DNA of 64,000 nucleotides from Clostridia bacterium (lineage in GTDB: Bacteria; Bacillota; Clostridia; Oscillospirales; Acutalibacteraceae): positions 1 to 64,000 of the forward strand of contig JAFXBF010000021.1 in NCBI GenBank assembly GCA_017516745.1, written 5' to 3'. Made by a program: the position numbers and the translations under genes. How positions within the stretch are numbered: position 1 is the first letter of the stretch; every line of letters begins with the position of its first letter. The notes beneath the pieces were generated by a model, which did not search any database, was not told where the DNA came from, and worked only from the letters and a program-made list of their open reading frames with translations. Below are positions 1 through 64,000 of the stretch, one piece after another.

Positions 1-125
1 AAAGTGCAAAGTTAAGGGTCGCTTCGCTCCGATTTTATAAAATGTTAATTTAGAGCGATTTATACAAATGGGTGAGGGCGAAGCCCTCCCACAATTTTGC
101 ATTTTGAACTTTGCATTTTGCATTG
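1..125. repeat. Intergenic repeat with imperfect terminal inverted repeats and GC-rich hairpin
   Basis: The left edge (AAAGTGCAAAGTT, 1-13) is nearly the reverse complement of 107-119 (AACTTTGCATTTT). Between them are a GCTTCGC motif near 21-27 and a perfect hairpin, GAGGGC (74-79) with GCCCTC (83-88) around a GAA loop. TGCAAA-type units recur three times on the minus strand (97-124). Nothing here is convincingly coding: the open frame starting at 68 has no ribosome binding site and reads through the hairpin. It looks like a short palindromic intergenic repeat of the kind scattered in gut Clostridia. Copy number cannot be judged from this window, and the element may continue beyond the left end. 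Confidence 0.5.
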
Positions 126-158
126 TTTGTCCCCGACAAACCGTAATTTGCAAAACTA

Positions 159-200
159 TTGACAAAATTCCCAAAACTGTATATACTGTTTATGAACAGT
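159..200 (+). promoter_or_regulatory. Sigma-A promoter with overlapping inverted-repeat operator for the GntR/ABC operon
   Basis: TTGACA at 159-164 and TATACT at 182-187 are separated by 17 bp, a near-consensus vegetative promoter. A 6-bp inverted repeat, ACTGTT (185-190) and AACAGT (195-200), overlaps the -10 box and the predicted transcription start. A repressor bound there would block RNA polymerase. The first gene downstream encodes a YtrA-type GntR regulator, so autorepression is the natural inference. Confidence 0.7.
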
Positions 201-232
201 TAAGGAACACAGCTTTTTACGGGAGGTGTGCA

Positions 233-607
233 ATGAACATATTTATCAATAACAGGAGCGGTGTGCCGATATACGAGCAGATATACACGCAGATTAAAAA
301 CCATATAATCAGCGGTGCCGTATGCGAGGATGAAATGCTGCCCTCAATCCGAAATCTTGCCAAGGATTTGCGCATAAGCGTCATAACAACAAAGCGTGCT
401 TATGATGAGCTTGAACGGGAGGGCTTTGTCTATACCGTTGCAGGAAAGGGATGTTTCGTTGCACCGAAAAACACTCAGCTGCTGCGTGAGGAAAACCTGC
501 GTAAAATAGAGGATTATATGCAGAAAATATCGGTGCTTGCAGGCTCATGCAACTTAAACGAAAACGAAATTATAGAAATGTATAAACTTATTTCAGGGGA
601 GGATTAA
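233..607 (+). CDS. GntR-family transcriptional regulator, YtrA subfamily
   Basis: A 124-residue protein with an N-terminal winged helix typical of GntR proteins (SGVPIYEQIYTQIKNHI, then LPSIRNLAKDL and TTKRAYDELEREGFV). Only about 50 residues follow, so there is no large effector domain, which is the hallmark of the YtrA subfamily. The ATG at 233 follows GGGAGGTG with good spacing; the open frame extends upstream to 68, but that part lies over the promoter and repeat. It is the first gene of an operon with an ABC ATPase and a membrane protein, the classic YtrA arrangement. Family knowledge suggests a repressor of its own ABC operon, often relieved by cell-wall-active compounds. The inducer is unknown here. 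Confidence 0.88.
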   Translation: MNIFINNRSGVPIYEQIYTQIKNHIISGAVCEDEMLPSIRNLAKDLRISVITTKRAYDELEREGFVYTVAGKGCFVAPKNTQLLREENLRKIEDYMQKISVLAGSCNLNENEIIEMYKLISGED

Positions 608-612
608 TTAAT

Positions 613-1479
613 ATGAACGCTGTTGAATTAAAAGGACTTTGCAAAAAGTATAAGGCAAAAAGGGGCGAAACGAGAGCTTTTGAGCTTAAGGATGTCAGTC
701 TGACCTTGCCTTACGGCTGTATTATGGGTCTTATAGGCGAAAACGGTGCAGGCAAAAGCACAACAATACGCCTTATGCTCGATATCCTTGAAAAGGACGA
801 GGGGGAAATCAGCCTTCTTGGCTGTAAAACGGCAGAGGATAGGGTAAAGGCAAAGGACGAAATCGGCGTTGTGCTGGATGACCCCTGCTTCCCTGATATC
901 TTTACGGCTGTACAGATTAATAAAATGATGAAAAGTACATATTCCAAGTGGAACGAGGAGCAGTTTTTTGCTTACCTTGAGCGCTTTGAAATCGACAAAA
1001 AGAAGGTTGTCAGAAAGCTTTCAAAGGGTATGAAAATGAAGCTGAGCATTGCCGTGGCGCTTTCACATTCGGCAAAGCTGCTGATTATGGACGAGCCCAC
1101 AAGCGGACTTGACCCTGTTGTCAGAAACGAGATTGTTGAAATTCTCCACGAGTTTACCCGTGTGCCGACAAATTCCGTTCTCATTTCCTCTCACATTGTC
1201 AGCGACCTTGAAAAGCTCTGTGATTATGTTGCCTTTATCCATAAGGGCAGGGTGGTTCTCTGCGACGAAAAGGACAGGCTTCTTGACCGTTACGCAACCG
1301 TTCATTGCTCTGCGGATGAATTTGATAAAATTGACCCGTCAGCCGTCAAGGGCAGTGTCGATACTCACTACGGTGTAGATGCTGTCATAGAACGCACGGC
1401 TATCCCTGAGGGTATGAACTTCGAGCCTGTTAATATGGAAGAACTATTTGTTCTGTTTGTCAGAAATCAGCATTTATAA
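613..1479 (+). CDS. ABC transporter ATP-binding protein (YtrB-like)
   Basis: A 288-residue ABC ATPase. Walker A is GENGAGKST (residues 42-50), the signature is LSKGM (136-140) in place of the usual LSGGQ, Walker B is LLIMDEP (156-162), and the H-loop is SSHIVSD near 192. A C-terminal region of about 80 residues follows, as in ABC-2 type exporters. It begins 5 bp after the GntR stop and precedes the membrane subunit by 19 bp, so the three genes form one operon. It probably energises the permease encoded next to it. The substrate is not evident; in YtrA-type operons these pumps respond to envelope stress. Confidence 0.9.
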   Translation: MNAVELKGLCKKYKAKRGETRAFELKDVSLTLPYGCIMGLIGENGAGKSTTIRLMLDILEKDEGEISLLGCKTAEDRVKAKDEIGVVLDDPCFPDIFTAVQINKMMKSTYSKWNEEQFFAYLERFEIDKKKVVRKLSKGMKMKLSIAVALSHSAKLLIMDEPTSGLDPVVRNEIVEILHEFTRVPTNSVLISSHIVSDLEKLCDYVAFIHKGRVVLCDEKDRLLDRYATVHCSADEFDKIDPSAVKGSVDTHYGVDAVIERTAIPEGMNFEPVNMEELFVLFVRNQHL

Positions 1480-1498
1480 TTAAAAGGGGGGTAAAAAT

Positions 1499-2896
1499 AT
1501 GAAAAAAGCACTTGTAAATCAATGGTACATTGTCAAAATGAACTTTTTTATGCTGCTCAGCTTTGCTGTGCTGCATGTATTACAGCTTGTGCTTGACTTT
1601 ACATTTGCCAGCGATTTTGTTGTTGTGGGTGTATTGTTTGCCGGCTTGTTCGTTGGAGGATACGCACAAAACGCAAAGTGGAAGACTTATAGCAAAACAA
1701 TGCCCATATCGGTTTTTGAAAGGGTAAACGCAAGCTTTGCTTTTGCTGTCGGTCAGATGCTCATTGCATTGGCGGCAGTCTTAACAACAAATATAGTTTC
1801 GGTTTATGTTCTCAATGATGTCGGGGCAATTAATCTTGTTTGGTCGTTAGTTGATGTTGAAGCACTTCCAAAGGAAATTCTTGCATATTCTGTTGCTGTT
1901 GCGTGGTTTGCAGGTTTGAGCATCCTGACGGCATTTTGCTTTTTTATATCCGGTGCATTGAAGCGCTATTTTGCAATTGCAGGCAGTGTGGCTGTTCTTG
2001 GGACAATGTTTGCTTTGATTATGCTTATAATGTTGAGACTTGACGGATTCCTGACGGTATTTGCAAATGTTATGAACAAAGCACCGTGGCAGCTTGCGTT
2101 TGTTGTAATTGCTTGTGTGCTTTTGTTGCTGGCATCGTGGTTTGCCGTGCTTGGTATCGAAACGGTAAACAGCCCCGAAAGCAAAAAACGCTTTATCACC
2201 CGTGCGCTAGTCATATTTGCCGTTGCAGTTCTTACTTTTGGCGGACTTGTAGGTTATTCTTACGCAAAGGGTTATTTGGTTATCCCTGAAAGAGAAGACA
2301 AATACAGCAATTATCCCCACTATAACGATTATAACGACAAAACTCCCGAAGCCACAACCGAGCCTGCCGATGAGGAAAACGAAAAGAGAATAATGGATGA
2401 TGTTTACGGCTTTTTGTCTGAGGGAATGTGTGTTGACCTTACAATGAAGGATTTTGAAAAGCGTGCTCAACGTATTGGCTTTGAAAAGGAAGGTAACGAA
2501 TATATAAGCGAGTCAAGAAATATCAAATTCACCGTTGAGGGTGATTCTGAAATTACCGAATTTAATCTTGTCAACGACAGCTCCTGCAACGGCAATATTG
2601 TACTCAGCAAAGCCGAAGGTGACGCGTTTGAAGAAAAATTCAGTTTGGGTATGAGTGAAGCCGATCTGATTAAACTGTTTAAGAATGAAGGTATCTATCC
2701 CGCCTATATTACTGAATATTATGACTTTGCCGACGGATATGACGACAGGGTAATAGTACGAAAGTATAATCTTTATCTTCAGCAGAGAAACTCTGCACCA
2801 AATCGACTGCCGTCGCAAAATGAATTGTCCGTTCAGTATTATACACTTGTAATTCATGTTGCCGAAGGTAAGGTAGTCTTTGTAAAATCGTATTGA
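1499..2896 (+). CDS. ABC-2 type transporter membrane protein with large C-terminal extracytoplasmic domain
   Basis: A 465-residue protein with about six hydrophobic segments in residues 15-260, then a hydrophilic C-terminal region of about 190 residues after the last helix. That tail starts with an acidic, Pro/Thr-rich linker (near 275-300) and continues into a folded-looking domain containing FSLGMSEADLIKLFKNEG, reminiscent of short BamE/SmpA-like repeats, although I cannot assign a family. It follows its ATPase by 19 bp behind a good AGGGGGG-type ribosome binding site. The first half is an ordinary ABC-2 permease; the attached domain is unusual and could sense an extracellular ligand. The stop codon overlaps the -35 box of the next gene. 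Confidence 0.8.
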   Translation: MKKALVNQWYIVKMNFFMLLSFAVLHVLQLVLDFTFASDFVVVGVLFAGLFVGGYAQNAKWKTYSKTMPISVFERVNASFAFAVGQMLIALAAVLTTNIVSVYVLNDVGAINLVWSLVDVEALPKEILAYSVAVAWFAGLSILTAFCFFISGALKRYFAIAGSVAVLGTMFALIMLIMLRLDGFLTVFANVMNKAPWQLAFVVIACVLLLLASWFAVLGIETVNSPESKKRFITRALVIFAVAVLTFGGLVGYSYAKGYLVIPEREDKYSNYPHYNDYNDKTPEATTEPADEENEKRIMDDVYGFLSEGMCVDLTMKDFEKRAQRIGFEKEGNEYISESRNIKFTVEGDSEITEFNLVNDSSCNGNIVLSKAEGDAFEEKFSLGMSEADLIKLFKNEGIYPAYITEYYDFADGYDDRVIVRKYNLYLQQRNSAPNRLPSQNELSVQYYTLVIHVAEGKVVFVKSY

Positions 2897-2920
2897 CATA
2901 AGCTGGCATTGTGCTACAAT
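2893..2920 (+). promoter_or_regulatory. Sigma-A promoter overlapping the upstream stop codon
   Basis: TTGACA (2893-2898) contains the TGA stop of the permease (2894-2896). A 16-bp spacer leads to TACAAT (2915-2920), 29 bp before the next start. It separates transcription of the GDPD-like gene and trmO from the ABC operon. Confidence 0.65.
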
Positions 2921-2948
2921 TGAAAAAAACATAAACCGAGGTTTTTCT

Positions 2949-3782
2949 ATGAATTTCGACTTACGACAAAAGGCAAAGGAAAATATAATTGTTGTAGCCC
3001 ACCGTGGTGCTTCCGGCGGAAACATACCCTGCAACACTATGGCAGCTTATGAAATTGCGCTTATGCAGGGCGCAGATATGCTTGAAATTGACGTTGACTG
3101 TACCCGTGACGGTAAGCTTGTTCTTTTCCATCCCGGTATGGAAAAGCCGCATCTGGGCAAATTAAGGCTTATTCCAACCATGAATTATGAGACTGTAAAG
3201 AAGCTGCGTTACCGCAATGTTGACGAAACCCCGACCCAGTTCGGCGTTACAAGTCTTGACGACTTTCTCGAAGCCTTCAAAGACCGCTGTTATATAAATG
3301 TCGATAAATTCTGGGGAAACCCCGAAAAAATTTACAAGGCAATAAAGCACCACAATATGGTTGACCAGGTGCTTGTCAAAAGCAAAATGAGTGACAAGGT
3401 TATAAAGGTACTTGAAGACCTTGCGCCCGAATTGCAGTTTATGCCTATCGTCAAAGAAAAGCATCCTGCGCACGAGGAGCTTTTAAAGCGCAATGTCAAC
3501 TATGTCGGTGTTGAAGTGCTTTTTGAAAAGGACGATTCACCACTTGCAGGCGAAGAGTTTATTGAAAAAATGCACAAGGACAATATCCTTGTTTGGGTAA
3601 ATTCAATTATTTACGATTACAAGGATCAGCTGTCAGGCGGTCACAGCGACGACAGCGCATTGACCGTATCCCGTGATTACGGCTGGGGCTGGTTGGCTGA
3701 CAAGGGCTTTGATGTTATTCAGACCGATTGGCCTATGATGCTCATTGATTATTTAAAAAACACGGACAGATATTACAGATGA
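2949..3782 (+). CDS. Glycerophosphodiester phosphodiesterase family protein
   Basis: A 277-residue TIM-barrel protein of the GDPD family. The N-terminus shows VAHRGASGG, with the catalytic His and substrate Arg of HRG, then LEIDVDCTRDGKLVLFH with the metal-binding Glu/Asp pair and the second catalytic His. Family members hydrolyse glycerophosphodiesters to glycerol-3-phosphate and an alcohol. There is no signal peptide, so it is probably cytoplasmic. The stretch after the second His is atypical (FHPG rather than HD), so the exact substrate may differ. It overlaps trmO by an ATGA junction, implying translational coupling. A second, more divergent family member lies at 8402-9049. Confidence 0.8.
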   Translation: MNFDLRQKAKENIIVVAHRGASGGNIPCNTMAAYEIALMQGADMLEIDVDCTRDGKLVLFHPGMEKPHLGKLRLIPTMNYETVKKLRYRNVDETPTQFGVTSLDDFLEAFKDRCYINVDKFWGNPEKIYKAIKHHNMVDQVLVKSKMSDKVIKVLEDLAPELQFMPIVKEKHPAHEELLKRNVNYVGVEVLFEKDDSPLAGEEFIEKMHKDNILVWVNSIIYDYKDQLSGGHSDDSALTVSRDYGWGWLADKGFDVIQTDWPMMLIDYLKNTDRYYR

Positions 3783-4453
3783 AAATTATTGCACACATAA
3801 AAACGGATTTCCCCACAAAGTTCGGTCTGCCAAGGCAAAGCGGTCTTGTTGAGGAAATCAAGGGTAAAATAGTATTTGAAGAGGAATACCGTGTGCCCGA
3901 AGCGTTCAGAGGGCTGGAGGATTTTTCCCATATATGGCTTCTCTGGCAGTTTTCCGAAGCGGTGAGGGAAACTTGGTCACCGACTGTGCGTCCGCCTCTG
4001 CTTGGCGGCAACACACGTATGGGCGTTTTTGCAACCCGTTCTCCTTTCCGTCCGAATCCTTTAGGGCTTTCCTGCGTTAGGCTTGAAAGGATAGAACTCA
4101 ATTCACCCGACGGCCCTGTATTGTATGTAAGCGGAAGCGACCTTATGGACGGTACACCGATTTATGACATAAAGCCCTATCTGCCTTATGCCGACAGTAT
4201 ACCGCAGGCAACGGGCGGCTTTACACAAACGCTTGCCGACAGAAGCCTTGAGGTGGAATTTGATTCTTCACTTCTTGAAAAAATCCCCGGGGATAAGCGT
4301 GAAACCCTTATAAAGGTTTTAGGTTCAGACCCGAGACCGTCTTATCAGCACGACCCCAAAAGGGTTTACGGTTTTTTGTTCGCCGGTTTTGAAGTTAAAT
4401 TTACCGCTTCCGACAGAAAACTGACCGTAACCGAGGTTATCCCCGAAAAATAA
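3779..4453 (+). CDS. tRNA (N6-threonylcarbamoyladenosine37-N6)-methyltransferase TrmO (TsaA/YaeB)
   Basis: A 224-residue protein matching TrmO. The N-terminus begins with IAHIKTDFPTKFGLPRQ and continues with FEEEY, GLEDFSHIWLLWQF, NTRMGVFATRSPFRPNPLG and the ASGSDLMDGTPIYDIKPYL-type segment, all hallmark motifs of the family's beta-barrel SAM-binding fold. It N6-methylates t6A37 in tRNAs reading ACY codons. The start overlaps the preceding GDPD gene by 4 bp. A clear hairpin terminator follows. Length and motifs are normal for the long form of the family with a C-terminal extension. Confidence 0.9.
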   Translation: MKIIAHIKTDFPTKFGLPRQSGLVEEIKGKIVFEEEYRVPEAFRGLEDFSHIWLLWQFSEAVRETWSPTVRPPLLGGNTRMGVFATRSPFRPNPLGLSCVRLERIELNSPDGPVLYVSGSDLMDGTPIYDIKPYLPYADSIPQATGGFTQTLADRSLEVEFDSSLLEKIPGDKRETLIKVLGSDPRPSYQHDPKRVYGFLFAGFEVKFTASDRKLTVTEVIPEK

Positions 4454-4467
4454 ATAATATTCACCAG

Positions 4468-4500
4468 ACACGGCTGTTTTTCAGCCGTGTTGTTTGTTTT
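4468..4500 (+). terminator. Rho-independent terminator after trmO
   Basis: A 9-bp perfect stem, ACACGGCTG (4468-4476) and CAGCCGTGT (4482-4490), with a TTTTT loop, is followed by a T-rich tract (TGTTTGTTTT). Confidence 0.85.
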
Positions 4501-4664
4501 GTGTGCTTATTTTTATTTCATTTCTGCCGAACTCAATGCCAAAAGCCCCGTTTTCACAAAGTACGGTTTTTATCCTTCAAAGTTTGCTAATATACTTTAT
4601 GAAGTGAGCACAACTCACAAAAACAACGGGCTTATTTGCCCGAAAAGAAAGGAAAAACTGATTT

Positions 4665-5420
4665 ATGGATAAGAATTTAAAGGCTCTTGTGGCAGATAAT
4701 TCCGAGGCTTTCGGCAAACCCTGCGCAAAATCAATGCAGGCAAACGGTATTGATGCCCAATGTGTCGAAAAGGACGGCAGAAAGCTCATTGATGCCGTAA
4801 TAAGACAAAACCCCGACATTGTTGTAATGGAGGTGTTTATGCCCAATCTCGATGCAATAGGCGTTATCAGAAGCCTTCGTGCAGCAGGTCTTGCAAATCA
4901 GCCTAAATATATTGTTGTATCGGGCTTTGATAACCCGACACTTGAAAGCGAGGTTATGTCGGCAGGCACGGATTATTATTTCCTGCGTCCCTTTGATTTT
5001 GGTGAAATGGCAAAGCGTATCAGCAACTTAAGTATAGGCACAGCCAAAACCGAAGAAAACATTGCCGCAAGTCTTGAAATGCAGGTTACACAGACACTTC
5101 ACAGAATAGGCGTACCTGCACATATCAAGGGCTATCAGTACCTTCGTGAAGCAATACTTATGGCAATTAACGACGAGGAAAGCATCAACGCTGTCACAAA
5201 GCTTCTCTATCCTGGTGTCGCCAAAAAATATGCCACAACATCTTCAAGGGTCGAAAGAGCCATCCGTCACGCTATCGAAGTTGCGTGGGACAGGGGAGAC
5301 GTCGATGTGCTCAATTCCTATTTTGGCTACACCATCCAGTCCTCACGGGGTAAGCCCACAAACTCGGAATTTGTCGCAATGATAGCCGATAAATTCAGAC
5401 TTCAGCTTAAAGCGGGTTAA
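4665..5420 (+). CDS. Sporulation transcription factor Spo0A with a degenerate receiver domain
   Basis: A 251-residue response regulator. Residues about 5-125 form the receiver. Residues 138-251 are an excellent match to the Spo0A DNA-binding domain ([53 protein letters not shown]). Spo0A is the master switch for endospore formation. The receiver is altered: in an ungapped alignment with Bacillus Spo0A, the phosphoacceptor Asp56 is Glu56 (GAG at 4830-4832, in VVMEVFMP), the second acidic-pocket Asp is Asn12, and the conserved Lys is Arg108 (FLRPFD). Ser86 keeps the Thr/Ser switch position. Start ATG follows AGAAAGGA. The usual neighbour spoIVB is absent; trmO is upstream and a LytTR regulator ends 1 bp away on the other strand. 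Sporulation identity is firm; normal phosphorelay control is doubtful. Confidence 0.92.
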
Positions 5421-5421
5421 T

Positions 5422-6117
5422 CTATTTCAAAAATCTGTAGTAAATATCCTTGATTTCTTTTAGGTTTTTCTGTCTTATCAGCACGGTTTCACCGTTGTCT
5501 GTGCGGAAGCTTTTGTCTGCGTAAACAATGTGGTTCATATTGATAAGATAGCTCTGGTGGCAGCGCAGAAAGCGGCTGTCGCAAAGCTCATCCTCAATAT
5601 CGCACAGGCGTTTGTAAACCGTGTGGGTATCGCCCGAAGTGCAATGCAGCAGGCATTTCGAATTACAGCTTTCCACAAATATAATATTGTTGTAATCGAT
5701 GTTGATTATTTCGCCACGGTGCCGCAGGTGATACACCTCTGCGTCAAAATCTTCAAGCAGCTCGTTTGTTATTTTCTCAATTTTTTCAAAGGTGACGGGT
5801 TTGAGGATGTATCCCGAAGCTTTAACCTCGTAGCTTTCAACGGCAAAGCCCGATGTGGCAGTCATAAAAATGATTTTTCCGTTGTAACCGCTTGCACGAA
5901 GCCGCCGTGCAACCTCCATTCCCATCATTTTGTCCATATAAATATCCAGAAAAACAGCATCGAATATTTTGCCGTCCTGCGCTTCATACAACAGGTCAAT
6001 GCCGTTGGAAAAGCAGGTTATACCGCCGCCTGAATTGCTCATTCTTAAACACTGTCTGAGCATTTGTGCGGCGGTGTTTCTGTCTATCAAGTCGTCATCA
6101 CATACCGCTATTTCCAT
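5422..6117 (-). CDS. LytTR-family response regulator (AgrA-like)
   Basis: A 231-residue response regulator. The receiver has an intact acidic pocket (CDDD, residues 6-9), phosphoacceptor Asp58 (VFLDIYMD) and the KPV lysine. The C-terminal LytTR DNA-binding domain spans about 130-231 (HRGEIINIDYNNIIFVES, then FLRCHQSYLINMNHI). Such proteins bind paired direct repeats and commonly control peptide signalling, bacteriocins or virulence. A strong GAGGTGGG ribosome binding site precedes the ATG. No histidine kinase or peptide gene lies nearby, so it is an orphan here. Its stop codon lies 1 bp from the spo0A stop on the opposite strand, leaving no room for a terminator. Confidence 0.88.
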   Translation of the reverse strand: MEIAVCDDDLIDRNTAAQMLRQCLRMSNSGGGITCFSNGIDLLYEAQDGKIFDAVFLDIYMDKMMGMEVARRLRASGYNGKIIFMTATSGFAVESYEVKASGYILKPVTFEKIEKITNELLEDFDAEVYHLRHRGEIINIDYNNIIFVESCNSKCLLHCTSGDTHTVYKRLCDIEDELCDSRFLRCHQSYLINMNHIVYADKSFRTDNGETVLIRQKNLKEIKDIYYRFLK

Positions 6118-6249
6118 AAACCCACCTCAAATAAGTAAAATAATCTCACAAAAACAATATATCATCTTATAATATCTGAATCAAATAAAGTGACAATAAT
6201 TCACAAAATTTTTACATTTTTACAATCCAAAATAATAAAATATTTTAAC

Positions 6250-6279
6250 TTGATTTAACAGATGTGTTTTTGATATAAT
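6250..6279 (+). promoter_or_regulatory. Probable sigma-A promoter for the flavin-rubredoxin gene
   Basis: TTGATT (6250-6255) and TATAAT (6274-6279) with an 18-bp spacer, 37 bp upstream of the start and ahead of AGGAGGA. The 200-bp divergent region (6118-6316) is very AT-rich and must also hold the promoter of the LytTR regulator, which I could not place convincingly. Confidence 0.55.
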
Positions 6280-6316
6280 CAAATTGGCAATAATTATTAA
6301 ACAGGAGGAATAAACA

Positions 6317-6934
6317 ATGAGCAATACTGTTGACAATAATGCTTTATTCAAAATTTCATACGGTCTCTTTTGCCTTACTGCGGCAGATACGGTTAAGAAT
6401 AACGGCTGTATCGTGAATACAGTCATTCAGGTTACGCAGAACCCATTAAAAATTGCTGTTTGCGTTAATAAGTCGAACTATACGCACGACCTTATTATGA
6501 ACAGCGGCATTTTCAATGTAAGCGTTCTCACCGAAAGCACGCCGTTTTCCGTCTTTGAGCGCTTCGGCTTTTCTTCGGGCAGATTTACCGATAAGTTTGA
6601 CGGCTTTGAGTCGTGGGCAGCATCGGAAAATAATCTTCCTTACCTTACAAAGTACGCAAACGCTTTTTACAGCGCAAAGGTTACCGAAAAGGTTGACTGC
6701 GGTACGCACACAATGTTTATTGCAGATGTTACAGAAGCAAAGGTACTCAGTGACGAAAAGAGCGTGACTTACGAATACTATTTCGCCAATATCAAGCCCA
6801 AGCCCGAAAAGCCCAAGACAAAGGGCTGGGTGTGCAAAATCTGCGGTTATGTTCACGAAGGTGCCGATTTACCCGACGATTTTGTCTGCCCGTGGTGCAA
6901 GCATCCGGCATCGGATTTTGAGCCGATAGAATAA
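6317..6934 (+). CDS. Flavin reductase-like / rubredoxin fusion (high-molecular-weight rubredoxin, Hrb type)
   Basis: A 205-residue two-domain protein. Residues 1-155 resemble FMN-binding flavin reductase/flavoredoxin proteins (FKISYGLFCLTA, then NGCIVNTVIQVT and FNVSVLTE). After a Lys/Pro-rich linker, residues about 167-205 form a rubredoxin with CxxC pairs (CKICGY and CPWCK). Only 14 residues separate the two pairs, which is shorter than classical rubredoxin and resembles the rubrerythrin type. Moorella Hrb has the same order and passes electrons from NAD(P)H to FprA for NO/O2 reduction. No FprA gene lies in this window. The strong AGGAGGA site fixes the start. A flavoprotein gene follows at once and is probably co-transcribed. 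Confidence 0.85.
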   Translation: MSNTVDNNALFKISYGLFCLTAADTVKNNGCIVNTVIQVTQNPLKIAVCVNKSNYTHDLIMNSGIFNVSVLTESTPFSVFERFGFSSGRFTDKFDGFESWAASENNLPYLTKYANAFYSAKVTEKVDCGTHTMFIADVTEAKVLSDEKSVTYEYYFANIKPKPEKPKTKGWVCKICGYVHEGADLPDDFVCPWCKHPASDFEPIE

Positions 6935-6954
6935 TTCTGAACAGAGTGAATTAT

Positions 6955-8319
6955 ATGAAATATGATGTTATTATCATCGGTGCAGGCCCCGGCGGTATTT
7001 TTTCTGCCTACGAGCTTACAAAGCTTGCGCCGCATATGAAGGTTGCCGTTTTTGAAGCAGGTCACGCTCTCAATAAGCGCCGTTGCCCGATTGACGGCAA
7101 AAAAATAAAAACCTGTATAGGCTGCAAAAGCTGCTCGATTATGAGCGGCTTCGGCGGTGCAGGTGCTTTTTCGGACGGTAAATATAATATCACCAACGAT
7201 TTCGGCGGTACGCTTTACGAGTATATCGGCAAAAAGCACGCTCTTGAGCTGATGCACTATGTTGACGAAATTAACCTTGCCTATGGCGGAGAGGGAACAA
7301 AGCTCTACACTACGGCAGGCTCTTCGTTCAAAAAGCAGTGCATACAGCACGACCTTCATCTTCTGGAGGCTTCCGTGCGTCACCTGGGCACGGATATAAA
7401 CTATGTCGTGCTTGAAAATCTTTATAATTACCTTAAAGATAAGGTCGATTTCTACTTTGACACCCCCGTTGAAACTATTAATATTACCGACGGCGGCTAT
7501 GAGGTAGTCTGTAAAGAGGGGACATACCCTTGCGGAAAGTGCATAATTTCCGTTGGACGTATCGGCAGTAAGTGGATGGAAAAGGTCTGCAGTGAGCTTG
7601 ATATACCTACACACAGTAACCGTGTTGATATCGGTGTGCGTGTGGAATTGCCTGCCGAGGTTTTTTCGCATATTACTGACGAGCTTTATGAAAGCAAGAT
7701 TGTTTACCGTACCGAAAAATACGGCGATAAGGTGCGTACCTTCTGTATGAATCCCAAGGGTGCCGTTGTTAACGAAAACACAAACGGCATTATTACCGTA
7801 AACGGCCACAGCTACGAAGACCCTGCAAAGCAGACGGAAAACACAAACTTTGCCTTGCTTGTTGCAAAGCATTTTTCAGAGCCTTTTAAGGATTCCAACG
7901 GTTACGGCGAAAGCATAGCACGCTTAAGCAATATGCTCGGCGGCGGTGTTATTGTTCAGCGCTTCGGCGACCTTATCCGAGGTAAGCGTTCAACACAGGA
8001 ACGTATTGACGAGGCGTTTATTACGCCCACACTCAATGCTACGGCAGGCGATTTGAGCCTTGTCCTTCCTAAGCGTATCCTTGACGGCATAATCGAAATG
8101 ATTTATGCTCTTGATAAGGTTGCACCGGGTACGGCAAACGACGATACTCTGCTTTACGGTGTTGAGGTCAAGTTCTACAATATGGAGGTTGAGGTCAACG
8201 AAAAGCTGCAAAGTAAGTACGACGGCCTTTATATCATCGGCGACGGCAGCGGCATAACCCATTCGCTTTCCCACGCCTCCGCCAGCGGTGTGTATGTGGC
8301 AAGGAATATTGCGGAATAA
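6955..8319 (+). CDS. FAD-dependent oxidoreductase of the COG2509 family
   Basis: A 454-residue flavoprotein starting with a classic Rossmann FAD motif, DVIIIGAGPGGIFSAYEL. A CPIDGKKIKTCIGCKSC cluster follows near residue 50, with GFGGAGAFSDGK soon after, a pattern typical of the uncharacterised COG2509 'FAD-dependent dehydrogenases'. The C-terminus has the second FAD motif GLYIIGDGSGITHSLSHA. The ATG at 6955 is preferred because it sits directly before the Rossmann strand; a GTG at 6946 is an alternative. It follows the Hrb gene by 20 bp, so the pair may act in one redox process. No substrate is known for this family. The four Cys near residue 50 could hold a metal or be redox active. Confidence 0.8.
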   Translation: MKYDVIIIGAGPGGIFSAYELTKLAPHMKVAVFEAGHALNKRRCPIDGKKIKTCIGCKSCSIMSGFGGAGAFSDGKYNITNDFGGTLYEYIGKKHALELMHYVDEINLAYGGEGTKLYTTAGSSFKKQCIQHDLHLLEASVRHLGTDINYVVLENLYNYLKDKVDFYFDTPVETINITDGGYEVVCKEGTYPCGKCIISVGRIGSKWMEKVCSELDIPTHSNRVDIGVRVELPAEVFSHITDELYESKIVYRTEKYGDKVRTFCMNPKGAVVNENTNGIITVNGHSYEDPAKQTENTNFALLVAKHFSEPFKDSNGYGESIARLSNMLGGGVIVQRFGDLIRGKRSTQERIDEAFITPTLNATAGDLSLVLPKRILDGIIEMIYALDKVAPGTANDDTLLYGVEVKFYNMEVEVNEKLQSKYDGLYIIGDGSGITHSLSHASASGVYVARNIAE

Positions 8320-8363
8320 ATATCCGAAGGTCGCTCCTGCAAACTCTAATTTGCATTAACAAT

Positions 8364-8397
8364 AAAGGCTGTTTTGCGTAATAGCAAAGCAGCCTTT
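8364..8397. terminator. Bidirectional terminator between convergent genes
   Basis: A 14-bp stem, AAAGGCTGTTTTGC (8364-8377) with GCAAAGCAGCCTTT (8384-8397), one G-T pair, 6-nt loop. A T-rich tract follows on the plus side. It sits between the convergent flavoprotein gene and the GDPD-like gene. Confidence 0.8.
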
Positions 8398-8401
8398 AAT
8401 A

Positions 8402-9049
8402 CTATTTTTCTGTTATTTTAATCAACGTATCCGGATGTCGTGTTGTAATATTATCCGGTGACAGAGAAATGATTTTTTTCATTTTTCTCTTTTCGTCAAC
8501 CGTCCATATTGAAACAAGCAAACCGTTTTTATGGAATGCATTAACAAGTCTTTTCGTTGCGTTATTTTTATTGAAATTGATACCTATTGCACCGTTGGCT
8601 TTTACTTTATCAACCAGCGATTTTAGGTATTTATCGGTCTGTTTCCATTTGGGTAATACACCGATGTTGAGGTAATATTCAACCTCGGGTGCTCTTGTCT
8701 TTATCGCTTCTGCAAAGCTCTCGTGCACACCGGTAAAGAAAATTCTGTCAAGTACACCGTGCTTTTTTGCAAGCGGAACAACTTGTTCAATTTTCTCAAC
8801 GCTTTTTACATCAACATTTGCCTTTAAATTGTTACATTGTTCAAGCGTTGCAAATGCTTCGTCGAGCGTAACTTCGCCGCCTTTCGGTGCATCGTGTGAA
8901 AGCAGGGGAGTGCCGTCACTGTCGAAATTAAGGTCGAATTCAATTATATCAGCACCTGCTTCAAAGCCCGTAAGTATAGCTTCAATCGAATTGGGCTTAG
9001 TGCCCATACAGCCTGTGTGTGCTGTTACGGTGAAAGGTTTTGTTTTCAT
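8402..9049 (-). CDS. Divergent glycerophosphodiester phosphodiesterase-like protein
   Basis: A 215-residue protein of the GDPD fold. The first motif reads AHTGCMG, keeping the catalytic His but replacing the substrate-binding Arg of HRG with Thr. Metal ligands are present in IIEFDLNFDSDGTPLLSHD, which also carries the second catalytic His. The C-terminus has the barrel-closing VSIWTVDEKRKM and ITTRHPD. It is shorter than typical family members (about 240-280). One base separates it from the xpt stop, so it is translationally close to a purine-salvage gene. With the Arg lost, a glycerophosphodiester may not be the true substrate. A more canonical paralogue lies at 2949-3782. Confidence 0.72.
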   Translation of the reverse strand: MKTKPFTVTAHTGCMGTKPNSIEAILTGFEAGADIIEFDLNFDSDGTPLLSHDAPKGGEVTLDEAFATLEQCNNLKANVDVKSVEKIEQVVPLAKKHGVLDRIFFTGVHESFAEAIKTRAPEVEYYLNIGVLPKWKQTDKYLKSLVDKVKANGAIGINFNKNNATKRLVNAFHKNGLLVSIWTVDEKRKMKKIISLSPDNITTRHPDTLIKITEK

Positions 9050-9050
9050 A

Positions 9051-9632
9051 TTATTGCTCTCTGAATTTAATTTCGCCTGTTTCGGCGTTCATTTCGTCAA
9101 CAATTGCGAGTGATTCGAGCTTGTAGCCGAGGTTTCTGATTACCTGACCGCCGATCTGGAAGCCCTTTTCAATGGCAATGCCCAAGCCTTCAACCTTTGC
9201 GCCCGATGCTTCGGTTATTGATATGAGTCCCTGTAAAGCGCAGCCGTTGGCGAGAAAGTCGTCAATGATAAGCACACGGTCGTCTGCGTTGAGGAATTTC
9301 TTTGAAACAATAACCTGATTTTTGTTCTTGTGTGTGAATGACTCAACCTCCGCTATGTACATATCGCCTTCAATATTGACACTCTTCGATTTCTTTGCGA
9401 AAACAAGCGGTACGTTGAAGCACCTTGCAACAGAGCAGGCTATGGCAATACCCGAAGCCTCGATTGTAAGAACTTTTGTAATGCTTTTATCGGCAAAACG
9501 GCGGTGAAATTCTTCACCCATTCTGTCCATAAGCTCAATATCCATCTGATGATTGAGAAAGCTGTCAACCTTTAAAACATTGCCCGGCTTTACAATGCCG
9601 TCTTTTATAATTCTTTCTTCAAGAAAGTTCAT
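9051..9632 (-). CDS. xpt: Xanthine phosphoribosyltransferase
   Basis: A 193-residue type I phosphoribosyltransferase. It has the Xpt start [20 protein letters not shown], the segment [16 protein letters not shown], and the PRPP-binding loop [14 protein letters not shown] near residues 118-131. It converts xanthine and PRPP to XMP for purine salvage in the cytoplasm. A GGAGGAAAA ribosome binding site precedes the ATG. Many Firmicutes place a purine riboswitch before xpt; here only 16 bp separate it from the upstream beta-helix gene, so no riboswitch fits. PRPP would come from prs at 14745-15935. Confidence 0.92.
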
Positions 9633-9648
9633 TTGTTTTCCTCCGACG

Positions 9649-11271
9649 TCAATCGAAAATAACGTAAATTTCGTGTTTTATGGTTTCGATTATATCAAGA
9701 ATTGTTCTGATAAGCTTTTCAATAAATGTTTCCTTCTCGTACGGAGCATCAACACCTTCACCGCCGTAACAGCCGATGTTGGTGCTTGTGATTTCGTTGC
9801 CGAAGAAGTCGGTTGTGCAGTCATCGCCTTCAATTTCAATACCTGCACCGATGAGAGGGGATTTGTCAGACAGGAAATACTGTTCAAATCCTTCAAAGCC
9901 TTCGCCTGCAAAACCCGGTCTTGTGTTGAATGAGCCAAAGTCAATAAGCGGTGTCATTACCTCGTAGTAGCAGTTGTTTGTTACGGTGTTGCCTCGTGTT
10001 GGGTCAAGGTCGTAGGCTATTGTAGCACCTTCGGTAGGAATGATTATGTTGTTGGCAAAAAGTGAATCGTAAAGGTTTACAATCTGGAATTCGCCGCAGT
10101 TGATAATTGTGTTGTTGTAGAAGCTGAAGCCATGCTCTCCTGCCTTGCCGGAAGCGGTTGTGCTTCTGCCGCCGTTATCGTTAACGGAAAGGCAGTATCT
10201 TACCGTGTTGCCGTGCTGACCGCTGTGGTTAGGGCAGTTGCACATAAAGCGCATATTGTCGTGGGAATAGATGTACTGATAGGTGCAGTTGTGAGAGAAG
10301 GAGTCAAAGTCAACCGCCATACCGTCGCCGAAGTTCTTCTGTCCTGCAATTTCGCAGTACTGTATGGTGCTGTTAACGCTTCCCCAGAACCACATTGCGG
10401 CAGTGAAATATTCGATTTCGCCGTTTTCGTCAACACCTTCACCCTGACAGCAGTTAATTGCTCGGCAATGCGTTACGAGCGCACCGTCACACATACCGAC
10501 AACTACAGCTTCGGCATCCATTTCGTGGAAATAACAGCCCTTTATAAGCAGACCTGTGTTGAATATGGGGTCAATGTCCTCTTCCTCGCACCAAGGTGTC
10601 TGTGAATCGTTCCATGAGCCCCATATAATGAAGCCGTTAGCGCAGTTGTAAACTTCACAGTTGGTAATGGTCAGGTCGTTTACTGCGTATCTGGATTTTG
10701 CAGGCAGACCCTTTACCATAATTGCAGCTCTTGCCGATGAGGCACCGTTCTGAAAATCGTCACGGCTGTGAACCTTGTAGTTCTGCATATCATAAAAATA
10801 AACGTTGTCAATGGTAATGCCGACAGAGGTCTTGTTGTATGTATCAATCCATATACCGCCGCCGTTGGGTGCGGTGATGTTAAGGTTTGAAATGGTGACA
10901 TAAGAGCAGTCGAAAAGCTGGAAAACGTCTTTGCGCTCGTCGGTTTTCAGTACTGCGGTTTCGCCTTCACCGTATGAGGAAATAACAACGGGATTATCCT
11001 TTGTACCCTCGCAGGTGAGCGTAACGGCACATTCATACTCGCCGCCGTTTCTAAAAAGGAAGTGGGTGCCGGGACCGACATTAAGGTCCTTAAGACCTGC
11101 AATGCTTTTAACGGCATTGTTGATATCCGTACCGCTGTTGTTGTCGTTACCGTCAATTGCATCAATGTAATAGTAATTCTTGCTGTCTGTTGCACCGGCA
11201 AAAAGACCTGTTGTGCAAGCAAGTACAGCAAATACAAGCAGGAAACTCAATGCTCTTGTGATTTTCTTCAT
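9649..11271 (-). CDS. Secreted right-handed parallel beta-helix protein (pectate-lyase-like fold)
   Basis: A 540-residue protein with a clear signal peptide ([20 protein letters not shown], cleavage near residue 27). The body is rich in short strands with recurrent Asn/Gly turns ([45 protein letters not shown]), the hallmark of a right-handed beta-helix of the pectate lyase superfamily. The C-terminal 30 residues are an amphipathic tail without a cell-wall anchor motif. It is likely exported and may bind or cleave polysaccharide; no catalytic residue can be assigned. It has its own promoter, divergent from the GPH transporter gene, and xpt follows 16 bp downstream. Confidence 0.75.
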
Positions 11272-11306
11272 AACAAAAACCTCACTTGTCAGCTGAATTT
11301 ACAGTT

Positions 11307-11335
11307 ATTATATCTTTTTGTGTGCGATTAGTCAA
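11307..11335 (-). promoter_or_regulatory. Sigma-A promoter for the beta-helix gene
   Basis: On the minus strand TTGACT (11335-11330) and TATAAT (11312-11307) are 17 bp apart, 36 bp upstream of the start. It is arranged back to back with the transporter promoter at 11358. Confidence 0.75.
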
Positions 11336-11357
11336 TAAATATTATTTATTGCGGAAG

Positions 11358-11386
11358 TTGACAGCGCAAAGTAAAAGAGATACAAT
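11358..11386 (+). promoter_or_regulatory. Sigma-A promoter for the GPH transporter operon
   Basis: TTGACA (11358-11363), 17-bp spacer, TACAAT (11381-11386), 36 bp before the ATG. It diverges from the beta-helix promoter; the two -35 boxes are 22 bp apart, so one regulator could control both directions. Confidence 0.75.
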
Positions 11387-11421
11387 TAATTTATCAAATT
11401 CACATCAGAAGAGGTGCTGTG

Positions 11422-13071
11422 ATGGGTGAGAGAATAAAAAAAGCCATAGGAGTTCAGGGCGATTTTAAAACCACTATACTGCCTATGATTAATTACAGCT
11501 ACGCCAATATGTATATGGGCGGTGCAGGGTACATAATCAGTATGTACTTTACGATTTTCCTTACCGATGTTGTTAATCTTTCCCTCAATCAGGCAGGTAT
11601 GGTTGTTATGTTTGCAACCGTGTGGGATGCCGTTACCGACCCTGTTATGGGTATTATAACCGACCGTACACGTGCGTCTTCTGGTAAGCACAGGCGATAT
11701 CTTCTGATAGGCATACCGCTTATGGTTATTTCTTATACGCTTTTGTGGAATTCATACGGTCTCAACGGTACACACAACAGCGCAAAGACAATGGTCTATT
11801 TTGTGCTTGTTTATATGCTTTATAAAACGGCTTATACCGTTATCGGTGTTCCGCATACTGCTATGCTGCCCGAGCTTGCACCCGAATACAATCTGCGTAC
11901 GCAGTATAATTCCGTAGGCTATCTTTTCAATTCCGCAGGTATGGTGCCTGCCTTCGGTATAGTTGTTGTAATTCTTGCCGCCTTCGGCTCAAAAGACAAT
12001 ATCACTTCTGCTTCAAAAGCACCTTTTCTTGTTATCGGTATCGTGCTTTCCGTCTTTTTCGGCATTGCGGTATTTCTCACATATTTTAAAACCCGTGAGC
12101 CGAGTTCACTTGACAATAAGGTAGATAAGCTTGATGTAAAATACATAATCCGTGAATATGTCCTCGTTTTCAGAAACAGGTCGTTCAGACAGTATTTCTT
12201 TATGAGCCTTGCTTATCAGTTTGCAACGGGATTTTATGCAAATTCAAAGGTTTACTATATTAAATATCTTGCAAACCAGTACAGCAAATATGCCCTTTTC
12301 AATGCCGTTGCAGGCGTTGCGGAGGCTGCAGCATTTCCGCTTAATTACGCTCTGACGATGAAGCACGGCAAGAAAAAATGCGGCAATATCGTCACTCCGC
12401 TTATGGTTGCAGGTCTTGCAATCGGCCTTATAATGCAGTCGGGCGGTTCGTTCTTCTGGTCGGCTCTTATGATGCTCAGTATGTTGCTTTATCCCTTCGG
12501 TATGTCCGGTCTCGGCTTTGTTTCAACTAACATTTTCCCCGACCTTACGGATGTTGACGAGCTTATCACAGGCCGTCGCAGAGAGGGCGTTATATCCACA
12601 TTCAGTACACTCATCAAAAAGAGTATAAGCGGTGTTATGGCGGCGCTTGTAGGCTTCACCCTTCAGGGCTTCGGTCTTGTAACGGGTGATACCGTTGCAG
12701 ATTATGAAAATGCTACGGGTCAGCTTTTTGCACAGTCCGCAAGTGCCGTTATGGGTGTAAGAATCTGTGTTGCTGTTATCCCGATTGCTGCAGCATTGAT
12801 TTCGCTTATCCTTCTCAAGCGTTTCCGTATGACAAAGGATGACCACACTATGATTCGTGCCGCAATTGCCACAAAACACAAATACGGCAGCGTAGCCCTT
12901 TCACCCGAAGAAAAGCAAAGATGTGAACTTATTTCGGGTCAGAAATTCGAAAATACATGGCTCGGTCAGAATAACAACGGTGAAGCACATACGCTTGAAA
13001 CAAACGAAAACGGTGAATACCTGATTTTACTCGAACTCAAAGCGGAAAAGGAGAAACTCAACAATGGCTGA
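11422..13071 (+). CDS. GPH-family (MelB-like) sugar:cation symporter
   Basis: A 549-residue membrane protein with about 12 hydrophobic segments. The N-terminal part has the MelB/GPH pattern of a helix followed by WDAVTDPVMGIITDRT and then RRYLLIGIPLMV. Family members import glycosides, pentosides, hexuronides or melibiose with Na+ or H+. A hydrophilic tail of about 75 residues follows the last helix. ATG 11422 gives better spacing to AAGAGG than the GTG at 11419. The last 8 bp overlap the next gene, implying coupled translation. Substrate is not readable from sequence; the divergent beta-helix gene suggests a plant-polysaccharide product. Confidence 0.85.
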   Translation: MGERIKKAIGVQGDFKTTILPMINYSYANMYMGGAGYIISMYFTIFLTDVVNLSLNQAGMVVMFATVWDAVTDPVMGIITDRTRASSGKHRRYLLIGIPLMVISYTLLWNSYGLNGTHNSAKTMVYFVLVYMLYKTAYTVIGVPHTAMLPELAPEYNLRTQYNSVGYLFNSAGMVPAFGIVVVILAAFGSKDNITSASKAPFLVIGIVLSVFFGIAVFLTYFKTREPSSLDNKVDKLDVKYIIREYVLVFRNRSFRQYFFMSLAYQFATGFYANSKVYYIKYLANQYSKYALFNAVAGVAEAAAFPLNYALTMKHGKKKCGNIVTPLMVAGLAIGLIMQSGGSFFWSALMMLSMLLYPFGMSGLGFVSTNIFPDLTDVDELITGRRREGVISTFSTLIKKSISGVMAALVGFTLQGFGLVTGDTVADYENATGQLFAQSASAVMGVRICVAVIPIAAALISLILLKRFRMTKDDHTMIRAAIATKHKYGSVALSPEEKQRCELISGQKFENTWLGQNNNGEAHTLETNENGEYLILLELKAEKEKLNNG

Positions 13072-13555
13072 TATTACAAAAAAAGCACCCGATAAAAAAG
13101 AAAAGAACGCTAAAAATGCCGTTCTGGATTTTCTGTTTTACCTTGTTCAATGGACTTGGGGTCTGCCCGTAAATATAGCAGGAGGAATAGCGTTTTTAAT
13201 CTGCACAAAAATAAAGAAACGCCGTTGGCAGCGCTTCGGTTATTCGTATATTGTCTATCTGCCGTGGAAATCGGGCGGACTTTCACTGGGACTCTTTATC
13301 TTTATGCGTGACCAGCACAAGAGCAAGAAATGGACATATAACACCCGTATTCACGAGTACGGCCACACCTGGCAATGCCTGCTTCTCGGACCTCTTTATT
13401 ATGTCGTAATTGCTCTGCCGTCAATGATATGGTGCAACTGCTTTGACGGCTACAGAAAGAAGAACAATATTTCCTATTACAAGCTGTATTGCGAAGCCTG
13501 GGCAAATGCCTGGGGTCAGAAATTCAGCAAAATGGAAATGGAAAAAGAAGCCTGA
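13064..13555 (+). CDS. Membrane-associated protein with HEYGH metalloprotease-like motif, function unknown
   Basis: A 163-residue protein. A Lys-rich N-terminus leads to a hydrophobic segment (about 20-48). HEYGH, a perfect HExxH zinc motif, lies at 97-101, followed by a second hydrophobic segment (103-123) and a YCEAWANAWG segment whose Glu144 could be a third zinc ligand. That layout recalls very small membrane-embedded gluzincin-like proteins, but I recognise no named family. It overlaps the GPH transporter by 8 bp, so it is likely made with it. Possible roles are processing or quality control of the transporter, or an unrelated envelope function. A C-terminal basic/acidic tail follows. 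Confidence 0.7.
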   Translation: MADITKKAPDKKEKNAKNAVLDFLFYLVQWTWGLPVNIAGGIAFLICTKIKKRRWQRFGYSYIVYLPWKSGGLSLGLFIFMRDQHKSKKWTYNTRIHEYGHTWQCLLLGPLYYVVIALPSMIWCNCFDGYRKKNNISYYKLYCEAWANAWGQKFSKMEMEKEA

Positions 13556-13564
13556 TAAAATATT

Positions 13565-13598
13565 TTACTAAAAAAGAGTGACTTTTCAGCCACTCTTT
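13565..13598 (-). terminator. Terminator downstream of reverse rubrerythrin
   Basis: On the minus strand AAAGAGTG (13598-13591) pairs with CACTCTTT (13580-13573) and is followed by TTTAG. The T-run is on the minus side, so it mainly serves the rubrerythrin transcript. Confidence 0.7.
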
Positions 13599-13619
13599 CG
13601 TGATTTATAGGGGAGATGA

Positions 13620-14162
13620 TTAACCGAAATATCTCTCAAGAAGACCCTGGAACGCCTTGCCGTGTCTTGCTTCGTCTCTTGCCATCTCGTGTACGGTATC
13701 GTGGATAGCGTCGAGGTTGAGCTCCTTAGCCATCTTTGCAAGGTCGAACTTGCCCTGTGTTGCGCCGTTTTCAGCTTCAACTCTCATCTCGAGGTTTTTC
13801 TTTGTGCTGTCTGTTACAACTTCGCCGAGAAGCTCTGCAAACTTTGCTGCGTGCTCTGCTTCTTCATAAGCTGCCTTTTCCCAGTAGAGACCGATTTCGG
13901 GGTAGCCTTCTCTGTGAGCAACTCTTGCCATTGCAAGGTACATACCAACCTCTGTGCACTCGCCCATATAATTAGCTCTCAAACCTTCGAGGATTTCTTC
14001 GGGAGCACCTGCTGCAACGCCGACAACGTGCTCGGCTGCCCAGCTCATTTCACCGCTCTGCTCGTTGAACTTGGAAGCAGGAACCTTGCACTGGGGGCAG
14101 AATTCAGGAGCTGAATCGCCTTCGTGAACATAACCGCATACAGAACATACAAACTTTTTCAT
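13620..14162 (-). CDS. Reverse rubrerythrin (rubredoxin domain first)
   Basis: A 180-residue protein. The rubredoxin domain comes first, with Cys6, Cys9, Cys22 and Cys25 (CSVC and CPQC), followed by a ferritin-like four-helix diiron domain (about 38-180) with [29 protein letters not shown] and the closing DEARHG motif. This domain order is that of clostridial reverse rubrerythrins, which reduce hydrogen peroxide and oxygen using NADH via rubredoxin partners. It is cytoplasmic. The gene lies 47 bp after a PerR-like regulator on the same strand, with no terminator between them, so both probably belong to one peroxide-stress operon. Confidence 0.92.
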
Positions 14163-14209
14163 AATAATTTTTCCTCCAAAATATAATTTTTATTAATTTC
14201 TATGATTTT

Positions 14210-14593
14210 TTATTTAACGGTATTGCAGTTTGCGCAAAGACCGTAAAAAACTAAAAGATGTGAACGGATTTTTCCGCTGTAGCCCTGAGCAAAAAGGCTG
14301 TCAAGCTCTGTCAGGGGAGAATGGTCAAGGTCATACAGCCTTCCGCAATTTTCACATATCAGGTGATAGTGAAGGGAGTTGTTGCCGTCAAACCTGTCGC
14401 AGGTACCGCAATGGAATTTCAGAATTGTGCCGTTGTCGGTAAGCATTGCAAGGTTTCTGTAAAGTGTGCCGAGGCTTAAATTCGGAAGCTCTTCTTTCAG
14501 GTCCATATACAGCTCGTCTGCTGTGGGGTGGTCGGTGCGTGAACAAAGATTATTCAGTATTGTTTCTCTTTGGCGGCTGTATTTGGTTGCCAT
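14210..14593 (-). CDS. perR: PerR-like Fur-family peroxide-sensing repressor
   Basis: A 127-residue Fur-family protein. The winged helix spans 1-60 (HPTADELYMDL, LSLGTLYRNL). Regulatory metal ligands fit PerR: His22, Asp69, His75, His77 and an Asp in LYDLD (88 or 90). Structural zinc Cys pairs are C80-x2-C83 and C120-x2-C123. In PerR, H2O2 oxidises the Fe-bound His residues and releases DNA. Its own promoter carries an operator-like palindrome, and reverse rubrerythrin follows in the operon, supporting peroxide control. PerR rather than Fur or Zur is inferred from the Asp at 69 and from the neighbour. Confidence 0.85.
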   Translation of the reverse strand: MATKYSRQRETILNNLCSRTDHPTADELYMDLKEELPNLSLGTLYRNLAMLTDNGTILKFHCGTCDRFDGNNSLHYHLICENCGRLYDLDHSPLTELDSLFAQGYSGKIRSHLLVFYGLCANCNTVK

Positions 14594-14627
14594 ACAATCA
14601 CCTCACTTGTTTTGTTTTTAACGATAT

Positions 14628-14673
14628 CAGTAATCGTTACTGTTATTATAATCGCACTTTTGCTGTTTGTCAA
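14628..14673 (-). promoter_or_regulatory. Promoter with 7-1-7 operator-like palindrome for perR-rubrerythrin
   Basis: On the minus strand TTGACA (14673-14668), a 17-bp spacer and TATAAT (14650-14645) form a consensus promoter. Just downstream, covering the predicted start site, lies the 15-bp palindrome CAGTAATCGTTACTG (14628-14642), matching the 7-1-7 geometry of Fur/PerR boxes with one mismatch, although its sequence differs from the Bacillus PerR box TTATAATNATTATAA. Autorepression is the likely role. Confidence 0.8.
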
Positions 14674-14689
14674 CACTTTTTTTAAAAAT

Positions 14690-14732
14690 TTTTTAAAAAA
14701 ATTTGCCTGTGCAGTTTTGAACTACACAGGCA
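14690..14732 (-). terminator. Terminator downstream of prs
   Basis: On the minus strand TGCCTGTG (14732-14725) pairs with CACAGGCA (14711-14704), with an inner AGTT/AACT extension, followed by AATTTTTTT. Confidence 0.9.
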
Positions 14733-14744
14733 TTATATGATTAG

Positions 14745-15935
14745 TTATTTTGCTTCCTTATATCCCTTGGAAACGAGAAGGTTTTCGATTCTGTCTGCGG
14801 GGTCAAGAAGGCTGCTGACTGAAAGGTCGTGGTTGAGTGTATCTATTAGAAGGGAAACGTACTTGGAAAGGTCAACCTCTGCGTACCACTCACGGGCAAG
14901 AAGCTCGGGTGTACGGTAAATAAGGTTAGTTGTGAATACCTTGTGGATAAGTCCCTTTTCGTAAGCTTCGTCAAATGCATCAAGACCGTTGCAGAAAAGA
15001 CCGAAGCTTGTGCAGATGAAGATACGGTTTGCTTTGAGTGCCTTAAGCTTTGTAGCAACCTCAATCATTGATTCGCCGGAAGAAATCATATCGTCAACAA
15101 TGATAACGTCCTTGCCTTCAACGTTTGCGCCGAGGAATTCGTGTGCAATAATGGGGTTTCTGCCGTTAACAATTCTTGTGTAGTCACGGCGCTTGTAGAA
15201 CATACCGAGCTCAACACCGAGAACAGTTGAATAGTAAATACATCTGCCCATACCGCCTTCGTCGGGGGAGATGACCATAAGGTGTTCTTTATCGAAGTGG
15301 AGATTGTCAATGGTTCTTGTCATAGCCTTTATCATCTGATAAACAGGCTGTACGTTTTCAAAGCCCTTAAGCGGAATAGCGTTCTGCACTCTGGGGTCGT
15401 GTGCGTCGAATGTGATGATGTTGTCAACACCCATTTCGTTGCACAGCTCCTGAAGCATATTTGCACAGTCGAGTGATTCACGGGAGGAACGCTTGTGCTG
15501 TCTGCCTTCGTAAAGCATGGGCATAATTACAGTGATGCTTCTTGCCTTGCCGCCGATAGCGCTGATAGCACGCTTGAGGTTGGCAAAGTGCTCATCCGGG
15601 CTGAGCGGAACGTTGATGCCGTACATCTCGTATGTAACGCCGTAGTTGAAGCAGTCACAGAGAATGAACAGGTCATAGCCTCTTACAGTCTGGTGGATTG
15701 TTGCCTTGCCTTCGCCTGTGCCGAAACGGGGGAAGCGTACATCGATAAGGTATGAATCACGCTCATAACCTCTGAAATGAAGAGTTTCCTTGTGCTCCTC
15801 GTGTCTCTTGGATCTCCATGTGGTGAGGTACCAGTCAATCTTCTTGGCAAGCTCTTCACAACCGGGGAGAGCAATTATGCCGAGAGGGCCGTTGGGGATG
15901 GTCTGAAAGTTGTCGTCAAGCTCGGTGAATTTCAC
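14745..15935 (-). CDS. prs: Ribose-phosphate pyrophosphokinase
   Basis: A 396-residue PRPP synthetase, longer than the usual 310-330. Recognisable parts are the tandem PRTase-like domains, NVPLSPDEHFANLKRAI, IPLKGFENVQPVYQMI, VISPDEGGMGRCIYYS, and the PRPP loop VIIVDDMISSGESMIEVA near residue 275. It converts ribose-5-phosphate and ATP to PRPP for nucleotide, His and Trp synthesis. The extra length is an N-terminal segment with RSKRHEEH and FRGYERDSYL, seen in a long form common in Clostridia. The start is GTG after AAAGGAG. It is probably monocistronic, flanked by its own terminator. Confidence 0.85.
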   Translation of the reverse strand: MKFTELDDNFQTIPNGPLGIIALPGCEELAKKIDWYLTTWRSKRHEEHKETLHFRGYERDSYLIDVRFPRFGTGEGKATIHQTVRGYDLFILCDCFNYGVTYEMYGINVPLSPDEHFANLKRAISAIGGKARSITVIMPMLYEGRQHKRSSRESLDCANMLQELCNEMGVDNIITFDAHDPRVQNAIPLKGFENVQPVYQMIKAMTRTIDNLHFDKEHLMVISPDEGGMGRCIYYSTVLGVELGMFYKRRDYTRIVNGRNPIIAHEFLGANVEGKDVIIVDDMISSGESMIEVATKLKALKANRIFICTSFGLFCNGLDAFDEAYEKGLIHKVFTTNLIYRTPELLAREWYAEVDLSKYVSLLIDTLNHDLSVSSLLDPADRIENLLVSKGYKEAK

Positions 15936-16069
15936 AGTTGCACAATCTCCTTTGTTTTATTTAGTGTAGTCTGTTAAATTAAACCTATACATATTGTACA
16001 TAATAACTTGCCGTTTGTAAATATTAAAAAGTTTTTTGTCAAAAAACGTGGAGTAGAAAAATCTGCACA

Positions 16070-16108
16070 AAACAAGGCGGAGTTTTGTCGAAACTGCCAA
16101 AACTCCGC
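16070..16108 (-). terminator. Terminator downstream of the CDF transporter
   Basis: GCGGAGTTTTG (16077-16087) and CAAAACTCCGC (16098-16108) form an 11-bp perfect stem. On the minus strand a TTGTTTTG tract follows. It separates the transporter gene from prs. Confidence 0.75.
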
Positions 16109-16122
16109 TTGTACATATTGTT

Positions 16123-17292
16123 TTAATGATAGCTGCGGTCAACCGTAATTACCGCATAATAATTCTTTTCCTGTTTTTCAAGGGCGGAATTAATTTGCCC
16201 GATAATTACTGCACTATCGGTTTTTACTGAAAAAGGTATAACAAGGTCGAAAATAAGGTTTGTGTGGTGGGGGCCTGATACAACACGGAAATCGTGAATT
16301 GAAAGCGTTGAGTCAATATCTGTTACTATGCCTGTTACCATAGCCTTTGCGTAGTTGATTGTTTCGTCGTTTACAACCAACGGATCCATATGTATGGTTA
16401 TTGAATAACCCATTTCGGCTGTGATATCCTGCTCAATTACGTCAATGAGGTCGTGGCTTTCCATAATATCTGCCACAGATGAAACCTCTGCGTGTGCGGA
16501 TACAAAGCACCTGCCGGGGCCGTAGTCGTGGATAATAAGGTCGTGCACGCCGAGTATGCCGTCGTAAGACAGGATTTTATTTTCAATTGCTCTTACCGTT
16601 TCCTCTGTGGGCGGCTGACCGAGAAGGGGGCTGACCGTGCTTTTGAAAACACCGAAGCCGGCGTAAAGCACAAAGCCCGAAACTATTACGCCGAAAATAC
16701 CGTCAAACGGTATGGTGAAATAGTTGGAAAGTACAAGCGCAACAATGGAAGCTGTTGTTGCAACAATGTCGTTTATGCTGTCTGTTGCAACGGCGGCAAT
16801 CGTTTCGGAATTTATGGTCTTGCCGATTTTTTTGTTGAACACGGCAAGCCAGATTTTGCCGAGGATTGATACAGCAAGCACGGTAACCGCAACCCACGAA
16901 AAAGCAGTTTTTTCAGGGGTAATGATTTTTGAAATAGAGCTTTTGACAAGCTCAAAGCCCATAAAGAGTATAAGTGCACCGACTGCCATACCGCAAAGGT
17001 ATTCGAGTCTGCCGTGACCGTAGGGGTGTTCTTTGTCAGCAGGCTTTGAGGCAAGCTTGAAGCCGAAAAGCGAAACAACCGAGCTTGCGGCATCAGAAAG
17101 GTTGTTAAAGGCATCGCCGGTGATTGCAATACTTCCCGTCATTGCACCGATTGCGAACTTAACCGCACAGAGTATTAAGTTTACCGCTATGCCTGCAAAT
17201 CCGCTGAGCATACCGTATTTTGCCCTTACCTGCGGCGAGGATATGTTTTGGCTGTCTTTGATAAAAAGTTTAACAAGTAAATCCGTCATCAT
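16123..17292 (-). CDS. Cation diffusion facilitator (CDF) family metal efflux transporter
   Basis: A 389-residue protein with about six membrane helices and a C-terminal cytoplasmic domain. The metal-site motifs are GDAFNNLSD near residue 60 and ATDSINDIVAT near 190, giving the D/N-type site seen in many Mn/Zn/Fe-type CDF proteins. KEHPYGHGRLEY, the family signature loop, is present. The C-terminal part (about 230-389) is larger than usual, with conserved HDLIIHDYGPG and HMDP elements of the CDF dimerisation domain plus an added unit of about 80 residues. It probably exports a divalent cation in exchange for protons. Metal specificity is uncertain; manganese or zinc is plausible. Confidence 0.85.
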   Translation of the reverse strand: MMTDLLVKLFIKDSQNISSPQVRAKYGMLSGFAGIAVNLILCAVKFAIGAMTGSIAITGDAFNNLSDAASSVVSLFGFKLASKPADKEHPYGHGRLEYLCGMAVGALILFMGFELVKSSISKIITPEKTAFSWVAVTVLAVSILGKIWLAVFNKKIGKTINSETIAAVATDSINDIVATTASIVALVLSNYFTIPFDGIFGVIVSGFVLYAGFGVFKSTVSPLLGQPPTEETVRAIENKILSYDGILGVHDLIIHDYGPGRCFVSAHAEVSSVADIMESHDLIDVIEQDITAEMGYSITIHMDPLVVNDETINYAKAMVTGIVTDIDSTLSIHDFRVVSGPHHTNLIFDLVIPFSVKTDSAVIIGQINSALEKQEKNYYAVITVDRSYH

Positions 17293-17358
17293 TTATGTCC
17301 TTTACCTTCAAATTATTTCAATAATATCCTCTTTACGGTCAGTTAGTCAAGCGTAATT

Positions 17359-18882
17359 TTATCTTTTTATTGCGGGGCTGAGCTGCCGTACATCGTTTTT
17401 GTTGATACAACCAAGAATATAAAGGCACGGGAAGTACAGTGTAACAAAGAGCACCGTCAGCATTGCAAGTGCAAGTTTGGAAGAAATATCGGGGAAAACA
17501 AAATACATTATCAGATTCAATACCGAGCCTGCACCGAGTGCGGCAAGCAAGGGCTTGACAAGGTCGGAAAACAGATTCAAACGCAGCTCTGCTGTTTTTG
17601 TAAGCCTGTTGAAGCTGAGTGCAAAGTTTATTATTTCGCTTAAGAAAAGTATAAAAATATATCCCTTTACGGCAAATCGGGGAAGTAAGAAATATACAAG
17701 CGCTACGCAAAGACCCGAATCGATAATGTTATATCTCATAGAGGCAAGCTGTTGGTCAAGCCCTTTGAGTAAGCCGTCCGTAACCGTGTCGAGATACATT
17801 ACGGGCAGCAAGACACTGAGCAGCTTAATATAAAAAGCACTTTCCGTGTCGCCGTAAACGGCAAGAGCAGTTTTATCGGCAAAGAAAAACATAAATACCC
17901 CTGTGCCGAAAGCAAACATTGCAGTTAATTTTAAGCATTCGTTTGAAACCCGGTTGATTTTTTCTTTCTGTCCGAGTGCGAGAAAGCCTGAAAGCTCGGG
18001 AACAAGCAAGCCCGAAAGTGCCGTAAGCACGGCGGCAGGGTAGAGAATTACGGGCAGAGCCATACCGTGTACCGTGCCGTAGGTGCTGAGTGCTTCTTCG
18101 GTTTTTTGACCCGATTTTCTGAAGCCTACGGGTATCAGCAGGTGTTCAACCGTCAGCAGTACCGAGCGCATACCCGAGCCCACAGCGTCGGGTACGGATA
18201 TGTGCATAAGCCTTTTCAATAAGCCTCTCTCTGTAAAACCGTTCTTTTCCTTTTTGTCACAAGCATAAAGCGTGCACGAAAGAATACACGAAATCACTTC
18301 GGAAACCGTTGTTCCTGCGGCAATTGCTCCGCATAAAGCGGAAAGTCCGTTTCCTGCCGCCGCAGCAAGTCCGAATACGGTTGCACCTATTCTGCAAAGC
18401 TGTTCGATAAGCTGAACTACAGAATATTTTACAAGCGTTTTCCGAGCGGTAAAATAACCGTTAAGGGCAGCGGAAACAGCAACGGGCGGCAGGCTGAGTG
18501 CAAGAATTTTCAGCGAATATTCAGCCCGTTTATCCATAATCCATTTTTCGCTGATAAGGCCCGAAAGTATAAACAGTGCGCCTGCTATTACGCAGCCTGT
18601 AAACAGCGAATACTTAATACACAGCTTAACTATTTTTTCCGTCGATGCTTCTTTTTTACACAGCGAATCCGTTACAAGCCTTGTTGCGCCAAGCCTTATT
18701 CCTGCCGAGGCAAAGGTTACGGCAAGGGCATATACGCTCATAATAAGCTGAAAAAGCCCTATCCCTGCCGCACCTATGCGGTTAGTCAGATATACGTTGA
18801 ATGAAACCGCAATGGTCCTCATCAGAAAGCCCGAAAGGGTAAGTACGGTTGTGTTAAGTATCAGCAGCTTTGAATTTCTCAT
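17359..18882 (-). CDS. spoVB: SpoVB-like lipid/oligosaccharide flippase (MOP superfamily)
   Basis: A 507-residue polytopic protein with about 14 helices. The N-terminus (LNTTVLTLSGFLMRTIAVSF, then GAAGIGLFQLIMSVYALAVT) is characteristic of SpoVB/YkvU-type flippases, which move lipid-linked precursors for spore cortex or capsule. The ATG at 18882 is chosen because GAGG lies 7 bp upstream; the GTG six bases earlier sits almost on the ribosome binding site. The downstream CDF gene is on the same strand, 66 bp away. SpoVB is the best match within the family, but related flippases for other glycans are hard to exclude. Confidence 0.8.
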   Translation of the reverse strand: MRNSKLLILNTTVLTLSGFLMRTIAVSFNVYLTNRIGAAGIGLFQLIMSVYALAVTFASAGIRLGATRLVTDSLCKKEASTEKIVKLCIKYSLFTGCVIAGALFILSGLISEKWIMDKRAEYSLKILALSLPPVAVSAALNGYFTARKTLVKYSVVQLIEQLCRIGATVFGLAAAAGNGLSALCGAIAAGTTVSEVISCILSCTLYACDKKEKNGFTERGLLKRLMHISVPDAVGSGMRSVLLTVEHLLIPVGFRKSGQKTEEALSTYGTVHGMALPVILYPAAVLTALSGLLVPELSGFLALGQKEKINRVSNECLKLTAMFAFGTGVFMFFFADKTALAVYGDTESAFYIKLLSVLLPVMYLDTVTDGLLKGLDQQLASMRYNIIDSGLCVALVYFLLPRFAVKGYIFILFLSEIINFALSFNRLTKTAELRLNLFSDLVKPLLAALGAGSVLNLIMYFVFPDISSKLALAMLTVLFVTLYFPCLYILGCINKNDVRQLSPAIKR

Positions 18883-18997
18883 TTTCACACCTCAATGATA
18901 TCTATGTGAAAAACAGAGTATAAATGCTTGATTTTTTTACGCCTATTTGTTATTGTTATAATATACTTATAAAATAAACAGTAAAGGGTGTTTGAAT

Positions 18998-19972
18998 ATG
19001 AAATTTGAAGTAACCAAAGAGTTTATAATTGACTGTAGCAATGCTCCTACTCCGTCTGCTCACGCTTCAACCCTCGTTAAAATGGATAACGGCGAAATAC
19101 TTGCGGCGTGGTTTGGCGGCAAGCACGAGAAAAATGACGATGTTGATATATGGTATTCACGCAGAAGCTCAAAGGGATGGTCAAAGCCCGAAAGGATTAC
19201 TGCGGCAGAGGATATTCCTCACTGGAATCCCGTTCTTTATAAAAAAGAGGACGGAACTATAGTTCTTTTCTTTAAGGTCGGCAAGACCATTCCCGACTGG
19301 CAGACCTATTATGTAACAAGCACGGACAACGGCAGAACGTGGACAAAGCCCGTTGAGCTTGTCGAGGGCGATGTCAGCGGCGGCAGAGGCCCTGTTAAAA
19401 ATAAGGCTATCCGTCTGCAAAGCGGCAGAATTCTTGCGCCTACCTCCTGCGAGAAGAACAAGGACTGGAAGGCTTTTGTCGATGTTTCCGATGACGATAT
19501 GAAGACCTGGGAGAGAACCGAGTTTATTGAAAGACCCAAGAGATACGGCAGGGTAGTCGGTATGATTCAGCCCACCCTCTGGGAATCCGAGCCCGATAAG
19601 GTGCATATGCTCCTGAGAACAAACGCACACTTTATCTATAGAAGCGATTCCGTTGACGGCGGCAAAACCTGGTGCCCTGCATATAAAACGGCACTTTTCA
19701 ACAATAACAGCGGTATCGACGTTGCACAGCTTGACGACGGCAAGCTCTACCTCGTTATGAACCCCATCAGACAGAACTGGGGCGAAAGAACACCGCTTAA
19801 CGTTATCGTTTCCGAGGATAACGGTGAAACCTGGGATATGGGCGTTGTGCTCGAAAGTATGCCCGGCGAATATTCATACCCCGGTATGGTAGCAAACGGC
19901 AACGAGCTTTTGATTACATATACCTGGAACAGAAAATATATTGTTTTTGCTAAAGTTAAGGTCGTAAAATAA
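18998..19972 (+). CDS. Sialidase-family (BNR/Asp-box) six-bladed beta-propeller protein
   Basis: A 324-residue protein with several Asp-box motifs: TSTDNGRTW near residue 108, SVDGGKTW near 223 and SEDNGETW near 271, typical of sialidase propellers. There is no signal peptide and no carbohydrate-binding module, so it is probably cytoplasmic, and it may act on short imported oligosaccharides. An Arg triad cannot be verified by eye; the family also includes lyases and unsaturated-sugar hydrolases. ATG 18998 follows AAAGGG by 9 bp. The alpha/beta hydrolase gene follows 19 bp downstream and is likely co-transcribed. Confidence 0.72.
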   Translation: MKFEVTKEFIIDCSNAPTPSAHASTLVKMDNGEILAAWFGGKHEKNDDVDIWYSRRSSKGWSKPERITAAEDIPHWNPVLYKKEDGTIVLFFKVGKTIPDWQTYYVTSTDNGRTWTKPVELVEGDVSGGRGPVKNKAIRLQSGRILAPTSCEKNKDWKAFVDVSDDDMKTWERTEFIERPKRYGRVVGMIQPTLWESEPDKVHMLLRTNAHFIYRSDSVDGGKTWCPAYKTALFNNNSGIDVAQLDDGKLYLVMNPIRQNWGERTPLNVIVSEDNGETWDMGVVLESMPGEYSYPGMVANGNELLITYTWNRKYIVFAKVKVVK

Positions 19973-19991
19973 AAATATAGGTGGTTAAAAT

Positions 19992-20939
19992 ATGAAAACC
20001 GAAAGAACCGAATTTACACTTGCCTCTGCACTTGCAGGTACGAATATTAAGGGCGTAATGTATACACCCGTTGTAAAAGCAAATGTCAAGGCTATATTCC
20101 AGATTGCCCACGGTATGGCAGAGCATAAGGAAAGATACGAGGAATTCTGCGATTTTCTTGCCCAAAACGGTTACGCCGTGCTTATTCATGACCATGTCGG
20201 CCACGGCGAATCTGTCAACAGTGACGATGAGCTTGGCTTTTTCGGCGAAAATGACGGTTGGAAAAACCTTGTTGAGGACTGTTACACCGTTACAAATTTT
20301 GCAAGAGCAGAGTTTGAAAAGCGCCCCGTGATTTTCTTCGGCCACAGTATGGGCTCCTTTGTTGCAAGGGCATACACACGCCTGCACGACAAAAAAGACC
20401 TCAAGGGCGTTATTTATTGCGGCACGAGCGGTGCCAATCCTGCGGCAGGTATTGCAATCAAGCTTGCCGATGCTATTGCAAAGAGCAAGGGAAATATGCA
20501 CCGCAGCGAGTTTATCAACACACTTGCCTTCGGAACATACAACAAAAAATGCAAGCCTCAAAGGACAGCATTTGACTGGCTTACAACCGATACGGATATA
20601 GTTGACAAATATGTTGCCGACAAATACTGCGGCTATCTGTTTACCGCCTGCGGCTACAGGGATTTGTTTTCTGTCCTCAAGTACGTTTCGGGTAAAGACT
20701 GGTATAAAAATATTCGCAAGGATTTACCGATTTTCCTTGTTGCAGGCGATGAAGACCCTGTCGGCGAATACGGCAAGGGCGTAAAGCAGGTTGCCGAAGA
20801 CCTTAAGAAAACAGGTCACACAGCCGTGCACACCAAGCTTTACAAGGGTATGCGCCACGAAATTCTCAACGAAATTGAAAGACAATCCGTTATGAATGAC
20901 ATCCTTGAATGGGCTGACGCACAGATTATCAAAAGATAA
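19992..20939 (+). CDS. Alpha/beta hydrolase, monoacylglycerol-lipase/lysophospholipase-like
   Basis: A 315-residue serine hydrolase of the Hydrolase_4 type. The oxyanion motif QIAHGMAEHKERYE lies near residue 35, the lipase-like HDHVGHGES follows, and the nucleophile elbow GHSMG has Ser119. Late motifs FLVAGDEDPVG (acid Asp) and MRHEILNE (catalytic His) complete the triad. It has no signal peptide. Family members cleave monoacylglycerols, lysophospholipids or acetylated sugars. Its tight position after the sialidase-like gene suggests de-esterification of modified glycans, which is inference only. A strong terminator follows. Confidence 0.82.
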   Translation: MKTERTEFTLASALAGTNIKGVMYTPVVKANVKAIFQIAHGMAEHKERYEEFCDFLAQNGYAVLIHDHVGHGESVNSDDELGFFGENDGWKNLVEDCYTVTNFARAEFEKRPVIFFGHSMGSFVARAYTRLHDKKDLKGVIYCGTSGANPAAGIAIKLADAIAKSKGNMHRSEFINTLAFGTYNKKCKPQRTAFDWLTTDTDIVDKYVADKYCGYLFTACGYRDLFSVLKYVSGKDWYKNIRKDLPIFLVAGDEDPVGEYGKGVKQVAEDLKKTGHTAVHTKLYKGMRHEILNEIERQSVMNDILEWADAQIIKR

Positions 20940-20944
20940 AATAT

Positions 20945-20983
20945 AAATCTCCTTCGAAAAAATAAAATCGGAGGAGATTTTTT
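20945..20983 (+). terminator. Rho-independent terminator after the hydrolase gene
   Basis: AAATCTCCTTCGA (20945-20957) pairs with TCGGAGGAGATTT (20968-20980) with one G-T pair, running into TTT. Confidence 0.85.
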
Positions 20984-21030
20984 GTAACCTTTCGGTGCTT
21001 TGATTTGTTATATAAGTGAAAGGACCTTTC
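20983..21030 (+). promoter_or_regulatory. Candidate ECF-type promoter and small palindrome before the sigma gene
   Basis: TGTAAC (20983-20988) lies 18 bp before GTTATA (21007-21012), which fits the AAC-type -35 of ECF sigma factors, so the gene may drive itself. The 13-bp palindrome GAAAGG-A-CCTTTC (21018-21030) follows. No vegetative -35 box is seen. The assignment is tentative. Confidence 0.35.
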
Positions 21031-21048
21031 AAAAAAGTTGGTGAAACA

Positions 21049-21540
21049 ATGACGAGCGAAGAATTTGAATCAGCCGTAAAACGCAATAATCAAAGGCTTT
21101 ACCTTATCGCATTGTCTTTTACAAAGAATTCCTGCGATTCGGAGGATATATTACACAACGTATTTTTGAAGCTGTGGAAATATAAAAAGCCCTTTGAGGA
21201 TGATGAGCATATTGACAAATGGCTGACTGCTGTGTGTGTAAACGAAAGCAGAAACTACATAAAAGCATTGTTCAGAAATCATACGGATATTGATGATTGC
21301 ACTATTGCCTCACCCGACAGCTTTGAAACACAGTCACAGCAGGATTTGTTCAACGCCGTTATGCGTTTGCCGAAAAAATACCGCACGGTAATACACCTGT
21401 TTTACTATGAGGATTTGAGTGTTAAAGAGATTTCCGGGTATCTGAACATAAAAGAATCCGCAGTAAAAACTAGGCTCAGCCGTGCCAGAGAAAAATTAAA
21501 GCAAGAATTGGGAGATGATTGGATAAATGAACAGGACTGA
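21049..21540 (+). CDS. RNA polymerase sigma factor, ECF subfamily
   Basis: A 163-residue sigma-70 family protein with only regions 2 and 4. Region 2 includes LYLIALSFTKNSCDSEDILHN and LKLWKY; region 4 includes LPKKYRTVIHLFYYEDLSV, KEISGYLNIKESAVKTRLSR and the closing REKLKQELG. I start at the ATG at 21049 because the upstream frame has no family similarity and covers a palindrome. The gene overlaps a one-helix membrane protein by 14 bp, the usual sigma/anti-sigma arrangement, so it is probably held inactive at the membrane until an envelope signal arrives. Targets are unknown. Confidence 0.88.
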   Translation: MTSEEFESAVKRNNQRLYLIALSFTKNSCDSEDILHNVFLKLWKYKKPFEDDEHIDKWLTAVCVNESRNYIKALFRNHTDIDDCTIASPDSFETQSQQDLFNAVMRLPKKYRTVIHLFYYEDLSVKEISGYLNIKESAVKTRLSRAREKLKQELGDDWINEQD

Positions 21541-22072
21541 TTACAAAAGCGCTTTTTCAAAAATCCGTCCTTCCGATAGCTCAATTGAAAGGATAATGGA
21601 GATGACAAATAAAAAGCACCATACAAATGTTAAAAGACTTGTTGCCTGCATTGCGGCTGTTGCGCTGATTATATGTACACTCGGCGTTGTTGCAAATGCG
21701 GCAACTGACGGCGCAGTAACCGAAGCAATTGCAGAAACAGCCTCTCAGGTTGTTGAAGCAGCTCAGACTTTTTCAAAAAAAATTCACGTCTTTGTCAACG
21801 GCGAGAAGGTTGATGCTGACGTAAAAGTCGAAGAATATACGGGCGATGACGGCAAAACCTATTATGCCGGTGAGATTTCGGTAACGGAGCCGAACGGAGA
21901 TTCATATTCAAAAATTGAATTTGAAATTGACGGTTCGAATTGTGATGGTGATATTGGTTTTGGTACGGTAATAATTAATGATAAATCCGAAAGTTCCGAA
22001 GCAGCAGAAATTGATGTAATAATCAACGACAGCGAAAAAGCAGCTATCCCGACAACAGTAGTGGCAGAATAA
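21527..22072 (+). CDS. Single-pass membrane protein, putative anti-sigma factor
   Basis: A 181-residue protein. Residues 1-36 are cytoplasmic and could bind the sigma factor. A membrane helix spans 37-56, and an extracytoplasmic domain of about 120 residues follows, containing VFVNGEKVDADVKVEEYTG and a predicted beta-rich fold. It overlaps the ECF sigma gene by 14 bp, so a partner role is likely, but no zinc-binding anti-sigma motif (HxxxCxxC) is present and I recognise no named family. It could alternatively be a simple target gene. A long perfect terminator follows. Confidence 0.65.
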   Translation: MNRTDYKSAFSKIRPSDSSIERIMEMTNKKHHTNVKRLVACIAAVALIICTLGVVANAATDGAVTEAIAETASQVVEAAQTFSKKIHVFVNGEKVDADVKVEEYTGDDGKTYYAGEISVTEPNGDSYSKIEFEIDGSNCDGDIGFGTVIINDKSESSEAAEIDVIINDSEKAAIPTTVVAE

Positions 22073-22085
22073 CAGAAAATAAACG

Positions 22086-22122
22086 ATACCCCATACAGTT
22101 TGCAGAAAACTGTATGGGGTAT
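22086..22122. terminator. Bidirectional terminator with 15-bp perfect stem
   Basis: ATACCCCATACAGTT (22086-22100) and AACTGTATGGGGTAT (22108-22122) form a 15-bp perfect stem with a 7-nt loop between the convergent anti-sigma-like gene and icd. Both flanks are T-rich in the outgoing direction. Confidence 0.88.
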
Positions 22123-22137
22123 TGATTGTTATTGTAA

Positions 22138-23304
22138 TCAGTTCATTGCTTCGACTGTTTCCATAAGGTAATCGCCGAATTCGCTGCAGGTGCAGCCGTC
22201 GTCACGACCTGTGATTACGAGCTTCTTTTCTGTAATCATACACTTGTCAAGCGCTGCTTCAAGTGCGTTTGCCTTTTCAACATAACCGATATGTGAAAGG
22301 AGCATTACAGCAGCTCTGAGCATTGAGCAGGGGTCAGCGTAAGCGCCTCTGCCTTCCTTAATCATTCTGGGTGCTGAGCCGTGGATAGCCTCAAACATAG
22401 CGTACCTCTTGCCGATGTTTGCGCTGCCTGCCGTGCCTACGCCGCCCTGGAATTCTGCTGCTTCGTCCGTAATGATGTCGCCGTAAAGGTTGGGAAGAAC
22501 AAATACCTTGAAGTCTTTGCGGCGCTTGGGGTCGATGAGCTTTGCGGTTGTAATATCAATATACCACTCGTCTGTTATGATTTCGGGGTATTCCTCACCG
22601 ATTTTCTTACAGATGTTGAGGAATTTGCCGTCTGTGGTCTTGATTATGTTTGCCTTTGTGATGATGGAAACTCTTTCCTTGCCGTTTGCCTTTGCGTAGT
22701 TGTATGCCAGGCGTGCAATACGCTCCGTACCCTCTGTTGTGGTAACAACAAAGTCTGTTGCAAGCTCGTCTGTTACGTTAACACCCTTTGAGCCTACTGC
22801 ATAAGCACCTTCTGTGTTTTCACGGAAGAATGCCCAGTCAATGCCTTCCTCGGGAATCTTAACGGGGCGGAGGTTGCAGAAAAGGTCAAGTGCCTTTCTC
22901 ATTGCAACGTTTGCGCTTTCAATGTTCGGCCACGGGTCGCCTGCCTGGGGTGTGGTTGTCGGACCCTTAAGGATAACGTGGCAGGCCTTAAGCTCTTCCA
23001 TAACGTCGTCGGGAATAGCCTTGTTAGCCGCAACACGGTTTTCGATTGTAAGACCGTCAATCTCTTTGAATTCTACTTTGCCGCTTGCAACCTCGTCAGC
23101 GAGCATATAGCGCAGAACTCTTTCGGCTTCCTTACAGATAATCGGGCCGATGCCGTCACCGCCGCAGATACCGATAATAATTTTATCGAGCTTTGCGTAA
23201 TCGGTGAAATCGCCTATAGCCTTAATTCTTTCGTTTCTCTCGAGCTGCTCACGAAGGAGTGCCTCGTATTTTGCAGCCGCTTCTTTAATCTGTGCCTCGT
23301 ACAT
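22138..23304 (-). CDS. icd: Isocitrate dehydrogenase (isocitrate/isopropylmalate dehydrogenase family)
   Basis: A 388-residue beta-decarboxylating dehydrogenase. It shows IIIGICGGDGIGPIICKEA, LKGPTTTPQ, the RENTEGAYA motif, and NLYGDIITDEAAEFQGGVG followed by AIHGSAPR, all active-site elements. It oxidises isocitrate to 2-oxoglutarate and CO2; the coenzyme (NAD or NADP) is not clear by eye. It lies 2 bp after the aconitase gene, so the two consecutive steps form an operon that would supply glutamate precursors. No citrate synthase gene is in the window. Confidence 0.88.
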   Translation of the reverse strand: MYEAQIKEAAAKYEALLREQLERNERIKAIGDFTDYAKLDKIIIGICGGDGIGPIICKEAERVLRYMLADEVASGKVEFKEIDGLTIENRVAANKAIPDDVMEELKACHVILKGPTTTPQAGDPWPNIESANVAMRKALDLFCNLRPVKIPEEGIDWAFFRENTEGAYAVGSKGVNVTDELATDFVVTTTEGTERIARLAYNYAKANGKERVSIITKANIIKTTDGKFLNICKKIGEEYPEIITDEWYIDITTAKLIDPKRRKDFKVFVLPNLYGDIITDEAAEFQGGVGTAGSANIGKRYAMFEAIHGSAPRMIKEGRGAYADPCSMLRAAVMLLSHIGYVEKANALEAALDKCMITEKKLVITGRDDGCTCSEFGDYLMETVEAMN

Positions 23305-23306
23305 TT

Positions 23307-25247
23307 TTAGTTGTCCTTTCCGTTTTCTCTTGTGTAGTTGAGCAGGCCGCCTGCAAGAATCATATCACGCTGACGGTCGGAGAGCTCGTAGCAAAGTGTA
23401 TATTCTTCGTTCTTTGTCTTGTTGATGAGCTTGACTTCCTTGTTTTCGGAAATCTCTGCTCTTACGTCGGGCAGGCAAAGAACGTCGTTCTGGTCAATTT
23501 TGTCGTAGTCATCCGAATTCTTGAATGTGAAGGGGATAATACCTGCGTTTACAAGGTTAGCGCAGTGAATACGTGCGAAAGACTTTGTGACAACAGCCTT
23601 GATACCGAGGTAAAGCGGAACAAGTGCTGCGTGCTCACGGGATGAGCCCTGACCGTAGTTGGCGCCGCCAATGATAATGCCGCTGCCCTCACGCTTGCAG
23701 TTTTCCGCAAAGTGCTCGTCACACTGTCTGAAGCAGAAGTTTGAAAGGAAGGGGATGTTTGAGCGGTAGGGGAGTATCTTTGCGCCTGCAGGCATAATGT
23801 GGTCTGTTGTAATGTTGTCGCCGACTTTAAGTACAGCCTTTGCCTCAATGCTTTCGGGCAGAGCAACGCTTGTCGGGAAGGGCTTGATGTTCGGGCCGTA
23901 TTTGATTTCAACCTTGTCCATATCCTCAACGCTTGCGGGAAGCTCAACCATATTGTCGTTGATGAGGAATTCTTCGGGCATAGTGATTTCGGGGAATTCG
24001 CCGAGTGTTCTCGGGTCGGTAAGCACGCCTGTGATTGCGCTTGCTGCTGCAACCTCGGGGCTTACAAGGTATATTCCTGCATCTGCCGTACCGCTTCTGC
24101 CTTCAAAGTTTCTGTTGAAGGTTCTAAGTGAAATACCGCCGGACTTGGGTGACTGACCCATACCGATGCACGGGCCGCAGGCGGATTCGAGAATTCTTGC
24201 GCCTGCCGCAATCATATCGGCAAGAGCACCGTTGAGCGAAAGCATTGTAAGCACCTGCTTTGAGCCGGGTGCAATTGAAAGGTCAACGTCGGGGTGAACT
24301 GTCTTGCCTTTAAGTATAGCGGCAACCTTGAGCATATCGTGAAGCGAGGAGTTTGTGCACGAGCCGATACAAACCTGATCAACCTTAATCTTACCGATTT
24401 CGGTTACGGATTTAACGTTGTCGGGCATGTGGGGCATTGCAGCCATAGGAGCAAGTGCGGAAAGGTCAATATCAATAATCTTTTCGTATTCTGCATCCTC
24501 GTCTGCCTTAAGCTCTGTCCAGTCTTCCTCTCTGCCTTGGGCTGAAAGGAAAGCCTTTGTCATTTCGTCGGACGGGAAAACAGAGGTTGTTGCGCCAAGC
24601 TCAGCACCCATATTTGTGATTGTAGCTCTTTCGGGAACGGTAAGTGTCTTTACACCTTCGCCGCCGTACTCGATAATTCTGCCGACACCGCCCTTAACGC
24701 TCATAATGCGGAGCACTTCAAGTATAACGTCCTTTGCGGCAACCCACGGGGAAAGCTTGCCCGTAAGGTTAACCTTAACAACCTTGGGCATCGGGATATA
24801 GTATGTGCCTCCGCCCATAGCTACGGCAACGTCCATACCGCCTGAGCCGATTGCAAGCATACCGATACCGCCGCCTGTGGGAGTGTGGCTGTCGGAGCCG
24901 ATGAGTGTCTTGCCGGGCTTGCCAAAGCGCTCAAGATGTACCTGGTGGCAGATACCGTTGCCGGGGCGTGAGTAGCGCAGACCTCTTTTCTTTGCAACGC
25001 TCTGGATAAAGCGGTGGTCGTCTGCGTTTTCAAAGCCTGTCTGGAGAGTGTTGTGGTCGATATATGCTACGGAAAGCTCCGTTCTTACTCTTTCAACACC
25101 CATAGCCTCAAACTCAAGGTATGCCATTGTACCAGTGGCATCCTGGGTGAGAGTCTGGTCAATTTTAAGTCCGATTTCCGTTCCGGGAATCATTTCGCCG
25201 CTGACAAGATGGCTCTTTATCAGCTTTTGTGCTATGTTGTAACCCAT
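23307..25247 (-). CDS. acn: Aconitate hydratase
   Basis: A 646-residue aconitase of the compact AcnA/mitochondrial-like clostridial type, shorter than the roughly 890-residue AcnA. It carries GSDSHTPTGGG, the first cluster Cys in CIGSCTNSS, and the later pair in ESACGPCIGMG for the [4Fe-4S] cluster. The C-terminal swivel has GANYGQGSSREHAALVPLYL. The start at 25247 (MGYNIAQ) lies 9 bp from GGAGG; an ATG two codons earlier is too close. It isomerises citrate to isocitrate for the icd gene just downstream. The iron-sulphur cluster makes it oxygen sensitive. Confidence 0.92.
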   Translation of the reverse strand: MGYNIAQKLIKSHLVSGEMIPGTEIGLKIDQTLTQDATGTMAYLEFEAMGVERVRTELSVAYIDHNTLQTGFENADDHRFIQSVAKKRGLRYSRPGNGICHQVHLERFGKPGKTLIGSDSHTPTGGGIGMLAIGSGGMDVAVAMGGGTYYIPMPKVVKVNLTGKLSPWVAAKDVILEVLRIMSVKGGVGRIIEYGGEGVKTLTVPERATITNMGAELGATTSVFPSDEMTKAFLSAQGREEDWTELKADEDAEYEKIIDIDLSALAPMAAMPHMPDNVKSVTEIGKIKVDQVCIGSCTNSSLHDMLKVAAILKGKTVHPDVDLSIAPGSKQVLTMLSLNGALADMIAAGARILESACGPCIGMGQSPKSGGISLRTFNRNFEGRSGTADAGIYLVSPEVAAASAITGVLTDPRTLGEFPEITMPEEFLINDNMVELPASVEDMDKVEIKYGPNIKPFPTSVALPESIEAKAVLKVGDNITTDHIMPAGAKILPYRSNIPFLSNFCFRQCDEHFAENCKREGSGIIIGGANYGQGSSREHAALVPLYLGIKAVVTKSFARIHCANLVNAGIIPFTFKNSDDYDKIDQNDVLCLPDVRAEISENKEVKLINKTKNEEYTLCYELSDRQRDMILAGGLLNYTRENGKDN

Positions 25248-25329
25248 ATTCATTTTCCTCCAAAAAACATATGGTACTATATTAAAACTTATTGATTTAT
25301 TTGTCAATGTCTAATTTATATAAAACAAA

Positions 25330-27657
25330 TCAGGATTTGAACTCAATTGCTTCACCGTCGGCAAGCTGCGCAATAAGTATGCCGTTTTCAACGGTACAGG
25401 TCTTCTGTGTTCGAAGCTGTGCTGTTTTATCGGTTAGCTTTATGCGTAAAGTTGCTTTTTTGTCTGCGGTAATTTTTATTTTTGTCGCTTTACCTTTGTT
25501 CCAGAAAACATCAACGGTGAAGCCGCCTCGTGCCTTAAGGCCGCATATACTGCCGCTTTTCCACGCTTCGGGCAGTGCCGGCAGAATTTCAATAATTCGC
25601 TCACCGGGCTTACCGAGGTGGCTTTGCAGAAGCATTTCGTTAATGCCTGCAACACCGCCGAAGTTGCCGTCAATCTGGAAGGGCGGATGAATATCAAAAA
25701 GATTGTTTGCGGTGAATCTTGTAATCAGCTGCTGCAGATTATCCCAAGCGTTTTCACCGTCTTTAAAACGGGCATAAAAGTTTATTGTCCACGCTCTTGA
25801 CCAGCCTGTTGACCCGCCGCCACGGGAAAGTCGGCGCACAATTGTGTTCTTTGCTGCCTGGTATATTTCGGGCTTCGTTTCGTTGATACAGTCGCCGGGG
25901 TACAGACCGAATAAATGCGAAATATGGCGGTGGTTGGGCTCAACCTCTTCATAGTCGTTTATCCATTCGCAAAGTGTGCCGTAGCGCTTGCTTACACGAA
26001 GCGGAGGCAATCTTTTAAGGATATTCTGCATACCTTCGGCAAAATCCTCGTCAATGCCGAGCTTTTTGCAGGCGTAAATTGTGCGTGTGAACAGAGCGTC
26101 AATAATCTCAAAGTCTATCGTTGCGCCGTGTGTGAACATACTGCTTTTTCTGTTGCCGTTTTTATCGTAGTAATAAAACCAGTTTTCGGGTGAATTTGAC
26201 GGTGCGGTGGTCAGTCCGCCCTTGCCGTCCTCAATCAGATAATCACGTAAAAATTCGCACGCACCCTTCAGTACGGGATAAATTTCCTTAAGTGCAGTAT
26301 CATCGCCGGAAAATTCATAGCAATCCCACAGATTAAGACAAAGCCAGGGGCCTGCCATCGGGAAAAAGCAATGAATGGTGTCGTGCGGACCGGTTCTGCC
26401 GAAAATATCGGTTGTGTGGTGAATAACCCAGCCGTTACAGCCGAGCTGCTCCTGTGCCGTCTGCTGCCCGAAGCTGCTTATCATCTTCATAAAATGCACA
26501 AACGGGCGCATTGCCTCGGGCATATTTCCGGGGCCTGCAGGCCAATAATTCATCTGCATATTTATGTTGGTGTGGTAGTCGCTTCCCCATTCGGGTCGGT
26601 AGCCGTTGCACCATATTCCCTGCAGATTGGCAGGAAGCGTTGCTTTTTTTGCAGAGCTTTCAAGCAACAGATAACGGCCGAAATTATAGTAAAGCTCATA
26701 CATATCAAGGTCTTCCTGACGGTTGCGCTGCAGGAAATAAAGGCGCCAGTCAACGGGAATATCGTCATATACGGGTGCGTTGAGCCGGAATGAAACCTTG
26801 TCAAACAACGCCTTGTGTGCAGCTATATGCTCTGCCTTGAGTGTTTCGTAATCAACTGCCGTAATAGCTTCAAGCTTTTGCCTGAGAACGGCACGGTAGT
26901 CAATTGATTCATCAATATCGTACTTTTCAACGCTGTAATTCGTTTCAAATACGCCGTAAACAATAACCCACGTTGCATCCTGAACAATGATGTGCTTTTT
27001 ATCGTTGAGAAGTGTGCCGTCGGTACGGACAAAAATATTTGCACCGAAGGCCATACCTTCTCCGCATTCGCCGTATACGTCCTCATCATACCAGGTTACA
27101 CGTCCGTTCATAAACAGCAGATCTTTATGCAGTGCGGAGGTATAGGCATCCTGCCCACGCTCCATAGTGACGTAGCAGTCAAAGGTTGAGGATGCACTTA
27201 CTTTGTAAACAAGACCGTCGTATTTTTCGCTTACAAAGGTCTCGCTTTTGTATTCCGTTCTTCCCTTGTTATACGATACTCTGCCTATTGCTTCGCTCAG
27301 CTCCAGCTCCTTGCGGTAGTTTTCGTATCGGCTTTTGTCGGGGAACTCAATGCGCAATTCACCCATACTTTCAAAGAAACGTACACGCTCGGGTGATGAC
27401 ATAAAGGTTTTTTCGCAAAGCTCAGCGGCTTCCTCGTAGCATTCATCAAGCAAAAGCTGCCGTATTTTTGTAAGCGACTCGGGTGAGCTGTTGTATTTTT
27501 CCTTAATCTGCCTGCCGCTCCAGAGCGATTCTTCGTTTATTTCAATTGTTTCTTCATACGGGTCACCGTACAGCATTGCGCCGATACGGCCGTTGCCCAG
27601 CGGAAAAGCCCGCATCCAATCCCGTTCATAATCCTTGTGCCAGAGCTTTGTTGACAT
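25330..27657 (-). CDS. Glycoside hydrolase family 95 alpha-L-fucosidase
   Basis: A 775-residue enzyme of the GH95 type. The N-terminus carries [15 protein letters not shown] and [11 protein letters not shown], which are hallmarks. The (alpha/alpha)6 barrel contains [29 protein letters not shown] and [16 protein letters not shown]. The C-terminus has [20 protein letters not shown], also diagnostic. There is no signal peptide, so it is probably intracellular, acting on imported fucosylated oligosaccharides; family members also include 1,2-alpha-L-galactosidases. ATG 27657 follows AAAGGG by 8 bp. The FucO-like dehydrogenase at 34748 could handle lactaldehyde from fucose. Confidence 0.88.
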
Positions 27658-27823
27658 ATCAAACACCCTTTTCCTTAAAAATTTCTACAGTACAATACTT
27701 GTTTTAAATTAAAATTCATTATAGCATATTTCCTTTATAAGCACAACTTAAATGAATGTAATATTTGACTGGTTTTGTAACTTCTTTTGGTGGTAATGTA
27801 TGGTATAATGCAATTGAACAAAA

Positions 27824-27838
27824 CCGACACGGTGTCGG
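27824..27838. repeat. Perfect 7-1-7 palindrome
   Basis: CCGACAC-G-GTGTCGG is a perfect 15-bp inverted repeat just before the phased TTTGTAAC repeats. It could be an operator or a short hairpin; there is no T-tract immediately after it. Confidence 0.6.
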
Positions 27839-27840
27839 AG

Positions 27841-27880
27841 TTTGTAACTGTTTTGTAACTATTTGTAACCATTTTGTAAC
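27841..27880 (+). repeat. Four helically phased TTTGTAAC direct repeats
   Basis: TTTGTAAC occurs at 27841, 27852, 27862 and 27873, spaced 11, 10 and 11 bp, about one DNA turn. A fifth copy is at 27774. Such phasing is typical of protein-binding arrays on one face of the helix. No known consensus matches with certainty. Confidence 0.7.
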
Positions 27881-27943
27881 TTCCTTTCTTGGAAAATATG
27901 TGTTATAATGTATTTGCAATTAAACGAAAAGGCGGAGATTCCA

Positions 27944-28290
27944 ATGGTTTGAATAAAATATACAATATCCGATATAGGAAAAGCAATCAATCGGGAGACC
28001 AATCATAGAACCGTCCCCTGATTGGTACCCTGATTGGTACAATTGGTCATAGAGAAATAACAATTAACAACACTAACGCAGATACAGGAGATAATAACAA
28101 TGATATCAATGCTAATGTTGATGCTGTCGTCAGCAGGAATGTCGGCGATAGTACAGATATTCCCGTGGTTGAAACCGATACTAGAGAAACTCTTCGAAAT
28201 GCTATTCAGTCTGGCGAAATAGCCTCTAACAATCAGGGGATACCAATCAGGGGACGGTTCTCTGATTGGTATATCCTTAAAACAACCTGA
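27944..28290 (+). pseudogene. Decayed small gene interrupted by hairpin repeats
   Basis: GGCGGAG precedes an ATG at 27944, but the third codon is TGA. Reading on in the same frame gives IKYTISDIGKAINRETNH and then a stop in the repeat. About 44 bp later, in another frame, an open stretch of about 80 codons continues (REITINNTNADTGDNNND, later VVETDTRETLRNAIQSGE) up to a TGA at 28288-28290. CATAGA flanks both sides of the 44-bp segment, suggesting an insertion that broke the frame. Asn/Asp-rich composition is seen, but no family is recognised. A promoter-like element and a terminator still frame it, so it may be transcribed. It could instead be a non-coding RNA. Confidence 0.4.
27998..28270. 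mobile_element. MITE/REP-like element with hairpin terminal inverted repeats
   Basis: The left end (27998-28026) and the right end (28242-28270) are near-perfect reverse complements over about 30 bp. Each end is itself a hairpin with stem ACCAATCA / TGATTGGT and a 13-nt loop containing GGGGACGGTTCT or its complement. TGATTGGTAC is repeated directly inside the left end (28019, 28031), and AATCAGGGGA inside the right end (28231, 28245). No transposase is encoded. GGGGACGGTTC hairpins are typical of repeats mobilised by Y1/REP-associated tyrosine transposases, so a non-autonomous element is inferred. A possible 10-bp direct repeat ATATACAATA lies at 27958 and 28298. Confidence 0.6.
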
Positions 28291-28318
28291 AAACCTGATA
28301 TACAATAACTCACAAGGT

Positions 28319-28348
28319 CTGTCCTGCCAAAAGCGGGACAGCTTTTTT
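28319..28348 (+). terminator. Rho-independent terminator after the decayed unit
   Basis: CTGTCCTGC (28319-28327) pairs with GCGGGACAG (28333-28341), one G-T pair, followed by CTTTTTT. Confidence 0.85.
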
Positions 28349-28381
28349 ATAGTTACTTATATAATTTTATTTTTCATGCTA

Positions 28382-28410
28382 TTGAACAAATGTTTAAAAG
28401 GTGGTATAAT
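28382..28410 (+). promoter_or_regulatory. Sigma-A promoter for ftsK/spoIIIE
   Basis: TTGAAC (28382-28387), 17-bp spacer, TATAAT (28405-28410), 51 bp upstream of the ATG. Confidence 0.75.
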
Positions 28411-28461
28411 ATCAAAAATATGTTTAATTTTTCACATTAATCTATAGATGAGGAATTTGAA

Positions 28462-31134
28462 ATGGCAGAGAATACAAACAAGAAAAAATCAACCGCACCC
28501 AAGAAAAATACGTCTGCCGCTTCCAACACAAAGAAGCAGACTACACAGAAAAAAACCAACAGCTCTAAAACCAATCATACCCAAAAGCAGCAGTCGCAAG
28601 CCGGAGAGAGAAACACCGCACGCAAGCAGGTTATCTCCAGCGTTATGTTTGCCGTCGGCCTTTTTTTGCTGTTTGTCACTATAGTGCCCAGCGGAGTTGC
28701 AGAAGGTGAAACAAACCTCTGGCAGGGAATGAAGGATATTTTCTTCGGCCTTTTCGGCGTTTGCGCCTTTGTAGTGCCCGTGCTTTTGTTTTACACGGCT
28801 TATGTGCTTGCAAAGGACAGGCCTCTGGGCAGCCTTGCTATGCGCATAGGCGGCATTGCAAGTGCAACAGTCTGCCTCTCTTCCTTTATTCACGCCGCAT
28901 CAAATTCAGGTGATTATCTTAATCAGACTTCTTTTTCCGAGCAGATTAAAGCCGCATGGGCTGAGGGTCTGAGCCTTGCCAACGGCGGTGCCGCAGGTGC
29001 GGTTTTCGGCGGTGCAATCGCAAAGCTTTTCGGTAAAACAGGCGGTCTTATTACTGTCATAATTATACTTCTTGCCCTCGTTATGCTTCTTACCGGTACA
29101 ACTATGCCAAAGCTCATTGAGCTTATCAGAAGACCTCTTAGCCGTGCAACCGATTACACACAGCAGAAAATCGAGCAGAAGCGCTATGCAGAGGATATTC
29201 CCGAAGAAGAAAAGCCGAAGAAAAAGAAGAAAAACGACGATTATCAGCTTCCCGAGCCCGAAAAAACTCTCAAGAAGCCTAAGCTCGGCAGAGGCTTTTT
29301 CAGCGATGATTACGACCCCGTTCCGGGTAAAGAGGACGAGCCCGTGGAGTATGTTGAACAGCCTGAGCCCGAAAAGACTGCGGATATTCCCTCGTTTAGC
29401 CCGATGCCCTCGGGTGTTGACCTTACCGTTGATTTTGATGACGAGCCGCAGAAAACACAGCCCGAACAAGCTGAATCGCCTTACGAAGATATTCCGGTCA
29501 GCAAAAAGCCGATTCAGGCACAGGAGGTTGTTGACCTTATCGAAAAGGCAAGCCTTGAAGCGGAAAAGGACACTCACGAACAGCAGTCAATCATCACCGA
29601 CGATGAGGACGAGGCTGCTGAGCCCGAGCACGTTTATGTTCTGCCCGATGTTGAGTGCCTTGCTCAGAATATTAGTAATGGCGATGCAGATGTCCAAGAA
29701 GAGCTCACTGCAAACGCCAGCAAGCTCGTCGAAACCCTTAAGAGCTTTAACGTTGAAACGAAAATTGTCGGTATTGTCAGAGGCCCCTCTGTTACACGCT
29801 ATGAAATTCAGCCTGCACCCGGCGTTAAAATCAGCCGTATTACAGGTCTTGCAGATGACCTTGCAATGAATCTTGCCGCTTCGGGTGTCCGTATTGAAGC
29901 ACCTATTCCGAATAAGGCTGCTGTCGGTATTGAGGTGCCCAACAAGACAAGGCAGACCGTAACCCTGCGCGAAATCGTTGATTCTCCGCAGTTCAAAACC
30001 GCAAAAAGCAAGCTTAACGTTGCTCTGGGCAAGGATATTTCGGGCAACGTTACCTGTACCGACCTTGCAAAAATGCCTCATCTTCTTATTGCAGGTACTA
30101 CCGGCTCGGGTAAATCCGTTTGCCTTAACGCAATGATAGTCAGTATTCTCTTTAACTCAACGCCTGATGAGGTCAAGCTTATTATGATTGACCCCAAGCA
30201 GGTTGAATTTACGGTTTATAACGGCATACCGCACCTTATGGTGCCCGTTGTTGCAGACCCGAGAAAGGCGGCAGGTGCTCTTGCCTGGGCTGTTTCCGAA
30301 ATGCTCAAGCGCTATAAGATGTTCTCCGAAAAGGGTGTGCGTGATATTTCGGGCTACAACAAGCTTGCCGCAAAGAATCCCGATATGGCCCCGATGTATC
30401 AGATTGTTATTTTTATCGATGAGCTTTCAGACCTTATGATGGTAGCGCATAACGAGGTTGAAGATTCTATCTGCCGCCTTGCACAGATGGCGCGTGCCGC
30501 AGGTATGCACCTTGTTATTGCCACACAGCGTCCGTCGGTTGACGTTATTACGGGTATCATCAAGGCAAATATTCCCAGCCGAATTGCACTTTACGTTTCG
30601 TCTCAGGTTGACTCCAGAACGATTATCGATACCGCAGGTGCCGAAAAACTTCTCGGTAACGGTGACCTTCTGTTTAATCCCGTAGGTGTTTCCAAACCGG
30701 TAAGACTTCAGGGCTGCTACGTTTCGGATGAGGAAGTTGAAAAGGTAGTTGACTTCATCAAAACGCAGGGCTCCTGTCAGTATGACGATTCCGTTATGGA
30801 AGAAATCGAAAGACAGGCAGTTGCCGAAAAGAAGAAGGGTGACGGCTTGCCTGACCCCGACAGCAGTCCCGACAGTGCTGCTGATGAAGAAACAATGCGT
30901 GCAATTGAGGTCGTTGTTGAAAATCAGCTTGCTTCAACAACGCTTCTCCAGCGCAAGATGAAGATAGGCTATGCCAAGGCAGCCCGTATTATGGATGAGC
31001 TTGAAGAAAAAGGTGTCATCGGTCCGTTTGAGGGCAGTAAGCCCAGAAAGGTGCTTATGACAAAACAGCAGTTCAACGAAATGCGTGCACTGGGCGACAA
31101 TAATTACGTCGGTGTTGACGGCGGTGAGGAGTAA
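28462..31134 (+). CDS. ftsK: DNA translocase FtsK/SpoIIIE
   Basis: An 890-residue DNA pump. A Lys/Thr-rich N-terminal tail (1-55) precedes about four membrane helices (55-225) and an acidic, Pro-rich linker (230-400). The motor domain follows, with Walker A GTTGSGKS at 545-552, [13 protein letters not shown], and Walker [16 protein letters not shown]. The C-terminal gamma winged helix (about 810-875) has [20 protein letters not shown]. It clears chromosomal DNA through the division or sporulation septum. In a spore former it may serve as SpoIIIE. It is the first gene of a run with ygiQ, the MBL protein and a DUF3006 gene, all tightly spaced. Confidence 0.92.
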
Positions 31135-31137
31135 AAA

Positions 31138-33030
31138 ATGCCCTTTTTTCCCGTGAATATGCAAGAGGTAAAAGAACGAGGCTGGGAGGATATAGACTTT
31201 GTCTATGTCTGCGGCGACGCTTATGTTGACCACCCAAGCTTCGGTGCCTCGATTATATGCCGTGTGCTTGAAAGCAGGGGATACCGTGTTGCATTTCTTG
31301 CACAGCCCGATTGGCGCAGTAATGACGATTTTCTGCGCTTCGGCAGACCACGCCTCGGCTTTTTTGTCAGCAGCGGCAATATAGATTCAATGGTGGCGCA
31401 CTACACCGCCGCCAAAAAACGCAGGCATGACGATGCCTATTCTCCCGCCGGTATCGGCGGTAAAAGACCCGACCGTGCCGTAATAGTTTACTGCAACAAA
31501 ATTCGTGAACTGTACGGTGATGTGCCGATAATCATAGGCGGTCTCGAGGCATCGTTGCGCCGATTTGCCCACTATGATTACTGGGACGATAAAGTACGCC
31601 GTTCAATTCTTTTCGATTCACAGGCTGACCTGCTTTCTTACGGTATGGGTGAAAAGCAGACGGCTGAAATTGCCGACAGACTGAATAACGGTGAACACAT
31701 TTCCACGCTTCGTGATATAAAAGGCACTTGCTATGCCTGCGATGTTCGTGAAACACCGCTTATGGGTGCTGAATGTCCGTCGTTTGAAAATGTTGTCAGC
31801 AATAAGCGTGAATATGCCGTCTCCTGTCGCATACAAATGGATGAGGCAGACCATATAAGAGGTAAGCTCGTCAAACAGCGTCACGGCAATAAAATGCTCG
31901 TGCAGAATCCGCCTATGCCTCCTCTTACCACGGAAGAGCTGGATGCGGTTTACAAACTGCCCTTTATGCGTGCTGTTCATCCTATGTATGATGATATGGG
32001 TGGCGTGCCTGCGATTGAAGAGGTCGAGTTTTCGATAACACATAACAGGGGCTGTTTCGGTGCCTGCAACTTCTGTTCGCTTGCTTTCCACCAGGGCAGG
32101 TTCATAACTTCAAGAAGCAAGCAGTCAATTGTTGAAGAAGCAAAACTTCTCACTCAACAGCCTAATTTCAAGGGCTATATTCACGATATCGGCGGCCCTA
32201 CGGCCAATTTCCGCCGACCTGCTTGTGATGTTCAGCTTGAAAAGGGTCTTTGCAAGGGCAGAAAATGCCTTGCGCCCAAGCCTTGTCCAAATCTTATAGC
32301 AAACCACGAGGAATATCTCGGTATTCTGCGTGAGGTGCGTTCTCTGCCGAAAATTAAAAAGGTGTTTATCCGTTCGGGCATCCGTTTCGATTACCTTATT
32401 GCGGATAAGGACGATAAATTTTTCCGTGAACTTGTGGAAAACCACATCAGCGGACAGCTTAAGGTTGCGCCTGAGCATTGTTCAGCAAGCGTGCTGGATG
32501 CAATGGGTAAGCCGCATATTGAAACCTATCTTGAATTTGCAAAAAGGTATTATAAATATAGTAAAGAAATAGGTAAGGAACAGTACCTTGTGCCTTATCT
32601 TATGTCATCGCATCCGGGCAGTACTCTCAAGGATGCCGTTGAGCTTGCTCTGTTCCTGAAAAACAACCGTATCCGACCCGAGCAGGTGCAGGATTTCTAT
32701 CCTACACCGGGTACGGTATCAACCTGTATGTTCTACACAGGGCTTGATCCCTACACGCTTAAAGAGGTATATGTTGCCCGAAATGAGCACGATAAGGCTT
32801 TGCAGAGAGCTTTACTTCAGTATTTCAACCCCAAAAACAAAGCGCTTGTAACCGAAGCATTAAAAAGGGCAGGGCGTACCGACCTTATAGGTAACGGGCC
32901 TAATTGCCTTATCAGAGGCGAACAGAACGATAAATATTCATCTCATAACAAACCGCAGTCAAGAAACAATAATCGAAATGTGAAAGGCAAAAATAAATAT
33001 GGCACAGAGAAAAAACGGAGCAAAAAATAA
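31138..33030 (+). CDS. ygiQ: YgiQ-family radical SAM protein
   Basis: A 630-residue protein. The N-terminal UPF0313 domain starts with the segment DFVYVCGDAYVDHPSFG. The radical SAM cluster is C306-x3-C310-x2-C313 (CFGACNFCS), followed by the SAM barrel and VQDFYPTPGTVSTCMFYTG, both diagnostic of the family. The C-terminus is Lys/Arg/Asn-rich. Function is not established; it probably performs radical chemistry using SAM and reduced ferredoxin. It starts 3 bp after ftsK, and its last 32 bp overlap the MBL gene. Confidence 0.88.
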   Translation: MPFFPVNMQEVKERGWEDIDFVYVCGDAYVDHPSFGASIICRVLESRGYRVAFLAQPDWRSNDDFLRFGRPRLGFFVSSGNIDSMVAHYTAAKKRRHDDAYSPAGIGGKRPDRAVIVYCNKIRELYGDVPIIIGGLEASLRRFAHYDYWDDKVRRSILFDSQADLLSYGMGEKQTAEIADRLNNGEHISTLRDIKGTCYACDVRETPLMGAECPSFENVVSNKREYAVSCRIQMDEADHIRGKLVKQRHGNKMLVQNPPMPPLTTEELDAVYKLPFMRAVHPMYDDMGGVPAIEEVEFSITHNRGCFGACNFCSLAFHQGRFITSRSKQSIVEEAKLLTQQPNFKGYIHDIGGPTANFRRPACDVQLEKGLCKGRKCLAPKPCPNLIANHEEYLGILREVRSLPKIKKVFIRSGIRFDYLIADKDDKFFRELVENHISGQLKVAPEHCSASVLDAMGKPHIETYLEFAKRYYKYSKEIGKEQYLVPYLMSSHPGSTLKDAVELALFLKNNRIRPEQVQDFYPTPGTVSTCMFYTGLDPYTLKEVYVARNEHDKALQRALLQYFNPKNKALVTEALKRAGRTDLIGNGPNCLIRGEQNDKYSSHNKPQSRNNNRNVKGKNKYGTEKKRSKK

Positions 33031-33931
33031 AAAACTTATTGTAAGCATTCTCACGGTAATTGTTGTGCTTGTGCTGTCGCTGTTTTCCGAACAGCTCAAG
33101 CCGCTTTTTGAGCCGCTTGAAGTAAGCAATGCAAAGATCGACAGTGAATTTTCCGTTCATTTTATCAATGTCGGTCAGGGCGACTGTACGCTGATTAAAA
33201 CTCCCGACGGAAATATGCTTATAGATGCAGGCGAAAACGGCTATGAAACAACCGTTCTTGATTATCTCGAAGCACAGGGCGTTGACAGCCTGAAATACCT
33301 TGTCGCAACACATCCTCATTCCGACCATATCGGCGGTGTTGCCGAGGTGCTTGACGCTGTGCCGACGGAAAATATAATAATGCCTCGCCTTTCAAAGACC
33401 AATACACCCACAACGGTAACTTACGAAAAAATGCTGACCGCAATCAAAAACAGCGGTGCTAAGGTTATATCCGCAAAGCCGGGTAATGAATATTCCTGCG
33501 GCGGTGCGGAGTTTACCGTGCTTGCACCTTTTGAACAGGATGAAAACCTCAACAATATGTCCGTTGTGCTTAAACTCACATATAAAGGCTATTCATTTAT
33601 TTTCTCAGGTGATGCCGAAAAGGATGTTGAAAATCGTATTCTTAAAGAAGGCTATGATATCAGTGCCGATGTTTATAAAGGTGCTCATCACGGCAGCTCA
33701 ACCTCAAATTCAAAAAAGTTTGTAAGAGCCATAAATCCGACCTATGCCGTTTTGTCCTACGAAGAGGGTAACAGCTACGGTCACCCTCATAAAGAAACCG
33801 TTTATTTGTTCAATGAAGAGGGGATAACGTACTATTCCACGGCAGATTACGGCACAATAGTGTTTACCGTTGACAATAGTATTCTTGATATTCTCACCGT
33901 TAAAAATGATACAGCCGAGGTAATAAAATGA
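32999..33931 (+). CDS. ComEC/Rec2-like metallo-beta-lactamase-fold hydrolase, membrane-anchored
   Basis: A 310-residue protein. A signal anchor (12-30) precedes an MBL domain with FINVGQGDCTLIKTPDG, HPHSDHIGG (His105, His107, Asp109, His110), FSGDAE and AHHGSSTSN, the standard zinc-site motifs in the ComEC-like subgroup. The catalytic domain therefore faces outside. Such proteins resemble the extracellular nuclease part of ComEC, but without the channel. It overlaps ygiQ by 32 bp and the DUF3006 gene by an ATGA junction, so expression is coupled. Nuclease or phosphodiesterase activity is an inference. Confidence 0.82.
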   Translation: MAQRKNGAKNKKLIVSILTVIVVLVLSLFSEQLKPLFEPLEVSNAKIDSEFSVHFINVGQGDCTLIKTPDGNMLIDAGENGYETTVLDYLEAQGVDSLKYLVATHPHSDHIGGVAEVLDAVPTENIIMPRLSKTNTPTTVTYEKMLTAIKNSGAKVISAKPGNEYSCGGAEFTVLAPFEQDENLNNMSVVLKLTYKGYSFIFSGDAEKDVENRILKEGYDISADVYKGAHHGSSTSNSKKFVRAINPTYAVLSYEEGNSYGHPHKETVYLFNEEGITYYSTADYGTIVFTVDNSILDILTVKNDTAEVIK

Positions 33932-34149
33932 AAAAGCTGACTGTTGACAGAATTGAAGAAAATATTGCTGTCTGTATGGATGAAAACGAAATTCTTGCTC
34001 AAATTTGTGTTTCGGATTTACCGTTTGCAGTGCGTGAAGGCAGTATAATTACCGTTAATGACGACGGGAGTTTTCGGCTTGATGTTTCCGCCGAAAATGA
34101 GCGCAGAGAAGAGCTTTTCGATTTGCAGGAAAGTCTGTTTGATGAATAA
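33928..34149 (+). CDS. DUF3006 family small protein
   Basis: A 73-residue acidic protein with the DUF3006 layout: LTVDRIEENIAVCMDE, then LPFAVREGSIITVND and a Glu-rich C-terminal helix. No catalytic residues are known. In many Firmicutes this family is encoded beside ComEC-like MBL proteins, exactly as here (4-bp ATGA overlap), which suggests a partner or accessory role. It has no signal peptide, whereas the MBL domain is predicted outside, so direct contact is uncertain. Confidence 0.78.
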   Translation: MKKLTVDRIEENIAVCMDENEILAQICVSDLPFAVREGSIITVNDDGSFRLDVSAENERREELFDLQESLFDE

Positions 34150-34228
34150 TTTTATATAGTTGCAATACTTTTATCACAATCGGGTGATATAATTTATATT
34201 GTATCAATCGAGAAGGAAGCACGAGAGA

Positions 34229-34645
34229 ATGAAAGAATATTTAATGAAAGCCCTTGCGTGGCTTCGCCGTTTTATGATGGGCAGATACGGCCCTGATGAA
34301 CTGACTGCAGCTATTGTTATTTTAGGCTGTGTTTTCACATTTCTGTCCAATTTCAGACCTTTAAGGTTTATGTACTTTATCGGTATGTTGGTTATGGCGG
34401 TTGCAATCTGGCGTACGCTGTCAAAGAATATTGATGCACGCACCCGTGAAAGAATGTGGTTTCTGCGTGTGATTGAAAAGCCTAAGGCGGAGTTTAAACT
34501 GCTTTCCAATAAAATCCGTGACAGAAAAACGCACAGGTATTTCAAATGTAAAAACTGCGGTGCATCCTTGCGTGTGCCGAAAGGCAGAGGTAAAATTTCC
34601 GTAACCTGTCCCAAATGCAGAGTGAAAACGCAGAAGAAGACATAA
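34229..34645 (+). CDS. Small membrane protein with C-terminal zinc ribbon
   Basis: A 138-residue protein. Two hydrophobic segments lie at about 25-40 and 48-65. A basic cytoplasmic stretch leads to a zinc ribbon with CKNC (about 107-110) and CPKC near the C-terminus. Start ATG 34229 is chosen, 11 bp after AGAAGGA; the frame is open further upstream. I recognise no named family, although similar two-helix/zinc-ribbon proteins occur widely in Clostridia. It stands alone between the DUF3006 gene and the dehydrogenase, which has its own promoter. Confidence 0.7.
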   Translation: MKEYLMKALAWLRRFMMGRYGPDELTAAIVILGCVFTFLSNFRPLRFMYFIGMLVMAVAIWRTLSKNIDARTRERMWFLRVIEKPKAEFKLLSNKIRDRKTHRYFKCKNCGASLRVPKGRGKISVTCPKCRVKTQKKT

Positions 34646-34671
34646 AAAATAATTATACCTGCCATACATCC

Positions 34672-34700
34672 TTGAAAAACAAGGGCGGTTTGTGTATAAT
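34672..34700 (+). promoter_or_regulatory. Sigma-A promoter for the iron alcohol dehydrogenase
   Basis: TTGAAA (34672-34677), 17-bp spacer, TATAAT (34695-34700), 47 bp before the ATG. Confidence 0.75.
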
Positions 34701-34747
34701 AAATCCGAGCAAAATTCCAACTAAAATAAATTTTGAAGGTGATTAAG

Positions 34748-35893
34748 ATGAACAAATTTGTACTTAACGAAACTTCCTACCACGGCGCAGGTGCCATTGC
34801 TGCAATTCCGGACGAAATCAAGGCAAGAGGCTACAAGAAGGTTTTTGTCGCTTCCGACCCCGACCTTATCAAGTTCGGCATTACCGCAAAGGTTACAGAC
34901 CTTCTTGACAAGGCTGAAATTCCCTACGCTGTATATTCCGATATCAAGCCCAATCCCACAATCGAGAACGTTCAGAACGGCGTAGCTGCTTATAAGGCAG
35001 CCGAGGCTGACTGTATTGTTGCTATCGGTGGCGGTTCTTCAATGGACACTGCAAAGGCTATCGGTATCATCATTACAAACCCCGAGTTTGAGGATGTCCG
35101 TTCTCTTGAGGGTGTTGCTCCCACAAAGAATCCTTGTGCGCCCATTATCGCTGTTCCCACAACAGCTGGTACAGCAGCGGAGGTTACAATCAACTACGTT
35201 ATCACCGATGTTGAAAAGAAGCGTAAGTTCGTCTGTGTTGACGTTCATGATATTCCCGTAGTAGCAGTTGTTGACCCCGATATGATGGCTTCAATGCCTG
35301 CAGGTCTTACTGCCGCAACAGGTATGGATGCTCTTACACACGCTATCGAAGGCTACATCACAAAGGGTGCATGGGAGCTTTCTGATATGTTCCACATCAA
35401 GGCTGTTGAGGTAATCTCAAAGAGCCTTCGTGGTGCAGTTAAGAACGAGAAGGAAGGCCGTGACGGTATGGCTCTCGGCCAGTACATCGCAGGTATGGGC
35501 TTCTCCAATGTAGGCCTCGGTGTTGACCACTCCATGGCTCACACACTTTCCGCTTACTACGATATGCCTCACGGTAAGGCTTGCGCAACTCTTCTTCCTG
35601 CTGTTATGGCTTTCAACGCTCCTGCAACAGGTGAGAAGTACCGTGACATTGCAAAGGCAATGGGTGTCGAGGGTGTAGATGCAATGAGCCTTGAGGATGC
35701 AAGAAACGCCGCTGTTGAAGCTGTCCGTCAGCTTGCAGAGGATGTAGGTATCGTTACAAGCCTCAAGGGTGTTGTTAAGGAAGAGGATGTCAAGGCACTT
35801 GCAGCAGATGCATTTGCAGATGCTTGCCGTCCCGGTAATCCCCGTGATGTCAGCGTTGAGGAGATTGAGGCACTTTACAGAAGCCTTATGTAA
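34748..35893 (+). CDS. Iron-containing alcohol dehydrogenase, lactaldehyde reductase (FucO)-like
   Basis: A 381-residue group III dehydrogenase. NAD-binding motif IGGGSSMDTAKAIG lies near residue 97, TTAGTAAEVT near 143, and the iron ligands are in GMDALTHAIEGY and VDHSMAHTLSAYYDMPHG. The start, MNKFVLNETSYHGAGA, and the overall pattern match FucO-type lactaldehyde/1,2-propanediol oxidoreductases. Codons are strongly biased toward favoured ones, suggesting high expression. It may recycle NADH when fucose or rhamnose is fermented; the GH95 fucosidase at 25 kb is consistent with that. Ethanol or butanol dehydrogenase activity remains possible. Confidence 0.82.
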   Translation: MNKFVLNETSYHGAGAIAAIPDEIKARGYKKVFVASDPDLIKFGITAKVTDLLDKAEIPYAVYSDIKPNPTIENVQNGVAAYKAAEADCIVAIGGGSSMDTAKAIGIIITNPEFEDVRSLEGVAPTKNPCAPIIAVPTTAGTAAEVTINYVITDVEKKRKFVCVDVHDIPVVAVVDPDMMASMPAGLTAATGMDALTHAIEGYITKGAWELSDMFHIKAVEVISKSLRGAVKNEKEGRDGMALGQYIAGMGFSNVGLGVDHSMAHTLSAYYDMPHGKACATLLPAVMAFNAPATGEKYRDIAKAMGVEGVDAMSLEDARNAAVEAVRQLAEDVGIVTSLKGVVKEEDVKALAADAFADACRPGNPRDVSVEEIEALYRSLM

Positions 35894-35945
35894 GAATTAT
35901 CCAATAATATTATAAAAATAATTTCAATTTTATAGCAAAAAACAC

Positions 35946-35985
35946 TTGAAAATGCACGGGCAATGTGGTATAATTGCCCGTGCAT
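35946..35985 (+). promoter_or_regulatory. rpsB promoter embedded in a 12-bp inverted repeat
   Basis: TTGAAA (35946-35951), 17-bp spacer, TATAAT (35969-35974). ATGCACGGGCAA (35952-35963) and TTGCCCGTGCAT (35974-35985) form a perfect 12-bp inverted repeat covering the spacer and the region just after the -10. It may act as an operator, or as a terminator for the upstream dehydrogenase gene; a T-tract is lacking. Confidence 0.7.
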
Positions 35986-35992
35986 TTCGCAC

Positions 35993-36061
35993 GTGGAGTG
36001 GTCATGCCGAAGTGCAGACGGTCAGGGAATCGTCTGTTCGGTAAATTCAAAACAGCTCCAC
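35993..36061 (+). ncRNA. Structured rpsB leader RNA
   Basis: Three nested stems stack between the promoter and rpsB: GTGGAG (35993-35998) with CTCCAC (36056-36061), TGCCGA (36005-36010) with TCGGTA (36038-36043), and CAGACG (36015-36020) with CGTCTG (36031-36036). It ends just before the AGGAGG of rpsB. Position and shape suggest an autoregulatory ribosomal-protein leader. I cannot assign it to a named Rfam family by eye. Confidence 0.65.
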
Positions 36062-36075
36062 GGAGGAAAAACTAA
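36004..36075 (+). CDS. Possible 23-codon upstream ORF in the rpsB leader
   Basis: ATG at 36004 follows GGAG (35995-35998) by 5 bp and stays open for 23 codons to TAA (36073-36075). The peptide begins MPKCRR and ends PRRKN; 9 of 23 residues are Lys or Arg. Its stop overlaps the Shine-Dalgarno region of rpsB (CTAAGGAGG), so ribosomes finishing it would unfold the leader and could re-initiate. A short ORF in a leader can arise by chance, so its translation is unproven. Confidence 0.35.
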   Translation: MPKCRRSGNRLFGKFKTAPRRKN

Positions 36076-36090
36076 GGAGGAAAAAACAAA

Positions 36091-36813
36091 ATGGCAACAG
36101 TATCAATGAAGCAGCTCCTCGAAGCTGGCGTACACTTCGGTCACCAGACCAGAAGATGGAACCCCAAAATGGCTCCCTACATCTTCGCAGAGCGCAACGG
36201 CATCTACATCATCGACCTTCAGAAGACAGTTAAGAAGCTCGATGAGGCCTACAAGTTCGTAGCAGACATCGCAGCAGAAGGCGGCGAAATCCTTTTCGTC
36301 GGCACAAAGAAGCAGGCTCAGGACTCTGTTCGTGAGGAAGCTATCCGTTGCGGTATGCCCTTTGTCAACGCTCGTTGGCTCGGCGGTATGCTCACAAACT
36401 TCAAGACAATCCAGAAGAGAATCAAGAGACTTGCTCAGCTCAAGAACATGGAAGCTGACGGCACATTCGATCTCCTTCCCAAGAAGGAAGTTGTTCAGCT
36501 CAAGCTTGAAATCGAAAAGCTCGAGAAGTTCATGGGCGGTATCACAGGCATGAAGAAGCAGCCTGCAGCAATGTTTGTTGTTGACCCCCGCAAGGAAAAG
36601 AACGCAGTAGCAGAAGCAAAGAGACTCGGCATCCCCGTAGTTGCTATTGTTGACACAAACTGCGACCCCGATGAAATCGACTACGTAATTCCCGGTAACG
36701 ACGACGCTATCCGTGCTGTTAAGCTCATCGCTGCTGAAATGGCAAACGCTGTTCTCGAAGGCAGACAGGGCGAGCAGGTTGTTGCTGAAGAAGCAGAAGA
36801 AGCTGCTGAATAA
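36091..36813 (+). CDS. rpsB: 30S ribosomal protein S2
   Basis: A 240-residue S2 protein with the family start [50 protein letters not shown] and [18 protein letters not shown]. It binds the 30S body and is needed for translation initiation. Codon use is highly biased, as expected for a highly expressed gene. A strong AAGGAGG lies 11 bp upstream, preceded by the structured leader. The last residues are an acidic Glu/Ala tail. tsf follows 43 bp later, the standard rpsB-tsf operon. Confidence 0.98.
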
Positions 36814-36856
36814 TTAATTGAAATAAACCTTATTAATATACAGGAGGATAATCACT

Positions 36857-37957
36857 ATGGCATTTACAGCTAAAGACGTACAGGCTCTCCGTGAGAAGAC
36901 CGGCGTTGGTATGATGGACTGCAAAAAGGCTCTCGCTGAAACAGACGGCGATATGGATAAGGCAATTGACTTCCTCAGAGAAAAGGGTCTTGCTGCTGCT
37001 ACAAAGAAGGCAAGCAGAATTGCTGCCGAAGGTATGGTTTATCCCTACTACGATGCTGACAAGAATGTTGGTGTTATTGTTGAAGTTAACGCAGAAACAG
37101 ACTTCGTTGCAAAGAACGATAAGTTCACAAGCTTCGTAAAGGCTGTTGCAAATACAGTTGTCACCGAGGCTCCCGCTGATCTTGATGCTCTTCTTGCCTG
37201 CAAGCTTGACGGCAGCGACAGAACAGTTCAGGAAAACCTTCAGGACAACATCCTCTCCATCGGTGAGAACCAGAAGGTTCGCCGTTTTGAGAGAGTAGAG
37301 GGCGTTTGTGCAACTTACATCCACGGCGGCGGTTCCGTTGGTGTTCTCGTTAAGTTTGATACAGATGTTGCTGCTGATAACGCAGAGTTCGTTGCTATGG
37401 GTAAGAACGTTGCTATGCAGGTTGCAGCTATGAACCCCGAATATCTCAGCAAGGAAGATATTTCCGATGAAGAGCTTGCAAAGATGAAGTCTATCACAAT
37501 CGATAGCTCACTCAACAAGCCCGAATCTCTTCCCAAGCCCATCCTCAGAAAGCTCTTCGATAAGTGCGTAAGCGAAAAGCTCTTCAGCGATGAAGACATT
37601 GCAGCTTATGAAGCACAGAAGAACAACAACTTCCTCTTCAACTTCCTTTCCAAGGAAGCAGTTGCAACTCTTGCACAGCTTGCAGTTGCAGGTAAGGAAG
37701 AGTATGTTAACGACAAGATCTTCTCCGGCGCAGTTGAAGGCCGTATCAAGAAGCAGCTCAAGGAAATCTGCCTTCTTGACCAGCAGTTCGTTCGTTCAGA
37801 CCTCTTCGATGGCACAGTAGGCGGCTATATTGCTGATGTTGCTAAGAAGCTCGGCGCAAACATCAAGATTGCAGGTATGGTTCGCTTCGGCAAGGGTGAA
37901 GGCCTTGAAAAGAGAGAAGACAATTTCGCAGACGAAATTGCAAAGATGGTTAAGTAA
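36857..37957 (+). CDS. tsf: Elongation factor Ts
   Basis: A 366-residue EF-Ts. The N-terminal UBA-like domain (VQALREKTGVGMMDCKKAL) is followed by VEVNAETDFVAKND and the core domains; IHGGGSVGVLVKFDTD and VAMQVAAMNPEYLS are typical. It recycles EF-Tu-GDP to EF-Tu-GTP. At 366 residues it is longer than the roughly 290 of Bacillus; the extra length lies in the middle and late core (about 200-330). An AGGAGGA site sets the start. A strong terminator closes the operon. Confidence 0.96.
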   Translation: MAFTAKDVQALREKTGVGMMDCKKALAETDGDMDKAIDFLREKGLAAATKKASRIAAEGMVYPYYDADKNVGVIVEVNAETDFVAKNDKFTSFVKAVANTVVTEAPADLDALLACKLDGSDRTVQENLQDNILSIGENQKVRRFERVEGVCATYIHGGGSVGVLVKFDTDVAADNAEFVAMGKNVAMQVAAMNPEYLSKEDISDEELAKMKSITIDSSLNKPESLPKPILRKLFDKCVSEKLFSDEDIAAYEAQKNNNFLFNFLSKEAVATLAQLAVAGKEEYVNDKIFSGAVEGRIKKQLKEICLLDQQFVRSDLFDGTVGGYIADVAKKLGANIKIAGMVRFGKGEGLEKREDNFADEIAKMVK

Positions 37958-37975
37958 TTAACAAACAACAAAATC

Positions 37976-38009
37976 AACGGAGAATGGTGAAAATCATTCT
38001 CCGTTTTTT
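37976..38009 (+). terminator. Terminator of the rpsB-tsf operon
   Basis: AACGGAGAATG (37976-37986) and CATTCTCCGTT (37995-38005) form an 11-bp perfect stem running into TTTTTT. Confidence 0.92.
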
Positions 38010-38025
38010 CGTCGGACAATACAAG

Positions 38026-38069
38026 AAATACCGCCTGTCTTCAATTTGCGAAGAAGGCGGTATTTTTGT
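38026..38069. terminator. Second hairpin terminator, facing the ArsC-like gene
   Basis: AAATACCGCCT (38026-38036) and AGGCGGTATTT (38055-38065) form an 11-bp perfect stem, followed by T-rich sequence on both outgoing sides. It most likely ends the minus-strand transcript. Confidence 0.8.
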
Positions 38070-38078
38070 TGTAATGAA

Positions 38079-38420
38079 TTATTCCCAGTTTTTCCACACA
38101 TCCGGCTGATAACCGACCGTGGCTTTTTTGCCGTTGCGGACTATTGGTGTTTTGAAAAGAGCAGGGTTTTCGAGCAGCTTTTCTTCTTTGGCTTCCATTG
38201 AAGAAAGATACTCAATAAAAAGCTCCTCATACAGCTTTGAGTTTTTATCAACAAGGGTTTCAAAGCCGCCTACAGCGGATTTAACGCTTTGGTATTCACC
38301 CTTGCTCATACCGAATTTTGCAACGTCAATCATTTGGAATTTGATTCTGCGTTCCTTGAAATAACGCTCTGCTTTCTTGGTATCAAAGCATTTTGATTTG
38401 CCGAAAATCTGTATATTCAT
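38079..38420 (-). CDS. ArsC/Spx-family protein
   Basis: A 113-residue thioredoxin-fold protein. Cys11 sits in FGKSKCFDTKKAERYF, a CxxT-like site, not the CxxC of Spx. The conserved cis-Pro region reads LFKTPIVRNGKKATVGY. It resembles the ArsC-like YffB/MgsR-type group, whose members are arsenate reductases or glutathione/redox-linked proteins of unknown role. The gene begins 1 bp after the MFS gene stop, so they share a transcript. No arsenic genes are nearby, so arsenate reduction is unsupported. Confidence 0.8.
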   Translation of the reverse strand: MNIQIFGKSKCFDTKKAERYFKERRIKFQMIDVAKFGMSKGEYQSVKSAVGGFETLVDKNSKLYEELFIEYLSSMEAKEEKLLENPALFKTPIVRNGKKATVGYQPDVWKNWE

Positions 38421-38421
38421 A

Positions 38422-39918
38422 TCAGTTTTCCTTATTGTTGAGAGTTTTCATCGAACGCTTTGCGTTGAGTTCGGAAAGCATATCCTCACGGAATTTACCG
38501 TGAACATTGAACAGAAGCAGGGAGAAGCCGTAACCGAATCTTGCAACAGCAGGTGCAAGACAGAAGATTCCCCAGATACCTTGAAGAATTGAGGGGTCTG
38601 TGTGCGGTATGATGTTACCTGCGATATCCTTGATGGGTGTGTAGTGGATAAATTCAAGAACAAGACCCGAAAGTGCACCGATAAGTGTGCCCGAAAGCTT
38701 TGTTACGTAGCCCTGAACGGCATTGACAAGGCCTTCGTTACGGACACCTGTTTTCCATTCAAGATAATCGTAAACATCTCCCTGAAGAACGGGACCGCAA
38801 ACGCCCATAAGGCAGTTGGGAAGACCGCATACTGTAAGCATAAAGGTAACAAATGCAAGGTTAATGGCATTAAACTCATCGCCGAACGGAGTGTATCCTA
38901 TAAAATAAAGTGCAGTATAAGCAATACCGGAGAATATACCGCCGATTGCTGCGCACATTCTTGCACCGAAGCGTTTGATGAGCTTGGGTGCAAGGGGAGT
39001 GACAATATAGTTAGGAATACCTGTGAAAAGTCCGCAGATGGTACCGTTTGTCAGCTTGCCCGTACAGTTCTGCCAGAATAAACCTTCGTTTACACCGCCG
39101 ATACCTTTGACACTGCCGAAGAAGTTGGAAAGAATAAGGATAAACAGAGGTCTGTTTCTGATTGTGTATTTGATAGACTGGAATATTGAAACATTTTCCA
39201 TGTCTTCCTTTGAGGCAATCGGAACACGTTCCTTGATATTGCGGAAGGCAAACACAGAGCAGACAACAAGAATTGCTACAAAGAAGAAAGCAAATCCGCC
39301 GTAAATTCCTTCCTGTGACCAGCCTGTAAGACCCGGCAGAAAGTCAATCGTAACAGGTACCATTGACGGAATCCATACGCCGAAAAGCTCAACAAACTTC
39401 TGTACAGTAATCAGATTGTTTCGTTCGTTAAGATTTGGCGTTATGTTGTAAAGAAGAATTGTCCAGGCGTTATAATATGACCAGCCGATACTGTTTAAAA
39501 TGCTGATGACAATTGCATAAACAGGTCTGTATGTCATGGGAATGGCATAGGGGACAAGGAAAAACAGCATCGTACATATTGCCCATATCGGCATAGGCAG
39601 AATGAGGAACGGGCGGAGTCTGCCCCAACGGGTTCTCATTCGGTCGATAACAATACCCGAAAGCGGGTCATCAAGCGCATCCCAGATACTTGTTACAGCG
39701 TTCATTGTTGCAATTGCTGAACCCGAAAGACCTGTGTAGTTGAGCAGGAAATACTGCTTCCATGTATCTACATATGCGTTGAGGTTTTTGGTGCCGTATG
39801 ATGTCAGAACATATGCAGCAATTTCCTTGGGGGTCAAAAATCTGCGGTTTTGTTTGTCAAGCACGGGTGCCGGCGTCGGCTCTATTGTTTCAAGAACCGA
39901 GGAGTTGTTTGTCTGCAT
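38422..39918 (-). CDS. GPH-family (MelB-like) sugar:cation symporter
   Basis: A 498-residue membrane protein with about 12 helices. The signature is TSIWDALDDPLSGIVIDRMR followed by RWGRLRPFLILPMP, matching GPH transporters. The N-terminus has a 30-residue cytoplasmic tail. It has its own divergent region facing the transhydrogenase operon. An ArsC-like gene follows immediately. The substrate is unknown; it is clearly a different subgroup from the transporter at 11422, with a shorter C-terminus. Confidence 0.85.
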   Translation of the reverse strand: MQTNNSSVLETIEPTPAPVLDKQNRRFLTPKEIAAYVLTSYGTKNLNAYVDTWKQYFLLNYTGLSGSAIATMNAVTSIWDALDDPLSGIVIDRMRTRWGRLRPFLILPMPIWAICTMLFFLVPYAIPMTYRPVYAIVISILNSIGWSYYNAWTILLYNITPNLNERNNLITVQKFVELFGVWIPSMVPVTIDFLPGLTGWSQEGIYGGFAFFFVAILVVCSVFAFRNIKERVPIASKEDMENVSIFQSIKYTIRNRPLFILILSNFFGSVKGIGGVNEGLFWQNCTGKLTNGTICGLFTGIPNYIVTPLAPKLIKRFGARMCAAIGGIFSGIAYTALYFIGYTPFGDEFNAINLAFVTFMLTVCGLPNCLMGVCGPVLQGDVYDYLEWKTGVRNEGLVNAVQGYVTKLSGTLIGALSGLVLEFIHYTPIKDIAGNIIPHTDPSILQGIWGIFCLAPAVARFGYGFSLLLFNVHGKFREDMLSELNAKRSMKTLNNKEN

Positions 39919-40110
39919 TTCTTCACCTCTATCGGATTATTAGAACTTATAAAATCAGTTTACGTTGACAGGTCAGTCCATATCTATTGAATAATAACAT
40001 AATTTTTAAACTCTTTCAATACAAATAAAGACAAATATTCCAAATTAAAAAAATATTTAATTATCTTATAGTAATGTTTTCATTTGTGAATAATTGCTTA
40101 ATCAAAACAC

Positions 40111-40138
40111 TTGATTATTTTGACGGAAGTAGTATAAT
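40111..40138 (+). promoter_or_regulatory. Probable promoter of the transhydrogenase operon
   Basis: TTGATT (40111-40116), 16-bp spacer, TATAAT (40133-40138), 29 bp before the first gene. The 250-bp divergent region upstream is AT-rich without an obvious operator. Confidence 0.55.
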
Positions 40139-40167
40139 TATTTGGTATTTTAAATTGGAGTGATATT

Positions 40168-40674
40168 ATGTCTTGCAACTGTTCATGCAGCAAGAGCGAT
40201 TTGTCCTTGCTCAACGAAACACTTGAACATTATGCTGCAATACCCGGCAGCCTTATTACAATTTTGCAGAAGGCACAGGGAATATACGGCTATCTTCCTG
40301 CCGATGTGCTCAACCACATTGCAGAAAAAACCAACATTCCTGCCGCTAAAGTTTTCGGCGTGGCTACCTTTTATACCCAGTTCAGATTTAAGCCTGTCGG
40401 CAAGTATTTGATTATGCTTTGCCAGGGTACAGCCTGCCATGTAAACGGCTCGCTTATGCTTGAAAAAACAATATTTGATACTCTCGGCATCAAAGACGGC
40501 GAAACAACCCAGGACGGTCTGTTTACCCTCAAAAACGTTGCCTGTCTTGGCTGTTGCTCTCTTTCACCCGTTATGATGATTAACGATGAAACCTACGGCT
40601 CTCTTACACCGCAGAAGGTAAGAGATATTCTTGCACGTCTTAAGGACGAGGCACTTAAGGAGGCGGCAGAATAA
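40168..40674 (+). CDS. NuoE-like [2Fe-2S] subunit of an NAD(P)H/ferredoxin complex (StnC-like)
   Basis: A 168-residue thioredoxin-like ferredoxin. Ligands are Cys85-x4-Cys90 (CQGTACH) and Cys126-x3-Cys130 (CLGCC). The upstream helical part has ILQKAQGIYGYLP and VFGVATFYTQF, both family hallmarks. A Cys-rich N-terminus (CNCSCS) is unusual. It carries electrons to or from the FMN subunit encoded next, whose ATG overlaps this stop by one base (TAATG). Related subunits occur in complex I, bifurcating hydrogenases and Stn complexes; the third gene decides which. Confidence 0.9.
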   Translation: MSCNCSCSKSDLSLLNETLEHYAAIPGSLITILQKAQGIYGYLPADVLNHIAEKTNIPAAKVFGVATFYTQFRFKPVGKYLIMLCQGTACHVNGSLMLEKTIFDTLGIKDGETTQDGLFTLKNVACLGCCSLSPVMMINDETYGSLTPQKVRDILARLKDEALKEAAE

Positions 40675-42431
40675 TGATTACCGTTAAAGTAGGACAGGGC
40701 AGTTGCGGCATCTCCGCAGGTGCAGGCAAGGTCTATAACAGCCTTAAGAATATCGTTGAAGAAAAGAGCATCAACGCAAATCTTACGGTTACGGGCTGTA
40801 TAGGTATGTGTTATCTTGAGCCCATTGTCGATATTTATAATGATGAAACTTTATCAGCCAGACTTGTAAGAGTTTCAGAAAACGATGCTGATAGCATAGC
40901 CGCTTATCTTGCTTGCGGCGATAATTCAAAAATCGAAAAACTTCTTCTCAGCGATGAAGATAAAATTTTCCTTGACTCACAGACAAGAATTGCGCTTAAC
41001 GGCTGCGGTATCATAAACCCCGAAGAGATTGATGATTACGTTGCTAACGGCGGTTATACCGCACTCAAAAAGGCACTTACCGAAATGACTCCCGAAACAG
41101 TTATTGAAGAAATCAAGGTTTCGGGTCTTGCAGGCAGAGGCGGTGCAGGCTTCCCGACATGGTTTAAGTGGAATGCCGCCAGAAGCAGTCAGGGCGAAGA
41201 AAAGTATCTCATCTGTAATGCGGACGAGGGTGACCCAGGCGCATTTATGGACAGAGCTGTTATTGAAAGTAACCCTCACAACCTTATCGAAGGTATGCTT
41301 ATCGGTGCCTATGCAATAGGCGCAAAGGAAGCTATAGTTTATGTCCGTGCCGAATATCCGCTTGCCATTATTCGTCTTGAAAGAGCGATTGAACAGGCAA
41401 AGGAAAAGGGTATAGTCGGCAACAATATTTTCGGCACTGATTTCTCTTGTTCCTTCCGCATCAAAGCGGGTGCAGGTGCGTTTGTCTGCGGTGAGGAAAC
41501 CGCTCTTATTGAGTCGCTCGAAGGCTCAAGAGGTATGCCTCGCCTCAAACCTCCTTTCCCTGCACAGTCGGGCTATTGGCGTAAACCCTCAAATATCAAT
41601 AATGTTGAAACCTTCGCCAATGTTTCGTGGATTATCCGCAACGGCGGCGAAGAGTTTGCAAAGCTCGGCACACCCGACAGCAAGGGCACAAAGGTTTTCG
41701 CCATTACAGGTAAAATCAAGCGTGGCGGTCTTGTTGAGGTGCCGATGGGCAAAAAGCTTTCCGATGTTATTTTTGATATAGGCGGCGGTATGAAGACCGA
41801 CAGAAACTATAAATGTGTTCAGCTCGGCGGTCCTTCGGGCGGCTGTATCCCTGCCGATATGCAGGATACCGAAATTGATTACAAAAAGCTTTCTGCAACG
41901 GGTGCAATTATGGGCTCGGGCGGTATGGTTGTAATGGATGAAAGCACCTGTATGGTCGGTATGGCACGCTTTTTCCTCGATTTTACCGCAAAAGAATCCT
42001 GCGGTAAGTGTACACACTGCCGTGTCGGTACGAAAAGACTGCTTGAAATTCTTGACAGAATTTGCAAGGGTGAGGGCAGAGAAGGCGATATCGGATTGCT
42101 TGAAGATACCTGCAATGAAATCAAAGCCGGTGCGCTTTGCGGTCTGGGTCAGACTGCTCCTAACCCCGTTCTCACAACAATCAAATACTACCGTGATGAA
42201 TATGAGGCACATATTAAAGAAAAGCGCTGCCCTGCAGGTGAGTGTATAGACCTCGTCAAGTACACAATCAATGAGGATAAGTGTATCGGCTGTTCGCTTT
42301 GCAGTAAGAAGTGCCCCGTAGGTGCTATCAGCGGTGAAATTAAGAAGAAATTTACGATTGACACGGCTGCCTGTATCAAGTGCGGTCAGTGTATGGATGC
42401 CTGCCGCTTCGGTGCGGTAGAGAAAAGATAA
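40674..42431 (+). CDS. NuoF-like NADH-binding FMN/iron-sulphur subunit (StnB-like)
   Basis: A 585-residue subunit. The N-terminal thioredoxin-like part (1-95) has Cys in TVTGCIGMCYLEP. The NADH/FMN core includes GLAGRGGAGFPTWFKW, CNADEGDPGAFMDR and CGEETALIESLEGSRG. The SLBB and helical part bear the [4Fe-4S] site ESCGKCTHCRVG. Two further ferredoxin [4Fe-4S] motifs lie at the C-terminus (CIGCSLCSKKCP and CIKCGQCMDACR). That layout is shared by HydB, NuoF of bifurcating complexes and StnB. It would oxidise or reduce NAD and pass electrons to ferredoxin and to the third subunit. Confidence 0.9.
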   Translation: MITVKVGQGSCGISAGAGKVYNSLKNIVEEKSINANLTVTGCIGMCYLEPIVDIYNDETLSARLVRVSENDADSIAAYLACGDNSKIEKLLLSDEDKIFLDSQTRIALNGCGIINPEEIDDYVANGGYTALKKALTEMTPETVIEEIKVSGLAGRGGAGFPTWFKWNAARSSQGEEKYLICNADEGDPGAFMDRAVIESNPHNLIEGMLIGAYAIGAKEAIVYVRAEYPLAIIRLERAIEQAKEKGIVGNNIFGTDFSCSFRIKAGAGAFVCGEETALIESLEGSRGMPRLKPPFPAQSGYWRKPSNINNVETFANVSWIIRNGGEEFAKLGTPDSKGTKVFAITGKIKRGGLVEVPMGKKLSDVIFDIGGGMKTDRNYKCVQLGGPSGGCIPADMQDTEIDYKKLSATGAIMGSGGMVVMDESTCMVGMARFFLDFTAKESCGKCTHCRVGTKRLLEILDRICKGEGREGDIGLLEDTCNEIKAGALCGLGQTAPNPVLTTIKYYRDEYEAHIKEKRCPAGECIDLVKYTINEDKCIGCSLCSKKCPVGAISGEIKKKFTIDTAACIKCGQCMDACRFGAVEKR

Positions 42432-42443
42432 GGAGGGGAATTA

Positions 42444-45125
42444 ATGATGAGTGATAAGTTCCACATTATCATTGATGGCGTTGGAATTAAAGCAACGCCC
42501 GGTATGACCATTGTTGAAGCGGCTGAAACTGTCGGCATTGAAATTCCCACTCTTTGCCATGATAAAAGAATTGAAGAATACGGTGCCTGCGGTATCTGCG
42601 TTGTAGAGGTTGAAGGTGTGCCGAAGCTTCTTCGTGCCTGTTCAACAAAGATTTTTGACGGAATGATTGTTAACACCAAGTCCGAAAGAGTTGTAAAATC
42701 ACGCAAATTTGCGCTTGATATGCTTCTTTCAAACCATACGGGCGACTGCAAAGCCCCTTGTTCTCTTGCCTGTCCCGCAGGTACGGACTGTCAGGGCTAT
42801 GTCGGCCTTATAGCCAACGGCGAGTATGAGGAAGCACTTAAATTAATCAAGAAAAAAGTTCCGCTTCCTGCCGCAATCGGCAGAGTTTGTCCGCATCCGT
42901 GCCAGACTGCCTGCCGCAGAGGCATTGTGGAAGACCCGATACAGATTGCATATTTAAAGAGCTTTGTTGCGGATATTGATATCGCAAGCGAAAACACCTA
43001 TCTGCCTGACCTCGCACCCCTTAACGGAAAGACTGTTTCGGTTATAGGCGGCGGCCCCGGCGGACTTACTGCGGCATACTTTCTCAGAATCAAGGGATAC
43101 AGAGTTAAAATCTACGATAAAATGCCGAAAATGGGCGGTATGCTCCGCTACGGTATTCCGCAGTACAGACTTCCCAAAGAGCTTCTTGACAAGGAAATCA
43201 AGCTCATAGAAGACCTCGGCGTTGAAATGATTAATAATAAGACTCTCGGTGTCGATTTCACCATTAATAGCCTTAAGGCTGAAAGCGATGCAGTTGTTGT
43301 TGCCGTCGGTGCGTGGAAAAGCAGTCCTATGCGTGTTGAAGGTGAAACTCTTGAAGGTGTATACGGCGGTATTGATTTCCTGCGCAGCGTAATTGAGGGC
43401 AAGCCCTTTGAAATCGGCAAAAAGGTTGCTGTGTGTGGCGGTGGTAATACTGCAATGGATGCCTGCCGCACTGCTGTTCGCCTTGGTGCAGAGGAAGTTT
43501 ATGTTGTTTACCGCAGAACAAGGGATGAAATGCCTGCCGAAAAACTTGAGATTGACGAGGCAGAGGAAGAGGGCGTAATTTACAAGTTCCTCACAAATCC
43601 TGCCGAAATAATCGGTGCAGACGGTAAGGTGAGTGCTGTTAAGCTTCAGGTTATGGAGCTTGGCGAGCCTGATGCAAGCGGCAGACGGTCCCCTGTTCCC
43701 GTTGAAGGCAGGTTTGAAATTCTCCAAGTTGACAGCGTTATTATGGCTATCGGCCAGCAGACGGATATCAACGGTCTTGACGGTCTTGAACTGACACGAA
43801 AGAATACAATTGTTGCCGATGAAGCAACATTTATGACGAATATCGAAGGCGTTTTTGCCGTTGGTGATACCACCAACAAGGGTGCATCAATTGCAATTGC
43901 CGCAATAGGTGAAGCACAAAAGGCGGCAGACGTTATCGACAGCTACCTTAACGGCTTTACAGTCGGCTACCGTAAGCCCTTTGTAGTTGAAAAGCAGGTA
44001 ACTGCCGAAGATTTGGCAGACAAAGAAAAAATTCCCTGCGCAAAAATGCCCACAATGCCTGCCGAGGAAAGAAAGCACAACTTCAGGGAGGTTGCATTTG
44101 GTTTCACGGAAGAAATGGCGAAAAAGGAAGCTGACCGCTGCCTTGAATGCGGCTGTCTTGATTATTTCAAGTGTAAGCTTCTGAAATTCGCAAGAATGTA
44201 TGACGTCAATCCTGCTGTTTACAGCGGTGAAAAGACTCTCTGCGGTAAGGATTCAACCCATCCGTATCTCATTCACGATAACGACAAGTGCATACTCTGC
44301 GGTCAGTGCGTAAGAGTCTGTGACGAGGTTATGGGTGTTACGGCACTCGGCCTTGTAAACCGTGGCTTTATTACGGTTGTTTCACCCGAATTCAATAATA
44401 CTCTTGATTCATCACGCTGTATTTCCTGCGGTCAGTGTGCCGCCCTTTGTCCTACCGGTGCTCTTGAGCCTAAAGTTCCGTTTAAGAAGAATGTTCCGCT
44501 TGAAACAAAGGTTACAAAGACAGTTTGTACAGGCTGTTCAAAGCTCTGCGAAATGAATGTTCACACCTGCGGAAAGACGATTGTTCGCTGTGAGCCTACT
44601 GACAGCAACATTCTTTGTAAAGTCGGTGCTTTCGGTTTTGCGGTGCTCAACAATCCCTTACGTGTCACTTCTTCAACCGTTGACGGCAAGCCCGTTTCAA
44701 GAGAAGAAGCACTCAAGGCTGCTGCCGAAAGAATGAACAATACCGTTGTTATTGTCAAAACCTCAATGAGTAACGAAGCACTTGACGAAGCAGTTGAATT
44801 TGCAAAGGCAAACAACGCCGATATTAAGTATTTCAACGATACGGCTTATATCGATGCTGAAATCAAAGCTTTCGGAATTATAAGAAAAATCGGCGCAAAT
44901 ATGGCAAAAATCAATTCTCTCGGCATTGAAGAATATGCCGGCGGCAAGTATGACAGCGCAGTTGTTTTCGGTGGGAAAATTCCCGAAACAGACTGTAAGA
45001 TTATCGCTGCAGAAGTGTTTGAAAATACCGATGCAGATATAATCATTAAAGCAGTATCAAGCCTTGAAACGGATTGTTCATACACAACCGATACAGGCGT
45101 TGTTACAACAAAAGCGGTATATTAA
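42444..45125 (+). CDS. GltD-like NADPH-binding iron-sulphur flavoprotein subunit (StnA-like)
   Basis: An 893-residue multidomain protein. Residues 1-80 are a [2Fe-2S] ferredoxin (CHDKRIEEYGACGICVVEV). Residues 100-160 hold GltD-type [4Fe-4S] Cys (CSLACPAGTDC, CPHPCQTACRRG). The FAD/NADPH core (about 190-500) has VIGGGPGGLTAAYFL, VCGGGNTAMDACRTA and VFAVGDTTNKGASIA. Then come ferredoxin clusters (CILCGQCVRVC, CISCGQCAALCP) and a shortened molybdopterin-oxidoreductase-like Fe-S region (CTGCSKLCEMNVHTC) lacking the Mo-binding part. With the two upstream genes this matches the Sporomusa-type StnABC transhydrogenase, which couples NADH, NADPH and ferredoxin. A GGAGGGG site precedes the ATG. Confidence 0.85.
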   Translation: MMSDKFHIIIDGVGIKATPGMTIVEAAETVGIEIPTLCHDKRIEEYGACGICVVEVEGVPKLLRACSTKIFDGMIVNTKSERVVKSRKFALDMLLSNHTGDCKAPCSLACPAGTDCQGYVGLIANGEYEEALKLIKKKVPLPAAIGRVCPHPCQTACRRGIVEDPIQIAYLKSFVADIDIASENTYLPDLAPLNGKTVSVIGGGPGGLTAAYFLRIKGYRVKIYDKMPKMGGMLRYGIPQYRLPKELLDKEIKLIEDLGVEMINNKTLGVDFTINSLKAESDAVVVAVGAWKSSPMRVEGETLEGVYGGIDFLRSVIEGKPFEIGKKVAVCGGGNTAMDACRTAVRLGAEEVYVVYRRTRDEMPAEKLEIDEAEEEGVIYKFLTNPAEIIGADGKVSAVKLQVMELGEPDASGRRSPVPVEGRFEILQVDSVIMAIGQQTDINGLDGLELTRKNTIVADEATFMTNIEGVFAVGDTTNKGASIAIAAIGEAQKAADVIDSYLNGFTVGYRKPFVVEKQVTAEDLADKEKIPCAKMPTMPAEERKHNFREVAFGFTEEMAKKEADRCLECGCLDYFKCKLLKFARMYDVNPAVYSGEKTLCGKDSTHPYLIHDNDKCILCGQCVRVCDEVMGVTALGLVNRGFITVVSPEFNNTLDSSRCISCGQCAALCPTGALEPKVPFKKNVPLETKVTKTVCTGCSKLCEMNVHTCGKTIVRCEPTDSNILCKVGAFGFAVLNNPLRVTSSTVDGKPVSREEALKAAAERMNNTVVIVKTSMSNEALDEAVEFAKANNADIKYFNDTAYIDAEIKAFGIIRKIGANMAKINSLGIEEYAGGKYDSAVVFGGKIPETDCKIIAAEVFENTDADIIIKAVSSLETDCSYTTDTGVVTTKAVY

Positions 45126-45130
45126 ATTTT

Positions 45131-45163
45131 ACGGTGAGATAGTATGCGTTACTGTCTCACCGT
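45131..45163. terminator. Terminator after the transhydrogenase operon
   Basis: ACGGTGAGATAGT (45131-45143) pairs with ACTGTCTCACCGT (45151-45163) with one T-G pair and a 7-nt loop. T-tract is short on the plus strand. Confidence 0.7.
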
Positions 45164-45240
45164 TTAAAATAACAGCATAAATTGTCGGGATAGTGTTGAG
45201 CTTACATAGTATAATCAAATCAAGACAGGAGGTAAAGCTT

Positions 45241-46110
45241 GTGAATATTGTTGATGATATAAATAATGCCATAAATTATATTGAAGCAAATATCTGCGAA
45301 GAACTTGCCTTTGATTTGATTGCACAGCAGGCACATCTGTCGGCTTTTCATTTTCAGCGTGTTTTTCACATTGCTTGCGGATATTCTTTGGGTCAGTATA
45401 TCAGGTGGCGCAGATTAACTCTTGCCGGCGAAGAGTTAAAGAAGAATAATGCAAAGGTTATTGATATTGCTTTGAAATACGGTTATGAAAGTCCTGACAG
45501 CTTCACAAAAGCATTCTGTAAATTTCACGGATTTTTGCCTTCGTGCGTTAATACTGTCGGAAATAATCTTCGCAGCTTTGAAAAACTGTCTTTAGATTAT
45601 TGTATAAAGGATGGTTATTCTATGAAGTGCGTAATTGAATTAAAGCCGCCAATATCTTTGATTGGTCACGGTAAGTTTATCTGTTTTGACAAAGCTGATA
45701 TTGATGAAAAGTTTGAATTAACTAAACAACATTGGTTGGACAGCAGGGAAGAACAAACGCAAATGAAGAAATGCTTTGCGCATAATCAAACACGTATATG
45801 GTATGATGTTTATTCCGATTTTTCAGAAAACGGATTTTGTCATTATATTGCTGTTGAAGATAATCAATTTGTAAATTCAGATAAGTTCGAAAGGGTTTCG
45901 GTTGAGTCAGGGTTGTATGCTGTTTTTAAAACATCTTGCTGTGAATCTCCCGAGAGTGAATGGAAAACTGTAATGCAAACAGCGCTATTGGAATGGTTAC
46001 CGAATACGGATTATGTTTTGTCTGAACGACCGCAGATAAACAGAGTTATCTATTCTAACGATATTACAAAACGCTGTATGGAAATATGGGTGCCCGTTGA
46101 AAAAGCATAA
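45241..46110 (+). CDS. AraC-family regulator with GyrI-like effector domain
   Basis: A 289-residue protein. The N-terminal AraC helix-turn-helix (about 1-105) contains LSAFHFQRVFHIACGYSLGQYIR and IDIALKYGYESPDSFTKAFCKFHG. The C-terminal half (about 125-289) fits the GyrI/BmrR-like effector-binding fold (SLIGHGKFICFD). Family members such as Rob/SoxS relatives and BmrR sense drugs or small hydrophobic molecules. The GTG start lies 8 bp after AGGAGG; an upstream frame to 45193 has no ribosome binding site. It stands alone, bounded by terminators on both sides, so targets are not evident. Confidence 0.85.
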   Translation: MNIVDDINNAINYIEANICEELAFDLIAQQAHLSAFHFQRVFHIACGYSLGQYIRWRRLTLAGEELKKNNAKVIDIALKYGYESPDSFTKAFCKFHGFLPSCVNTVGNNLRSFEKLSLDYCIKDGYSMKCVIELKPPISLIGHGKFICFDKADIDEKFELTKQHWLDSREEQTQMKKCFAHNQTRIWYDVYSDFSENGFCHYIAVEDNQFVNSDKFERVSVESGLYAVFKTSCCESPESEWKTVMQTALLEWLPNTDYVLSERPQINRVIYSNDITKRCMEIWVPVEKA

Positions 46111-46151
46111 AAAACGCCCTGTATCGGTTTAACCGGTACAGGGCGTTTTTT
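46111..46151. terminator. Bidirectional terminator between AraC-type and IMPase genes
   Basis: AAAACGCCCTGTA (46111-46123) pairs with TACAGGGCGTTTT (46137-46149), 13 bp, with an inner CGGTT/AACCG extension and T-tracts both ways. Confidence 0.9.
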
Positions 46152-46908
46152 ATATCAATGTTATAAATTCTTTATACGCTTTTGGGTTAGCGAAAACTAC
46201 GTCATTCGGTTTTGAAAAATCAATTTCTTTGCCTTCGTAATTCAGCGCAAGTCCGCCCGCTTCCTTTATAATCAGCGTTCCTGCCGCAACGTCCCACGGC
46301 TGAAGCTCCTTTTCAAAGAACACCTCGCATCTGCCGCAGGCAACCATACATATATCGTAAGCTGCCGAGCCGCTTCTGCGGATATCACGGCAAAAATCAA
46401 AGACCTTTCTTAAAAGAGTAAAGGTTTCGTCCGTGTTTTCGGGGTGATAGGGGGAAGTGCCGAAAAGTGCAAGTCCGTCTGAAAGGGGACGGAGGCTGAC
46501 CGTGATTTTTTCGCCGTTGAGGTAAGCGCCCTTGCCTTTTTCTGCGCTGAAAATTTCATTGGTGTATGGGTTATAAACAACGCCTGCAATTATGTCATTG
46601 CCCTTGCAAAGTGCAACCGAAACACAGCTGCAGCGGTAGTCCTGCATAAAGTTTGTTGTGCCGTCAATCGGGTCAATTATAAAACGCAGGGCATTGCATT
46701 CAAGGTTGTTTTCGCCTTCTTCTCCGACAAATTCTGCTTCGGGAAAGGCTTTGCCGAGTTCTCTGAACAAAAACTCCTGTACAGCCACATCGTACTTGGT
46801 TACAAAGTTTTTCTTGCCTTCCTTGGCAGTTATTGTGTTTTCCTGATTATGTGCGGAAAGTATAATCTTTCCTGCTTCTTTAACTGTTTCAATAATTTTG
46901 TTCAGCAT
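46150..46908 (-). CDS. Inositol monophosphatase family protein
   Basis: A 252-residue phosphatase of the IMPase/FBPase/CysQ fold. Metal ligands are Glu63-Glu64 (VGEEGE) and Asp79/Asp82 in DPIDGTTNF; the C-terminal WDVAAGTLIIKEAGG motif is complete. It dephosphorylates myo-inositol-1-phosphate or related sugar phosphates; some relatives serve as nucleotide phosphatases. It starts 3 bp after the metallophosphoesterase gene and closes a three-gene minus-strand operon with the GH27 enzyme. A link to galactinol or inositol-galactoside use is possible but unproven. Confidence 0.88.
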   Translation of the reverse strand: MLNKIIETVKEAGKIILSAHNQENTITAKEGKKNFVTKYDVAVQEFLFRELGKAFPEAEFVGEEGENNLECNALRFIIDPIDGTTNFMQDYRCSCVSVALCKGNDIIAGVVYNPYTNEIFSAEKGKGAYLNGEKITVSLRPLSDGLALFGTSPYHPENTDETFTLLRKVFDFCRDIRRSGSAAYDICMVACGRCEVFFEKELQPWDVAAGTLIIKEAGGLALNYEGKEIDFSKPNDVVFANPKAYKEFITLI

Positions 46909-46911
46909 AAA

Positions 46912-48492
46912 TTATCCTTTAATCTTTTTACCGTATGTTATCTGATTATTTATAAATCCGAATAACAACAGCAGCAGTATCAGCGGCAGAAGTGCTACAG
47001 CACTTAACACACCCGTTGTTATTATTGCAGGGCCTTTTTTGCTCTTGGGTATTTCGGTAAACGGGTCTTCGGTTTTCGGTGCGTCACGCTTTGAGCCTTC
47101 GTCAACATAATCGAATATCGGTAAGTTAGTGTTGTACGCATCGAATTCGCCTTTATAAGCAAGCGGTGCAAGCAGTGAAACCGCATCGGGCGCAACCTTA
47201 ATCAGCTTGCCTAAATCGATATGAAGCGTTGAAAGTATGCTGTCTATTATTCGCAAAAAACCTATGTATATTCGGCATTTCGGGTCAGTTAAGTCCATAT
47301 TGTTTTCGCCCGAAAAGAGATTGGAAACAAGGCTGATAATAAAATCAATAACCTTGTCATCCTTAATTGATTTGATATCATTCTTATTCAGTCCCGTTTC
47401 TTTCTTTGTCCATGCGGCAAAGGTAGAAAACTTAACGGTATTCAGAAATTTAAATATCGGTTTTATTATCCAGCCGAAGCGGTAAACAAGTTTGGGCTTT
47501 ATACTGATACCGACCGCCATATAGGCAAAGGTGTCGATATCGCTTCCTGCTGCCTTTATCATATCACTGATAACACCGATTAGCTGTTTTTTCAGGTGCT
47601 CTTTAAGTGTCAGACCGTTTGTGTCAATATCCGCTTCGTCAATAGTTTCGGTTGAAACATTTACGGTTTTGCTGTCTGTATCAATTTCAATCTTTCTTAT
47701 CGGGGCAGGGTAGCCGCAGGTTGAACCCGTGCTTATTGCGTAAAAAGCGTTGCCTCTGTCAGAGAAAATTCTGCCGATGTTGTGGGTGTGGGTGTGTCCT
47801 GTAAGCATAAACTGAATACCCATATCGGCGTATTCTTTCCGTCTGTCCTTATAATGGCGGTGCATATCGCCCTTGCCTATAAGCTCATACATAGGTGACG
47901 GAGGAATTATAGGGTGGTGCGTCATTGCAACAATGAACTGACCGTTTTTGCGTGCGTCCTCGGCCTGTTCTTTTACCCATTCGTACATTCCGTCCTCAAT
48001 ACCTCTGTCGTCATTCAGGGCGAAAAGGCGGATGTTGTTCGGCAGCTGTACAACGTAGCTCATATATTCGGGCTTTGAAGAAACAGCCTGTTCGGGGCCG
48101 AATTCTGCGTAAAAATCATAAAGCTCTTCTCGCAAAAGACCGGGCATTTCATCGATATTGTCACCGACATATTTCTTGCACTTTTCTTTGTAATCGTGCG
48201 TTGCGGTGATTACAAAAATCTGTTTGCCCTTTGCTTTAAGTGCACGAAGCATTTCACGAAACTCTTCGTGTGCGCACTTTTCACCGTCGTTTGTAACATC
48301 GCCTGCAATCAGAAGAATGTCGCTTGTATCATCAGCGGCAATTTTATCAAAAGCGGCCTGCAATACCTCACGGCTGCCGCCCAGAAGCTTCTGACTGCGC
48401 ATAAGCGCAGCCTCGTAAGCCTTTCCTTCGGTGCCTGTCTCGGGTGAATAATAATGGGTGTCCGTAATTACGGTAATTTTAAGGGGAGCCAT
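46912..48492 (-). CDS. Calcineurin-like metallophosphoesterase with C-terminal membrane anchor
   Basis: A 526-residue protein. Metal motifs are DTHYY (Asp11, His13), LIAGDVTNDG, ATHD (in place of GNHD), MTHHP and TGHTHTHN. A middle region of about 200 residues (320-470) is unassigned. A strongly hydrophobic segment near 487-515 would anchor the C-terminus. There is no signal peptide, so which side of the membrane the catalytic domain faces is unclear. It lies 3 bp from both the GH27 gene and the IMPase gene, in one operon. Substrate is unknown; phosphomonoesters, nucleotides or phosphodiesters are all possible. Confidence 0.82.
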   Translation of the reverse strand: MAPLKITVITDTHYYSPETGTEGKAYEAALMRSQKLLGGSREVLQAAFDKIAADDTSDILLIAGDVTNDGEKCAHEEFREMLRALKAKGKQIFVITATHDYKEKCKKYVGDNIDEMPGLLREELYDFYAEFGPEQAVSSKPEYMSYVVQLPNNIRLFALNDDRGIEDGMYEWVKEQAEDARKNGQFIVAMTHHPIIPPSPMYELIGKGDMHRHYKDRRKEYADMGIQFMLTGHTHTHNIGRIFSDRGNAFYAISTGSTCGYPAPIRKIEIDTDSKTVNVSTETIDEADIDTNGLTLKEHLKKQLIGVISDMIKAAGSDIDTFAYMAVGISIKPKLVYRFGWIIKPIFKFLNTVKFSTFAAWTKKETGLNKNDIKSIKDDKVIDFIISLVSNLFSGENNMDLTDPKCRIYIGFLRIIDSILSTLHIDLGKLIKVAPDAVSLLAPLAYKGEFDAYNTNLPIFDYVDEGSKRDAPKTEDPFTEIPKSKKGPAIITTGVLSAVALLPLILLLLLFGFINNQITYGKKIKG

Positions 48493-48495
48493 AGC

Positions 48496-50220
48496 TTAGT
48501 CCTCATTTGCTTTAACTTTATAAATTTTTACGGAGTGGGGAGCAATATAGGCTTCAATTTCATCGTCGGTGTCAAATTCTTCGCCTGTCCACAGCTCCCG
48601 GCATTCGTAATATTCCGCTTCGGGCAGGTTGCAGTAATCCTTACCGATGATTTCCTTAATATTAAGCTCTTCTTCAATTGCTTCACCGAACTTGTTGAAG
48701 AAACAGACTGCTGTTGTACCGTCTGAAAGCGGCTTTACAAGCACGTCAACCTTGATGTTGGTTTTGTGTCTTACGCACTGTACACCGAGAGCGTCCTGGT
48801 CAATGGCGATAAGGTCTTTGTTTGTAAGGGTTTTAAGAATTGCATCGTCTTCCTTTGCGGTGCCGTCTTCGTTGAGGAAACGGCGGATATCGTTGCCGAG
48901 AATAAGGGGAGCAGCCATCATACACCAGAGGGTGAAATGAGCTCTGTTCTCATCTATCGAAAGGTTGCCGTTGCCGACTTCAAGCATATCGGGGTCGTTC
49001 CAGCCGCCGGGGCCTGCATGCTTTGCAAGGCGGACATTCTGTTCATAAATCGAAACAATAGAAGGCCATGTTGCTTTTATATCCATTGTTGTTCGCCAGA
49101 GGTTGCCTGCTTCCTTACCCCAGTTCCACGGTCTGTTGAGACCCCATTCGCAGATTGAGTAGCAGATGGGCTTTTCTTCAACGCCCATTCTTTCTGCATA
49201 TTCCTTTGTTGCACGCTTGAGCTCAAGACCCATTTTGGTGTACTGATGTGCTGCGGCATCCATACGGGAAGCAAAAGGATTGAAAATTTTAACGCTGTTT
49301 GTACCCTTAGTAAGCTTTACAATTACCTGTGCTCTGCCTTCTCCGCCTTGCGTTTTTGTAGGTGCCGTTGTCATTTCGTATTCATCTGTGCCGTTTACAA
49401 CGATTTTTGCGTATTTGTAATAAGGACCGCTTTTGCGCAGAGTGAAGCTGAGTATATATTCACCGTCTTCTTCAACCTCAATGCCGTTATATGTTGCTGT
49501 TCCGATTTTTCCGCTTAGACCTGTAATGTATTCGTTGGGGTATTTATTATCCTTTACAACTCTTGCGTGGCCGGAAAGTACAGCATCAGAAGCATCAAAG
49601 GAAAGCAGGTCTTTGCCGTTTGTGTCGCTTACAACCATTTTTTCAATATTGGGTGCAGAGGTGGATGTGGGCTTGTTGTGGCAGAAATCGTACTTGAAGT
49701 ATTCAATACCCCATTCTGCAAAGGTGTCGGCATCAACAGCCTCAAAGCCGAGAGAGGCAGGAAGATCCTCACAGGTGTGTGTACCGTTGGAGGAATAGAT
49801 ACCGACCTTAAGTCCCATTTCGTTAATCTCGTCAACAAGCGGCTTGATTCCTCTGGGGAAGGTGGCGTAGTCGGCAACAAATCTGCCGCTTTCATCTCTT
49901 GCGGAGGATTGCCAGCAGTCGTCAAGGTTGACATAAGTGTAGCCTGCTTCTTTAAGACCGCTGTTTGCCATAGCTGTTGCAACTTCAAGAATAAGCTTTT
50001 CGTTTATATTTCTGCGGAAGGTGTTCCAGCTTGACCAGCCCATGGGCGGTGTGAGGGCAACACCGTTGTCGTAATTCTTTTCACTTTTCTTTGTTACCTT
50101 GGCGGCGTTGACTGCTCTTGCCGCAACGGCAGGTGCGGAAACAGTTTTATTGTTGAGTGAGAGGGCAATACCCGTTGCCGCAGCAGCGGCAGCAGTAGCC
50201 TTGAACAGTTCTTTAAGCAT
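48496..50220 (-). CDS. Glycoside hydrolase family 27 alpha-galactosidase with inserted CBM-like domain
   Basis: A 574-residue enzyme. The Ala-rich N-terminus (1-45) resembles a weak signal or linker. GH27 core motifs are LTPPMGWSSWNTF, YVNLDDCWQ, nucleophile Asp178 in YFKYDFCHN, ICEWGLNRPW, and GGWNDPDMLEVGNG with the acid/base Asp. An insert of about 145 residues (roughly 186-332) separates the nucleophile strand from the next barrel strand; it has the jelly-roll look of a CBM35-like module (EEDGEYILSFTLRKSG). The start at 50220 follows GGAGG. It releases alpha-galactose from galactomannan, raffinose-type or host glycans. Confidence 0.88.
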   Translation of the reverse strand: MLKELFKATAAAAAATGIALSLNNKTVSAPAVAARAVNAAKVTKKSEKNYDNGVALTPPMGWSSWNTFRRNINEKLILEVATAMANSGLKEAGYTYVNLDDCWQSSARDESGRFVADYATFPRGIKPLVDEINEMGLKVGIYSSNGTHTCEDLPASLGFEAVDADTFAEWGIEYFKYDFCHNKPTSTSAPNIEKMVVSDTNGKDLLSFDASDAVLSGHARVVKDNKYPNEYITGLSGKIGTATYNGIEVEEDGEYILSFTLRKSGPYYKYAKIVVNGTDEYEMTTAPTKTQGGEGRAQVIVKLTKGTNSVKIFNPFASRMDAAAHQYTKMGLELKRATKEYAERMGVEEKPICYSICEWGLNRPWNWGKEAGNLWRTTMDIKATWPSIVSIYEQNVRLAKHAGPGGWNDPDMLEVGNGNLSIDENRAHFTLWCMMAAPLILGNDIRRFLNEDGTAKEDDAILKTLTNKDLIAIDQDALGVQCVRHKTNIKVDVLVKPLSDGTTAVCFFNKFGEAIEEELNIKEIIGKDYCNLPEAEYYECRELWTGEEFDTDDEIEAYIAPHSVKIYKVKANED

Positions 50221-50295
50221 TGTGATATACCTCCGAAAATCTGATGATTTATATTTATATATTATCAAAATGAAAAATTAAAATCAATAAATTTA

Positions 50296-50322
50296 CAAAA
50301 ATAACCGCCCCGAAGGACGGTT
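50296..50322 (-). terminator. Terminator after the GerA-family gene
   Basis: On the minus strand AACCGTCC (50322-50315) pairs with GGGCGGTT (50310-50303), one mismatch, TTCG tetraloop, followed by ATTTTTG. Confidence 0.75.
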
Positions 50323-50326
50323 AAAT

Positions 50327-51748
50327 TCAGTTATTCTTATCGTTTAATTTCTTTCTTATCAACAGCCCCGACAGCTTCTGCCAATCAAACGGAATAAGCG
50401 GATAAAGATAGCATCTGCCCGTAACGGTTGAGTTGAAGGCAATGAGTGCGGTTGTTATCAGTAAACCTGCTATAAAGCCCCATAGATTGAACAGCGCAAT
50501 GAGGACTATAAGCATCATTCTGCAAAGCTTGAAGGCGTAGCCCAATTCATAGCTTGGCTGTGTGAAATTGGTTATGCCTACAAAAGCCATATACAGCACA
50601 ACTTCCGAAGACAGCCAGCCCGACTGTACGGCAAATTCACCAAGCACGAGTGCACCGACTATACTCAAAGAATTACTCAAAGCCGACGGTGTGTTAAGTG
50701 ATGCGAGTTTTAATGCGTCAATGATGATTTCAACTATCAGCAGTTGTGCAAATGGCGGAATAAGGTATTCATCCTGTATTTTTATAAACTCCAGCCACGG
50801 CGGTATGACCTGCTCATTTTGTATAAGAAGCAGCCAGACGGGTGTAAGAAGCAGTGTCAAGGCAAAAATCAGCATACGGATTATTCGTAAATACGAGCCG
50901 ATTAAAGCAGGAAAATAATAGTCGTTTGAATCCTGTAAAAAATCGAATATTCCCGTCGGTACTACCATTGCAGACGGAGAATTGTCAACCATTATAACAA
51001 CACTGCCTTCGTTAATGCTTGCCGCTGCCGCATCGGGTCTTTCTGTGTATCTGATTTTCGGAAACGGATTAAAATGCTGTTTTTTCAATAACGCTTCGGC
51101 AAGTGATGCCTGACCCATAGGCAGGTTTTTGATTTTAACATTATCTATTTTTTCCTCAATTGCCTTCAGTGCTTTTTTGTCAACTTTATCTTCAAGGTAG
51201 CATATTACAAGGTCGGTTTTTGAAAGTATACCGACGTTTTTATATTTTACCGTCAGCTGTGGGTTTCTCATTCTTCGCCTGAGCAGTGCGGTGTTGAATA
51301 TCATTGTTTCGGTAAAACCGTCGTGTGCGCCACGGAGCACCTTGTCGTTTTCGGGTTCGCCGACACTTCTTACGGGGTAAGTTCTCGCATCAATGATTAT
51401 TGCCTGCTCATAGCCTTCAATCATTATGCACAGCGCACCCGAAAGCACCATTGTTGTTACAAAATCAAGGCTTCCCGTTACATCTGTTTCAATATAGCTG
51501 ATAAACTGATTGACAAAATTCCTTGCTGTCGGGGCATTTTTCAGCATATCTTCGGTTATTGCCTGTACACCCTGAATTACCTTTACCATTGAATCGTCCT
51601 TGACAAGTCCGTCAACAAAATAGAGCTTTGCTTGCTTTTTTGCAAATTCAAAGTTACGGCAGACAATGTCAAAGCTTTCCGTTACCCGTAGTCTGCTGTC
51701 AATGAGCTGTATATTGTGCTTGTAATCTTTTGAAAAATCCTGCGGCAA
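50327..51748 (-). CDS. GerA-family spore germination protein (SpoVAF/GerAA-like)
   Basis: A 473-residue protein of the GerA A-subunit family. The N-terminal soluble half contains VDGLVKDDSMVKVIQ, GALCIMIEGYEQAIIIDAR and RGAHDGFTETMIFNTALLRRR, family hallmarks. The C-terminal half has four to five membrane helices around VVPTGIFDFLQDSNDYYFPA and PWLEFIKIQDEYLIPP. Such proteins act in the inner spore membrane during germination. No B or C receptor gene is adjacent. Start choice matters: TTG 51748 lies 8 bp after GGAAG, whereas the TTG at 51790 has no ribosome binding site. It is the last gene of an operon with a SpoIID-domain protein. Confidence 0.85.
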   Translation of the reverse strand: MPQDFSKDYKHNIQLIDSRLRVTESFDIVCRNFEFAKKQAKLYFVDGLVKDDSMVKVIQGVQAITEDMLKNAPTARNFVNQFISYIETDVTGSLDFVTTMVLSGALCIMIEGYEQAIIIDARTYPVRSVGEPENDKVLRGAHDGFTETMIFNTALLRRRMRNPQLTVKYKNVGILSKTDLVICYLEDKVDKKALKAIEEKIDNVKIKNLPMGQASLAEALLKKQHFNPFPKIRYTERPDAAAASINEGSVVIMVDNSPSAMVVPTGIFDFLQDSNDYYFPALIGSYLRIIRMLIFALTLLLTPVWLLLIQNEQVIPPWLEFIKIQDEYLIPPFAQLLIVEIIIDALKLASLNTPSALSNSLSIVGALVLGEFAVQSGWLSSEVVLYMAFVGITNFTQPSYELGYAFKLCRMMLIVLIALFNLWGFIAGLLITTALIAFNSTVTGRCYLYPLIPFDWQKLSGLLIRKKLNDKNN

Positions 51749-51789
51749 AATTATCACTTCCGTTTTAGTCTTTATTAAATTTTGCCGCA
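51741..51789 (-). promoter_or_regulatory. 11-bp hairpin enclosing the start of the GerA-family gene
   Basis: TGCGGCAAAAT (minus strand 51789-51779) pairs with ATTTTGCCGCA (51751-51741) around a 27-nt loop. The Shine-Dalgarno GGAAG is in the loop, and the predicted TTG start lies in the second arm; ATTTTTC follows soon after. It could hide the start site or act as an attenuator. Confidence 0.55.
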
Positions 51790-51800
51790 AATAAACGGTT

Positions 51801-53147
51801 TTATTCCCTGAATTCGTTGTACGAATTAATTATCGCATTCCATGTAAGCGGACCGACCGCACCGTTTTCGGGTATTCCGTTAATTCTCTGTATCACTCTT
51901 ACTGCGTTTTCTGTTCCCGGGCCGTAAACGCCGTCAACCGTAACGGAAGGTACCGACGGGTCATTTCGTGCGATGGTGTTTATAAATGTTTGCAGCTGTT
52001 CCACAACCCTGCCTGTTGCACCGGTTGTGATTAAATAACCGGGATATAAAAAAGCGGAATAGCTGGTGTATTCATCGGGTAAGGAGCGAAGCACGGCATC
52101 GTATGCATCCTGAATGGCGTACCATGTCTGTCTGCCGACTATACCGTCCTGCGGGAGACCAAACTGTCTTTGAAAAGCAAGTACGGCGTTAAGTGTTTCG
52201 TTGCCGAAAACTCCGTCAATAGTAATGTCGGGCAGGGTATCGTAAAACGAAGCAAGAAAATCAAGATAGTATTGTAATGTTGCAATGTCCGTTCCCGTGT
52301 CGCCGCTTTGCAAAACCTTTCGGTACTGTCTTTGCGCCTCGCTTATTGTTATGCCTTCCGAATACAGCTCGGACAGCTTCTTTACGCCGTTATAAATCTG
52401 TTTGATTTTGTACCATGTTGCTTTTCCTACCTGACCGTCGGGTGCGAGGTTGAATATACGCTGAAACTGTTCAACGGCACGCCTTGTTGTTTCATCGTAA
52501 ATGCCGTTAATTTGCGGTATTCTGGGGATTGACGGGTAGTTGGAAGAAATACGGTTTAACTGCCGCTGAATTGTTCTTACATCTTCACCGGAAGAACCGA
52601 GCCTGAAAATTATACCGGGATAAGAGGGGACATTTGCAGTTATCGGTGCGTTCTGTACAATGTTGATATCATCGCCGTAATAAAATTGCAGTATTTCATA
52701 CGGCACAAGACCTTGATCGGCAAGTGAAACCGTACCCCACTGCGAAAGACCGTCGCAGGTAACGGTAGTGCCGTTACAGTAGGCGGTGAAATAGGGTTGA
52801 ATCTGGTTGCCCTTGGTAACATAATCGTTGAAGATATCATCAACGATGCGGCTGATATTTTCAAAAATTTCACGGTTGTTTATGAATTTCTGGTCGTACT
52901 GAGTGGATGAGGTGATGTCAAAATCATAGCCTCTGCTGCGGTAAAATTCCGTATAGTATCTATTAAGTGCAAACGAGATTATTGCATAAATATTTGCTCT
53001 TAATGAGCTTTCAGGCCAGGTTGGATAAATTTCGCTTGAAGCAACATTCTTAATGTAATCGGCAAAAGGCAGTGTCACATTCTGCACCGCTGAATCGGGT
53101 GCACCGAGGTGTACTGTTATTGTTTCGGGTACGGTAGGGTTAGGCAT
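51801..53147 (-). CDS. SpoIID/LytB-domain protein fused to three peptidoglycan-binding domains
   Basis: A 448-residue protein. Residues about 20-165 match the SpoIID fold: LPFADYIKNVASSEIYPTWP retains the catalytic Glu (Glu39), and DGLSQWGTVSLADQGL with EILQFYYGDD forms the second signature. Three PG_binding_1 modules follow (about 178-250, 275-350 and 365-445; examples LGSSGEDVRTIQRQL, INGIYDETTRRAVEQFQRIF, VDGVYGPGTENAVRVIQ). SpoIID is a lytic transglycosylase of engulfment, but it is membrane anchored; this protein has no signal peptide or helix. It may be packed into the spore or act after mother-cell lysis. It sits between a small protein gene (2 bp upstream) and a GerA-family gene. Confidence 0.82.
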   Translation of the reverse strand: MPNPTVPETITVHLGAPDSAVQNVTLPFADYIKNVASSEIYPTWPESSLRANIYAIISFALNRYYTEFYRSRGYDFDITSSTQYDQKFINNREIFENISRIVDDIFNDYVTKGNQIQPYFTAYCNGTTVTCDGLSQWGTVSLADQGLVPYEILQFYYGDDINIVQNAPITANVPSYPGIIFRLGSSGEDVRTIQRQLNRISSNYPSIPRIPQINGIYDETTRRAVEQFQRIFNLAPDGQVGKATWYKIKQIYNGVKKLSELYSEGITISEAQRQYRKVLQSGDTGTDIATLQYYLDFLASFYDTLPDITIDGVFGNETLNAVLAFQRQFGLPQDGIVGRQTWYAIQDAYDAVLRSLPDEYTSYSAFLYPGYLITTGATGRVVEQLQTFINTIARNDPSVPSVTVDGVYGPGTENAVRVIQRINGIPENGAVGPLTWNAIINSYNEFRE

Positions 53148-53149
53148 GA

Positions 53150-53818
53150 TTATCTCCTCACCGTTCCGGCATCTGTGTCCATAATTACTTTTGAACTTAA
53201 GCTATCGGTTTTCGGCACCATTGCGGCAGGCTGCATTGATTCGATTGAATCGAAAATCGGAACTCTGTCGAAAACAAGTGTTTCAAACTGCGGATGTGAA
53301 ACCGTTACCCTGTAAGTGGTGTAAGGGATTTCTCCGCTTGCGGTAAGAGAAAGCCTTTTGTCTTTTGCGGGAAGAACGATGTTTTGCGCAATGCCGTCAA
53401 TGTCGGTATAGCTTTCGTTAAACATATACCTGCCGTTGCGGAAATCTTTTTCCACAGTTACTTTGGCGTTCTGTATCGGGAATACCTGCTGTGAAGCGTA
53501 TGCCTGAACTCTCAGCTTGCCGTTTTTTTTATTGGTGGATGTAAACTCGTCAACATTGTTGTAAAGAGGTGTATTGGCACTTGTTTCCTCGATTACCGAT
53601 GAGCCTGACTGTGAAAAGCCCATATCTTCGTTTCCGTCATATTCACTCGGCATAGGTCTGTTGCTGACGAAAGCCGCATTATATTTAGGTGTACTGTATT
53701 CTTTCTCTTTTATCGGCTGAACTTCATTGTCCTGTCCGTAATATACCGTTCCGTGCTTTTCTGCATATTTTACGAGTTCCTGTCTGTATCTTTCAATCTG
53801 CTTGTCAAAGCTGTCCAA
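53150..53818 (-). CDS. Uncharacterised spore-operon protein with a carboxypeptidase-regulatory-like domain
   Basis: A 222-residue soluble protein. The N-terminal 80 residues are charged and low complexity. Residues about 100-200 form a beta-sandwich-like domain (LRVQAYASQQVFPIQNAKVTV, then GIAQNIVLPAK and YRVTVSHPQFETLVFDRVP) typical of carboxypeptidase-regulatory/DUF-type folds that often serve as adhesion or linker modules. TTG 53818 is preferred because GAGGAG ends 8 bp upstream; GTG 53827 overlaps the binding site. It starts the operon that continues with the SpoIID-domain protein after 2 bp. No signal peptide is seen. No function is assigned. Confidence 0.65.
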   Translation of the reverse strand: MDSFDKQIERYRQELVKYAEKHGTVYYGQDNEVQPIKEKEYSTPKYNAAFVSNRPMPSEYDGNEDMGFSQSGSSVIEETSANTPLYNNVDEFTSTNKKNGKLRVQAYASQQVFPIQNAKVTVEKDFRNGRYMFNESYTDIDGIAQNIVLPAKDKRLSLTASGEIPYTTYRVTVSHPQFETLVFDRVPIFDSIESMQPAAMVPKTDSLSSKVIMDTDAGTVRR

Positions 53819-53986
53819 TATAATCACTCCTCAATATATCTCTGATAATCAGTATATGATTTGAGTAAAAATATGATAACAGTCTTATGAATTTGTTAAT
53901 TTTCTGTTTAACACTTTATATTTATAGAAATATGTGTTATAATACATTGCTAAATGAAGATATTGACACTTGAAAGGGGTTAAAAT

Positions 53987-55267
53987 ATGAAGGTACTTAT
54001 GATTGGCTCGGGTGGCAGAGAGCACGCTCTTGTAAAAAAGTTGCTTGAAAGCGAAAGAGTGGACAGTGTAATCTGTGCACCCGGTAACGGCGGTATTTCC
54101 TTTGATGCCGAGTGCTTTAATATATCCGTTATGGATATTGAGGGCATGATTGCTCTTGCAAAAGAACAGATGGCAGATTTCGTTTTTGTCGCTCCCGATG
54201 ACCCGCTTGCAGCAGGTATGGTTGATGCATTTGAGAAAGAGGGCTTCAGGTGCTTCGGCCCGTCTGCCGCTGCCGCAAGAATTGAAAGCAGTAAGGTTTT
54301 CTCAAAGAATCTGATGAAAAAATACGGTATTCCCACCGCTTCTTATGAAGTTTTTTCCGATGCCGAAAAGGCAATTGCTTATATTGAACAGCAGGGTGAA
54401 TTCCCCGTTGTTGTCAAGGCAGACGGTCTTGCACTCGGTAAAGGCGTTATCATTGCCGAAAATATGGCTGAGGCTGTCGATGCAGTTAAGTCAATAATGG
54501 AAGACAAGGTTTTCGGTGCATCGGGCAACAACATTGTTGTTGAGGAATTCCTCACAGGCCCCGAGGTTTCCGTTCTGTCTTTTACAGACGGCAAAACTGT
54601 TGCGCCCATGGTTTCTTCTATGGATCATAAGCGTGCACTTGACGGCGATAAGGGTCTTAACACGGGCGGTATGGGCACCGTTGCTCCCAATCCGTTCTAT
54701 ACCGAAGAAGTAGCCAAGGTATGTATGGACACAATTTTTGCTCCTACAATCAAGGCTATGCAGGCCGAGGGCTGTCCGTTCAAGGGCTGTTTGTATTTCG
54801 GCCTTATGCTCACACCTGACGGCCCCAAGGTTATCGAATATAACTCCCGTTTCGGTGACCCTGAAACTCAGGTTGTTCTTCCGCTTCTCAAAACACCGCT
54901 TATTGATGTTATCGAAGCAGTTGCAGACGAAAAGCTTGACGAAATATTCGTTGAGTTTTCCGATGAGGCCTGTGCCTGTGTAATTCTTGCTTCCGGCGGT
55001 TATCCCGGCTCATACAAAAAGGGTATTGAAATAAACGGTCTTAACGAAAAGGGCAACGTTGACGGTGCAACCGTTTTCCACGCAGGTACAAAGTGTGAAA
55101 ACGGTAAAATTCTTACCAACGGCGGCAGAGTTCTCGGCGTAACGGCTAAGGCTGAAACTCTTGAAATTGCACTTGAAAAGGCTTATACCGCTGCCTCAAA
55201 AATTGATTTTGAGGGTGTACATAAGCGTAACGATATCGGTCAGAGAGCTTTGTCAGCTTTGAAATAA
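53987..55267 (+). CDS. purD: Phosphoribosylamine-glycine ligase
   Basis: A 426-residue ATP-grasp enzyme. It starts MKVLMIGSGGREHALVKKL, with IESSKVFSKNLMKKYGIPTA, VVKADGLALGKGV and SFTDGKTVAPM, then the metal site EYNSRFGDPETQVVLPLLK. It joins glycine to 5-phosphoribosylamine in purine synthesis. No other pur gene lies nearby, so it stands apart from a pur operon. AAGGGG precedes the ATG. An efflux adaptor gene begins 30 bp downstream; co-transcription is possible but not functionally meaningful. Confidence 0.95.
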   Translation: MKVLMIGSGGREHALVKKLLESERVDSVICAPGNGGISFDAECFNISVMDIEGMIALAKEQMADFVFVAPDDPLAAGMVDAFEKEGFRCFGPSAAAARIESSKVFSKNLMKKYGIPTASYEVFSDAEKAIAYIEQQGEFPVVVKADGLALGKGVIIAENMAEAVDAVKSIMEDKVFGASGNNIVVEEFLTGPEVSVLSFTDGKTVAPMVSSMDHKRALDGDKGLNTGGMGTVAPNPFYTEEVAKVCMDTIFAPTIKAMQAEGCPFKGCLYFGLMLTPDGPKVIEYNSRFGDPETQVVLPLLKTPLIDVIEAVADEKLDEIFVEFSDEACACVILASGGYPGSYKKGIEINGLNEKGNVDGATVFHAGTKCENGKILTNGGRVLGVTAKAETLEIALEKAYTAASKIDFEGVHKRNDIGQRALSALK

Positions 55268-55297
55268 TATTTTCTAATTTTCTCGGAGGGATTGTAG

Positions 55298-56929
55298 ATG
55301 AGGAAAAACAAAAAAACAGCGAAAATTGCGGTTTCGCTGGTTTTGGTTGTTGCGATTATTGCTGCCGCAGTTATCTTTGTCAAGCGTGAAACCGACAACA
55401 GATACAAAGCGGTTATTATGGATGTTGCAACAGCACCCATTACGCAGACACTTTCAACCACGGGTACCGTAGAATCGACAAACAGAGGGGAGTTTGTCAT
55501 TTACAGCGGTGTGGTTGTTAAGGATGTATTTGTAAAACTTGGTGATAAGGTTGAAGAAGGTCAGCTTCTTGCAACCTTTGAGCCTTCTTCACTCAACGGT
55601 ATTGTTGCCGTAAAGCAGGGTGAATACGATGCGGCAAAGGTAAACTATTACAATTCCGTTGCCGCCGCACAGGAGGCAGCCGCAAAGATTCCTGCTCTGC
55701 GTGTGCAGATAGCTGAATACAACGAGAAAATTGAGCAGCTTACTGCCGCCGCAGAAAAAAAGGACGCTGAAAGCGAAGAACAGAAGGTTCCTGCCTGGGT
55801 TGATTCCATTGATTATTCAAAGCTTGCTTCACTTCTCAGGGACGAGTACACCGAGCAGGAAATCAGAGATTTCTTTGCAAAATTCGCACGCAGAGGAGCA
55901 AGCCGCAAGAGTATTTCCGATATTATCGACAGTATGACAAATGCTGCAAGCTTTGATATGTCCTCGCTTATGGGTATGTCTTCCGCTGAATCGGAGCTTA
56001 TGAGTGCACAGCTTAACGTTATGTCACTCAAGGCGCAGATAGGTCTGCTTGAAACACAGTCAAAGAATGTTCTCGGCTCAACCTATGAGTCAATGATGAA
56101 TACCGCAAAAGTTAACCTTGATTCGGCTAAGGCTGCTGTAAAAGAGCTTGAAAAGGGCTGGTATGCACAGGGTGCAGGTATCGTCAGCGAGCTCAATATA
56201 GTTGCCGGTCATGCATTTGTTCCCGTTGCTTCTTCCTCGGCATCTTCTGTTGATATTAATTCATTGCTTGGTCTTATGTCCGGCTCAACGCCCGATGTTT
56301 CAGGTCTTCTTTCATCCTTTATGTCCTCGGGTACACAGACAAGTGTTGGTCTTGCTGTTGAGTATTACGACAGCTTTATCGCTACTTTCTCACTCGGCAA
56401 GGCTGATATACTCGATGTTCAGGTCGGCAAGGCAGCTACAATTGAGTCACTCGGCCAAGAATACGAGGGTGAGGTGACGTTTATCAGTCCCGTAGCAGGC
56501 GGCGGTTCGGGTCTTGATATCACATCAATGTTCGGCAGTATGACGGGTACAGCTTCGGGTGGCTCCAATACTATTCCTGCACAGGTTCTTATCAAAAACC
56601 CCGATGAACGCATTATTATCGGTATTGATGTCAATATCGACATTATTGTAGATACCGTTGACAATGCAGTGGTTGTGCCGATTGAAGCGGTTGAAACAAG
56701 CTCGGCAGGCAACTTCATTTATAAATTCGACGAAGAAAGCAATACCGTTTCCCGTGTGGAGGTTGAAATCGGTCTGGCGTCGGATACGCAGTATCAGATT
56801 GTTTCGGGTCTTTCCGAGGGTGATAAGATAGTTCAGAATCAGTCAAGCGCACTGCAGGAAATTGCTGAAGAGGGCAGGAAGGTTATTGCAACACCATACG
56901 AAGACCAGACCGATGAAGCGGCTGTCTGA
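55298..56929 (+). CDS. HlyD/MacA-like membrane fusion protein
   Basis: A 543-residue protein. An N-terminal helix (about 8-28) anchors it, followed by a barrel-sandwich hybrid half (VVKDVFVKLGDKVEEGQLLATF), a coiled-coil-like helical hairpin with an unusually long insert (about 110-280), and the beta-barrel part (GKAATIESLGQEYEGEVTFISPVAGG, VDNAVVVPIEAVE). In Gram-positives such adaptors pair with MacB-like permeases to export peptides or drugs. The permease gene follows 17 bp later. No outer membrane factor is expected. Confidence 0.85.
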   Translation: MRKNKKTAKIAVSLVLVVAIIAAAVIFVKRETDNRYKAVIMDVATAPITQTLSTTGTVESTNRGEFVIYSGVVVKDVFVKLGDKVEEGQLLATFEPSSLNGIVAVKQGEYDAAKVNYYNSVAAAQEAAAKIPALRVQIAEYNEKIEQLTAAAEKKDAESEEQKVPAWVDSIDYSKLASLLRDEYTEQEIRDFFAKFARRGASRKSISDIIDSMTNAASFDMSSLMGMSSAESELMSAQLNVMSLKAQIGLLETQSKNVLGSTYESMMNTAKVNLDSAKAAVKELEKGWYAQGAGIVSELNIVAGHAFVPVASSSASSVDINSLLGLMSGSTPDVSGLLSSFMSSGTQTSVGLAVEYYDSFIATFSLGKADILDVQVGKAATIESLGQEYEGEVTFISPVAGGGSGLDITSMFGSMTGTASGGSNTIPAQVLIKNPDERIIIGIDVNIDIIVDTVDNAVVVPIEAVETSSAGNFIYKFDEESNTVSRVEVEIGLASDTQYQIVSGLSEGDKIVQNQSSALQEIAEEGRKVIATPYEDQTDEAAV

Positions 56930-56946
56930 CGGCGAGGGAAACAGAT

Positions 56947-58185
56947 ATGAATATTATTGAAAATATCCGTATTGCCGTTTTCAGCATAAGAACAAATCTA
57001 ACCCGTTCATTGCTTACAATGCTCGGAATTATTATCGGAGTTGCTTCGGTTATCGCTATTGTAACCGTCGGTAACGGCGGCCGTGATTACATCGTCGGTA
57101 TGATTGAGTCTATGGGCTCAAATATGGTAAGCATAACCGTTTCATCGGATATTGCATCTAAAAACGATTATATAACCGATGATGATGTTGCGGCAATAAA
57201 GCAGTTGGACAGCGTGGATGTAGTATCACCAATGTCCATGAATATGACAACCTGTTCAACAGATACCGAAAACGGTATTGCTATGATAATGGCTGGTACT
57301 ACAGATTTTCGCTATATCCTGAATGCGGCTATGATGTACGGCAGGTTTTACAGTGAGGATGACTGCGATGCTGCACGTTATGTATGCTGTATCGACAATG
57401 TCAGCGCATACACGCTTTTCGGTTATGAAAACTGTGTCGGCGAAAAAATCAACCTCAGCTATGACGGAAATACTGTTGCTTTTAAAATTATAGGTGTCGG
57501 TGACAGCACAGTTATGACAAATATGGATACCGAATCAATGGCACAGATGATGGAAGCCAACAGCATGATGGGCACAATGGTTACCGTTATGATGCCTTCT
57601 ACGACCTTTAATGAGTTTTTCGGTCAGAGCGGAAGATATCCGATGCTGTATCTTACTGCCAAGGACGATAAATTCCTCGACAGCGCAGGCGCTTCTGCAG
57701 CAAACGTCCTTGAAGCAAGGCACTCAAATGCAGGTCAGGGGATGTACAAGGTTACAAATATGGCAACATATATCGAACTGATTGATACCGTCATCAATGT
57801 ATTTACTGCGTTCATTGCTGCTGTCGGTGCAATTTCGCTGGTTGTCGGCGGTATAGGCGTTATGAACATAATGCTTGTTTCCGTTACAGAGCGTACACGA
57901 GAAATCGGTATAAGAAAAGCTCTCGGTGCAAAAACCTCAACAATTATGTTCCAGTTTCTTACCGAATCGGTAATACTGTGCTGTATAGGCGGCTTTATCG
58001 GCCTGGTCATAGGCGTGGCAGGAGCGTTGGCTGTTGCGGCCTTTGTTGGCGTGCCTATTGAAGTTCAGTTTACAACAATTCTTCTTGCAGTAGGCTTTTC
58101 AAGTGCAATCGGTATATTCTTCGGAATTTACCCTGCAAGAAGAGCAGCAAAAATGTTGCCAATTGATGCATTGAGAAGAGATTAA
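56947..58185 (+). CDS. MacB/FtsX-like ABC transporter permease
   Basis: A 412-residue permease with the MacB core: an N-terminal helix (RSLLTMLGIIIGVASVIAIVTV), a periplasmic-type MacB_PCD domain (about 45-270), and three C-terminal helices with GGIGVMNIMLVSVTERTREIGIRKALGA. It forms an export pump with the adjacent adaptor, but no ABC ATPase gene lies next to it. The ATPase must be encoded elsewhere or shared. A perfect terminator follows. Substrates of such systems include antimicrobial peptides and macrolides. Confidence 0.88.
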   Translation: MNIIENIRIAVFSIRTNLTRSLLTMLGIIIGVASVIAIVTVGNGGRDYIVGMIESMGSNMVSITVSSDIASKNDYITDDDVAAIKQLDSVDVVSPMSMNMTTCSTDTENGIAMIMAGTTDFRYILNAAMMYGRFYSEDDCDAARYVCCIDNVSAYTLFGYENCVGEKINLSYDGNTVAFKIIGVGDSTVMTNMDTESMAQMMEANSMMGTMVTVMMPSTTFNEFFGQSGRYPMLYLTAKDDKFLDSAGASAANVLEARHSNAGQGMYKVTNMATYIELIDTVINVFTAFIAAVGAISLVVGGIGVMNIMLVSVTERTREIGIRKALGAKTSTIMFQFLTESVILCCIGGFIGLVIGVAGALAVAAFVGVPIEVQFTTILLAVGFSSAIGIFFGIYPARRAAKMLPIDALRRD

Positions 58186-58194
58186 CAAAAAATA

Positions 58195-58228
58195 ACGGCA
58201 TACACTTGAATTTCAAAGTGTATGCCGT
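58195..58228. terminator. Bidirectional terminator after the permease gene
   Basis: ACGGCATACACTT (58195-58207) and AAGTGTATGCCGT (58216-58228) form a 13-bp perfect stem with an 8-nt loop, between convergent genes. Confidence 0.88.
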
Positions 58229-58250
58229 ATTTATATATGCTGGTTTAAAA

Positions 58251-59135
58251 TCAGCCCTTTACGGTGCCGCCTTTCATCCTGATAAGCTCACGGTAGCTGA
58301 TAAGCTCAACGCCGTGGTCCTTGAGGTACTTATGTACATAGGGGTCTTTCATAAGCTGATATTCCCATACTCTGTCCTGCCATCTGCCGGTGATGCCTTT
58401 AAGCTCGTCACTTTCAACCGAGGGGTGAACGAAGGTTTCTGTTACGCCGTCGGGAATGTCTGTCCAGATTTTAAGAATGGTATCTCTGTAAACCTCGTAG
58501 CTTACACGCATATCATCGTTCCAATCGGGGAAGAGAAGGTAATCGGGAATAACAACGTTATACTTTTTACCCCATTTCTTGGAAAGAATGGTGATAGCGG
58601 CATAAAGGAAATAGGGAGTACCGTTAGGGCAGATTCTCTTGTCGTGCTTTGTGTAAAGACGGTAAGCGTAGCCGTATTCACCGCAGATGCGAAGGGTCAT
58701 TTTTGCAAGACCGAGTCTGCCTGTGTAATGGCCGTAAAGAGAACCCATGTGGTTGTCTGTGTGTGAGGGCTTCATACCCATGCTGTGTGCAAGGTCAATC
58801 TGTGCTCTGATTTCGGCCTCAAGGTCTTCGTAGGAAGCGTTCTTTTCAACCTGATCGCTTTCGTGCCACATAAAGCCTTCTTCATCGATAAGTGTCTTAC
58901 CGTTTGTCAGAGGCTTCCAGCGGTATTTGCCCCATTCGCTTGTCATTGTAAGGTGAATACCGATAGCGTGCTCGGGGTGAGCCTTTGAAAACTCAACTGC
59001 TTCTGCTGCCGTGGGGCAGGGCATCATAATTGTAGCAGATTTGAGCCAGCCGCCCTCGAAAAGCTCTGCAACAGCTTCGTTTGCAGCGTGACACATTCCG
59101 TAGTCGTCAGCGTTTACGATAAGATATTTTGCCAT
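58251..59135 (-). CDS. ChbG/YdjC-family carbohydrate deacetylase
   Basis: A 294-residue protein of the ChbG/HpnK family. The first metal motif is IVNADDYGMC; HLTMTSEW and KPSHTDNHMG give the further His ligands; FVHPSVES is typical of the end of the barrel. Characterised members deacetylate chito-oligosaccharides or diacetylchitobiose. The start at 59135 (MAKYLIVNADDYG) lies 8 bp after AAAGGG; the ATG two codons upstream is too close. There is no signal peptide, so substrates are imported sugars. Divergent from the GH36 gene across a 156-bp gap. Confidence 0.82.
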   Translation of the reverse strand: MAKYLIVNADDYGMCHAANEAVAELFEGGWLKSATIMMPCPTAAEAVEFSKAHPEHAIGIHLTMTSEWGKYRWKPLTNGKTLIDEEGFMWHESDQVEKNASYEDLEAEIRAQIDLAHSMGMKPSHTDNHMGSLYGHYTGRLGLAKMTLRICGEYGYAYRLYTKHDKRICPNGTPYFLYAAITILSKKWGKKYNVVIPDYLLFPDWNDDMRVSYEVYRDTILKIWTDIPDGVTETFVHPSVESDELKGITGRWQDRVWEYQLMKDPYVHKYLKDHGVELISYRELIRMKGGTVKG

Positions 59136-59230
59136 AACCATATCCCTTTCATCTGTAAAGATTATACATTAATAATACCATATTTTTCGGAATAATCAAT
59201 AGATAAATTTTTTAAATTAATTTTACTTTA

Positions 59231-59259
59231 TTGACTGTAAAGTGGCGAAATGCTATATT
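59231..59259 (+). promoter_or_regulatory. Sigma-A promoter for the GH36 gene
   Basis: TTGACT (59231-59236), 17-bp spacer, TATATT (59254-59259), 32 bp before the ATG, divergent from the deacetylase gene. Confidence 0.7.
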
Positions 59260-59291
59260 GATATTGCAATAACTACCGGGGAGTTGACGGT

Positions 59292-61445
59292 ATGAATAAA
59301 AATAAAGACTTTTTTGATGTGTATTATCAGCCGGGTGAAAATCCCGTTTTCTGTTTTAGGAACGGATTTGCCGTATATGAGGAGGGCTTTATCAACGGTG
59401 CACTTGTCGGTCTTGGCTATAACAGCGCAGGTTATCCGCTTAATGTGCTTACAAACTGTCCGAGCCGCCTTGATTACAGGCGCTTCGGTGAGCCTTATGC
59501 ATTTAATCTGACCGTTAACGGCTGCTGTCTCGATTTTTCTCTCAAGTTTGTTGATTTCGAAAAAATCACGGAAGAAAACTCAGTACATACCGTTCTTACT
59601 CTGGACAGCGAGCTTATGCCCGTAAGAATTCGAGTGCATACCTTGCTTGACGGAACACAGATGTTTACCCGTTGGCTTGAGGTTGAAAATCTTTCCGATA
59701 TGCCTGCCAATATCAGCAGACTCTGTCCTTTTGCCGGCGGTATTGAATCAATGGATTTAAGGCGTATGATGCACGACGGTGAGGATGTATCCGATTTTTA
59801 TTCTACGGGTTACATTGACGACGATGAATGGGGCTTGGAGGGTATGCTTTCCTGGCATAAACTTATGCCTGATACCACAAGTATTGATATCAGATACAAC
59901 CGTGACAGACACCGTCATCCCGTATTTTTTATCCGCAACAATGTAACCGGGGATATGTGGTTTTCACAGCTTGGTTGGAGCGGCGGCTGCCGATTTACCG
60001 TTGATTATAACGCACAGCAGGGCAGAAATAACACATTTCTTTCTTATAAAGCTGAAATTACGGGTATAGCTCCGTTAATCACGCTTGGTGCAGGTGAAAC
60101 CTATACCACTCCAGAAGTGTATATCGGACTTGTTCACGGCGGTATTGATGAGGCTGTAAACGAAATGCACGCCCATATCCGCAAATCCGTGCTCAATATG
60201 CCCGAGGCAGACCCGTCAGCACTTCTTGTCGGGTGCGGAATGGGTGCCGAGCACGATATGTCTGTTGAAACAAGCAAGGCGTTTATTGACCGGTTTTCCG
60301 AAATGGGCGGTGAAGTGTTCATTATTGATGCCGGCTGGCAGAATCCTCCGCACAAGGAAATGATGTGGTGGGAATATAACGGCTTCAATGTACCCAATGC
60401 CGAAAGATACCCCAACGGATTAAAAGAGCTTTCCGATTACTGTCACGAAAAGGGTATGAAATTTGCCTTGTGGGTAGAAATAGAGCGTCTGGGTAAATTC
60501 TGTCCGATGTTCACCGAAAAGCCCGAATGGCGGCTTAATAATGAATTTGGTGAGCAATCGGAAAATCTCCTTGATATGACAAACCCCGAAGCCGCAAAAT
60601 GGGCAGAGGATGAGCTTGCAAGGATTATCAGCGAATACAAACTTGATTTGCTCAGAGTTGATTTCAACGTCGGTTTTCGTGAGCATTTTGCAATGAAAGA
60701 TACCGCATACGGAATAAAAGAATGTGTCTCACTTCGCCATTATGAGGCAGTTTACGCCATGTACCGCAGACTTAAAAAGCGCTTTCCGAATGTCATTTTT
60801 GAAAACTGTGCAGGCGGCGGTGCAAGGACAGACCTCGGTATGATGAAAGCGTTTAACCACACTTGGGTTAGCGACTGTCAGCGCTATCCACGTTCCGTAT
60901 TTATCACAAACGGCATGACTATGGTGCTTCCGCCCGAAAGAGTTGACAGGCTTTTTGCAGGTATGGGCTGTCACGAGGACGGCGCTTTTGATGCCCATAT
61001 GAGAAACACCATGCTCGGTCATATGTCGCTTAATGTCGTAGCACCTGCCGCAACATTTGCCAACCCGAAGCAGATGGAGTTTATTAAACACAGCGTAAAT
61101 CTTTATAAGGATTTCATCCGTCCGTTTTTGCACGAAAGCAAGGTTTATCACCACACCCCCGACACAAAAGAAGCCCGTAAAAACGGTAATGTTATTATCG
61201 AGGTCGCTTCAAATGACTCGGCTAAAGGTGCTGTCGGTGTGTTTAATGTATCTTTCAGCGGAGAGAAGAAAGTGAATTTCACGCCTAAAGGGATAAACCC
61301 TTCAAAGAATTATTGGGTTTATTTTGACAACTCCCGTACAAGCGTTGAAATGTCGGGTGTTTCGATAATGCAAAACGGTATTAATCTTAATTTGCCTGCA
61401 TCTTTATCATCTGAACTTGTTCTTTATGAGGTAATACCGGATTAA
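59292..61445 (+). CDS. Glycoside hydrolase family 36 alpha-galactosidase
   Basis: A 717-residue enzyme. An N-terminal beta-supersandwich (1-300) precedes the TIM barrel. FIIDAGWQNPPH, MKFALWVEIERLG, the nucleophile Asp457 in LLRVDFN, ENCAGGGARTD and the acid/base Asp528 in WVSDCQR are the GH36 landmarks. It is probably cytoplasmic, with no signal peptide, and hydrolyses imported alpha-galactosides such as raffinose, stachyose or melibiose. It complements the GH27 enzyme at 48496. No transporter is adjacent. Confidence 0.9.
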   Translation: MNKNKDFFDVYYQPGENPVFCFRNGFAVYEEGFINGALVGLGYNSAGYPLNVLTNCPSRLDYRRFGEPYAFNLTVNGCCLDFSLKFVDFEKITEENSVHTVLTLDSELMPVRIRVHTLLDGTQMFTRWLEVENLSDMPANISRLCPFAGGIESMDLRRMMHDGEDVSDFYSTGYIDDDEWGLEGMLSWHKLMPDTTSIDIRYNRDRHRHPVFFIRNNVTGDMWFSQLGWSGGCRFTVDYNAQQGRNNTFLSYKAEITGIAPLITLGAGETYTTPEVYIGLVHGGIDEAVNEMHAHIRKSVLNMPEADPSALLVGCGMGAEHDMSVETSKAFIDRFSEMGGEVFIIDAGWQNPPHKEMMWWEYNGFNVPNAERYPNGLKELSDYCHEKGMKFALWVEIERLGKFCPMFTEKPEWRLNNEFGEQSENLLDMTNPEAAKWAEDELARIISEYKLDLLRVDFNVGFREHFAMKDTAYGIKECVSLRHYEAVYAMYRRLKKRFPNVIFENCAGGGARTDLGMMKAFNHTWVSDCQRYPRSVFITNGMTMVLPPERVDRLFAGMGCHEDGAFDAHMRNTMLGHMSLNVVAPAATFANPKQMEFIKHSVNLYKDFIRPFLHESKVYHHTPDTKEARKNGNVIIEVASNDSAKGAVGVFNVSFSGEKKVNFTPKGINPSKNYWVYFDNSRTSVEMSGVSIMQNGINLNLPASLSSELVLYEVIPD

Positions 61446-61479
61446 ATAAGATTTAACATATTAACAATTCTTAAAAACA

Positions 61480-61513
61480 GAAACAGCAGAGATTTGAATT
61501 TCTCTGCTGTTTC
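61480..61513. terminator. Terminator between GH36 and the small hypothetical gene
   Basis: GAAACAGCAGAGA (61480-61492) and TCTCTGCTGTTTC (61501-61513) form a 13-bp perfect stem; the T-tract is on the minus-strand side. Confidence 0.85.
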
Positions 61514-61516
61514 GCT

Positions 61517-61723
61517 CTATTCAACCGGTTCCCATCCGTCGGCTATCGTGTCGTCCAGAACATCATAGTATTCACATTTGTCAATATGGCTGATTGCACG
61601 GTATTTGCGGCCGTCATTACCGTCGGCTGTGCCGTCTTCGTATGCTGTTATTGTTACACCGTTATTCAGTACTGCCGTGTACATATACGGGCGGACTTCA
61701 AAATCAATTTCTTTGTATATCAA
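61517..61723 (-). CDS. Small hypothetical protein
   Basis: A 68-residue acidic protein (starts MIYKEIDFEVRPYMYTAV, ends DTIADGWEPVE) with no membrane helix, Cys pair or known domain. Coding is supported by its position directly upstream of a perfect terminator. I do not recognise a family. Confidence 0.55.
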   Translation of the reverse strand: MIYKEIDFEVRPYMYTAVLNNGVTITAYEDGTADGNDGRKYRAISHIDKCEYYDVLDDTIADGWEPVE

Positions 61724-61874
61724 AACATTATCTCCCGATTTTTTTCTTAAGTATAATTTATGTTTATGCTTATGTCAAGCTTTGAACGCTTGCGTACTTG
61801 ACTAATTTATCAATTGTGATAATATCTAAATTATGTACGGTTTGTTATATATCTGATTTTTGTGAGGTGTTACT

Positions 61875-62843
61875 GTGAACAGTACCGAAAGAGTAAAAAA
61901 CACGATTCTCGGTAAAGATACTGACCGTCAGCCGATATATGGTTGGGTAAAGGAAAACCTTGCAGATGAATTAGCAGGGGAATACGGCAGCGTTTCTGCA
62001 TTTGAGGATAAATATGAGTTCGATGCGGCACACATTTTCGGAGGCCCGTGGTCTTTTGATTCGGATACCTTTGATAAAATAAGAAGTGAGCACGACGAAT
62101 TATCTCCCGATGTGTTGCTTGACTACAACATTTTTGCTTCGCCCGAGAATGATGCCGATTATGAAAATGTTAAGCGTGAAATTGCTCATCACAAAGAGCG
62201 TGACCGCTTTTGTTATGTACAGACTCCCGGTCTTTTCGAGCACTTCAATACCGTTTTCGGAATAGAAGACCATCTAATGTATACTGCGCTTTATCCCGAA
62301 GAATTGGGGGAGCTTTACAGAAGGCAGGCAGAGTGGACACTTCGCTTTGCCGATAAATGTTTAGCATTCGGTGCGGACATGATACATATTTCCGACGACT
62401 GGGGCTCACAGAAGGATATGCTTTTCAGTCCTTCGACGTGGCATGAAATTATTTATCCGAATATGAAAACAATAGTTGATCACGTTCATTCAAAAGGCGC
62501 TTTTGCAAGCCTTCATTCCGACGGCTGTATTGCAAAGGTGCTTGACGGTGTACGTGATATCGGCTTTGATGTTGTGCATCCGTGGCAGGAAAACGCAGGA
62601 ATGCCGCTTGAAATGTATATTGAGAATTACAGCAGCGATTTTGCAATAATGGGCGGAATATGCGTTCAGTCCGCAATAGGTATTCTGCCGAGAAATGAAT
62701 TGGAAAAGGAAATCAGAAGAGTTTTCTCACTGCTTAAAGGAAAACGCTGGATTTGCTGTACCTCACACTTTGTGCAGAAGCATTGCTCGATTGAAGACCT
62801 CGGCTTTGCTTATGATTTGATTTACAAACTGGCAAGAGAATAA
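61875..62843 (+). CDS. Uroporphyrinogen decarboxylase-family protein (corrinoid methyltransferase-like)
   Basis: A 322-residue protein of the URO-D/MtaA-like fold: RVKNTILGKDTDRQPIYGW at the start, FGADMIHISDDWGSQKDMLF in the middle, HSDGCIAKVLDGVRDIGFDV and IMGGICVQSAIG near the end. Lacking haem genes nearby, it is more likely one of the many methyl- or cobalamin-linked relatives, or one of the abundant gut paralogues of unknown role. HSDG and the Cys in GGICVQ could bind zinc as in MtaA-type enzymes. GTG start after GAGGTG, 6 bp away. Confidence 0.75.
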   Translation: MNSTERVKNTILGKDTDRQPIYGWVKENLADELAGEYGSVSAFEDKYEFDAAHIFGGPWSFDSDTFDKIRSEHDELSPDVLLDYNIFASPENDADYENVKREIAHHKERDRFCYVQTPGLFEHFNTVFGIEDHLMYTALYPEELGELYRRQAEWTLRFADKCLAFGADMIHISDDWGSQKDMLFSPSTWHEIIYPNMKTIVDHVHSKGAFASLHSDGCIAKVLDGVRDIGFDVVHPWQENAGMPLEMYIENYSSDFAIMGGICVQSAIGILPRNELEKEIRRVFSLLKGKRWICCTSHFVQKHCSIEDLGFAYDLIYKLARE

Positions 62844-62844
62844 A

Positions 62845-62884
62845 ACAAAACCTTTGCAGTTCAAATTGCAAAGGTTTTGTTTTT
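62845..62884. terminator. Bidirectional terminator between convergent genes
   Basis: ACAAAACCTTTGCA (62845-62858) and TGCAAAGGTTTTGT (62867-62880) form a 14-bp perfect stem followed by TTTT. Confidence 0.92.
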
Positions 62885-63605
62885 ATATGCTGTTTACAGT
62901 ATCCAGAATAACTTTTATAAGTGTGATATCAAGCTCATCGAAACTTTCGCAGATAATATTTTTTTTCGTAAATGTTCGCAGCCACGTTGCGGCAGCAGCA
63001 AAGCGTCCGTAATCGTTGGATAGATGATATCCGTCACGGCAAAGTGTAAGACCGCCGTTTTTATAGTCAAATTCTTTTGTTGTACGAAGCTGTTGAATTA
63101 CATCGCCCGTGGGTATGATTTTGGCTCCGATATTGTTTGCTGCTTTTTGAGCAGTTTCCCTAATGCAGTTATACATTTTTATTTGGTCTTTGTCATAATT
63201 TAAAAATCCTGAGTGCTCTGTGTCGATTTCATAAGCCCACGTCTGGTGGTAATAAATTTCTGCCTGCGATTGGGTTTGTTTTATGTATTGTGCAAGGTTA
63301 GTCAGATACGGTTGAGTGCTGTCAAAAATGCCGCTCAGATTGCTTACCTGCTGTAGAGTGATAATGTCCCATTTATCCGAATTCAATGCTTGAGCAATGC
63401 TAATGACCTCTTCAGCCTCGTTACCGTTTATTTCCATATCATAGCAAACGTTGTTTTCTTCTGTGTTTTTCCAATGCGTTTCAAGGTCGCAGCCTCCGAT
63501 AAACAGGTTGACGGTTTTCATTTCAATTCCGTTAATCTGTGCAAGTCTGTACAAAAATCTGTGCGCATCGGTTGAAAAGCTGTTGCCGATGGAAAGTATT
63601 TTCAT
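62883..63605 (-). CDS. SGNH-hydrolase-like protein (DUF4886-like)
   Basis: A 240-residue protein of the SGNH/GDSL-like fold. The first block is ILSIGNSFSTDAHRF with the nucleophile-position Ser, then GGCDLETHW (block II Gly), LQQVSN, and DGYHLSNDYG as the Asp/His block. This spacing matches DUF4886-type proteins. They may remove acetyl groups from sugars. There is no signal peptide. It overlaps the small membrane protein gene upstream by an ATGA junction. Confidence 0.75.
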   Translation of the reverse strand: MKILSIGNSFSTDAHRFLYRLAQINGIEMKTVNLFIGGCDLETHWKNTEENNVCYDMEINGNEAEEVISIAQALNSDKWDIITLQQVSNLSGIFDSTQPYLTNLAQYIKQTQSQAEIYYHQTWAYEIDTEHSGFLNYDKDQIKMYNCIRETAQKAANNIGAKIIPTGDVIQQLRTTKEFDYKNGGLTLCRDGYHLSNDYGRFAAAATWLRTFTKKNIICESFDELDITLIKVILDTVNSI

Positions 63606-63898
63606 TTTTCGTTTCTCCTGTCAAGTTTTCTGTTCCTGAAGTAGAGGATAAGGTCTGCTGTGACCATTATTAAATTCAAAAAATAGAAGAACAAAACATA
63701 CCATTTTGTTGAAATATCAGCCATATATGCTTCGTTCAGAAATTTTGAGGCTATTCCTGCTATGTAGCCGAATATAATCAGACAAAGAAACCAAAGACTT
63801 TTTCCCTTTGCGGTGCGTGCTTTGTATGATTTGAAAACGTTGAACGGCCACGAAGCACCGAAACAGATTATCATTAAAACCTCAAGTATTTCAGCCAT
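63602..63898 (-). CDS. Three-helix membrane protein, PQ-loop/SemiSWEET-like
   Basis: A 98-residue protein with three hydrophobic helices (about 5-20, 35-55 and 65-88). The first is followed by WPFNVFKSYKARTAKGKSLW, a PQ-loop-like turn pattern seen in SemiSWEET sugar transporters. Such proteins work as dimers. The gene overlaps the SGNH gene by 4 bp. The GTG/ATG start follows a GGAG-like site. Family assignment is by pattern only. Confidence 0.6.
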   Translation of the reverse strand: MAEILEVLMIICFGASWPFNVFKSYKARTAKGKSLWFLCLIIFGYIAGIASKFLNEAYMADISTKWYVLFFYFLNLIMVTADLILYFRNRKLDRRNEK

Positions 63899-64000
63899 GG
63901 TTGTACTCCTTAAAATAATGTTACATCTATAAAATAAGACAAATTCAGTCGGTTATCAAGTCTTTTTACGGCAAAATTGAAAAAAATATTGCTTTTTTAC

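Follow-up and report, generated by a model that had tools for sequence, protein, structure and literature searches.

A Spo0A without its phosphoacceptor aspartate, probably functional, and the repeated loss of this residue in related Clostridia

The spo0A gene found at positions 4665 to 5420 of the forward strand of the window, the 64,000-nucleotide stretch of DNA analysed here, codes for an aspartate-less variant of 251 amino acids that we consider reasonably likely to be functional. Its receiver would serve for dimerisation and regulation with no phosphate involved, the protein would bind DNA in its unmodified state, and entry into sporulation would depend on the amount of Spo0A, or on a protein or ligand acting on the receiver, and not on the level of phosphate. 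In favour of this reading we counted the change of three of the five key receiver residues, the single Spo0A_C match in the genome, the occurrence of the same residues in two sister genomes (G002 and G006), low dN/dS values, the presence of spore genes, the retention of SpoIVA in genomes without Asp56, the stepwise order of the changes on a supported tree, and the kept switch residues Ser86 and Tyr105. Against it we counted a phenylalanine at residue 110, the lack of an excess of 0A-box-like sites, a median receiver dN/dS of 0.183 versus 0.145 in a wider set of pairs, and the absence of preferential conservation of alpha4, beta5 and alpha5 in the pooled set of proteins that have lost Asp56. 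The purifying selection acting on the altered receiver argues that it still does something and, together with the retention of the coupling residues Ser86 and Tyr105, favours a phosphate-free module. What the initial annotation had noticed as a change in one gene is part of a lineage-wide, repeated loss.

The translated open reading frame matches the NCBIfam equivalog model of Spo0A (TIGR02875) with 265.5 bits, above its cut-off of 200, and comprises a receiver domain at residues 8–119 (positions 4686 to 5021, forward strand; Pfam Response_reg, PF00072, with a weaker score of 42.2 bits) followed by a Spo0A_C DNA-binding domain at residues 141–243 (positions 5085 to 5393, forward strand; PF08769, 157.4 bits). 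Alignment to a Spo0A receiver structure (chain 9phz_E) identifies residue 12 as the second member of the acidic pair, residue 56 as the phosphoacceptor aspartate and residue 108 as the conserved lysine. These positions are occupied, respectively, by Asn (AAT, 4698 to 4700), Glu (GAG, 4830 to 4832) and Arg (CGT, 4986 to 4988), as the initial annotation had stated, whereas Asp11 and the conserved switch residue Ser86 (TCG, 4920 to 4922) are as usual, so that three of the five key residues are indeed altered. The full set required for phosphorylation (acidic pair, Asp56, Thr/Ser and Lys) is thus missing, and from known receiver chemistry ordinary switching by a histidine kinase at residue 56 should be impossible. 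We accordingly class the domain as a pseudo-receiver, following the definition given in PMC12632262, and regard the protein as a Spo0A homologue but not as a phosphorylation-switched Spo0A. Both coupling residues, Ser86 and Tyr105, are retained, and the position two residues after the conserved lysine (K+2) is Phe110. The DNA-binding domain, which had been described as fully conserved, comes close to that description: residues 136–250 match the structures 1LQ1 and 1FC3 end to end, a 15-residue segment is identical in both, and the conserved recognition segment is present. Tail to tail with spo0A, one base away on the reverse strand (positions 5422 to 6117), lies a gene for a LytTR-type response regulator whose receiver, unlike that of Spo0A, has the usual aspartate (VFLDIYMD) and a KP motif.

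A sequencing error at codon 56 is very unlikely, since Glu56 occurs together with Asn12 and Arg108 in G002 and G006 as well, at a receiver dS of about 0.6–0.7. This contradicts an original aspartate at this codon, one of the two findings named beforehand as able to overturn the initial interpretation. A profile search of the window genome (G000; 2.89 Mb in 28 contigs, 97.16% complete) yielded no second Spo0A_C match and therefore no second canonical Spo0A, the other such finding; the 97% completeness leaves small room for one. The absence of the phosphoacceptor, the sole Spo0A_C match and the strong purifying selection together make an unusual sporulation switch likely, as had been proposed. 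The accompanying idea that the protein is active by default because its glutamate mimics phosphorylated aspartate is unsupported as stated, in view of the other residues, Asn, Pro, Trp and Ser, found at position 56 in related lineages.

These residues were seen in a survey of the family based on 296 genomes, each at least 90% complete and drawn evenly, among which Spo0A_C was found in 267 and SpoIVA in 268 (260 over its cut-off). Among the best-scoring 150 of the 267 Spo0A_C proteins (L011 and L126–L142 being left out of the counts), residue 56 is Asp in 125, Glu in 12, Asn in five, Pro in four, Trp in two and Ser in one, and is missing in one. In the same best-scoring 150 of 267, 93 proteins have Lys108 and 131 have Ser or Thr at position 86; position 11 is acidic in 99 and position 12 in 116. 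The complete set of five, allowing Asp or Glu in the acidic pair, is found in 54. Lys108 is gone throughout one clade of 27 rows (support 90, quick tree). The tryptophan at the phosphoacceptor position (L192 and L198) is the sole residue seen here at position 56 that was not found by the 2015 survey of aspartate-less receivers (PMC4395418).

This variety bears on the constitutive phosphomimic, a special case of the explanation that we prefer, in which Glu56, probably with Arg108 and Ser86, would hold the receiver in its active shape and leave control to the amount of protein. Glutamate is the commonest replacement both here, in 12 of the 24 proteins without Asp56 among the best 150 of the 267, and in aspartate-less receivers generally, at 26%, and the glutamate-bearing ChxR is phosphate-independent (both PMC4395418). 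Nevertheless, a pure mimic does not predict Asn, Pro, Trp and Ser at the same position, the exchange of Asp for Glu alone has been reported as insufficient to render Spo0A constitutive (PMC4395418), phenylalanine at K+2, as in the window protein, biases CheY toward inactive conformations (PMC12632262), and Asn12 should weaken metal binding. We therefore hold such a mimic to be rather unlikely.

The phosphate-free Spo0A that we favour is carried by a genome in which the sporulation programme is present from stage II to a small acid-soluble spore protein (SASP). Open frames were found for spoIIAA, spoIIAB, sigF, spoIIE, sigG, spoIIGA, sigE, a sigK-like gene and spoIVA, and spoIIIAA, AB, AC, AE, AF and AG are clustered together; spoIIIAD was not identified in this cluster, and the frame at the position of AH has no family match. 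The SASP gene has a Pfam but no NCBIfam match, and several spore proteins (for example SpoIIAA, SigF, SpoIIE, SpoIIGA and SpoIIIAE) score below their NCBIfam cut-offs, which indicates that these proteins are divergent. Across the genus, SpoIVA was found in 11 of 11 genomes, SASP and Spo0A in 10 of 11 each, and SpoIIIAE in nine of 11, in none of them over its cut-off.

Spo0A might nonetheless have been repurposed to control growth phase, metabolism or the cell envelope, with another regulator starting the sporulation genes. We scanned the 300 bp upstream of three of these genes, with at most one mismatch and no canonical relative as control, for TGTCGAA, which we take to be the 0A-box consensus, and found no excess of such sites, with one upstream of spoIIAA and none upstream of spoIIE and spoIIGA against expectations of 0.79, 0.79 and 0.85, respectively; direct control of these genes by Spo0A is thus left without support from the motif. 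The neighbourhood of spo0A was compared using a motif that we presume to mark a SpoIVB-like neighbour. It occurs within 3 kb upstream of spo0A in 23 of the 70 named loci, out of 80, that had enough upstream DNA (ten were too short), and is absent upstream of spo0A in L012, the nearest named relative of the window. The lack of a spoIVB-like gene beside spo0A in the lineage of the window would be in line with a new role, but none lies beside it in 47 of the 70 testable loci either, and across these 70 the state of the receiver has no clear link with such a neighbour. Since, moreover, the defining Spo0A regions of the DNA-binding domain show no variation, and Spo0A and SpoIVA co-occur across the 296 family genomes (present in 267 and 268, respectively), we judge this change of role unlikely.

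Other upstream elements are conserved. GACA elements precede spoIIAA in nine of nine genomes of the genus, together with TTTT and CTCTAT-like blocks (L254, upstream of 2788), and a pair of GACA elements is conserved upstream of spoIIE in three of three genomes, even though the SpoIIE of one of them (G001) is just 43% identical (L253, upstream of 662). They are at most putative Spo0A binding sites.

How the receiver of the window came to its present state, and what has happened to it since, can be followed within the genus. The closest named relative is a metagenome-assembled genome from goat colon, "Clostridia bacterium RGIG2072" (L012), whose Spo0A is 98% identical; its genome (G011) is probably the same as G002, as suggested by identical SpoIVA coordinates. 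The names given to related loci suggest a place for the window organism among Oscillospiraceae- or Ruminococcaceae-like Clostridia. Among the 10 Spo0As of the genus, Glu56 is found in three (G000, G002 and G006) and Arg108 in eight. In a careful tree of 36 rows built with the active-site columns left out, one clade (support 100/99) comprises 26 rows, of which 24 lack an acid at position 12; the other two, L361 and L364, are nested within it, possess the acid and require either one regain or a second loss. Arg108 marks a genus clade of eight rows (100/98), and Glu56 a clade of three rows nested in it (100/100). The likely order of change was therefore the second acid, then Lys to Arg, and finally Asp to Glu, an order which suggests that control by phosphorylation was already weaker before the aspartate went.

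Compared across the three Glu56 genomes, the receiver yields dN/dS values of 0.011, 0.028 and 0.025, at dS of 0.61–0.72, which indicates that it has been tightly constrained after the loss of the aspartate, and the DNA-binding domain shows no nonsynonymous difference at all (dN 0, dS 0.45–1.2). The same genomes give 0.035–0.045 for spoIVA and 0.029–0.046 for sigF; the sigG values of the pairs G000–G003 and G003–G010, with dN near 3 and stretches out of frame, were excluded. In a wider set of pairs, some of which share sequences or duplicate genomes, the median receiver dN/dS was 0.183 where Asp56 is lost (30 pairs), 0.145 where the receiver is intact (18 pairs), 0.142 where Asp56 and the lysine are kept and an acid is lost (33 pairs), and 0.076 where Asp56 is kept and the lysine is absent or, in some pairs, Arg (10 pairs). 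With element limits drawn on the alignment and not on a structure, alpha4, beta5 and alpha5 are relatively conserved in the clade of the window, at 1.17, 1.54 and 1.08 of the receiver mean, and not preferentially so in the pooled set of proteins that have lost Asp56 (0.75, 0.98 and 0.99).

These values bear on the view that Spo0A is vestigial here, sporulation being on its way out, the receiver decaying and the DNA-binding domain lagging behind. Several observations would fit it: Oscillibacter valericigenes was not seen to form spores although it has Spo0A and the full set of sporulation sigma factors (PMC3558957), SpoIID and SpoIIB are reported as missing from a related cluster (PMC7924749), many sporulation proteins of the window genome fall under their NCBIfam cut-offs, and the median receiver dN/dS over all pairs that lost Asp56 is slightly raised. 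However, the selection on the receiver after the loss, the unchanged DNA-binding domain and the equal constraint on spoIVA and sigF rule out the decay of an unused gene for the Glu56 clade, although not for every lineage that lost Asp56. SpoIVA is also kept in all 24 family genomes without Asp56 (among the best 150 of 267), and SASP in 10 of the 11 genomes of the genus, so that we consider a vestigial Spo0A very unlikely. Highly improbable, lastly, is phosphorylation at another receiver residue or by another class of enzyme, for which Ser86, Tyr105 and Asp11 are available but in which Asn12 and Arg108 would be expected to hamper ordinary aspartyl phosphotransfer.

The loss of the phosphoacceptor is not confined to the family. 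Among the best 80 named loci by similarity to the window protein, residue 56 is Asp in 68, Glu in 10 and Asn in one, the stretch being missing in one; the loci with Glu56 include those of Pseudoflavonifractor capillosus An827 (L090) and of Clostridiales bacterium CCNA10 (L084), the latter a complete genome. Relatives of P. capillosus, with 29 Spo0As, have Asp56 in 12, Glu in 13, Asn in three and Ser in one. All 29 further genome entries without Asp56 have a SpoIVA match, 27 of them over the cut-off, with G011, that is, G002 again, among them. By contrast, a control sample from other orders of the same class, made of the 28 best-scoring Spo0As of 52 matching genomes, was intact in 27 of 28, the exception (L301) having His12 and Glu56. 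Counted as losses and regains together, on Spo0A trees and not species trees, and with L001 (same as the window) left out, changes of residue 56 between Asp and not-Asp numbered 27 on a 258-row FastTree and 26 on a quick 208-row IQ-TREE, in both cases with the row carrying a gap counted as not-Asp (25 without that row on the latter). Collapsing branches with support below 80, 90 and 95 reduced the count to 21, 19 and 13, respectively, a tree of 298 rows gave 26, and Lys108 changed seven to 12 times. A large group of gut Clostridia, namely the family of the window and the relatives of Pseudoflavonifractor, may thus have repeatedly dropped the phosphorylation trigger, taken amount or partners as inputs and kept the spore programme, a generalisation that we put forward tentatively and with some doubt.

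The window protein can be set beside several known systems. With the canonical Spo0A of Bacillus and Clostridium (TIGR02875) it shares the two domains, the conserved C-terminal DNA-binding domain and the position of sole Spo0A beside sporulation genes, but it lacks the phosphoacceptor aspartate and the second acid of the pair and has Arg for Lys. With aspartate-less or pseudo-receivers such as ChxR, HP1043, FrzS and RitR it shares the missing aspartate and the retained Ser and Tyr (PMC4395418, PMC12632262); in such receivers the coupling positions tend to retain their Ser/Thr and Tyr/Phe (PMC4395418), and Asn at the second acidic position, Glu at the aspartate and Arg at the lysine are all named as common replacements there. 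Unlike them, its effector is Spo0A_C, in a master regulator of sporulation. The Spo0As of other genera of the family and of the P. capillosus relatives have likewise repeatedly lost Asp56, the second acid or Lys108 while keeping SpoIVA, although in different combinations, for example Gln108 together with Trp56 or Pro56, or Glu56 beside an unchanged Lys108.

In spore formers the trigger of endospore formation has been described as the phosphorylation of Spo0A at the conserved aspartate (PMC11210211, PMC3533761). The Ruminococcaceae have been described as lacking a phosphorelay (PMC11210211), and surveys take a spo0A gene as an indicator of sporulation (PMC8340488, PMC11536998). Aspartate-less receivers are already known, and their control has been named an open question (PMC12632262), but in the Spo0A of these bacteria they are apparently unreported in the open-licence literature: the excerpts of PMC4395418 and PMC12632262 do not describe a natural aspartate-less Spo0A, and our search of open-licence PubMed Central, a collection outside of which subscription papers and most of bioRxiv lie, found no report of one without phosphoacceptor in this group. 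If our preferred reading holds, these lineages would represent a natural experiment in the rewiring of a master developmental switch with the protein and the spore genes kept under selection, and genome surveys that equate spo0A with ordinary control of sporulation would miss a phosphate-free switch. It also touches on the puzzle of gut Clostridia that possess spore genes and are seldom seen sporulating, such as Oscillibacter valericigenes (PMC3558957), and, since the loss has recurred, the control of aspartate-less receivers could be studied in many independent lines.

Some of the genomes surveyed contain further Spo0A-like frames. Among the 11 named-locus genomes without Asp56, one (G020) has two further short frames, another (G017) a weak match that stays under the cut-off, and a third (G016) an additional full-length Spo0A-like protein whose receiver is intact. 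This last protein (L139), of 281 amino acids, has the acidic pair, aspartate and lysine in place and a divergent C-terminal domain, whereas the other Spo0A of that genome carries Glu56; it may be a paralogue or contamination. In Eubacterium coprostanoligenes ATCC 51222 (L037) the open frame, with 177 residues aligned, contains the DNA-binding domain but just the latter portion of the receiver, while a tblastn match extends over residues 1–248; either the frame is interrupted or it begins at another start. Two Anaerotruncus proteins (L025 and L027) keep Asp56 but have Met for Lys108 and a changed acidic pair. Finally, one relative of P. capillosus (G380) has 18 Spo0A_C matches, among which six short frames of identical or near-identical score (five of 119 amino acids and one of 92) each lie near a frame of 267 amino acids that has a weak Spo0A_C match. 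These repeats look like an element, possibly mobile, that codes for a receiver-less Spo0A_C protein, and one to three short Spo0A_C frames of the same kind are found in several relatives.
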